Source: a virus
Virus record (IMG/VR): IMGVR_UViG_3300050821_002455
Coordinates: 1-27,098 of that record
Direction: 5' to 3' (one strand)
DNA length: 27,098 nucleotides
Part shown: positions 1 to 27,098 of the stretch, piece by piece
Position numbering within the stretch: position 1 is the stretch's first letter
How the letters are laid out: the number at the start of each line of letters is the position of its first letter
Program-made: the position numbers and the translations under genes
The notes under the pieces: generated by a model
Seen by the model: the letters and a program-made list of their open reading frames with translations, nothing else
Databases searched by the model: none
Told to the model about the DNA's origin: nothing

Positions 1-660
1 TTCAGGACAGATTCCGTTGCGGATGGCGTATAAAGCCCTCCACCAAGGCCGGGAGCGATTGGAAAGCTCTGCCTTGCCGAAGATCGCATCCGAATCTTCG
101 ATGGTAATATGCTCCTTGCGAATCAAGGCCAAAAGGACTGCTCTCCAGCCTCTTTTTTGCTCCGAGGCCATGACGCCGTGAGCATCTGTCCTGAATTGGC
201 TCCATTCCGGTGCCGACCCATTCATAATCGACACGCCAGAGTACCTAGGAAGCCCGGAGACGACGAATCCCAGGCCTCTTAGCCCCAAGTACGAGTGTGC
301 TGCTAAAAACGCGTCTGGGCGGATTAGTTGGAGTTTTGTAAGAAAGTCGCCCATCCAAAGAATGCGCCCCGGATGCCAGTCCAGAAGGTCGGCCTGAAAC
401 GGTAATCTTTGCTTCCTGACGGCAGTACAATTCGTCTCTTTCCATTCTTGAGTAAGTTCGTCTGCCGAGGATGAAGTTTTCAGATTCGCAACGCGGTCTT
501 CTAACTCTTCAACCCGTTTTGCAAGTTCTGGGCCTAACTGCTCTTCGCTCTGGATCGGCTCGTTATCCTCAAAGCCGTGCGTGGGTTGAGAATCGTCAAC
601 GCAAATCGCCCCTCTTGCCTTAGCCGCGGCGATGTATTCCTGTACGCTTTGATTACTCAC
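1..660 (-). CDS. Unknown phage protein, C-terminus cut by window edge
   Basis: This open frame begins at a GTG (658-660) and stays open for 220 codons to the left edge, so the C-terminus is missing. A GAGG Shine-Dalgarno sequence lies about 9 nt upstream of the GTG. The first 80 residues are acidic and hydrophilic, with a probable short coiled coil (ELAKRVEELEDRVANLK). The later part is richer in Trp and hydrophobic residues (LLDWHPGRILWMGDFL, then KRGWRAVLLALIRKE and RPWWRALYAIRNG). The last stretch resembles the C-terminal part of unnamed phage proteins found after virion genes, but I cannot assign a function. Its start overlaps the end of the 23-codon ORF upstream by 8 nt, which suggests translational coupling at the tail of the structural operon. 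That it is coding is fairly sure; its role is unknown. Confidence 0.7.
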   Translation of the reverse strand, partial: MSNQSVQEYIAAAKARGAICVDDSQPTHGFEDNEPIQSEEQLGPELAKRVEELEDRVANLKTSSSADELTQEWKETNCTAVRKQRLPFQADLLDWHPGRILWMGDFLTKLQLIRPDAFLAAHSYLGLRGLGFVVSGLPRYSGVSIMNGSAPEWSQFRTDAHGVMASEQKRGWRAVLLALIRKEHITIEDSDAIFGKAELSNRSRPWWRALYAIRNGICPE

Positions 661-724
661 GATTCAAATCCTCGCAAAGTCCGGCGAAAATGAACAACGC
701 AACCCCAACGAAGAACATAATCAT
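653..724 (-). CDS. Micro-ORF, 23-aa hydrophobic single-pass peptide
   Basis: The ATG (722-724) overlaps the TGA of the 440-aa gene as ATGA. The stop overlaps the GTG start of the next gene (GTGAGTAA), so the ORF bridges two genes exactly as real overlapping phage genes do. The peptide MIMFFVGVALFIFAGLCEDL is a hydrophobic helix of about 16 residues followed by a short acidic tail, fitting a single membrane span. The nearest SD-like sequence (GGAAGGAG) is about 13 nt upstream, which is longer than ideal, so coupling may matter. It could be a tiny membrane effector (for example holin- or spanin-accessory-like) or only a coupling ORF. No homology can be claimed at this length. Confidence 0.4.
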   Translation of the reverse strand: MIMFFVGVALFIFAGLCEDLNRE

Positions 725-2043
725 TGAATTGCCGACGCTCCTTCCAAAACCTTCCTACCTGCGCCCGTCAGCAACAATCCTCCGCCCACCCATTTGGCGA
801 TCTTTTGCATCTTTACCGCATGAACGCCTTCCCTCTGGGCTGCGTACAGGTTATCGAGCAGTGCTTTAGCCCCATCTTTACCGAAGGCTTGCTCCAGTCT
901 GGGAGCGCCGTACTTTTCGCTGTCTTGCAGCTTCTGGAAGGCCTTAATGGCGGAATCGACATTGAGCGCTTCTGGGGTTCCGTGGGCAGAGTTGCCAGTA
1001 ATAATGCTGGGGTTCTTGAAGACTTTGGATTCTACATCTGACAAGGCAGACATTCTCTTGAAGTGGCTATCAGCTTCATCTAGAACGCTGGGGTCAACAT
1101 CACCTTCCGTGGCCTTTTGTTTCGCGACCTCGATAGCCTTTTCAATATCATCCCGATCTCCAGTAGCTTTTGCCACTTCGGTATCATCCACCGCTTTCCT
1201 GAGGGCGCGGTTTGCATTCTTTAGTCTGGTTCCGAGAGCTTTGAAATCAGCGCCGGAAGCATCGTCGATCTGCTTGTAAAGTTCATCAGCCTTGTTCTCG
1301 CTAGCCTCGATAGGCTTGGCGAGCGTTTCTCTCAGACTAGAGGGGGATGCCTCGGCTATACCAGATTCGACTTGGGCTGCACGACCACCTTCCCGCAGAG
1401 CTTCCTTCGCAGGCTCTTGTGCAACTTTTGCGCCTTTGACTACTTGCTTAACCGTATTGCCTACCGCTTCCCCAGCGGCTTTTACTCCCTGTCCGGCTGC
1501 TTCGGTAGCCTCGCCTGCCAATTCCGCTCCGGCCTCGCCTGCTTCCGGGGCCACGAAGGCAGCAGGCATGGTTGCAGCCTGCAATCCCCCGCCTACCACG
1601 TCCTTCAGGCCTTGCATTGTCTTGCCTTGTGGCCCTCCCATCACTTCTGGAGTTAGTTCACTAGTGCCTTTCGCCATCTTCAGCAAACCGAGAGGCAGCG
1701 AAGCCATAAAGTCGCCTACGGCTTCAGGATGGCCGTTGTATACTCCGTGAGCGCCCATTTTCTTGAGGACTGTGCCGATGCCTGTCTCGTCTGTGCCATA
1801 TTTCAGGTCATTTGATACATTTTCGGCCCAGCGGCCAAATTTCCCAATGAAGGTAGTCGGTTCCTTAACTGCGCTGATTGTGGCCTGGGGGGTAGGGGCT
1901 TGGCCGCCTACCTGTGCGCCTTGAGGGATTGGGGTGCCCCCAGAAGTAGCCCCTTGCGGCGCGTTAGGGCCTGCTGGAGAGGCAATCGGCCCCGGACTGC
2001 CTATCTGGGCACCCTGCGGGATTGGAACGGCTGTAGTGGCCAT
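721..2043 (-). CDS. Ala/Gly-rich virion protein, candidate ejection protein
   Basis: The 440-aa protein starts at an ATG directly abutting the stop of the upstream 587-aa gene, with AAGG about 10 nt before it. Residues 1-55 are Pro/Gly/Gln-rich and repeat PIPQGAQ (residues 7-13 and 38-44) with a weaker copy near 27-32. Residues about 150-206 form an Ala/Gly/Glu-rich amphipathic stretch. A long charged helical segment follows (about 225-400). A short hydrophobic segment (WVGGGLLLTGAG) lies near the C-terminus. This mix of low-complexity N-terminus, amphipathic helices and a membrane-prone tail is typical of podovirus internal or ejection proteins that enter the host envelope with the DNA. Position after the nozzle and lysozyme-like genes supports that reading. 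The function is inferred from composition and place, not from a recognised domain. Confidence 0.55.
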   Translation of the reverse strand: MATTAVPIPQGAQIGSPGPIASPAGPNAPQGATSGGTPIPQGAQVGGQAPTPQATISAVKEPTTFIGKFGRWAENVSNDLKYGTDETGIGTVLKKMGAHGVYNGHPEAVGDFMASLPLGLLKMAKGTSELTPEVMGGPQGKTMQGLKDVVGGGLQAATMPAAFVAPEAGEAGAELAGEATEAAGQGVKAAGEAVGNTVKQVVKGAKVAQEPAKEALREGGRAAQVESGIAEASPSSLRETLAKPIEASENKADELYKQIDDASGADFKALGTRLKNANRALRKAVDDTEVAKATGDRDDIEKAIEVAKQKATEGDVDPSVLDEADSHFKRMSALSDVESKVFKNPSIITGNSAHGTPEALNVDSAIKAFQKLQDSEKYGAPRLEQAFGKDGAKALLDNLYAAQREGVHAVKMQKIAKWVGGGLLLTGAGRKVLEGASAIQ

Positions 2044-3807
2044 TTACGGCTGCCCTTGGACGGGTGTCATGGTTTTACCGTCAACCGTGTGGCCTACAAG
2101 TTGCCCGTTGACGTACACGGGCTGCGGAGAGGGCTGGGCAGCACCATATTGCTTAACTAGATACCTGTTGTTCCCGACCAAAGCGTTCTTTCTGGCCGCG
2201 ATGTCATTTTGCATGATGCCGATCGCACCGGCAATCTGACCTTTGGAATAACTAGCCTTCAGGATGTCCAACGCTTGCTGTCGGCCAGTATCTGATCCGA
2301 TGCCGCCGCCCATTACCTTCGAATATTCATCCGCAAGTCCGAGCATGGCTGTATGGAAGTTGGTAGCCTCCTTGGAGCCGAATTCCGTGGCGCTAGCATT
2401 GAATACCTTATTGAGCGTGGAGGAATTTAACTGCGGCAAGGCTGTTGCTGCACCTTTGGCGATATCAATAGCCCCGCCAGGTTCGGTCATACCCTGGATC
2501 ATCTTCAGCGTGTTCTGATTTGTTGAGGTTGTCGCATACTTGTAATCAGATTGGGCTTGGGCTAGATCGAAGGGCTTGCCGTACTTTTCCAAAGAATACT
2601 GGCTAGCTTGCTGGATTTTGGCGTTGTAATCTGTGGTTCTCTTAGAAAGCTGAGTCGGGTCCATATTGCCTTCAACCAGCGCAACAGGGATTGAGGCAGG
2701 ATTCCAACTTCCGTCCTCGTTTTTGGCCATGCCGCCTTCGAGGTTCTTGGCTTGGGCAAGTCTTAATTTCTGCTCCGCGTAGGCACTCGCGGCTTCTGCA
2801 ATGTCCTTCTGTCCAGCCTGCTTCTGTTCGGTGATCTTGGCCTGACTTTCCTGTGCAGAATTGTAGGCTCCCAGTGAAGTCCCATTGAACTGCTGATATT
2901 TGTCCCAGGTCATTGTGGGATCGGCGGCATGGGATATCAGCGTCAATTGCCCCGGCTTCTTAGGGTCTGGAGCGACTTCGTAGATCGTGTGCCCGTCACC
3001 GATAGGCTGTTCTCCTGCCCCTTTGGGCACTTCTACGGCGTCAAATCCGCCTTTTGGACTCTGGATCAGCCTGATATTGTTCTTTGCCAGATCAACCGCA
3101 TATTGCTTGGAAAGTTGCGGGCCAACTGTTTCCAGATGCTTGTTGATCTCGTCATTAGAGTCGAAATGTTGGAGCAGCTTGGCTCCGGGAGCGTTTAGAA
3201 GCTCCTGCATTGAATTGGCTAAGGCGGTTTGGTGCTCATCCAAAGCCATGCCTTGAGCCTTTAGGTCCAAAGCGTTTCGAGCCTGCTCCTGTGACATTTT
3301 GGCAAGATTGGCCTGAACCATCTGCTTCTGCTGTGCCGCCTCATTCGTTGCCCGCACGTTCTGTGACTGGGCAAGAAGGTTCTTCTGCTGAATCTGCTGT
3401 TGCTCTTGTCCAGCCTGTAATCCTAATGCTGCCGCCTGCCCAACCGCGCCCGGACCGTGAGCACCAGCCCCGGCCGCTGCCCCTACTAATCCCCTACCCA
3501 CAGCTCCCACCACTCGCTGCGCACCACTTACCGGTACGCGCTCAATGGCTCCCGTGGTTGGATTAACTCTTTGCTCTGTGCTGGGTGCTATCGCTTCGCC
3601 TACCGCGTGCAGCAGTCTTGCTAGGAAGCTGCCGTGGTCGGAATCTTCGTGCGGAGGAGCTTGTGGCTGCTGTGGCGGGGCTTGAGGAATTGCCGGAGGC
3701 GGAGGCGTAGCTTGGCCTGCCAAGGCATCCATTGGGCTGGGGAGAGCCGTAGAGTCAGGCGGAGGCGGTGTTTGCGGTGTCGGTTCTGCTACTGCTGTAT
3801 CCGGCAT
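2044..3807 (-). CDS. Large virion protein with Pro-rich N-terminus and coiled coil
   Basis: A 587-aa protein. Residues 1-60 are extremely Pro-rich (PPPP tracts). Residues about 65-135 are Gly/Ala-rich with amphipathic and hydrophobic segments (RVVGAVGRGLVGAAAGAGA). Residues about 135-215 are Gln/Ala-rich, heptad-like coiled coil. The rest is a mixed alpha/beta region without a domain I recognise. The ATG at 3807 lies 53 nt inside the end of the upstream 149-aa gene. A later ATG (codon 26) is possible, but the Pro-rich tract runs through both sides of it and only a weak GAAG precedes either. Together with its neighbours (149, 225 and 440 aa) it forms a block downstream of the nozzle gene where podoviruses usually encode internal/ejection proteins. 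I infer such a role; no enzyme motif is seen. Confidence 0.6.
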   Translation of the reverse strand: MPDTAVAEPTPQTPPPPDSTALPSPMDALAGQATPPPPAIPQAPPQQPQAPPHEDSDHGSFLARLLHAVGEAIAPSTEQRVNPTTGAIERVPVSGAQRVVGAVGRGLVGAAAGAGAHGPGAVGQAAALGLQAGQEQQQIQQKNLLAQSQNVRATNEAAQQKQMVQANLAKMSQEQARNALDLKAQGMALDEHQTALANSMQELLNAPGAKLLQHFDSNDEINKHLETVGPQLSKQYAVDLAKNNIRLIQSPKGGFDAVEVPKGAGEQPIGDGHTIYEVAPDPKKPGQLTLISHAADPTMTWDKYQQFNGTSLGAYNSAQESQAKITEQKQAGQKDIAEAASAYAEQKLRLAQAKNLEGGMAKNEDGSWNPASIPVALVEGNMDPTQLSKRTTDYNAKIQQASQYSLEKYGKPFDLAQAQSDYKYATTSTNQNTLKMIQGMTEPGGAIDIAKGAATALPQLNSSTLNKVFNASATEFGSKEATNFHTAMLGLADEYSKVMGGGIGSDTGRQQALDILKASYSKGQIAGAIGIMQNDIAARKNALVGNNRYLVKQYGAAQPSPQPVYVNGQLVGHTVDGKTMTPVQGQP

Positions 3808-4204
3808 TGGGTTGTATTTCTTCGATAAAGAAGTTCAACTTCGTCAATTCAGTGATGGCGCTGTCTCCCAAGGCATCCTTCAGGAAATCTGTAATGCGCC
3901 GCACATTCACGTACTTGAAAGTTTTAGTCAAATCCATCAGCGAGGAATTCGGCGTTAGAATGCCGTCGTAGCCTCTTGCTTTAGTGTGGCCTCCACACTT
4001 GGCTTCAAGGTTGTTAATCAGCACTTGCCAGCCTGCCTGAAAGTTGGGGAATGTTCTCAGCCCTGCCTTGTTTACTGCTTGCCCGGAAGTGAAAATGTAA
4101 CTTCGCAACAATCCCGGATTCAGAGTTTCAAAGGCTTCACTGCCTGGTTCAAAGGCTTCGTGCTCACGCGCAATCGCCATGGCTAATGCTTCTATACGAC
4201 GCAC
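3755..4204 (-). CDS. Lysozyme-like virion protein (NNPGN[L/I]R-related domain)
   Basis: A 149-aa protein from a GTG start 2 nt after the upstream TAA. The first 60 residues follow the plan of small phage lysozyme/transglycosylase-like domains: an amphipathic helix IEALAMAIAREHEAFEPGS, a loop with LNPGLLRS in place of the usual NNPGNLR, then a FPNFQAGWQVLINNL helix (compare 'F.d.e.GW.AL...l'). Such domains occur in virion-associated proteins that open peptidoglycan during DNA entry. The C-terminal half has a conserved-looking ILTPNSSLMDLTKTF segment, which in relatives contacts the cell-wall substrate or packs the fold. Two Glu residues (REHE) sit where the catalytic acid is expected, but the canonical N-N pair is missing, so activity is uncertain. 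The C-terminus overlaps the next gene by 53 nt, more than any other pair here. Confidence 0.55.
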   Translation of the reverse strand: MRRIEALAMAIAREHEAFEPGSEAFETLNPGLLRSYIFTSGQAVNKAGLRTFPNFQAGWQVLINNLEAKCGGHTKARGYDGILTPNSSLMDLTKTFKYVNVRRITDFLKDALGDSAITELTKLNFFIEEIQPNAGYSSSRTDTANTASA

Positions 4205-4206
4205 TT

Positions 4207-4884
4207 TTATTCGCCCACAATCTTCCCAAGACTTCCGCCGCCGAGAGCGCCACCAGCAGCGCCTAATGCACCAGCGGCAAGCTGCATCCAGCTTTGATTG
4301 GCTTGGGTTACTTCGTTGGCCGTAGTCGCGGCAGAACTTCCTGCTCCTGTCGCCGCCCCTGCTTGCCCTTCGGGGTTATACTGTGCAGCCACGCCAGCGA
4401 GTTCGTTCGCGGCAAATTGGTAATTGGAAAGCCCCTGCGCCCAGTTTTGCTGCTCGATTCCCAGTTGTTCGCCAGACTGCTGCTGGGCTGCGGATTCTGC
4501 TAACTGTGCGCGTTGTTCACTGGCAGCCCCAGAAGGTACAAAGGAATTGCCGCCGCCTTGTGCGCCTTGCTCCAAGGCGAGGGCTTTTTGTGCAGCGGAA
4601 TAATTCTGTCCGACTCCAGTTGTGGCCTCAGATTGTAGGGACTGCAACTCGGCAGGACTATAGCCCTGCTGGTCAGGTCCGGCCGCCAAAATGGGATTGA
4701 AAGATTTGGTCAACTCTTGGAGAATTTGCTGGTTCTCAGAATACTGCTGGGCGTAATTTGCCGTGAGTTGGTTATAGAACTGTATTTGACTGTTCTGGAG
4801 TCCCACTTGGGCGCTCGATGCCCCACAGCCGCCCGAAACACCACGCCCTTCGCGCAAATAGCGTTCTATTGTGTCTGACCACAT
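4207..4884 (-). CDS. Gln/Ala-rich internal virion protein
   Basis: A 225-aa protein, ATG start 4 nt after the stop of the 87-aa gene. It is rich in Gln, Ala, Ser and Gly. It has a long helical, heptad-prone segment (about 30-65; NYAQQYSENQQILQELT), a Gly/Gln linker (about 105-125), a second helical stretch, and an Ala/Gly hydrophobic C-terminus (LAAGALGAAGGALGG). This composition and size resemble small internal virion/ejection proteins of podoviruses (T7 gp14-like position after the tail tube proteins), but that is an analogy from place and composition only. The N-terminus carries GGCGASS around residue 20, which is not a proper lipobox because no hydrophobic signal precedes it. Confidence 0.5.
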   Translation of the reverse strand: MWSDTIERYLREGRGVSGGCGASSAQVGLQNSQIQFYNQLTANYAQQYSENQQILQELTKSFNPILAAGPDQQGYSPAELQSLQSEATTGVGQNYSAAQKALALEQGAQGGGNSFVPSGAASEQRAQLAESAAQQQSGEQLGIEQQNWAQGLSNYQFAANELAGVAAQYNPEGQAGAATGAGSSAATTANEVTQANQSWMQLAAGALGAAGGALGGGSLGKIVGE

Positions 4885-4888
4885 AAGA

Positions 4889-5152
4889 TTAACTCGTTGG
4901 GTACTTTGGTGGTATCACTCGACTCGTGCCCACCCCCGGCTTGTTCAATTGCCGCAGATTGTCGGGGTTCACGTTATTGATTGGAGGCAATGGGCATCTC
5001 AATCCCGGCGTAGGTTTGTATAGCGTGTTTACTGGCGTTGGCACGGCGTGGGCTGCATCAACCAAAGGCTGCAAAGAGGAAAGCGGTTGGGTGTCGGCCC
5101 ATTGCTTTGGCGTGCCATCTTCGTTTGTTGGAGGCGTCAATCTGATTGGCAT
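4889..5152 (-). CDS. Small Pro-rich protein of unknown function
   Basis: An 87-aa, Pro-rich protein. I place the start at the ATG (5150-5152) because a GGAAGG lies 6 nt before it. The GTG one codon upstream, which overlaps the nozzle gene stop as TAGTG, is less well placed. The sequence is mostly extended (PTPVNTLYKPTPGLRCPLPP) with an RQLNKPG motif near the end, and lacks membrane or enzymatic signatures. Its place between the nozzle protein and the internal virion proteins suggests a minor virion component or tail plug. No family is recognised. Confidence 0.5.
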   Translation of the reverse strand: MPIRLTPPTNEDGTPKQWADTQPLSSLQPLVDAAHAVPTPVNTLYKPTPGLRCPLPPINNVNPDNLRQLNKPGVGTSRVIPPKYPTS

Positions 5153-5154
5153 CA

Positions 5155-8100
5155 CTAACCTTCCGTATGGACCGACCCAAAGAGCGAGTATGTCAAAAGT
5201 TCGTTAGCCTGGTTCTCTTCCGGCCACGCGAAGTTCAGCATGAGGTGCCGCATCCACGCCGGAGTTTCCAGTTGGTCAAAGTACCAGCGGTCAGCATAGA
5301 GGCTTTGACTGCTTTCCAGGTAAGGAGGATCGTTTACTTTGATTTGCAGGTTCTCAAATGTCCCACTGATTTCGTCTGCCAGAATCCCGATTGTTGGACG
5401 ACTGCCAACTGCCGTGCATTCTGAGGTTACGGAGACAACTTCTGCGCACTGGTTGGGTTGGGCCAGAACTATACTTCCTATAATCGTGTTTGCCGGAAAT
5501 GGTGTGCCGTTGTCCGCATTCGTAGTCAAATCCCTGAACAAGATTGGGCCACTCATTGCAGGGCCGATTAGCAACTGCCGGACTCCTGGCGAAGTCTCGA
5601 CCGACTTAACGCACTTGCATCCACCCACGATGTTAGCTTTCGTACACCACGCATAACCCGTTTCTGGAGGCGACAAGAGAGCGAGTCTATACCAACCTGT
5701 AGAGCCGTCCGCCACGTAAAATCCCTGATCTATGCCAAATGAATGCCATGTCACATAAGAGCCGGGAGCACTAAAGGCTTGGAGTAAATTTGCAATGGGA
5801 ATTCCTGTGTACTGCACTCCGGAGGCGGGGTCTTGTATCTCGTTTGTGGAGTCACTGGCGAAGATGAATGGCGTGCTGCCATTAACCGCGAATGCGTTCG
5901 GAGAGAGAATCCCGGTCTGATCGAGAAACAATATCGGGGCAAGCGGATTCCCGTTGTTATCTAGCCCAGAACTTAGCCAGATTGAGGAATTCGTGTAGAT
6001 AAACAGCCCCGCCGCTGAAGGCCAATTCACTACAGGCGTAGACGGCATCTGGAAGAAATTCTCGGCAGACCATGAATCCACTCCCACGCCAACTTCTTCT
6101 CCTGAAGTCTGGGAATAGACTACAAACTCATCCGAGATGCCAAAGATTCTTCCGAGATGGTAAGTCAGGCCAATAAGATTTGTGGGCGGAGGGGCGTTTG
6201 TGCCTGTCAAGTCTGGAGAAATCAATTCATTCAGAATGCTCAATGGATTTGGGGGGTCTGGAGAAGTATCAACATAAGACCAACTGCCTCCATTGGCAGG
6301 CGCGGGAATAGAAGTCAATCGAAAAGGAACTGAACTGCCCTGCACGGAGCGGTAGATGTTGATGATATCCGAAAAGTCTGTGGCCCACTTCGGATCGCCA
6401 TTGCCACTAATTGAGATTGCTGAATTTGCAGCTTCCAGTATGGGCACGGAAAGAGGGGACGCGGTGCCTTCGTGATTCGTGATGCTATCCCCAAAACTAT
6501 AGGCGTAGACCCATGTTCCTGTGTTTGCAACTCCTGCCGGACCTCCATTGGTCCACTGCAATCCGCTGGTTTCCGTTGTAATCAAACCTGCCTGCTCGAC
6601 GCTGCTTGCCGTGGCCCAAGTAGGAGGAGTTGATGCGCTCGCGCCTGCAACGCTGACGGCCTGAATGAATCCTGACCCACCGCCCGGACTCACCGCATCG
6701 TCAATGCTTGAAATGTTCGTTACAATCTGGCTGTCTCCTACATTCCCAGCAGTGTTATAGGTTGGCGATGCACTTCCAGAACTGGTGCGCGTGATTTGAT
6801 AACCAGCATTGGTCCAGATTACGTTCCCGTCTGTCGTGGTTCCCCCTAAACCACTGGCCCACGCAATGCTCGCTGTCGCGGTAGATGAACTGGTTCCTGC
6901 CGTGGTGCAGACGAAAAACAAGAAATTTGTGATGTATTTGTACCCATAAACGGGAATATTGCCAGGCGTGCCGCCGCCATCAATCGGGCTACGAGTGCCG
7001 CCCTCATATCCGATGATGTATTTGGTCTGCGTAGTCACGGTCACGGCAATCCATTGCCCCACCGTGTAAACGGAAGAGGTTGCTCTGGTTCCCGTCCCTT
7101 GGCATGTCCACGTTGCCGACCCATCTGTGGTCGTGTGCCCAACAACCGTGGAAAATGAAGGCACGCTGCTGTGGGTTGTCCCAACGACCGTCAATAGTTG
7201 GATGTTTCCATTTGGATCGAGAATGATGGCGTTATTCGTTATCCCGGGAACTGCCGGCCACCAGTAAGTGCTCGCTACCCAAGCATTTCCCAGGGGGGCA
7301 AAAACATTAGATACCGAAGGCGCGACCGTGGCGGCAGGGATACCCCAATCTCTTACCGAATAGCCTTTGAATACCCAAGCGACACTGCCATCAAGAATGA
7401 CAGTAGTTGTTTGAACCAATGTCGCGTTCCCTGTATCGGCAGTCGCCGAATAGGCCGGATGAGAAAAAAACGCTTTGAAGCTATTGGCTGATAAGACTTG
7501 ATGAATAGTCAGCGTATTTCCGTTGAACCAAGTCGCGTACACCAAATTCGACATTACATAGGCTTGTCCTACAGCGAGGGCGGGCGAGGGACTTCCAGAA
7601 ACATTGATCACCGCACCCGCCGTACCAAAGCCTCCCACAATCGAAGTTGAGACCACATTGAGAATATCTGAGCCGGGAGCAAAATTTGGCAAGGTGCTCC
7701 CAGAAGTTCCGGACTGGGACGAATTAAAGACCACGCCAGTATCGTCATCCGTACCGTAATTGGGCACACTGTAAGACGCAGTAAAACTATTAACGCCTAT
7801 TGTCGCAACGGTGACCGTAATGCCGTTCAACGAGGGGTTGCTCGTCATACCCACAAATGTCCATTGATCCCCTACGTTTACTGTCGCTCCGCCCGAATAA
7901 ACCACGGTGAGCACATCTGAAGCTACAGAGGTGGAAACTACCTGAAGGCTGAGGCCCTGCGACTGCCAGATATTGCCTGACGGGTCCAGAATGCAGTCGC
8001 CGAGAGCATAGACTTGATTCGCAACCCAAGCGGGAAACCACAGCCATTGCTTGGTATCAACTCCATCGCCCATGTAGAGCGTGTTGCCAACAGATTGAAA

Positions 8101-8520
8101 CGAGGTCTGTCCAGAACCAGCGCCTTTGCTAAGAAGCAGTGTTTTGGTATTTGGTCCCGTGCCGTCATAAACCGCTGTGGGCGTATCGACAATGACCCTG
8201 ATACTCTCAATGCCCGTATTCGGGTCAGTGATGCGGAACTCGTAGAATGTGTTCGGAGCTGTGAATGTTTGGCTGTTGTAAACCGACAGTCCGGGACGAC
8301 GTGCCCAGGTTAATTTTGGGGTCAGTTCGGTGTTCTGGCCTCCATACACGCTGTCGAATCTGGAACCGCTATAGAATTTCTCCAGCAAATACTCGACGGC
8401 ACCTTCACGCAGTGGTGAGCGATTCGTCCACAGGCCTGTGAAGAATCGGTTAATGTGTATAGGCGCATTTTTTTGGGGGCGATCAAGAGTCGCCCCTTGC
8501 GCTAAGAGGGCTGAAGGCAT
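5155..8520 (-). CDS. Probable tail nozzle/tube protein with nested repeat modules
   Basis: A 1121-aa structural protein with a strong SD (GGGAGGGG, 7 nt before ATG) directly after the stop of the 238-aa adaptor. The N-terminus (FFTGLWTNRSPLREGAVEYL then KLTWARRPGLSVYN, about 26-82) has the plan of podovirus tail-tube-B / DNA-stabilisation (gp12/gp10-type) proteins, which begin with a 'GG...R.PLR.G' and 'rRPG' segment and fold largely as beta-propellers. The final 450 residues (about 665-1121; for example LTYHLGRIFGISDEFVVYSQ and GLFIYTNSSIWLSSG) continue that beta-rich propeller-like part. Between them (about 170-665) lie four copies of a short repeat and two copies of a second repeat, listed separately. 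Order after two adaptor-like genes fits the T7-type adaptor-nozzle arrangement. Function is inferred from N-terminal pattern, size and order, with no database search. Confidence 0.65.
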   Translation of the reverse strand: MPSALLAQGATLDRPQKNAPIHINRFFTGLWTNRSPLREGAVEYLLEKFYSGSRFDSVYGGQNTELTPKLTWARRPGLSVYNSQTFTAPNTFYEFRITDPNTGIESIRVIVDTPTAVYDGTGPNTKTLLLSKGAGSGQTSFQSVGNTLYMGDGVDTKQWLWFPAWVANQVYALGDCILDPSGNIWQSQGLSLQVVSTSVASDVLTVVYSGGATVNVGDQWTFVGMTSNPSLNGITVTVATIGVNSFTASYSVPNYGTDDDTGVVFNSSQSGTSGSTLPNFAPGSDILNVVSTSIVGGFGTAGAVINVSGSPSPALAVGQAYVMSNLVYATWFNGNTLTIHQVLSANSFKAFFSHPAYSATADTGNATLVQTTTVILDGSVAWVFKGYSVRDWGIPAATVAPSVSNVFAPLGNAWVASTYWWPAVPGITNNAIILDPNGNIQLLTVVGTTHSSVPSFSTVVGHTTTDGSATWTCQGTGTRATSSVYTVGQWIAVTVTTQTKYIIGYEGGTRSPIDGGGTPGNIPVYGYKYITNFLFFVCTTAGTSSSTATASIAWASGLGGTTTDGNVIWTNAGYQITRTSSGSASPTYNTAGNVGDSQIVTNISSIDDAVSPGGGSGFIQAVSVAGASASTPPTWATASSVEQAGLITTETSGLQWTNGGPAGVANTGTWVYAYSFGDSITNHEGTASPLSVPILEAANSAISISGNGDPKWATDFSDIINIYRSVQGSSVPFRLTSIPAPANGGSWSYVDTSPDPPNPLSILNELISPDLTGTNAPPPTNLIGLTYHLGRIFGISDEFVVYSQTSGEEVGVGVDSWSAENFFQMPSTPVVNWPSAAGLFIYTNSSIWLSSGLDNNGNPLAPILFLDQTGILSPNAFAVNGSTPFIFASDSTNEIQDPASGVQYTGIPIANLLQAFSAPGSYVTWHSFGIDQGFYVADGSTGWYRLALLSPPETGYAWCTKANIVGGCKCVKSVETSPGVRQLLIGPAMSGPILFRDLTTNADNGTPFPANTIIGSIVLAQPNQCAEVVSVTSECTAVGSRPTIGILADEISGTFENLQIKVNDPPYLESSQSLYADRWYFDQLETPAWMRHLMLNFAWPEENQANELLTYSLFGSVHTEG
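6541..6672 (-). repeat. Module A copy 4, divergent
   Basis: Residues about 617-660: GFIQAVSVAGASASTPPTW, then GLITTETSGLQWTNGG. The TTDG core has changed to TTETS, but spacing and the final W-x-x-G(G) are kept. Confidence 0.45.
6799..6933 (-). repeat. Module A copy 3
   Basis: Residues about 530-574: LFFVCTTAGTSSST, AWASGLGG, then TTTDGNVIWTNAGY. The N-terminal 'DP.GN' part is replaced, but the second half matches copy 2 closely. Confidence 0.55.
7093..7230 (-). repeat. Module A copy 2, uninterrupted
   Basis: Residues about 431-476 of the 1121-aa protein: IILDPNGNIQLLTVVG, then SSVPSFS and GHTTTDGSATWTCQG. This is the cleanest copy and defines the module: 'ILDP.GNIQ....G.s..s.P.f....G.tTTDGs.tW...G', about 45 residues. 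Confidence 0.65.
7414..7662 (-). repeat. Module B copy 2 inserted in module A
   Basis: Residues about 287-369: LNVVSTSIVG, ALAVGQAYVMS, FNGNTLTIHQVL, NSFKAFFSH, then TADTGNATL. It aligns with module B copy 1 segment for segment (VVSTS; VGQ/VGD; NG.TLT; NSF.A; DTG), though overall identity is low, so the duplication is old or the copies were acquired separately. Confidence 0.55.
7729..7947 (-). repeat. Module B copy 1 inserted in module A
   Basis: Residues about 192-264. The pattern runs LQVVSTS, a VNVGDQWTF segment, LNGITVTVATI, NSFTASY, then TDDDTG. It resembles small beta-sandwich repeats of the 'VG..V.I.G.....yNG..tVt.V.s.tsFta......TG' kind common in phage tail and surface proteins. Its partner is residues 287-369. 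Confidence 0.55.
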
Positions 8521-9237
8521 TTACTGTCCCCTCCCTGCCGCGCCTGCCTGCAACATCTGCCCTGAGTAAACTCCGGTCTGAACTACTGCATCCCATTGCT
8601 GCATGAAAATGGCTTTATCTTGCTCGCTGAGACCTTCGGCAACCGCCAGCAGAGACCCAATCCACTTGCTGTTCATCGTTGAAAATCTTGTATCATCGGC
8701 AAACAATTCCATCAGCGCCGTGAAGCCATAGTTGTAAACCTGCCCAAACATATCCGGGATTGACCAGACACTATTCAGGGAAGTTAGCAGCGGCGCACGT
8801 TTCTGATAGACCACGCCGACTGTGTAGCTCTGATCCGGCACGCCCGGCATAAAACGGAAAGTGATATTGCCATTGTTGTCATCGAGGAATACACCGATGC
8901 CGTGTGCCTGCCCCGAACCAGCATCCGGCGTGAGGTCTAGTTTGATATTGGCAATTTCATTTACCGTGCCACCGGAAGTTGTCGTATAGGCACGCTCGAT
9001 GAAGCCGAAACTGGGCAGATTCTGCGGCGTATCCACGCTGGGCTGGGAGAATTTTGCCGTAGCGCGATTCCATGCCCACTTAAATGGCGGGGCCAATATC
9101 GTTTGTTGAACAATATTGGCCGCCGTTAATGCGGGTTCGAGCCCGCTCGCTCCACCGACTGCCAAAGGCCTACGGCCAAGGTAGAAGGTCGCGAAGTCGA
9201 TGGAATTCTGAACTGTGCGGGTGTTACTGATGCCCAT
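8521..9237 (-). CDS. Adaptor-like structural protein (short paralog)
   Basis: A 238-aa protein, ATG 3 nt after the stop of the 356-aa gene, with no strong SD, so probably translationally coupled. The N-terminal region reads GGASGLEPALTAANIVQQTI then FKWAWN. The same pattern occurs in the neighbouring 356-aa protein (GGSSMEPALTVGNIVMAEL and YNWRWN). The C-terminal halves also align (QKRAPLLTSL..IPDMFGQVYNYG against GQYKPTRFTSL..IPDDFSQYFMQG). The two are therefore paralogs. Location between capsid genes and the nozzle gene fits a head-tail adaptor/tail-tube-A role in a short-tailed phage, which is inferred. Nothing catalytic is visible. Confidence 0.6.
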   Translation of the reverse strand: MGISNTRTVQNSIDFATFYLGRRPLAVGGASGLEPALTAANIVQQTILAPPFKWAWNRATAKFSQPSVDTPQNLPSFGFIERAYTTTSGGTVNEIANIKLDLTPDAGSGQAHGIGVFLDDNNGNITFRFMPGVPDQSYTVGVVYQKRAPLLTSLNSVWSIPDMFGQVYNYGFTALMELFADDTRFSTMNSKWIGSLLAVAEGLSEQDKAIFMQQWDAVVQTGVYSGQMLQAGAAGRGQ

Positions 9238-9240
9238 AGG

Positions 9241-10311
9241 CTAACCGGGTGCAAACGGCCACGCCGCTGAAGGCCAAGGCATGTCATATCCGCCCATGAT
9301 GTCCGTGCCGGGGTATGCTTGATAAAATTCCGGCTCTCTGTCAGCTTGTCCTTCGGCGTCTGAAATCGCCTTCTGCCACAGAAGATATTCCGGCTGGAAT
9401 TTAGCCCTGATCTTCTCTTCCGGCGATCTCTGGTAGCAGTACGTTCTGAAGCCTTGCATGAAATACTGCGAGAAATCATCAGGAATCGGATTGATAAACT
9501 GCGCAAGCGAAGTGAATCTGGTTGGCTTATATTGTCCCACCAACATTACCAACCAGATCACCCCACCTGAAGCCTCGATAGGCGCAAGCCTGATTCCTTG
9601 CCCGTAAGGGTCTGCAACAGTCCATTGCACGGTGCCGTCTGTCGTTACAGTGCCCACTGCGGCGTTTGCGGCGGGCCAGGAAGGGGCCGAATTGCCACAA
9701 GTGCCATATTGGGTCAAAACCTGAATATTGCTGTTAGGATCGATGATTTGCGTGGTAGGGTTCTGTGGCGTTACTGTTACTCCAATCGGGTTGCCATAGA
9801 CCTGTCCCGGCCCCGGATTCAACTGCCCGGTCAGATTTGGATTCGGGGCCGTGGCACCAGTTCCCCAGGTTCCGTACTGCAAATTAGCATTATTCAGCCA
9901 TGCCGCCTGATATGGTCTCCCGTAAGAATTTGACGTGGGCAGCATCGCCTTCCCAACTTCTAGGGGAAACTTGCGCTTGGGGATGCAGGAGGAATTGATG
10001 TCTATGATTACGCCGGATTCGAGCCAACCCAGGTTGGTAAGATTTGGAGGGTTCTGCGTCCAGACTCCATTAGCTAAAGCTGCACCACCCGAAGCATAGT
10101 CGTTTTGCCAGCCGTTAGTCGCGAAGGGTGTGATATTGAATGAGTTCCAGCGCCAGTTGTAACGGCGGGAGCAAAGCTCGGCCATCACGATGTTGCCCAC
10201 GGTGAGTGCTGGCTCCATGCTGGACCCGCCCGATTGAAGCACGGGCTTAATGTCGCCAAACCTCAAAGCATCATTGATGCAGGCTTGCAGTGAAACGCTG
10301 GAGCTAGGCAT
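9241..10311 (-). CDS. Adaptor-like structural protein (long paralog with module A insert)
   Basis: A 356-aa protein, paralogous to the 238-aa protein downstream (see that entry for matched segments). The extra length comes mainly from residues about 125-240. This part holds a Pro/Asn/Gly-rich stretch and one copy of the short repeat found four times in the nozzle protein. The C-terminus (residues about 260-340) is helical and resembles the paralog, ending with a Trp/Pro-rich tail. A GGAGG lies 13 nt upstream of the ATG, rather far, and the ATG is only 30 nt from the start of the divergent plus-strand 62-aa gene. Proposed role: head-tail adaptor or tail-tube component; the tandem pair may form mixed rings or successive rings. 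Confidence 0.6.
   Translation of the reverse strand: MPSSSVSLQACINDALRFGDIKPVLQSGGSSMEPALTVGNIVMAELCSRRYNWRWNSFNITPFATNGWQNDYASGGAALANGVWTQNPPNLTNLGWLESGVIIDINSSCIPKRKFPLEVGKAMLPTSNSYGRPYQAAWLNNANLQYGTWGTGATAPNPNLTGQLNPGPGQVYGNPIGVTVTPQNPTTQIIDPNSNIQVLTQYGTCGNSAPSWPAANAAVGTVTTDGTVQWTVADPYGQGIRLAPIEASGGVIWLVMLVGQYKPTRFTSLAQFINPIPDDFSQYFMQGFRTYCYQRSPEEKIRAKFQPEYLLWQKAISDAEGQADREPEFYQAYPGTDIMGGYDMPWPSAAWPFAPG
9607..9750 (-). repeat. Module A copy 5, inside the long adaptor paralog
   Basis: Residues about 188-235 of the 356-aa protein: IIDPNSNIQVLTQYG, NSAPSWPA, then VGTVTTDGTVQWTV. It matches module A copy 2 of the nozzle protein nearly position by position. The short paralog lacks it. Confidence 0.6.
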
Positions 10312-10341
10312 GTATGCTAGGATGCCTCCGAGGATATTGCC

Positions 10342-10530
10342 ATGAAATGGGTATTGCTAATCCTGCTCTGCTGCGTCACTCTTTCAGCATCTGACAGTCC
10401 GCAAATAATCGTTTACGTTGACCGCATTAATCCCAAGCAGAAAGAACACGTCATCTCCGGCAAAGAAGTCTTGGGCTTTAGTTGCACTTCGTTGACGACT
10501 GGCGATGAATGTTTCGTCTTGAGTCGCTAG
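10342..10530 (+). CDS. Small secreted protein on the opposite strand (moron candidate)
   Basis: A 62-aa protein and the only persuasive plus-strand gene. An SD (GAGG, 8 nt before ATG) is well placed. Residues 1-17 (MKWVLLILLCCVTLSAS) form a signal peptide: a Lys, a hydrophobic core, then Ala-Ser. The mature part is about 45 residues, with two Cys (in SCTSL and DECF) that could form a disulphide. The gene exactly fills the gap between two minus-strand genes: it starts 30 nt from the divergent 356-aa gene and its TAG overlaps the TAG of the convergent 228-aa gene within CTAG. An envelope-located product expressed separately from the virion genes fits lysogenic conversion or superinfection exclusion, but no family is recognised. 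No convincing sigma-70 promoter is seen upstream. Confidence 0.65.
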   Translation: MKWVLLILLCCVTLSASDSPQIIVYVDRINPKQKEHVISGKEVLGFSCTSLTTGDECFVLSR

Positions 10531-11213
10531 GCTGCGGGTTGGTAGCCAGCTAAGACCAATTCGTTGGCAGGAACCTTCTTAAGAAACGCCTCAAACTTTC
10601 CAGCACTTTCCCGAAACTGATTTTGCAGCTTCGGAATGAGAAACATTGCCCCACCCGGAAGTTCACCCGCCTGACCCTCGAATGTTTTACAGGTCCATTC
10701 GAGCATCTCTCTGAAATCCTTCTTCTGCTGGAAATAGAGAGGCAGAGGCAACTTGCCTTCCGCGACATACTTCCTGCCATCGAATACCACTGAACCATCT
10801 GCTAATTCAGCCCACCAGTCGGGATCATGCCATTCCTTCTGGCAGCGAAAACACAGGCCGTACACTTCGCCAGTAGGAAGCTGTTGCTTGCTCACGGCGT
10901 AGCCGTAAATATCGCCGTCGCCCTGAAAGAAGCCGGGGCGATCTTTGCCGCCAGTCTTATGCCGGCACATTTTCTTGATGCGCTTGTCTTCGGCATGTTG
11001 AGCCGCGATCTGAGCAAGGTTGTTTTCGATTTGCTTCTGGCGCTGTTGTTTCTTCTCGGTGAATTCGCGGTTTTGCTCATTGACCACTTCTAATTCGCGC
11101 TCCGCCTTCATCAAGAGAATCACCTGACTCCGCCGCCCCATATCTTCAACCGTCAGTGAATCGAGGGGCGCATCGAGTAATTCTTGAATCGTCATGCTTT
11201 TCTTTTCTGGCAT
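10527..11213 (-). CDS. Coiled-coil protein with zinc-ribbon-like Cys/His cluster
   Basis: A 228-aa protein. The start is placed at the ATG (11211-11213) because AGGAG sits just before it; a TTG 11 codons upstream would also be open but lies beyond the SD. Residues about 25-80 are a charged helical, coiled-coil-like segment (ELEVVNEQNREFTEKKQQRQ). A CRH (residues 83-85) and a CFRC (121-124) about 38 residues apart could bind one zinc. The C-terminal part is helical and Trp/Phe-rich. It follows the major capsid gene, so it may be a minor head or assembly factor, but similar Cys/His proteins also serve in DNA packaging or regulation. The function is unknown. Its stop overlaps that of the convergent plus-strand gene. 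Confidence 0.55.
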   Translation of the reverse strand: MPEKKSMTIQELLDAPLDSLTVEDMGRRSQVILLMKAERELEVVNEQNREFTEKKQQRQKQIENNLAQIAAQHAEDKRIKKMCRHKTGGKDRPGFFQGDGDIYGYAVSKQQLPTGEVYGLCFRCQKEWHDPDWWAELADGSVVFDGRKYVAEGKLPLPLYFQQKKDFREMLEWTCKTFEGQAGELPGGAMFLIPKLQNQFRESAGKFEAFLKKVPANELVLAGYQPAA

Positions 11214-11235
11214 ATTTCTCCTAGAGGAATGGAAA

Positions 11236-11258
11236 GGAGAGACCAATCCGATCTCTCC
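11236..11258 (-). promoter_or_regulatory. Hairpin 2 downstream of the capsid gene
   Basis: GGAGAGA and TCTCTCC form a perfect 7-bp stem with a 9-nt loop. On the minus-strand RNA it is followed by UUUCC and then, about 20 nt on, by the SD of the 228-aa gene. It shares bases 11251-11258 with hairpin 1, so only one can form at a time. It could act as an attenuator, mRNA stabiliser or weak terminator; the U tract is too short for a sure call. Confidence 0.4.
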
Positions 11259-11298
11259 TGTATCTCATATCTCCCAACCTGTTATGAGATCAGGAGAT
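11251..11298 (-). promoter_or_regulatory. Hairpin 1 at the capsid gene stop codon
   Basis: CCTGTATCTCATA (11257-11269) pairs with TATGAGATCAGG (11283-11294) with one bulged base; outer bases (ATCTC with GAGAT) can extend the stem. The capsid stop codon lies inside the right arm. A strong stem just after the most highly expressed phage gene is a common place for a partial terminator or 3' RNA-protecting element. Confidence 0.45.
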
Positions 11299-12315
11299 GT
11301 TGCTCGGCGCATCGCTATACCTGAGGCGCATTGTCGTGTCTGGGCCAAGCGACGCAGCGTACTTGAGGTTGTAGCTGGTCCACCCGCCAATTACGCCAAC
11401 CGGATCAGCCGCCGATGTTGCCGGAGACTTCACCAATTCAGTGGAGATGTTCCGCCACTCACCTTCGCCGATCTTCGCGCCCTCTTTGGCACCCAGAGAG
11501 ATGCCGAAGGTTGCGTTCTGACCGAATACATAGGTGCGGTAGGCGGTAACACCCGTGTGGCCCAAGTAGTTCGTGGTCTGCGTGACCATCTGGCACTGGT
11601 AAGCCCTGATTCCTGAGATATCCAGAATTGGAGCTTCTTCGCCAGGTAGGTCATACAGCATGTCGCGGTCCTGAGCGCCGCGCACTGCCGCAAACTTCGC
11701 AATGTCCGTGATGCCGCCCGTCGAGGTGTCGTTTAGTGCATCACCGCAAACGAAAGGATGCACGAGCATTCCAAAGCGATTGGCTGCTTGGTCGAAAGGT
11801 TTTACGCCACGGCCTTGCAGGGACTGAACCATCGCCACAAAAGTGGTTTTGGTCATCGTTACGTTGTAAGCCAACGATAACGCGTTGACTGAGGAATCAA
11901 TCGTCGGCGCAGTGTCTACCACGTTGCGATGTACGGTGTTCAGTGACAGCGCAGCACGATAAGCAATTTCCTCGCGGAGATTGCCGAGTGCATCGTCGAT
12001 TGCAGTTTGCAGCGCATAGTCAGACAGCGAAATATAGTCGCCATACTGCCCAATGGTCGTGGTATTCGTCAGCACAGTGGGAGTAATTCCAGAACCCACA
12101 GTACCTTCTGAGATTTGGACGGTGTTAGCAGCGAAGGGCTGATACATGAATAATTCCAGCTTATTGCCGGAGTTCATGGGCAGCGGTCGCCGCTCAGAGA
12201 GTCGGAGAAATAGCGTCCACACCTTCAGGTTCTGCACGAAATTGCGATCGTAGAAAGTGACCGTAGCTTGCGGCAGAGCGTTAGAAGTGGTTGACGCCGG
12301 ATTATATCCGGACAT
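11290..12315 (-). CDS. Major capsid protein, N4-gp56 family
   Basis: A 341-aa HK97-fold-type capsid protein recognisable as the N4-gp56 family from its N-terminal half. TFYDRNFVQNLK is followed by LRLSERRPLPMNSGNKLELF (about 38-57), then ISEGTVGSGITPT and IGQYGDYISLSDYA (about 88-101). These match the family plan 'R.Lk....R.g....LPkn.GkTi.frr....l....EG..P....l.....a...qYGdy...sD'. The protein lies just after the scaffold-like gene and before other head/tail genes, as expected. An AGG about 10 nt before the ATG serves as SD. Length is a little below many family members. No N-terminal cleaved delta domain is obvious; a separate scaffold protein takes that role. Confidence 0.88.
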   Translation of the reverse strand: MSGYNPASTTSNALPQATVTFYDRNFVQNLKVWTLFLRLSERRPLPMNSGNKLELFMYQPFAANTVQISEGTVGSGITPTVLTNTTTIGQYGDYISLSDYALQTAIDDALGNLREEIAYRAALSLNTVHRNVVDTAPTIDSSVNALSLAYNVTMTKTTFVAMVQSLQGRGVKPFDQAANRFGMLVHPFVCGDALNDTSTGGITDIAKFAAVRGAQDRDMLYDLPGEEAPILDISGIRAYQCQMVTQTTNYLGHTGVTAYRTYVFGQNATFGISLGAKEGAKIGEGEWRNISTELVKSPATSAADPVGVIGGWTSYNLKYAASLGPDTTMRLRYSDAPSNIS

Positions 12316-12359
12316 CGAGTTTTACCTGCTGAGTGATTTTGCAGGAACCAGCGAGACAA

Positions 12360-13256
12360 CTACTGACGAACCGCCTTGGCGTTATGAGGCCACTGGCCAG
12401 TAGACTCATAATGTTTCTTCAGTTCGTCGGCGGTCATCATCGCTAGTTCTTGAGCTGTCGGCCCCTTCTTCCTTGCAGGCGATCCGCCTCCGGAGGCAGA
12501 ACGCGATGTGAGGGCTGAGGGTATGACCGACTGCGGTGCAGGCACTTCGGCAGGGGGTTCAATCCGAACTTCTGCGGGCGGTGCTGCTTCTACAACGGGT
12601 GGTTCTGGCACTTCTGGTGCAGGCTCCTCCTGGGCCAGTACCAACAATCCGTTGGCACTGAGTTCCTTGAAGGCAAGTTCAAAATTCTTGAGAGTCGGCC
12701 CAATCTTGCGGGTCATAAAAAATTGGTTTAGGGCATCGCGATTTTCCGGGCAGGGCACAAATTCAGGGTGGGCAGACATAAACAAGCGAGCTGCCTCAAG
12801 AGCTTTCACTTGGGCAGCATCCCGCGCTTGCTGGGCCTGCAACTTTGCCCCTTGTTCTGGCTTTAGGCCTGTTCTGGCTTCGTAAAGTTCGTCAAAAGCC
12901 TCCACTACTGTCTCAGGGTGAGAAAATCGCGTGGCGAGCGTCGTGCGGGCCTCGGAGGTGATTTCCCGTGGTTGGGGCAGGGGAATGTCTTCAAAGGCGT
13001 CTGCGCCCTCTGGAGCGCTATAGGAGGCCTCTTCTAGCGTTGTTTTGCGCGAGAGTTCACGGATTCTGACTGTGGCGTGCTCTTGGGCTTTTGCCAGATT
13101 GTCGATAAGTTCTTGCTCGGTGGCTCCGTAGAACGTCTGGGCTACGCCGATCACGTTTCCTTGGGCATCTTGTGGAGGCGGAATCGTGCGCGAGAACTTT
13201 CTAGGATTCGGTGTTTCGACTGGCGGTGTTTGCGGTACTTCGACTTGCGTTGCCAT
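12360..13256 (-). CDS. Scaffold / capsid assembly protein
   Basis: A 298-aa, acidic, helical protein immediately upstream of the capsid gene. The ATG at 13256 has a near-perfect SD (GGGAGG) and is preferred over an upstream in-frame TTG. Residues about 1-30 are Pro-rich. Residues about 50-210 are charged helices with coiled-coil character (AKLQAQQARDAAQVKALEAA). A Pro/Glu/Val-rich linker covers about 210-250. The C-terminus is basic and helical (ARKKGPTAQELAMMTADELK). A Pro/Glu linker followed by a basic C-terminal helix that touches the coat is typical of phage scaffolds. The MTADELKKHYESTGQWP tail resembles short motifs of capsid assembly proteins of related phages. Confidence rests on place and composition. 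Confidence 0.7.
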   Translation of the reverse strand: MATQVEVPQTPPVETPNPRKFSRTIPPPQDAQGNVIGVAQTFYGATEQELIDNLAKAQEHATVRIRELSRKTTLEEASYSAPEGADAFEDIPLPQPREITSEARTTLATRFSHPETVVEAFDELYEARTGLKPEQGAKLQAQQARDAAQVKALEAARLFMSAHPEFVPCPENRDALNQFFMTRKIGPTLKNFELAFKELSANGLLVLAQEEPAPEVPEPPVVEAAPPAEVRIEPPAEVPAPQSVIPSALTSRSASGGGSPARKKGPTAQELAMMTADELKKHYESTGQWPHNAKAVRQ

Positions 13257-13274
13257 GTTTCCTCCCAATACGGG

Positions 13275-13562
13275 TTATTTCTTAAATCCTCGTTTTTTAG
13301 CTGAATCTGCGGGTTCTTGCTGTTTAAATTCTGTGACGTGATAGCGGATGGTTTCGTCCAGTTTTAAAAATAGCGCTCTCTGGGCATAAGCGACAGCCTG
13401 TTTTGCCACTACTTCTGTACTCCACGGCGGTTCGCCAATCAGATCATTTTCCGATTCGGTGCAAATATCCTCGATAATGTCATAGACCTGTTGCAATGCT
13501 CCGTCGTAGATGTTCGACAGCGTTGCAGCACGCCCTTGGGGAGGCTCCCTGAGAGGAATCAT
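13275..13562 (-). CDS. Small head-module protein of unknown function
   Basis: A 95-aa, mainly helical protein whose ATG overlaps the portal stop as ATGA. The sequence LQQVYDIIEDICTESEND and QAVAYAQRALFLKLDETIRY suggests two long helices with an acidic first and a basic tail (KKRGFKK). It sits between portal and scaffold, where small helical proteins (portal-associated or head-completion proteins) are common, but no family is recognised. Confidence 0.6.
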   Translation of the reverse strand: MIPLREPPQGRAATLSNIYDGALQQVYDIIEDICTESENDLIGEPPWSTEVVAKQAVAYAQRALFLKLDETIRYHVTEFKQQEPADSAKKRGFKK

Positions 13563-15652
13563 TCTCCGCCTTCGCCTAACTGATCCGGGGCCTGCTCAAA
13601 TTCCCTGCGAAGCAAATAGTCTCCGCCCTGATCGAGTGAGCGGTTGATCACGTCTCGGGCAATGCCTTCCTGTGTCTTTTGGGTTTGAAGTTGAGATTTG
13701 CCCTGCTGCTTCATTTGCTCCATCTGCATCTGCGCTTGAGCTTTGGCCTGTTCGCCCTGAGCCTTTTGGTTCTGCATCATCTGCGGCGTCATCTTCTTGA
13801 TCAGCGACTTACGATTGTGCAAGCCAATGGTTTCAAGCCACAAAAGTAACAGTTCTTTGATGTCCACATACTCTTCGTTTACCTGATTCAATTGCTGCTG
13901 AATCTGCGGATTGTCGAAGATTTGCGTGATGACAGGCAGCATCTGGGCTGCAAGTTTGCGCGAAGCCAGATGCGCCCCGGCCTTGACTCCAAACCTTACC
14001 CTGCCATCTAAAAACCCAGCTTCATCGAATTTGAATTCTTTGCCTAATTCGTCATCCAGAATATCCCGAATCATCCGGGAGCCATCTGGAGTCGTCATAA
14101 TGAAACGACGATTCAGCAAGTCAATCTGGTAGACCCAAGGTACGAAGACTTGATTGATAAAGTGCTCAAGAGGGCCTTGCATTCTTCCGGCTTGAGCGCC
14201 GATGACGCCAGCAGCTCCAGTAGCGTTACGAGTAGCAGAAGATCGTCCACTTGTACCCGGACCAGGCATTGCTCCTTGACTGAAAAGTTCGTTTGCTCCA
14301 CTTGCCGCCTCCGCCTTTGATTCTGAATTCTGAAGGAAAGTGAATAGTTCGCCTACTGGCAATCTAGGCATTTCGAGGGGGCCGATGGCTGCCCTCACAT
14401 CGCCCTTCACCTTGAGGAAAAGACCTTTACGGAACCTGACATTTTGGGAGGGCACATTCGCATCATCTGAGACCGCAAAAGGAGGGTCCAGTATCAACTG
14501 CAAAAGCTCTAGCCCAGCATTCTCCAGACCCTGCTGTAAGCGCTGATCAGTGCCCACCATCTTCCCCACGCCCAAACCATAAAAAGCCTTGATGCGGTTG
14601 TACCAGTTGGAAGAATAGTAGGGCAAAATGCCATAAGGATTCGGCCTGTTCTGGATTACTTTCTTGTTGTTGAGCACGGTAATGACTTTATGATTGTCCC
14701 AGCGTTCGAGACACATAAGACCCTGCTCGTAAGGATCATCCGAAGTTTCCATCCAGTCTGGCGCCCCTTGCCCCGCAATCGCCGGACTTCCGGGCGTTGT
14801 GTCCAGATTTCCCAGTTGCGCAGGCTGTTCTTTCGGGCTATCGAACCAAGACTTGATTTCCTCTTCGTCTTCCGTAAGGTACTCTGCATAGTTCTTGTCC
14901 TTTTTCAGTTCAAGAATGTCTGCCAGCGTCAGATAGAACTTGTCGATTACGAAGTTCGCTCTCCGAATGTCCCAGTGCTTGAGTTTTGGGTCAATCAGGA
15001 CATTGCGGAGTTCCCGGTTCTCAAAGAACGGCTTGATGACAACGCGAGCGTGCTTTACTTCCTTCCATGACCGCGAATCCCTTGTGTTGACGGTGACCGT
15101 CTGCCCTAGGGAGTTCTGCTGTGATATGGGTTGTCCGGCCTGCTCGTAAGTGTAGTATTCTTCCTCGACCGCCTTCAGTCCCCATTTGTAAATTCCCGTG
15201 CCGTGAAGAATAGTCTGAAAAAGACCGTCAGCCACTTCATTGGCAAATTCCATTTGGTCGAACTGGACTTTAATGACTGTAGATCGCGCTCTAACGACTT
15301 CAGAGTCGGTGCCCGGTCGGGCCTCTGCCTCAAAGCATTCATCGTTATAGAAGAGTCCTTCAATGAGGGTTGGGTGGATGGAATTAACGTGCTGCGCCAG
15401 TGTATAGCGGTTGACGGCTGGCTTCTGCTGTACTGTGCCTTCCCAAACGGAAAAAACCTTTGGCGAGTCGTACAGAATGTCGATTTGCCGCCAGTTCTCA
15501 TTCCACTGATTTGATTCGATCCAGGCTTGGGCATTTTGGGCATCGTTCTTTACTAGCTCCAGCGCAGCTTCAAGTTTTATCTCTTCGGGGGACGGCACCA
15601 TGGCCGTCGTAATCTTGATTCCCGGAAGGGCTTCAGTTTCTAGGATCGCCAT
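13559..15652 (-). CDS. Portal protein
   Basis: A 697-aa portal of the podovirus/N4-like kind. It follows the large terminase directly (TAATG overlap) and precedes scaffold and capsid, the standard order. The N-terminal part has a helical wing-like segment (about 27-60), then RYTLAQHVNSIHPTLIEGLF, a typical portal clip-and-wing entry segment. ILHGTGIYKWGLK (about 143-160) matches the 'l..G.gi.k' strand of portals. YGLGVGKMVGTDQRLQQG and the following helices (about 375-400) correspond to the stem/crown region. The C-terminus (about 625-675) is a Gln/Lys/Met-rich coiled coil, a common crown tail. It forms a dodecameric ring at one capsid vertex through which DNA enters and leaves. Confidence 0.85.
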   Translation of the reverse strand: MAILETEALPGIKITTAMVPSPEEIKLEAALELVKNDAQNAQAWIESNQWNENWRQIDILYDSPKVFSVWEGTVQQKPAVNRYTLAQHVNSIHPTLIEGLFYNDECFEAEARPGTDSEVVRARSTVIKVQFDQMEFANEVADGLFQTILHGTGIYKWGLKAVEEEYYTYEQAGQPISQQNSLGQTVTVNTRDSRSWKEVKHARVVIKPFFENRELRNVLIDPKLKHWDIRRANFVIDKFYLTLADILELKKDKNYAEYLTEDEEEIKSWFDSPKEQPAQLGNLDTTPGSPAIAGQGAPDWMETSDDPYEQGLMCLERWDNHKVITVLNNKKVIQNRPNPYGILPYYSSNWYNRIKAFYGLGVGKMVGTDQRLQQGLENAGLELLQLILDPPFAVSDDANVPSQNVRFRKGLFLKVKGDVRAAIGPLEMPRLPVGELFTFLQNSESKAEAASGANELFSQGAMPGPGTSGRSSATRNATGAAGVIGAQAGRMQGPLEHFINQVFVPWVYQIDLLNRRFIMTTPDGSRMIRDILDDELGKEFKFDEAGFLDGRVRFGVKAGAHLASRKLAAQMLPVITQIFDNPQIQQQLNQVNEEYVDIKELLLLWLETIGLHNRKSLIKKMTPQMMQNQKAQGEQAKAQAQMQMEQMKQQGKSQLQTQKTQEGIARDVINRSLDQGGDYLLRREFEQAPDQLGEGGE

Positions 15653-17442
15653 TAGTAATTCAGGGGGAGGCCCGTCATTTGGTCATAAAGGCGGGGTTCT
15701 TCGTTCGGTTCTTGCTGTTGCGGCTGATCAGCATTCCACAAGCCCTTGTCCCAATCTCCGCCGGGTGCATATTTGCCACGACCGAAAATCAGGCGTTCAA
15801 ACTCAGATTCCCTGAGTTCCTGCCACTGCTCTTTCACCACGTCTGCCGGGATGTTAATGACTGGAGCGCCAGAATACCGCTCTACGAGATGCGAAATTGC
15901 ATCAGGAATGTCATTGTGATAGCGGTTCAACTTCCCATCTCGCTTTGGCCCAATCTGCGTAAACTCTGCGATCAGGTCATCTGCGCATTCGATGGTATTC
16001 AAGAAGTGAATCCGCTTTTGGCTTACCCAAGGATGCAAAGCTGACATCCTGACGTACTTTTCATCATCCGTGTGGTGCCCAGCATTGAGCCAGTCGATAT
16101 TCAGCTCCACATTGAGCGTTTTAGCGGCACGCCAAAGAGTCTCAGTCATGCTGCCTTGAGCACCCTTGTCATCTTCGATCCCGGTGCGCTGAGGGCGGTA
16201 ATCCTTGATGGATTTGACGATCTTGAAGCACTTTTCCGAAAAGTCGAATCTGCCACGGATAACGTCAATGATCCACCATTCCCGGCGGTCGTCCAGCATC
16301 CCGATCGCTCCAACCGTGTAATCCCGGTAGTTCTTGATGGAGAAGGCCAAATCCCATGCGGCGAATGTGACGCCGTGTTTTGGCAAGGCCGTGTGATCGC
16401 AGAAACACGCTCTCAACATATCGGCGGTGAACTGCATTTCCGCCGCTTCTACGGGATTATTCAACTGCTGCGAAAAGAATATGCGGCGATTCTTGAATTT
16501 CTTCCGCAACGCCATATACGGAGCGCCTTCAGGGAAGAATAGGTCTACCTGATCTTCTCTGGGACAACCCTCGGTCTTGTAGTCAGGCTGCTCGTATGGC
16601 TTGCCCTTCAGCCACCAGCAAGGGCGGCACATATACTTTAGGCCGTCATTCTCGTAATCTCCGTACAGCTCGATGATTCCATGATCAGCGGCATGAACCC
16701 CGTAGGGGTCTTGGGGATGATAACGAGTGGCCACGGTATGCCTGAAACCGTAGTTCATCACCAACTCAAAGATCATATCCATACGGTCTTTGAGCTTTTC
16801 AAGCTGGTTCCCTGACTCTGAGTTCCTGTCGGAGATGGGATCATCGTAGTCGATGATGTCGCAGTGCCAGCCGGAAGATGTGCCGCTCATGCTGATTACG
16901 CCGGCAGTCGGGTCTTTCTCAACCAGGTTCTGCGGCAAGGATGCGCGGGCGGGGGTCACATATTCCCCGATGTTCGCCTCCGTTTCATTCAAGCAGTGCT
17001 CAGGAAAGAGAAGTTGGAATTCTGTCGGCCTACCACCTTCCAATAGGTTGGTTTCTGGGTTGCGCTCGGCATTCCCCCTGATGGTGAAGTAGTTTGTCAG
17101 TTGGTTGATGAAAGCTGTAGCCAGTTCTTTTTCTGCGGTGACCGTCAAGATGCGAATTTCCGGGTAGCAGCCAATCCATTGCAGGTTGTCGATTACTTTG
17201 ATGCTGGATTTGTAGGTTTCTCGTGGCACCAACTGCATTCTGTCGTGCGAGCCTTTGTAGGATTCCGCAAAGGTTTTGAAGCGCATTGACGGGTCTTTCT
17301 GGACATAGAACTCGCACATCAACTGATGCGTGCCGGGAACAAAGTCCTTGTGGAGCACTTCTTTCCCCAAAAAGTAGAGGTCAACCTGACATTTGTACTT
17401 TAGCTTGGCCCACTGCTCGGGCGTGAAGTCAGAACGTTTCAA
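15652..17442 (-). CDS. terL: Terminase large subunit (ATPase-nuclease)
   Basis: A 596-aa packaging motor with an ATPase half and a nuclease half. Walker A is LVPRETYKSS (residues 71-80), a form without the usual glycines but with the Lys-Ser. Walker B is IIDYDDP (196-202). NYGFRHTVATRYHPQDP (about 230-246) suits the coupling motif. QQLNNPVE precedes the nuclease domain. RNase H-like nuclease acidic residues are AAWDLAF (Asp 364), IEDDKG (422-427) and DIPDAISH (511-518). The start is a TTG (17440-17442) overlapping the upstream TGA; no ATG or GTG lies upstream before a stop, and a start at the next Met would remove the conserved N-terminus. No small terminase gene is recognised, although the three genes upstream are candidates. 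Confidence 0.87.
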   Translation of the reverse strand: MKRSDFTPEQWAKLKYKCQVDLYFLGKEVLHKDFVPGTHQLMCEFYVQKDPSMRFKTFAESYKGSHDRMQLVPRETYKSSIKVIDNLQWIGCYPEIRILTVTAEKELATAFINQLTNYFTIRGNAERNPETNLLEGGRPTEFQLLFPEHCLNETEANIGEYVTPARASLPQNLVEKDPTAGVISMSGTSSGWHCDIIDYDDPISDRNSESGNQLEKLKDRMDMIFELVMNYGFRHTVATRYHPQDPYGVHAADHGIIELYGDYENDGLKYMCRPCWWLKGKPYEQPDYKTEGCPREDQVDLFFPEGAPYMALRKKFKNRRIFFSQQLNNPVEAAEMQFTADMLRACFCDHTALPKHGVTFAAWDLAFSIKNYRDYTVGAIGMLDDRREWWIIDVIRGRFDFSEKCFKIVKSIKDYRPQRTGIEDDKGAQGSMTETLWRAAKTLNVELNIDWLNAGHHTDDEKYVRMSALHPWVSQKRIHFLNTIECADDLIAEFTQIGPKRDGKLNRYHNDIPDAISHLVERYSGAPVINIPADVVKEQWQELRESEFERLIFGRGKYAPGGDWDKGLWNADQPQQQEPNEEPRLYDQMTGLPLNY

Positions 17443-17822
17443 TGGGAGTGTCCAAAATTTTGGGCGAAGATGCCCATACGCTTTACGTGCAAGTTTCCAG
17501 AGTTGGCAGCCTGAGCTTTGATAGACTCGGGCAGTTTGTCAGAATCAGAACCAGACCATCCGTGCTTACGCGCCCACTGATGCAAGCCGCCTTTTCTGAG
17601 ATGGAAAGCTGAACGGTAATGTGAGTTGCGCTTGGCTGTCACTACGGCTTCTCCTTTGTGAAGTTTGTACGGCCCGGTAGTTGGAACGTAATCTGTCCCG
17701 TTTGCAAAACTTGCTAGTACTGGCCTAGCGGGTACACCGCCTTGCGCGGGAGAACCGAAAGGATCGCCTTCCCTTCTGGCCACCGGGCCACCTTGCATCC
17801 CTCCACCGTTGAATCCCAGCAT
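17439..17822 (-). CDS. Small basic protein with tape-measure-type GTDYVP..GPY.LHKGE motif
   Basis: A 127-aa protein with a strong SD (GGGAGGG). The N-terminus is Gly-rich, then FANGTDYVPTTGPYKLHKGE (about 39-58). This motif usually sits at the C-terminal end of phage tail tape-measure or minor structural proteins and here stands alone. It is followed by KRNSHYRSAFHLRKGGL, a segment shared with the two upstream genes. The C-terminus is rich in Gly, Ser, Lys and His. It abuts the large terminase, so a small-terminase-like or head-completion role is possible, but the domain suggests a structural origin. The function is unknown. Confidence 0.55.
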   Translation of the reverse strand: MLGFNGGGMQGGPVARREGDPFGSPAQGGVPARPVLASFANGTDYVPTTGPYKLHKGEAVVTAKRNSHYRSAFHLRKGGLHQWARKHGWSGSDSDKLPESIKAQAANSGNLHVKRMGIFAQNFGHSH

Positions 17823-18385
17823 TAGGTTTCCCTCCCGCCAATGTTCGTTGTCTTGATCTTTGCTGGCACGCCATCTTCCGGGATGGGCGAAGTCTCAAAG
17901 TTCCTAGCTTCTGGATTGTTCCTTGAAGGCAGTGGCGCAATCATCGGCTTGCCTTCAGGATGGTGTTTGAATTTGGGCAGATCGGAAGTCTTGGAAATCG
18001 AAGTCTCGCCATCGGGATGATCGAGGGGCGTGCTCGGATTCCTTTGGGCGGTTCTCTGGTGCGAAGGCAGCCTGCTTTCATTCCTGTCTGACGCATGCTT
18101 TGATTTGGGCAGCGGCGAATCATTTCTGCCAGAATGCTCGTGGCTCGTGATTTCATCCTTTGGCGCTACGACTTTCGGCTCCGGTTTTTCCCAGTATGCC
18201 TGCTTTGAGACTTGCGGCTTGGGAGGTAATGGGCTGTCGCTTCGCCCCGCACCTTCATCGGGAGATCGTTCTTGAATATGGGCAGAATACTTGTGCTCAT
18301 CGAAGCCATAGGGCCCAGAAGGTTTTGGCCTGGTATCTTCGCCCATGCGAGCTTTGAAGGCAGCGCGGTAATGTGATTGGCGCAT
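17822..18385 (-). CDS. Hydrophilic protein with repeated R[SN][DE]S.LP motif
   Basis: A 187-aa, very hydrophilic, Pro/Ser/Lys/His-rich and probably unfolded protein. Its ATG overlaps the upstream stop as TAATG, with AAGG 6 nt before it. Three spaced copies of a short motif occur: GRSDSPLP (about 47-54), GRNDSPLP (about 86-93) and DRNESRLP (about 99-106), with looser PLPSRN near 150. The N-terminus (SHYRAAFKARMG) matches a segment of the neighbouring genes. Such low-complexity repeats may be short binding sites. No fold or enzyme is visible. Confidence 0.5.
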   Translation of the reverse strand: MRQSHYRAAFKARMGEDTRPKPSGPYGFDEHKYSAHIQERSPDEGAGRSDSPLPPKPQVSKQAYWEKPEPKVVAPKDEITSHEHSGRNDSPLPKSKHASDRNESRLPSHQRTAQRNPSTPLDHPDGETSISKTSDLPKFKHHPEGKPMIAPLPSRNNPEARNFETSPIPEDGVPAKIKTTNIGGRET

Positions 18386-18561
18386 TAGGAGCCTTTTCGA
18401 GCCGTGTGGATTTTGCGATAAAGCGAATTGCGTTTGCCGACGTGTTCAGGCATGTTTTTGGTTCCCTTAGTCGCAGCATCCCATTCGGCCAAGCCTTTCT
18501 TGCCAAGAATCTCAGGATGTTCGTGCATGTATCCCTCTTGCGCTAATGACTTGAATGGCAT
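18385..18561 (-). CDS. 58-aa small phage protein (MPFKS.AQ type)
   Basis: A 58-aa gene below common ORF length limits. It reads MPFKSLAQEGYMHEHPEI, then a Trp/Lys middle, NMPEHVGK and KRNSLYRKIHTARKGS. The opening MPFKS-x-AQ plus Tyr-Met and the later MPEHV resemble a common small protein near head/terminase genes of many phages ('MPFKSkAQrryM.akhP......W...t...k.LP.hv'); its function is not settled. The start is 2 nt after the upstream stop, and the stop overlaps the next start as TAATG. The basic C-terminus shares the RNS.YR...RKG pattern with the two genes downstream. Confidence 0.7.
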   Translation of the reverse strand: MPFKSLAQEGYMHEHPEILGKKGLAEWDAATKGTKNMPEHVGKRNSLYRKIHTARKGS

Positions 18562-18563
18562 AA

Positions 18564-18749
18564 CTACCAGTCCGTTTCGTCCCGCTCATGCTTCGGTACT
18601 GAGTGGGTATTTGACGATGGCCTGTTGAGATCAATCGGTGGGAATTGCTTCTTCAGGCGCTGGTGCAAATGTTCATGTGCGCCTTCGATTTGCTGGTGAT
18701 GTACAGAACTGGAAATGTCACAATCTCCACTGGCTCGTTCTTGTTTCAT
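18564..18749 (-). CDS. 61-aa hydrophilic protein of unknown function
   Basis: ATG at 18749 with a good SD (TAGGAG, 5 nt before). It is His/Glu/Gln/Lys-rich: a probable helix IEGAHEHLHQRLKKQF is followed by an extended Pro/Asn/Ser/His tail. Its stop lies 2 nt before the 58-aa gene, so it is coupled with that gene. No family is recognised. Confidence 0.6.
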   Translation of the reverse strand: MKQERASGDCDISSSVHHQQIEGAHEHLHQRLKKQFPPIDLNRPSSNTHSVPKHERDETDW

Positions 18750-18757
18750 GGCAACTC

Positions 18758-19042
18758 CTAGGTCGTAACAATCGGGTAGTTGGGGTTAATATTCAACAAA
18801 GACTCCAGAGCCTCAAGCCTCACCACCAGTTGGTTCATGCAGTCTGCCGTTTCTCCGGCATCGGCGAAATATCCCACCCGGCCAAATGTCGTGTAATTCC
18901 CTTGTGGAGTTCCAGGTGGGGGCGTGACGCCAAGCGTAGGCGGAGTTACCGCGTTGACCTTCGGATTCACGTTGGTCGGCCCGATGGTCTTTCCCGTGAA
19001 GATATTGCCAGGCTGCCCTGGCGTGTATGAAATCAATGGCAT
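18758..19042 (-). CDS. 94-aa protein of unknown function
   Basis: A longer frame exists upstream, but I place the start at the ATG (19040-19042): GGAGG lies 6 nt before it, in the last codons of the His-rich gene, and the longer version would overlap that gene by more than 150 nt. The protein is Pro/Gly/Thr-rich and extended for residues 1-55 (LISYTPGQPGNIFTGKTIG, LGVTPPPGTPQGNYTTFG), then a helix (about 60-85; CMNQLVVRLEALESLLN). A flexible arm plus an oligomerising helix would fit a minor structural protein. No function can be named. Confidence 0.6.
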   Translation of the reverse strand: MPLISYTPGQPGNIFTGKTIGPTNVNPKVNAVTPPTLGVTPPPGTPQGNYTTFGRVGYFADAGETADCMNQLVVRLEALESLLNINPNYPIVTT

Positions 19043-19043
19043 C

Positions 19044-19427
19044 TTACGCCTCCATGTGGCTTTCGCCTTCGCCCTGCCCACCACCGGGATGCGATTCAGC
19101 CGTAGGTCCACTACCGCCAGCGTGTTCGCCAGTTCCAGAGTCAGCCTCTGCCTCCCCGTCGTTGGGCGTTCCCATGTGCTCTTCCATGTGGTCGTGCACG
19201 GTATCAAGGTCATGGGCCATGTGCTCAGTCGGAGGTTCTACTCCGCCATGATGCAGGGTGACGTGATAGCCGCCGTGCATCTCTTTGACGTGCATTTCTT
19301 TCATCACTTTCTGCTTGTGGACAGGCCCCGGACCTTTCCCGCTTACTCCCTTTACGGGGCCATGAACCAGAGCATGATTCATAAGCTCAAATTCCGATGC
19401 CGATGATGGTGCTTTATGTGTTTCCAT
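19044..19427 (-). CDS. His-rich protein, possible metal binding
   Basis: A 127-aa protein with about 17 His. The dense cluster (residues about 40-85) reads VMKEMHVKEMHGGYHVTLHH then TEHMAHDLDTVHDHMEEHMG. The first part (IH/MH plus HGG-Y-HVT-HH) is a small beta hairpin pattern seen in unnamed phage proteins of similar size, followed by a helix of His-Asp-Met-Glu. The C-terminus is Gly/Glu/Ser-rich and disordered. An AAGGA lies 5 nt before the ATG. The start is nested 14 nt inside the end of the GNAT-like gene. Metal binding is suggested by composition; the biological role is unknown. Confidence 0.6.
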   Translation of the reverse strand: METHKAPSSASEFELMNHALVHGPVKGVSGKGPGPVHKQKVMKEMHVKEMHGGYHVTLHHGGVEPPTEHMAHDLDTVHDHMEEHMGTPNDGEAEADSGTGEHAGGSGPTAESHPGGGQGEGESHMEA

Positions 19428-19839
19428 TTGATTCCTTTCCCAAGAGCAGTTCGTAATCGTTGCTTCCTGCTATCTGTCGGAAGCCAAACCTTTCGCAGAA
19501 TCGAATCAGGGCAGACGACGTGCTTTCAAATACCAGGCGTGCAACTTTGCCGCTCATCAACACTCTTTCTTTGAAAATGGGCCAGCCGTTACGAAGCGTA
19601 ATCGCAGAATATCTGCGGTTCGGTCCAAACTGAATGTGCAGCCGAACAGTGCCGCAAGACTCAGGATCAAGGCGCAGGTAAAGCCCCGGTCCCTGGTCAG
19701 CTTCGAGTACCATTGCCAGTTTGTCGTTGGCATAAAAGAAATCAGGGGAAAGGCCAGCATGTTCAGGATCGGCTTTGATCCACTCTGCCAGAATCGTTTT
19801 ATCGGACTCCAAAAGCCTGCGGAATCCAATAGTCTGCAC
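19414..19839 (-). CDS. GNAT-like acyltransferase-fold protein
   Basis: A 141-aa protein from a GTG (19837-19839) overlapping the upstream TAG. The order is beta strands and helices (YLRLDPESCGTVRLHIQFGP about 53-72, then KVARLVFESTSSALIRFCERFGFR about 98-121). The ending 'l.FeS.s..Li.Fc.rfGF......dYeLll' matches the C-terminal part of GNAT acetyltransferase folds that phages carry near virion genes. The classic acetyl-CoA P-loop (R/Q-x-x-G-x-G/A) is not evident, so the domain may be degenerate or structural rather than enzymatic. Substrate unknown. Confidence 0.5.
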   Translation of the reverse strand: MQTIGFRRLLESDKTILAEWIKADPEHAGLSPDFFYANDKLAMVLEADQGPGLYLRLDPESCGTVRLHIQFGPNRRYSAITLRNGWPIFKERVLMSGKVARLVFESTSSALIRFCERFGFRQIAGSNDYELLLGKESNGNT

Positions 19840-20693
19840 TACGTCTGCTCTGCAAGCAAATTCAATTCATAGATCATTGCCGTAGTCCCAACCGAAGCCT
19901 GCCCAAACGAATAGGAAATCGTGCTTCCCGGCAGGCAGTTGATGAATACAGGCAATCCGAGCAATCCGGTAGCGGTGCTGTTGCCGTTCAATGCAACTCC
20001 GCCACTCTTCAGGCCTCCAGAGAAAGTACTGAAAAACGGCATCGAGACGCTCTGTGCGGTTCCGTCCGCGTCCGTGTAATAGAACGTCATCGGCCCTAGA
20101 ACAGAACTGTTTGTCGCAGGCGTCGTGACTTTGGCGTTCCAGGAAAGCCTGATCTTGCCATTACTGGTTGAAAGCAGGGTGAGTAAAGTGGTTTCCGGGA
20201 TTGGCCCAGTCTGCCCGGTAAGAGCCAGGTTCACCAGCTCATAGGGCATCCCTTGGGCAATCAAGGTTCCAAGGATGACGATATTGCCTGCAATAGTCTG
20301 CGTGCCCGAAGCTGATCCATTGAGCAGTACCGGATTGGGCAGGGCGACAGTCGGGGTAAACGACATAATCGTTATTGAGCCGAGATCAACTGGAGAAATG
20401 CCTGCGATGATCCAGATTTCCGGGCCGCGTACCAGTGCGCCATTGGCGTTGTAGAGATTGGCGATGTAAAACGTTCCGGGATACGGAGTGAGTTGGTCAT
20501 TTTGCCATAGCGGAGTAGGATTTGGAACACTGCCGAAGGCATTGAGTGCGATGACATTAGGGATCGCCGGAACGATCTGCCCATCAGTGTTATTTTGGGC
20601 AGGGCTGCTGAGTTGGAGCGAAAGACTTCCGAGGGCGAGAACATTGCCTTGAACATCTTGGAACGATCCGCCCTGAATCGAGCCGATGGCCAT
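19839..20693 (-). CDS. Tail fibre-like structural protein
   Basis: A 284-aa, Gly/Ser/Thr/Asn-rich, beta-strand-rich protein. ATG directly follows the stop of the 343-aa gene, with no clear SD. Residues about 10-110 form a beta-sandwich-like domain (FQDVQGNVLALGSLSLQLSS, then NDQLTPYPGTFYIANLYNA, GALVRGPEIWII), resembling transthyretin/carboxypeptidase-regulatory-like domains on phage and surface proteins. The C-terminal half is a beta-rich region (FYYTDADGTAQSVSMPFF) that could form a fibre shaft or trimer. It probably belongs to the host-binding apparatus; this is from fold style and neighbours. Confidence 0.5.
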   Translation of the reverse strand: MAIGSIQGGSFQDVQGNVLALGSLSLQLSSPAQNNTDGQIVPAIPNVIALNAFGSVPNPTPLWQNDQLTPYPGTFYIANLYNANGALVRGPEIWIIAGISPVDLGSITIMSFTPTVALPNPVLLNGSASGTQTIAGNIVILGTLIAQGMPYELVNLALTGQTGPIPETTLLTLLSTSNGKIRLSWNAKVTTPATNSSVLGPMTFYYTDADGTAQSVSMPFFSTFSGGLKSGGVALNGNSTATGLLGLPVFINCLPGSTISYSFGQASVGTTAMIYELNLLAEQT

Positions 20694-21725
20694 TTAATTC
20701 AGCGTCCAAGTTCCGACCTGTACATACGCTTCCCAAAGAGTTGAACTGATTCCTACCACACATGCAGCATCTCCGGCTGCTCCGCCAGAGGTTAGAGTTC
20801 CCGTGCTTGAACCCTTTGTGCCGTTTTTGATGATGAAGTGGGTTCCGGGAGTAGCAACGGCAATGGTCAGTATGCCCGTATTGGCGGCGGAACCATTATA
20901 GGAATTTTTGACGCAATACTGCTTCCCTGCGGCAGGTACGGGCAAAGTATAGGTCACCCCCGTCCCGGCTGTGGCCTCTTGGTTGAAGGTGTAGCCGGAA
21001 TTGTAAGTGCTGCCAGGAGTCCCCGTGGTGCCTGTGGTTATCGTGACGGGGGCAGTTCCATCCACAATGCCTGTGGCTAGAAGGGAGGTTGCTGTAGCCG
21101 CGCCAAGGGCAGGAGTTGTGAAGCTAGGCGAGGAAAGAGGGGCACATCCAGAACAAGCAGCAAGAATGTTCGCTGAACTGGCTATTGAGGGAACGCCCGT
21201 TATGGTCGTATTGTACAAAATGCCCGTGGCTAAACCTGAGAGCAAGGTGTTGTTGATTCCTACGACTGTTGCCGCATTGCTCCCACTGGTTGTAACGTCC
21301 TGACTCAGCTCTGTGGCCGCTCCTGTTTGCCGAACTAAGCCAGTACCGCTAAGGGTCGGGCAGTTGGTCACCTGCGAACACGTATAGTCTCCAGAAGTAG
21401 CAACCACTGCCCCGGTGCGCGTGAATACGCTACTGACTGCCGCCGCGCTGCCACCACTGGCTGAGGGCGTGAATGTTCCATTGCGGAAGTCCAAAATCAT
21501 CAAACTCCCCGGATTGCAGGTTGAAACTGGATTGCAGTCTCCGCCTGTATAACTTGCGGGAATCCACACCTGCCCATAAGGTCCGGCTTTTTGGATCGCT
21601 TGCAAGATCGAGGGCTGCGGAGTGGCGAATTGCAAAGGAGGTTGACCTTGATTACCGACTACTACGATTGGAGCGTTCTGGCCGAAACATACAGCGGTTA
21701 AGAAGAGAAACGCTAGCCATTTCAT
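20694..21725 (-). CDS. Tail fibre-like protein with N-terminal signal peptide
   Basis: A 343-aa protein. Residues 1-16 (MKWLAFLFLTAVCFGQ) look like a cleavable secretion signal. SILQAIQKAGPYGQVWIPAS (about 39-58) is the entry segment of beta-helix proteins ('aiqkA...g.V.iPa.Y'). SSVFTRTGAVVATSGDYT (about 98-115) is close to the SVFGRTGAV.A.sGDY motif widely seen in phage fibres. A Thr/Ser/Gly-rich shaft follows, then a C-terminal beta domain (about 240-343; YTLPVPAAGKQYCVKNSY). ATG abuts the upstream TAG; SD weak. A signal peptide is unexpected for a cytoplasmically assembled virion protein. It might be surface-displayed or captured from the host, or the hydrophobic N-terminus might have another role. 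Confidence 0.6.
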   Translation of the reverse strand: MKWLAFLFLTAVCFGQNAPIVVVGNQGQPPLQFATPQPSILQAIQKAGPYGQVWIPASYTGGDCNPVSTCNPGSLMILDFRNGTFTPSASGGSAAAVSSVFTRTGAVVATSGDYTCSQVTNCPTLSGTGLVRQTGAATELSQDVTTSGSNAATVVGINNTLLSGLATGILYNTTITGVPSIASSANILAACSGCAPLSSPSFTTPALGAATATSLLATGIVDGTAPVTITTGTTGTPGSTYNSGYTFNQEATAGTGVTYTLPVPAAGKQYCVKNSYNGSAANTGILTIAVATPGTHFIIKNGTKGSSTGTLTSGGAAGDAACVVGISSTLWEAYVQVGTWTLN

Positions 21726-22058
21726 CTAGTTGGAAATCTGAACCCAGCCGCCAATCTGGATCGTGTTCGGATTGTTGATCACAAAGTTGGCATTAGGGTC
21801 CACTGTGAAAAGCGGAAAAGTTCCGCCGGGAGCGGCGGTCAGACCCGCCACTGGAGTACACGCTTGGTAGCCGGCCAATACTCCGGCAGCCTGTCCGGAA
21901 TTCGGTTGATTCAAGAATCCGATATTGGCATTTGCGGCAGGACCAAGATCATAGCCCCAAATGTACATGGGCGAAACTAGGCTCGGGTTGCTAATGTTGA
22001 TCAGGGCCGTTGCATTGGCGTTTACAGCGATGGTTTGAGGGTTTCTGCGCTCTGCCAT
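21726..22058 (-). CDS. Small beta-rich virion protein
   Basis: A 110-aa protein with a good SD (AGGAG, 5 nt before ATG) that overlaps the stop of the 121-aa gene. It is hydrophobic and beta-rich (QTIAVNANATALINISNPSL, then IWGYDLGPAAN) with Gly/Asn/Pro loops, and without Lys after residue 5. This profile suits a capsid decoration or fibre-associated subunit. No family named. Confidence 0.5.
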   Translation of the reverse strand: MAERRNPQTIAVNANATALINISNPSLVSPMYIWGYDLGPAANANIGFLNQPNSGQAAGVLAGYQACTPVAGLTAAPGGTFPLFTVDPNANFVINNPNTIQIGGWVQISN

Positions 22059-22066
22059 AATCGCTC

Positions 22067-22432
22067 CTAACTCAGCGTTCCCACGCCATCAAGATTCGGC
22101 CCATTGTGGTCGTAGAATCTGTAACCCAGCGTTCCCACACCGCCATAATTCAGGCCACCCGCCCCGCTTGCTAGCGCAACATAAGGGTTCCCAGGTTGCA
22201 GCGTGGCTACTCCCGAAGCCAGCCCGTAATTGTAAGCATTCGACATGCCCAGAAGAGTAGGCGCATTGGCCACGATCCCATCTGACCCTGCGGCAGGCGC
22301 TCCGCCTTGAAGATTCGGGGCAATTGTCCAGTAGGAATTTGGGGCGTAAGGAACTGAATTTGGATAAGTGGTAGCGTAAGCCGAAGAAGAATTTGCAGTG
22401 TTTACTAAAGGCTGAAGGGCAATGCTACCCAT
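22067..22432 (-). CDS. Small Gly/Ala/Asn-rich virion protein
   Basis: A 121-aa protein with a good SD (AGGAG, 8 nt before ATG); the ATG overlaps the upstream stop as ATGGGTAG. It is rich in Ala, Gly, Asn, Ser, Tyr and nearly free of charge except near the C-terminus (YRFYDHNGPNLDG). Such uncharged Tyr/Gly-rich proteins are common among virion surface components. No family named. Confidence 0.5.
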   Translation of the reverse strand: MGSIALQPLVNTANSSSAYATTYPNSVPYAPNSYWTIAPNLQGGAPAAGSDGIVANAPTLLGMSNAYNYGLASGVATLQPGNPYVALASGAGGLNYGGVGTLGYRFYDHNGPNLDGVGTLS

Positions 22433-22634
22433 ACGGATTGCTCCTGTAGTCTCGTTGTTCTAGCGGGGCCGGAACTTCAATGCCGTCCTTGAAGTGCCTG
22501 TTTGGCCCCCTGAAGCCTCTCGCTGTGTAGTCGAGGTAGTTCTGCTCCGCCACTTCCATGCCCTCAAATTCCCAAGGCATTCCTGTGGCAGGGTAGTTTT
22601 CGAGGTCTTCGTTATCGACTGGTAGTTGATCCAT
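22425..22634 (-). CDS. Acidic 69-aa protein of unknown function
   Basis: ATG at 22634; the stop overlaps the next gene by 8 nt. The protein is acidic and aromatic: PWEFEGMEVAEQNYLDYTAR, then a basic middle. No SD lies near the ATG, but a strong GGGGAGG sits within a hairpin loop about 27 nt upstream. A competing frame over the same DNA (22460-22690) is Arg/Thr-rich shadow-like sequence. Unknown role. Confidence 0.45.
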   Translation of the reverse strand: MDQLPVDNEDLENYPATGMPWEFEGMEVAEQNYLDYTARGFRGPNRHFKDGIEVPAPLEQRDYRSNPYG

Positions 22635-22643
22635 TTGAAAACA

Positions 22644-22677
22644 GGAGCGGCATTCCTCCCCTGAGTGCAGCCGCCCC
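22644..22677 (-). terminator. GC-rich hairpin in gap before the 69-aa gene
   Basis: On the minus-strand RNA, GGGGCGGC pairs with GCCGCUCC (8 bp, one G-U) around an 18-nt loop and is followed by UGUUUUC. It could be a weak intrinsic terminator or, because GGGGAGG lies in the loop, a structure controlling ribosome access to the 69-aa gene. The U tract is interrupted, so termination is uncertain. Confidence 0.35.
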
Positions 22678-22690
22678 TATTCATCCGCAT

Positions 22691-22710
22691 CTTACAGTAT
22701 CATCTGTAAG
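22691..22710. other. Short perfect inverted repeat
   Basis: CTTACAG and CTGTAAG form a perfect 7-bp stem with a 6-nt loop, starting about 10 nt beyond the stop of the 295-aa gene. No U tract follows. It may be an operator-like palindrome or RNA hairpin; together with the GC-rich hairpin it fills most of the 85-nt gap. Confidence 0.35.
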
Positions 22711-22719
22711 TTGTTGATT

Positions 22720-23607
22720 CTACTGCTCTAAATAAAAACTTTTGAGGGTAGAATTGTTGCTCGCATTGCTCTGCGCGAAAGTCTCGGCCACCTGAAGCGT
22801 AAATGGCGGCTCCGATTTGAAGTTGATTCCCGGCACCGCCAGCGAAGAGCCATTGCTCTGCACTACCACCCAAGGCGGAGTGCCCTGAGCTGCGATTACA
22901 TTCGAGTTCGACGTAGCCACGACAGCGTTGTAATTCAGCACACCGTCAATGCCATAGCAGAACACCGTGTTTGAGCCTTGATCGCCGCAGAGTCGGATTT
23001 CTGCCATGAATGGAGAGACTTGCCCAACATTCAAAACTGGCAGCGTATTCAACCCCTGGTAGAGGCACTGCGGAAGCACGGTAGCCGTTCCAGTGGTAGA
23101 AATGTTCACCGTCGCTCCAGTCGAGGCATTGGTGACGTTTGCGCCGTTGATCAATCCGGCAAAGGCAGTCGAGTTGGCAGTGGTCAGCGGTCCAACAATG
23201 CCGTAGAACTGCGTATTGGGCTGCATGTTCACGGAAACATACTGGCCAAGCACGAAGTTGTTGTTGGCGTTGAATACCGCAGGGCCGTTCTGCACGGCAG
23301 CGTTCGATACGACCGCAGCTGTGATGCTGGCCACGGGATACTGCCCCGCAGGATAATTCAGGTAGAGAGACAGTTGAGTGTTTCCTGAAACGCCAGCCAC
23401 GATGTTTCCTGACGCCCGGACAATAGCCTCAGAGCCGTCCATGCGGAGGGTTCCAGGGGCGTTGATTACTGTGGAAAATAGTTTTGCGGGCTGAGGGCCT
23501 GCGGTTTGGCCGTTGGTGCCGGGCAACATGGTCTGGCCACCCGCCCATGTAGCATTAGTGCCTGAAACTGTGTTTGGCAGAGGGCTGCCATTCGCCACGA
23601 TAAGCAT
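22720..23607 (-). CDS. Beta-rich structural protein of unknown function
   Basis: A 295-aa protein with AGG 9 nt before the ATG. It is Asn/Thr/Val/Gly/Ala-rich and low in Lys, with predicted beta strands throughout (QLSLYLNYPAGQYPVASITA, then FVLGQYVSVNMQPNT). Its opening MLIVANGSPLPNTVSGTNAT is typical of small phage head-decoration or fibre proteins, but no family can be named. It begins the structural block after the glycan cassette; two hairpins lie between the two blocks. Confidence 0.55.
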   Translation of the reverse strand: MLIVANGSPLPNTVSGTNATWAGGQTMLPGTNGQTAGPQPAKLFSTVINAPGTLRMDGSEAIVRASGNIVAGVSGNTQLSLYLNYPAGQYPVASITAAVVSNAAVQNGPAVFNANNNFVLGQYVSVNMQPNTQFYGIVGPLTTANSTAFAGLINGANVTNASTGATVNISTTGTATVLPQCLYQGLNTLPVLNVGQVSPFMAEIRLCGDQGSNTVFCYGIDGVLNYNAVVATSNSNVIAAQGTPPWVVVQSNGSSLAVPGINFKSEPPFTLQVAETFAQSNASNNSTLKSFYLEQ

Positions 23608-23642
23608 TGTAGTTTACCTAGATTTCGAGATTGTCTTGCAGG

Positions 23643-23658
23643 ACGACTCGGAAGTCGT
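23643..23658. other. Inverted repeat between glycan cassette and structural genes
   Basis: ACGACT and AGTCGT form a perfect 6-bp stem with a CGGA loop, in the 84-nt gap. It may contribute to a transcription or RNA-processing boundary; no U tract follows on the minus strand. Confidence 0.3.
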
Positions 23659-23679
23659 TTAGATAGGACGGTCGTGCGG

Positions 23680-23695
23680 ATAACCCGTGGGTTAT
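23680..23695 (-). promoter_or_regulatory. Hairpin spanning the stop of the GT-A-like gene
   Basis: ATAACCC, a 2-nt loop, and GGGTTAT form a near palindrome that includes the TAA stop of the glycosyltransferase gene. It is the first of two stems in this gap and could mark the 3' end of the cassette transcript, although no T tract follows. Confidence 0.35.
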
Positions 23696-24558
23696 ATGGT
23701 CATTGGAACGAACCCCAATTCAGCAGGAACTCCCGTGGGGCAGGGAAGCCCTACAGAGGCTTGGGCCGGAATATCAAGCCAGAAGTCCATCATTCCTGTA
23801 TGCGAAGTGACCGCCCAAGGTATGAGCCAAGTCTTAAATCCTAGAGTACGCGCATCGAGGCAAAACCTGTAATCCTCAGAATCATAATAGCGGGTTTCCT
23901 TGTTGATGCCGATCTGGAAGAAATCATAGGCAAAATCGCGGACTGGAACTTTTCCGCAGTTGATTTTCTCTCCTTCCATCAACACATAGCGGCGGTTCTC
24001 ATCTTCGGCAAACTTCAGGAATACGCCGCGTTTAATCAAAAGCAGCCCAGTGCCAAGTTGCTCGAATTCCACAGGCTCGCTGCAACTGAAAGATGGGGTG
24101 GGCTTGGAGGAATTTACGATTGGGCGGGAACCCATGCGGGAGAGGGCTATGGGATTCTCTACGCCGCGCTTTACCGCCTCGGCAACGTATTCCCAGTTTA
24201 CCGCCTTGCATGGATAGGGGAGGGCCACAATGTCTTTATCGAAGCCAATGGCCTGAAGGATGTTGGTGGGGTTGAAGCCGATATCTACGTCGAGGAAAAG
24301 CAGGTGAGTGAAGTCTTTGCCCTGCATATCGCCATCGAAGGCGCAGATATTGGCAAAGGCATTCCTAGCGCGGGGAATGAGGGATTCTGTCAGGGTTTCG
24401 GCAATTGTAAAGCGCACGCCTTTTTCTTTGAGGAGATCGGTCAGGCCGCGTAAGGCTCTTGCGTGCTGCACGTACACCTGCGATCCGTAACACGGGAGTG
24501 CAATAAGCAGATTCACGAGTCCGGCGTCTACGCTCGGCAGGGTCGCAGGGTCAAGCAT
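23692..24558 (-). CDS. GT-A-like glycosyltransferase
   Basis: A 288-aa protein. The opening strand (LVNLLIALPCYG about 14-25), THLLFLDVDIGF (about 84-95, with a DxD at 90-92 for metal and nucleotide-sugar), then SEDYRFCLDARTLGFKTWL (about 227-245, an ED plus a following helix typical of GT-A acceptor/base motifs) and SHTG (252-255; the His is a usual metal ligand) show the GT-A fold. Phages use such enzymes to decorate DNA, virions or host surface glycans; which one cannot be told here. SD GGAG lies about 10 nt before ATG, partly within a small hairpin. It is the last gene of a four-enzyme cassette. Confidence 0.72.
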   Translation of the reverse strand: MLDPATLPSVDAGLVNLLIALPCYGSQVYVQHARALRGLTDLLKEKGVRFTIAETLTESLIPRARNAFANICAFDGDMQGKDFTHLLFLDVDIGFNPTNILQAIGFDKDIVALPYPCKAVNWEYVAEAVKRGVENPIALSRMGSRPIVNSSKPTPSFSCSEPVEFEQLGTGLLLIKRGVFLKFAEDENRRYVLMEGEKINCGKVPVRDFAYDFFQIGINKETRYYDSEDYRFCLDARTLGFKTWLIPWAVTSHTGMMDFWLDIPAQASVGLPCPTGVPAELGFVPMTI

Positions 24559-24564
24559 TCAGAG

Positions 24565-24577
24565 ATGGCTCCGCCAT
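24565..24577 (-). promoter_or_regulatory. Small hairpin overlapping the RBS of the GT-A-like gene
   Basis: ATGGC and GCCAT form a perfect 5-bp stem with a 3-nt loop, and the SD (GGAG) lies in loop and stem. This could lower translation of the glycosyltransferase. The 64-nt gap (24559-24622) holds nothing else I can support; a TTGACA at its upstream end has no matching -10. Confidence 0.3.
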
Positions 24578-24622
24578 AATGAACTACAGGATTCGCCCTA
24601 CGCGGAAGTTTACCATGAGGTG

Positions 24623-25360
24623 TCAAATCGTTTTCTTCAGGACCGCACAAAAATATCCATTATGCCATTCGCCCTGGCTGTACCAGAGGTCTGAATCACC
24701 AAGTTCGACATTTACGAACACGTTGTGAAGCATGGCCAACTTCATTTTTCCGATGGCATTGAAAGTCCCCTGCTTTACGGCCTTCTGGTTCCAGTCATCC
24801 ACAATCAAAACGAACTCATCTTCCATGGCAGGCAGGGCCATGGTAATGCCGTCGAACTGGTCTTGCTCGGCATGAGGGCCGTCGTAAAAATACACGTTGA
24901 ATTTCCCTAAGCCTGCGAAATCTACCTTGCGAAAGTCTGCCTTGATGAGGCTCACGTCAGCTTCCGGGGTCCTGAACTTAATCAGGTTCTCCATGCACTC
25001 CTTTTCGGCGTTGATCGGGTACATCAGATACCTGCCAAAATCCTCGGAGCGGTCGTCTATGGAAACAGCTCTCACTTTGTTTCCGTTGATGGCAGAGCAC
25101 AGGCTAGAACCAGTCCATGTGCCCACTTCCAGATAACGAGCATCGGACATCGAGCCAATCAGTTCGTTGATGAAGATGCGATAGCGACCGCCAGAAAGCG
25201 CAGAAAACAGGCCGAATATGCGTGGGTCTATTTTGTACTCAGGACTAGGCACGCAGGCTTTACGCCATGCTTCCTTGACCAACGGGATCAGACTGCATTC
25301 TATTTCTACGCAGCCTTCGGGCTTGTTGTAGAACCCCTGCTGGACGCTGACTTCGCTCAT
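24623..25360 (-). CDS. Class I SAM-dependent methyltransferase
   Basis: A 245-aa enzyme. The ATG (25358-25360) overlaps the upstream stop as ATGA; a longer frame upstream has unnatural, Pro/Arg-rich sequence and would overlap the neighbour by 120 nt, so it is rejected. Motif I is YLEVGTWTGSSL (about 76-87). An acidic residue closing strand 2 (VSIDD, about 99-103) would bind the SAM ribose. VYFYDGPHAEQDQFDG (about 156-171) and LIVDDWN (about 185-191) belong to the Methyltransf_24-type family. Family members often methylate sugars or glycoconjugates. Position inside the glycan cassette suggests O-methylation of a sugar added by its neighbours. Substrate is inferred. Confidence 0.75.
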   Translation of the reverse strand: MSEVSVQQGFYNKPEGCVEIECSLIPLVKEAWRKACVPSPEYKIDPRIFGLFSALSGGRYRIFINELIGSMSDARYLEVGTWTGSSLCSAINGNKVRAVSIDDRSEDFGRYLMYPINAEKECMENLIKFRTPEADVSLIKADFRKVDFAGLGKFNVYFYDGPHAEQDQFDGITMALPAMEDEFVLIVDDWNQKAVKQGTFNAIGKMKLAMLHNVFVNVELGDSDLWYSQGEWHNGYFCAVLKKTI

Positions 25361-26256
25361 ACCATCACCGTGTGGTGAATCGCCACATGGTCGAGGATGT
25401 AGGTTGCCAATGCCTTCGTGGTTAGGTCTTTCTTCAGTTTGGCGTAAACATCCTGCATTAGGTCTTCCCAAATCCACCGTATCTGCCCGCTCTTGAACCA
25501 GTCACCATTCTTGTAGTCCAAGAGGTGCTTCGCCATTAGAAGTTCTTCTTTGGGCAGTTTGTGCATGATAAGCGGCGGGCAGTATTCCAGGTTCTCAAAA
25601 TACGGCATACAGTAGCAGGCCATGATCTCGTAATGCCGCAAGCAATCCCACCCAGCCTTCCTGCTCGTTCGGGCAAAAGCACTGGTCTGGTAATCGTGGT
25701 AGTAGTGCTTTTCGTCGGTGTAGATGTAGGTTCTCGCATCCCACGGATTCAGTGGCGCGAGAACTTTGTCCTTCATCTTTCCCGGCTGCAACTTTTCTTC
25801 TGGAATGGCGAATTGAATGGGGAGGGCATTGTCTCTGGGGTTGTGCAGTTCCCGCTTGAAGTACCAGTAGCCCCGATTAAGGAATTCCTTGAGTAACAGA
25901 GGATTGTCTTCGCCGTCGAGGAATACGATCTTGTCCTCCGGGTAGGAGTCCCGCACGATCTCCCGCACCTGGTCGAGATAGATATTTGATCGCTGCACAC
26001 TGCCGAAGACCACGAAATCGAAGAATTTTCTGCGAACTTTCATTTCAAGGTCAGAGCGGTCCACGGCGATATCATCCAACAATCCAAATAGCGTGAAGCC
26101 ATGGCCGTATAGGCTTTGAAGATCGTAGCCTTTGTACATATGCGACATTTTGGGGGCATCCACCACGTCAGCGCCGAAGTGCTGACGAAGACCATGCAGC
26201 GCCATATCTGCGAGATAGTCCGCTCCGTTGGCCTTGGTCAGATACAGAACTTTCAT
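25357..26256 (-). CDS. GT-B/CgeB-like glycosyltransferase
   Basis: A 299-aa protein starting MKVLYLTKANGADYLADMAL, a typical Rossmann entry of GT-B enzymes. FFDFVVFGSVQRSNIYLDQV and KIVFLDGEDNP follow. RHYEIMACYCMPYFENLEYC (about 207-226) is close to the C-terminal 'R.YEilA.G..P.f.n...' donor-sugar segment of CgeB-like and spore-coat-type glycosyltransferases. The gene overlaps both neighbours by ATGA and is therefore translationally coupled in the cassette. Donor and acceptor unknown; the second half of the donor site looks complete, so activity is plausible. Confidence 0.65.
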   Translation of the reverse strand: MKVLYLTKANGADYLADMALHGLRQHFGADVVDAPKMSHMYKGYDLQSLYGHGFTLFGLLDDIAVDRSDLEMKVRRKFFDFVVFGSVQRSNIYLDQVREIVRDSYPEDKIVFLDGEDNPLLLKEFLNRGYWYFKRELHNPRDNALPIQFAIPEEKLQPGKMKDKVLAPLNPWDARTYIYTDEKHYYHDYQTSAFARTSRKAGWDCLRHYEIMACYCMPYFENLEYCPPLIMHKLPKEELLMAKHLLDYKNGDWFKSGQIRWIWEDLMQDVYAKLKKDLTTKALATYILDHVAIHHTVMV

Positions 26257-27098
26257 TTCGTCATTACGCCCAAGCCGGGAGTGATCGAGAATTCCTCGTG
26301 CTTCAGGCCGTGCTCTGCGGCGAACTTAAAATACTCCTCGCCAATCGCTAGACTCGGGTAGTCGGACCCTGGCGAAGCCTCAAGGGTAAATCTCGGGTCT
26401 GGGGCAATGTCGTGGGACAGAATCAAGCCTCCAGGTTTTACCAGCGGGAACACCCTCTCTAGATCGGCCTTGTACCCTTCGCGTGTGTGCAAACCATCTA
26501 TCAGAACAATGTCGAGTCCTGAAGGCAGATGGAGTTTTGGATTCTGACTGTCGGACTTAATGAAGGCCCACTGTGGGTGTCCCGCGAACAGATGAGAGCA
26601 ATCCTGAATATCCACCGACATTACCAGACCGCCATTCCTTTGAACGCCAGACAGGAACGCGGAGGTAGATGCCCCATCGCGCACGCCAATCTCCAGCACG
26701 TTGCCGCGTGCATTCTTCTCCATCCACGGTAGAAAGTCTTTCATGTCGCCAAACAACATTCCTGCCTTATATCTGTTCTGCACTTTTTCCTGCGGCGTGA
26801 ATTCCGTTATGGCCGCATTCACCGTTGCCACGAAATCTCTTTGCTGAATCGACCGCAAGGCATTTTGCCCGAAGATTTCCAGCCCATCACTGCCGTCGAT
26901 CACTCGTTTGCAGGTTGCTACCAAATCGTCATAACGGCAGGCGATGAAGTGCAAATCCCGGTATTCTGAATCGTCGTCTGACAGCTCGCTCACCACACAT
27001 TTGCTGTTGGCAAGGTAATAGCTCATGCGGACGATCTCAAATAGCGTCCTGCCGTCATGGTGAACATTCAGGCATACTTTGGCGCGGGAGATCAGATT
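26253..27098 (-). CDS. Glycosyltransferase-methyltransferase fusion, N-terminus cut by window edge
   Basis: A MET at 27026 would give 257 aa, but the frame stays open to the right edge (at least 281 aa), and the extra residues (KVCLNVHHDGRTLFEIVR) read as the donor-binding end of a GT-B glycosyltransferase: 'AKI.LN.h.....fE.vR..y.lan...vvSE'. I therefore call one longer gene. Visible residues 1 to about 95 are the GT tail. From about residue 110 a class I methyltransferase follows: GNVLEIGVRDGAST (about 132-145), VMSVDIQD, VLIDGLHTREGYKADLE and PGGLILSHD. The methyltransferase is of the Methyltransf_24 type, as in the neighbour. A bifunctional enzyme would add a sugar and methylate it. The real start lies beyond the window. 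Confidence 0.75.
   Translation of the reverse strand, partial: NLISRAKVCLNVHHDGRTLFEIVRMSYYLANSKCVVSELSDDDSEYRDLHFIACRYDDLVATCKRVIDGSDGLEIFGQNALRSIQQRDFVATVNAAITEFTPQEKVQNRYKAGMLFGDMKDFLPWMEKNARGNVLEIGVRDGASTSAFLSGVQRNGGLVMSVDIQDCSHLFAGHPQWAFIKSDSQNPKLHLPSGLDIVLIDGLHTREGYKADLERVFPLVKPGGLILSHDIAPDPRFTLEASPGSDYPSLAIGEEYFKFAAEHGLKHEEFSITPGLGVMTK

Follow-up and report, generated by a model that had tools for sequence, protein, structure and literature searches.

Can a domain in a phage tail protein take up further domains in its own loops, and can the steps of such growth still be traced among living relatives? We address this question in the 27,098-base IMG/VR virus record IMGVR_UViG_3300050821_002455, analysed over its whole length (hereafter the window). 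An earlier note on this DNA, made by eye, had proposed that in the 1121-residue protein P0001 one copy of a repeat module, A1, is parted into three pieces by two similar modules, B1 and B2, while a nearby copy, A2, is continuous.

The interrupted module belongs to a tail nozzle protein

The minus strand of the window carries terminase (E 2.5e-42), head-tail connector/portal (E 4.6e-24), major head protein (E 1.4e-18) and tail genes, and the gene adjoining P0001 has a weak match to SU10_adaptor (E 0.0013, below the curated cut-off), so that the neighbourhood of portal, coat and adaptor genes is that of a nozzle gene. Searches of Pfam, PHROGs and NCBIfam gave no convincing match for P0001 or for module B. 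The AlphaFold model of the whole protein (pLDDT 81, pTM 0.68) matched the Pa223 nozzle (Z 25.7), the phicrAss001 muzzle (Z 25.4), P22 gp10 (Z 24.3), the SU10 nozzle (Z 23.2) and T7 gp12 (Z ~20); these whole-model matches (Z 19.6-25.7 over 409-548 residues) indicate a platform and a seven-bladed propeller, a fold taken from the matches and not from a count of blades. The name 'nozzle' that the earlier note had given the protein is therefore correct, since the model matches solved phage nozzles, though no sequence library names it so. Its description as surface-facing is consistent with the modelled nozzle fold, from which a position on the tail tip may be supposed. Because the 471 residues of P22 gp10 align end to end with the model, several hundred residues of P0001, chiefly 160-665, would be extra, inserted domains (Table 1), at a position comparable to that of the four nozzle domains of SU10 (PMC9509320).

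A search of the PDB with the nozzle sequence profile returned a single weak match, to GlmU, which is probably spurious, and did not pick up the SU10 nozzle. Elsewhere in the window, two Methyltransf_24 proteins are encoded near the structural genes (24626-25477, minus strand, E 4.9e-6; 26256-27026, minus strand, E 9.1e-16), with a gene at 23695-24558 that looks glycosyltransferase-like by eye.

Table 1. Features of the nozzle gene and of the neighbouring protein P0003 in the window.
Feature	Residues	Position	Strand	Evidence
Tail nozzle protein gene P0001	1121 aa	5155..8520	-	AlphaFold model and fold matches
N-terminal nozzle core	1-160	8041..8520	-	probable platform/first propeller blades, from fold matches
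A1 piece 1	163-188	7957..8034	-	alignment and anchor profile
B1, FCCH-like barrel in A1 loop 1	189-266	7723..7956	-	B profile (iterated on sequences including both B1 and B2) E 2.5e-20; fold match
A1 piece 2	267-284	7669..7722	-	alignment and anchor profile
B2, insert in A1 loop 2	285-372	7405..7668	-	B profile (same iteration) E 1.8e-18; homology to B1
A1 piece 3	373-388	7357..7404	-	alignment and profile; model strands 374-377, 380-387
A2, continuous	412-477	7090..7287	-	61.9 bits in anchor profile; Pam1 domain match
A3, diverged	483-574	6799..7074	-	sequence; extra residues in N-terminal half
A4, diverged	589-661	6538..6756	-	sequence and model strands
Rest of nozzle core	665-1121	5158..6528	-	most conserved part of P0001
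Single continuous module A in the neighbouring 356-aa protein P0003		9610..9756	-	sequence

Module A1 is divided by two homologous inserts

Four A modules (A1-A4) lie within residues ~160-665 of P0001. We scored A1 with a three-anchor profile built on 27 continuous A modules from other proteins, with the anchor spacing forced to 45-110 residues. The profile picked ILDPSGNIW (177), GTSGSTLPNF (271) and VILDGSVAW (374) with 36.2 bits. Among 1500 shuffles of the A1 stretch (mean -6.2, standard deviation 5.8) the best score was 18.9, providing evidence that A1 does lie in three pieces. These are the same three places, in the order found in A2, that had been picked out by eye. Of the span first proposed for the interrupted module (7360-8007), the 3' end was right to within a few residues; the 5' end was set about nine residues late, because A1 begins at a W-x5-Y motif near residue 163.

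The predicted fold of A2 resembles the receptor-binding domain of the Pam1 tailspike (7eea_C 586-642; rmsd 1.7 over 57 residues, 25% identity) with a Z of 7.6, in the range below 8 where a match may reflect merely a common arrangement. In sequence, PHROG 20658, named 'head decoration', matches module A in 11/18 copies (best E 1.7e-8); P0001 itself is a nozzle, unlike either namesake, and the PHROG name is probably misleading for it, because the match falls on the repeat module. The nozzle homologue gp19 of phage Tunturi_3 (XOB77200.1, L002 12001-15411) carries the label 'head decoration protein', which probably stems from its A repeat.

B1 and B2 are homologous as judged by alignment: their score of 82 exceeds all of 2000 shuffles (mean 32.5, standard deviation 6.3, maximum 68), and both match the B profile, so that the similarity first noticed by eye holds. 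We also modelled residues 118-481 by themselves. In this model, piece 1 of A1 and B1 have pLDDT mostly 92-98 and piece 3 of A1 76-94. The strands of the flanking A1 pieces (59-61, 66 onward, 257-260 and 263-270 in the numbering of this model) match those of A2 (315-317, 322-328, 346-349 and 352-359) in lengths and spacings, the two measures by which they were compared. B1 is modelled as a separate barrel, evidently able to fold independently, but B2 has pLDDT <50 in both AlphaFold models and its fold is not confidently predicted, since none of the other sequences has a counterpart that aligns with it. When fragments carrying inserts at comparable positions were added to the full-length alignment, they scattered and so gave the B2 model no support. 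The fold of B2, presumably a barrel, and the closure of A1 around it therefore rest on sequence.

The modelled barrel of B1 resembles that of the FCCH, the first catalytic cysteine half-domain, which is itself an inserted domain in ubiquitin E1 enzymes. Residues 72-151 of the model align with the FCCH of UBA6 with Z 10.1 (rmsd 2.0, 78 residues), UBA6 being also the first-ranked Foldseek match (E 3.8e-3), and with a chain of the FCWL1 head-to-tail interface with Z 8.7; matches to the isolated mouse FCCH 2v31 (Z 7.5) and to a barrel in the K1F (3ju4 424-507) and phi92 (4hiz) endosialidases (Z 7.8-7.9) are again in the range below 8 that may denote merely a common arrangement. At the sequence level the similarity is suggestive only, with Pfam E1_FCCH matching 2/21 B copies (best E 0.051) and a PDB sequence search linking B to E1 FCCH at E 0.6. 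The likeness to E1 is one of fold, with no ubiquitin chemistry implied for B1. In BFVD, one match of the whole nozzle model carries an E1 FCCH domain in its name, so phage nozzles with FCCH domains are not without precedent.

Relatives retain empty and half-filled sites

Used by itself as the query, the window protein matched nothing in viral or genome contigs. Searching with the Tunturi_3 homologue, which is 37% identical to the window protein, and then with an alignment, we collected ~85 homologues (cited by L numbers), mostly from IMG/VR contigs with a few from MAG contigs, the majority titled Acidobacteria, Sulfotelmatobacter or Terriglobia. Tunturi_3 is an isolate Acidobacteriota phage of podovirus morphology (PMC11924767). 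The virus of the window is thus a relative of phages that infect soil Acidobacteriota.

We classed the A1 site in 73 homologues, several assignments being made from motif spacing and by eye. Ten have no A1; in eight (Tunturi_3 gp19, L003, L004, L006, L043, L065, L071 and L092) A1 is uninterrupted, running in Tunturi_3 as IDPHGNLQQITTIGVSGGTTPTWSTT...TTDGSVVWTNRG; 50 have a B in loop 1 only (L014, L093, L013 and ~47 others); and one, L009, has a B with no A1. Three (L020, L033 and L080) carry a module A in loop 1 of another A, that is, A within A. The window alone has B in both loops. Among all other homologues (~85), a B in loop 2 of A1 is absent, every other row of the alignment showing a gap there. 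In keeping with such a series, the spacing between the LYxGDGVD motif and NWGI is stepped, at about 19, 88, 135, 165 and 240 residues. In L051 and L095, other domains, LamG-like by eye, occupy the A1 site.

The relatives lacking one or both inserts that the earlier note had suggested looking for thus exist at the orthologous place, and the junctions of their sites are exact. They uphold its claim that B entered the loops of a single A1 twice, though not as one episode. Here a phage tail protein has indeed grown by insertion of domains within domains, and its growth is traceable, because the relatives show the steps: no host domain, the host alone, one insert and two.

The two inserts probably differ in age, and A1+B1 may have moved between lineages

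In a tree made from the C-terminal 480 residues, the window groups with L093 and L013 (support 100), then with L014, L015 and L016. All five have B1 and none has B2, which is best explained by a gain of B2 on the window's own branch and by a much greater age for B1. Some of the eight relatives without B1 sit among B1-bearing ones, so in these B1 was probably lost or swapped.

The nearest relative also changes sharply along P0001. Over most of residues 1-160 and 640-1121 it is L093 (55-88% identity), whereas over residues 161-395 (window 7336-8040) it is L014 (52-72%), with L093 at only ~30-42%. On the simplest reading, this switch suggests that an A1+B1 cassette was exchanged between lineages by recombination, although part of the mosaic could reflect fast evolution instead.

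Other histories of the stretch have to be weighed against this one. If residues 163-388 were a single large domain, resembling A2 by chance or convergence, the lack of a confident B2 model would come as no surprise; yet the anchor statistics, the separate barrel of B1 and the uninterrupted A1 of relatives at the same place all speak against it, these relatives refuting it unless they are misassembled, and Tunturi_3 is an isolate genome. We give this account next to no credence. It is also very improbable that an ancestral A1 held both inserts and that B2, or both, were lost in all relatives. Inserts can be lost, as B1 probably was lost or swapped in some of the relatives without it, but the absence of B2 from the other homologues, the nearest three (L093, L013 and L014) included, would call for many independent clean losses, and parsimony disfavours this history. 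More attention is due to the idea that B1 was duplicated locally, the copy landing in the adjacent loop and diverging afterwards to become B2, unlikely as we hold this to be. The two share one module and a common start, VVSTS, and duplication is possible because an AU test does not reject B1 and B2 as sisters (p-AU 0.21). Against it, B1 of the window is 60-61% identical to B1 of L014 and 33% identical to B2, and the two B1 copies form a pair (support 99) that leaves B2 outside, so that B2 is probably no fresh copy of B1; as L014 lacks B2, either the duplication predates the B1 pair and was lost in L014, or B2 changed very fast. No close relative of B2 turned up when we scanned for one. Nor do its two junctions carry repeated words of at least 6 bases, for which reason no DNA insertion mechanism can be named. 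An old B1 and a later, separate gain of B2 is thus the history with which we proceed.

Insertions at other sites

FCCH-like modules, and insertions of other kinds, recur in these proteins. A B lies in the N-terminal nozzle core of L027, L040, L045, L055 and L090, between GTSG and PTW of another A in L009, and in the N-terminal part of A3 in L091. The equivalents of A3 in relatives are split by a PA14-like or a B domain, and a B lodged within such a PA14-like domain, which is in turn an insert in A3, is seen in L048 (254-333) and L063 (309-388). This nesting would amount to three levels, or four with the propeller, given a PA14 assignment that is weak (best E 0.0064, for Tunturi_3). In the neighbouring protein P0003, module A is continuous in 15 homologues, so a B-like insert in loop 2 of the A of the L027 homologue (E 6.9e-6) represents an independent loop-2 insertion.

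A variant insert, B', occurs at further sites in L004, L010, L012, L098 and others; a profile comparison with B gave just 7% probability over 31 columns, and B' is therefore not assigned to the B family. Two tandem B' copies make up part of Tunturi_3 gp7 (L002 1392-2330, annotated as tail fiber protein), whose gene comes directly after that of the major head protein. In the C-terminal part of the L007 nozzle, the segment between GVHKLLLGPG and GVLLKRDSNFFQDN holds an inserted ice-binding-like domain (Pfam PF11999, E 6.8e-34).

The earlier note was incomplete in that it missed the old age of B1 relative to B2, the apparent exchange of A1+B1, and the inserts at other sites, A within A among them. 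Taken more broadly, FCCH-like barrels might be a recurrent insertion module that, in this soil lineage, enters unrelated domains of podoviral tail machines (here the nozzle core, A modules, a PA14-like domain and the neighbouring 356-aa protein), with the loops of A1 as a receptacle for stepwise re-arming of the tail tip, a generalisation to which we give slightly less than an even chance. If it is true, every intermediate is still alive and the role of each added domain is directly testable.

A model for growth of the nozzle by loop insertion

Combining these results, we chart a model in which small beta modules, A1-A4, would be strung outward from the propeller core of a podovirus nozzle. 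Loop 1 of A1 would have received an FCCH-like barrel at an early date, and loop 2 would have gained its B only in the window's lineage. A1 would still close to its own fold around both inserts, because each B begins and ends at neighbouring points of a loop, and the two barrels may then be displayed side by side on what is probably the tail tip; the A1+B1 stretch would have been traded among lineages through recombination. The inserts would most likely serve host-surface contact, through glycans or a receptor, or tail-tip packing. We regard this explanation as a whole as highly probable.

Between the two uses the evidence is divided. A and B resemble binding domains in fold alone, and ligand binding by either would be by analogy. 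The A fold matches the receptor-binding domain of a tailspike, and B1 shares its fold with the K1F and phi92 barrel of a phage host-recognition protein, which in K1F endosialidase provides one of the three sites that bind polysialic acid (PMC12632334), though that barrel belongs to a tailspike enzyme and B1 to a nozzle known here from sequence and model. Moreover, the window and its nearest relative diverge most strongly over A1+B1, as would be expected after an exchange. These points count against the inserts being spacers or stabilisers of tail-tip hexamer packing with no binding role, the structure otherwise being as described. Yet FCCH folds are also found in E1 enzymes, which are proteins without sugar binding, and the SU10 nozzle domains make contact among themselves and with the tail fibres, and change their arrangement during ejection (PMC9509320). 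We consider a pure packing role a serious contender that nevertheless falls somewhat short of an even chance.

Comparison with known systems

Domain insertion as such is well known: architectures of the A1-B-A2 type (the letters being unrelated to our modules) make up about 20% of multidomain proteins, and recursive insertion can place several inserts in one host or nest domains up to six levels deep (PMC13114784). P0001 differs from recursive insertion in general in that its intermediates survive in relatives of one orthologous protein. A close parallel is the phicrAss001 muzzle gp44, likewise a propeller nozzle with inserted beta domains, one of them twice interrupted: an Ig-like domain carries insertions in loops E-F and G-H (PMC10172136). 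There, however, the two insertions jointly build one large new domain, whereas the inserts of P0001 are homologous to each other and remain separate, and its relatives include proteins with none and with one. The SU10 nozzle shares the fold and has about four small beta domains interrupting the propeller, namely four Ig-like nozzle domains between blades 2 and 3; the part of its description consulted mentions no nested insertion into a nozzle domain (PMC9509320), while P0001 has such inserts.

What is new here is the combination of two homologous inserts, apparently of different ages, in one host module, with the intermediates surviving at the orthologous place. Tail tips must alter what they touch yet keep the channel machinery intact, and the natural series at this one place (no A, A by itself, A holding one B or two, and A within A) shows that growth by loop insertion is possible without disturbing the core, loop 1 of module A being a site that accepts different domains. 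The family thereby offers a small, testable set of proteins for the role of each added domain.

Follow-up and report, generated by a model that had tools for sequence, protein, structure and literature searches.

The gene junction and its small reversed ORF

The window, i.e. the whole stretch of 27,098 bases analysed here, is a virus record from IMG/VR and constitutes a fragment of a phage related to Tunturi_3. The head proteins of the window and of Tunturiibacter phage Tunturi_3 share 45% identity, and the close sisters of the window are IMG/VR contigs with head-protein identities of 84-94%. Tunturi_3 is described as a podovirus of an Acidobacteriota host and infection by the Tunturi viruses as lytic, despite the putative integrase/recombinase genes annotated in Tunturi 3-5 (PMC11924767). 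No integrase was recognised among the scanned proteins of the window. Related loci were collected with two profiles: the head-protein profile found relatives in 328 candidate stretches, of which the best 80 were kept, and the profile of the gp12-like protein found relatives in 26 loci.

Between two minus-strand genes lies a lone plus-strand ORF of 62 codons (Table 1), which opens with an ATG at 10342 and closes with a TAG at 10528-10530. Its TAG shares bases with the stop codon of the convergent gene at 10527-11246, the two forming the tetranucleotide CTAG (10527-10530), and 30 nt (10312-10341) lie between its start codon and the ATG of the divergent gene (10311). Position, stop overlap and spacing are exactly as the first-pass annotation had given them. 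The same annotation had credited the ORF with a clean Shine-Dalgarno sequence. A GAGGA is present 7 nt before the ATG, but it belongs to the near-palindrome CCTCCGAGG (10325-10333), whose minus strand reads GGAGG 13 nt before the divergent start, such that GAGGA is half of a motif that serves the opposite gene as well. Because the near-palindrome is common to both genes, the Shine-Dalgarno sequence of the ORF is weaker evidence than it appears, and the stop overlap together with this shared motif was judged too weak as sole proof of a gene.

Table 1. Positions and strands of the features at the junction, and of the integrated bacterial element described below
Feature	Coordinates	Strand	Basis
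Flanking gene, homologue of gp12 of Tunturi_3 (annotation: 'structural protein')	9241..10311	-	homology
Shine-Dalgarno-like GAGGA	10330..10334	+	sequence; 7 nt before ATG
62-aa mini-protein gene, putatively exported	10342..10530	+	ORF, family profile
Predicted signal peptide, residues 1-16	10342..10389	+	sequence; putative cleavage after LSA
Predicted mature part, 46 aa, GKEVLGFSC block and second Cys (DECFVLSR)	10390..10527	+	sequence
Flanking gene, fast-evolving, position conserved in phage group	10527..11246	-	comparison of sisters
Major head protein, query for finding relatives	11290..12315	-	homology
Integrated element (L235 and L232)	G312:C10 49886-67868		tRNA-Ala repeats, integrase

The predicted protein starts with M-K-W, after which comes a very hydrophobic stretch whose mean hydropathy reaches 3.68 over its best 9 residues, and L-S-A at residues 14-16 forms an x-x-A cleavage-like site as read by eye. 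The N-terminus may be cleaved after LSA or, alternatively, be retained as an uncleaved anchor. Cysteines 48 and 57 fall 9 positions apart within the predicted mature part and could form a disulfide; the second one is followed by a phenylalanine (C57-F58) and lies five residues from the end. A signal peptide and a pair of cysteines, as proposed beforehand, are thus predicted from the sequence. The lipobox of Llp-type proteins has the motif [LVI][ASTVI][GAS]C. No lipobox is present in the ORF, the residues being I-L-L before C10 and L-L-C before C11. Prediction by AlphaFold from the single sequence, with no alignment, did not reach a confident fold (mean pLDDT 47.6).

The surrounding genes provided several further observations. 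Over roughly 54 residues at their N-termini, the products of the adjacent minus-strand genes at 9241-10311 and 8521-9237 resemble each other with 33% identity (E about 5e-5), and the same holds for their relatives. A 343-aa operon protein (20694-21725, minus strand) has a strong signal-like N-terminus of its own, MKWLAFLFLTAVCFGQ, the start of which resembles that of the ORF. Large operon-strand genes of three related loci (L119, L121 and L135) likewise begin with signal-like peptides, which is odd for virion proteins. Two proteins with Methyltransf_24 (PF13578) domains are encoded close together where the fragment ends upstream (24623-27098, minus strand).

How easily such an ORF arises by chance was estimated from 20,000 first-order Markov sequences with the length (219 nt) and the dinucleotide make-up of the gap. 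A closed ORF of at least 60 aa occurred in 5% of them, and in 0.025% it was accompanied by a comparable signal. A strict scan of 104 related phage loci (1.07 Mb; in the total of 1,072,458 bases, parts of some contigs occur more than once) yielded 0 gap-located ORFs of 35-140 aa with signal and Shine-Dalgarno sequence. A looser scan of these loci and the window gave 7 distinct hits, among which the ORF had the top signal score; the others were five operon-strand proteins of 175-1197 aa and one opposite-strand ORF of 136 aa with a TTG start in L090. The codon evidence is mixed: compared with gene segments of equal length from the window, the synonymous codon usage of the ORF is typical (67th percentile) and its whole-codon score is low (5th percentile).

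The junction in sister phages

Four close sisters (L002, L004, L005 and L006) possess both neighbouring genes, and 0/4 carry the ORF. While the flanking genes are separated by 215 nt in the window, the gap amounts to 2 nt in L002 and 8 nt in L004. Counted from the conserved start, it measures about 19 nt in L006, where the longest ORF call leads to an overlap, and about 500 nt in L005 (427 nt to the longest ORF start). At this position (10052-10553) L005 holds a different insert of about 500 nt with an unrelated, hydrophilic ORF of 88 codons on the operon strand. Since the ORF is missing from all four sisters and one of them carries an unrelated insert, the site is tolerant of insertions: the junction accepts them and looks like an insertion hot spot. 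According to the first-pass annotation, relatives with non-coding or frame-shifted DNA at this place, or with a minus-strand gene conserved there, would speak against the ORF; what the sisters have instead is a nearly empty junction or, in one case, the unrelated insert. A joint exchange of the flanking gene at 10527-11246 and the ORF was rejected, as this gene shows about 35-48% identity whichever two of the five sisters are compared.

In the phage loci, tblastn gave no relative of the ORF (the best match, E 0.087, was dismissed after inspection), and the family profile described below found none apart from the ORF of the window itself. The 80 locus rows that contain both the head protein and the gp12-like gene (the same contigs being repeated among them) also lack it. 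Scans of IMG/VR with the family profiles returned 0 viral copies, and no copy of the gene was present in the other viral contigs and the phage and plasmid records searched, such that it is a singleton among these viruses.

A bacterial family of small, probably secreted proteins

Searched as a single sequence the ORF is an orphan. Single-protein scans of IMG/VR and of GTDB contigs gave no match, tblastn in phages and plasmids gave chance matches only (E 0.5 or worse), no similarity to PADLOC, Pfam, PHROGs or NCBIfam models was detected, and a comparison with the PDB returned nothing convincing. A phylum-wide search of 396 genomes with the full ORF produced six weak matches, which were dismissed as chance after alignment.

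This apparent orphan of 62 aa could be assigned to a family once its predicted mature part was used as query against genomes of Terriglobales, the likely host order, to which the Terracidiphilus gabretensis genome (G003) behind locus L016 belongs. Among 397 genomes of the order, 33 matched at E 0.5 or better. Twenty of these 33 weak matches were read, along with two from the phylum-wide search, and two were accepted (L138 and L139), both being predicted small secreted proteins with an ORF-like end; their C-termini are GEKIVGFSCAAVGDGVHCFIASE and GSQVVGFSCISIPGQSRCFVATVE. Profiles added five further members (L171, L172, L201, L218 and L227), giving seven bacterial relatives, a number that undercounts the family since lower-scoring matches were only partly read. 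The seventh member, obtained with a profile without the window sequence, reads IVTVTQITPKDKMTLTPDERYLGFSCVQARCYIVTMQ where the window has IIVYVDRINPKQKEHVISGKEVLGFSCTSLTTGDECFVLSR.

The members of this GFSC/CF family have in common a signal-like N-terminus, an [I/V]xV strand, a block of the G-F-S-C type and a second cysteine before F or Y near the C-terminus. A hydrophobic N-terminus with an end of the V/G-x-A type points to an export signal cleaved by signal peptidase I. By eye, such an end (V/G-x-A) is present in 7/7 bacterial members; the corresponding residues of the window ORF are L-S-A. In the mature part the cysteines of the members are spaced by 5 to 14 positions, and by 9 in the ORF. 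The Terriglobales proteins comprise 73-82 aa whereas the phage copy comprises 62 aa, mainly due to its shorter signal region. Identity of the ORF to its relatives is 23-33%.

We ranked the 22,969 six-frame ORFs of the window and the phage loci with profile HMMs. A profile of the first six bacterial members, containing no window sequence, placed the window ORF first with E 3.5e-6 (next 1.5), and a profile of all seven members placed it first with E 4.9e-7 (next 3.3), a support that is partly circular because the family was reached by iterating from the window ORF. When the two members detected by the ORF as sole query were left out, E was 2.6e-5 (next 0.85). With the seventh member alone as profile the ORF was again first (E 0.13, next 2.5), and it always came first with smaller sub-profiles, where the E values were weak (0.43, 0.35, 0.025 and 0.0034). 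For comparison, leave-one-out tests among six bacterial members gave E values of 1.6e-7 to 4.4e-12. The true ORF scored 27.8 bits, while the best of 5,000 shuffles of its C-terminal part scored 16.5. Homology of the window ORF to the bacterial family is very likely, as judged from these sequence profiles.

The distribution of the family is rare and patchy. In the order, the host-only profile at E 0.01 detected members in at least 7 of 397 genomes, and each of the seven was accepted on inspection; at least 1 of 19 genomes in the genus of G312 and at least 1 of 12 in that of G672 have a member. These counts are lower bounds, as up to 14 candidates were scored per genome. Near six of the seven bacterial relatives no phage genes were seen among the neighbouring ORFs inspected (the first residues of some of them; 2.5 kb for L227), and two of these six lie near IS1595-type transposases. 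Because six of seven relatives are found in such contexts, the basic role of the family is probably a host one.

A further context is provided by the family member at G312:C10:64801-65034, which lies on an integrated element of 17,983 bases (about 18 kb) bounded by perfect 45-bp repeats that correspond to a portion of a tRNA-Ala gene. The element encodes a tyrosine integrase (phrog_1, E 7e-65), an O-like replication initiator, a resolvase, a DUF4365 protein and phage-type genes, and one of its proteins is 36% identical to that encoded at 4207-4884 of the window (E 7e-28). Like the window ORF with respect to its operon, the G312 copy is antisense to an adjacent large gene. For this gene of 1243 aa no IMG/VR relative was found with six 8-residue seeds, and the 518-aa gene before it has no similarity to window 2044-3807. 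The phage nature of the element therefore rests on the integrase, the att-like repeats, the O-like replication protein and the one shared protein. We read it as a reduced prophage or another phage-derived or satellite-like element.

The family has no name in the libraries searched. With an alignment of the window ORF and six bacterial relatives (A6, seven rows), no Pfam or PHROGs model matched any row. NCBIfam gave three unrelated weak matches (E 0.01-0.03) and the PDB one unconvincing chain (E 0.83), all of which were set aside. The family is likewise not described in the titles and abstract openings of the papers retrieved on small prophage envelope proteins and on small secreted proteins of Acidobacteriota.

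Possible role and known phage proteins

We think that the ORF is a real, inserted gene, of the moron type and belonging to the GFSC/CF family as far as its sequence tells. The moron assignment made in the first-pass annotation is partly supported: the gene appears as an extra one inserted against the operon and missing from the junctions of the sisters, and its family is otherwise bacterial or carried by an integrated element. Simple scans of 9900-11000 for sigma-70 promoters and for terminators, possibly ill-suited to this host, revealed no promoter-like or terminator-like site. The product is probably exported. The most likely place of action of the mature protein is beyond the cytoplasm of the cell that makes it, because the predicted signal looks cleavable and two cysteines are explained most simply as a disulfide in an oxidising compartment.

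The best explanation, to which we assign a probability of roughly 0.6, is that of a captured host cargo gene for an exported, disulfide-containing mini-protein that acts on the host envelope. A podovirus of Acidobacteriota would have captured the ORF from among the small secreted proteins encoded by its hosts and placed it in reversed orientation into the junction between two virion genes. Infected or lysogenic cells would produce the protein, export it via the Sec route and cleave it. The resulting mini-protein of about 46 residues would fold, held by a Cys48-Cys57 disulfide, and act on an envelope target in the periplasm or at the surface of the host. The benefit might be, e.g., the blocking of a second phage or a change of the envelope.

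Alternatively, the gene may be a genuine captured host gene that is functionally neutral, i.e. a passenger of a recent illegitimate recombination that is not expressed and will be lost. A transient passenger is conceivable because the gene is a singleton among the viruses searched, missing from the four close sisters and the 80 locus rows, and the empty promoter scan as well as the rarity of the bacterial family also fit a passenger. Against this, the frame, the signal, the region of the start, the two cysteines and the C-terminal block have all been preserved at an identity of only about 30% to the closest relatives found, a pattern implying that the gene was maintained in coding form somewhere for a long time. 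A second copy is also located on a phage-like element. We consider a neutral passenger rather unlikely.

A sub-case of the captured cargo gene, with which its confidence overlaps, is a protein for superinfection exclusion or receptor masking analogous to the small exclusion factors that enteric phages place in the periplasm or outer membrane. The ORF product would suit such a role in being small, probably exported, phage-borne and antisense to virion genes, with a second copy on an integrated element; yet it resembles no PADLOC, Pfam, PHROGs or NCBIfam model, it lacks a lipobox, and the probable host role of relatives with no phage genes seen among the neighbours scanned speaks against it. This specific function appears doubtful. 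Finally, an ORF that arose by chance in DNA that is non-coding or has decayed, with the Shine-Dalgarno sequence as by-product of that of the opposite gene, would agree with the shared near-palindrome, the low whole-codon score and the 5% of random sequences with a closed ORF, but is very improbable given the drop to 0.025% upon adding the signal, the first rank in the family profile and the lower scores of all 5,000 shuffles.

Should the reading as captured, envelope-acting cargo apply more widely, phages and prophages of Acidobacteriota might carry GFSC/CF members as conversion genes that act on the envelope and lie antisense to virion genes, which would allow them to be made while the lytic operon is silent; we put this generalisation forward tentatively. 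Acidobacteriota are abundant soil bacteria, the phages of which have hardly been studied. The isolates Tunturi 1-5 with their laboratory hosts are recent (PMC11924767). The ORF offers a concrete candidate for how such phages alter the envelope of their hosts: a probably exported small protein common to host genomes, an integrated element and one virus.

Phage morons, or lysogenic conversion genes, are exemplified by lom and bor of lambda. The ORF resembles them as a single extra gene between virion genes that is placed on the opposite strand, is missing from sisters and has a probably exported product; it differs in that no promoter or terminator was recognised in simple scans and in that its family has no name. 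Cor of phi80-like phages and Llp of T5 are exclusion proteins. They share with the ORF product that they are very small exported proteins coded by phages, whereas the latter has no lipobox, has bacterial relatives and is without a library match. DicB is reported to be a small protein of a cryptic prophage that protects from phage infection and alters the envelope route of infection (PMC6832061). Both are small proteins encoded by a phage or prophage, and the ORF product is set apart by its signal-like N-terminus and its pair of cysteines.
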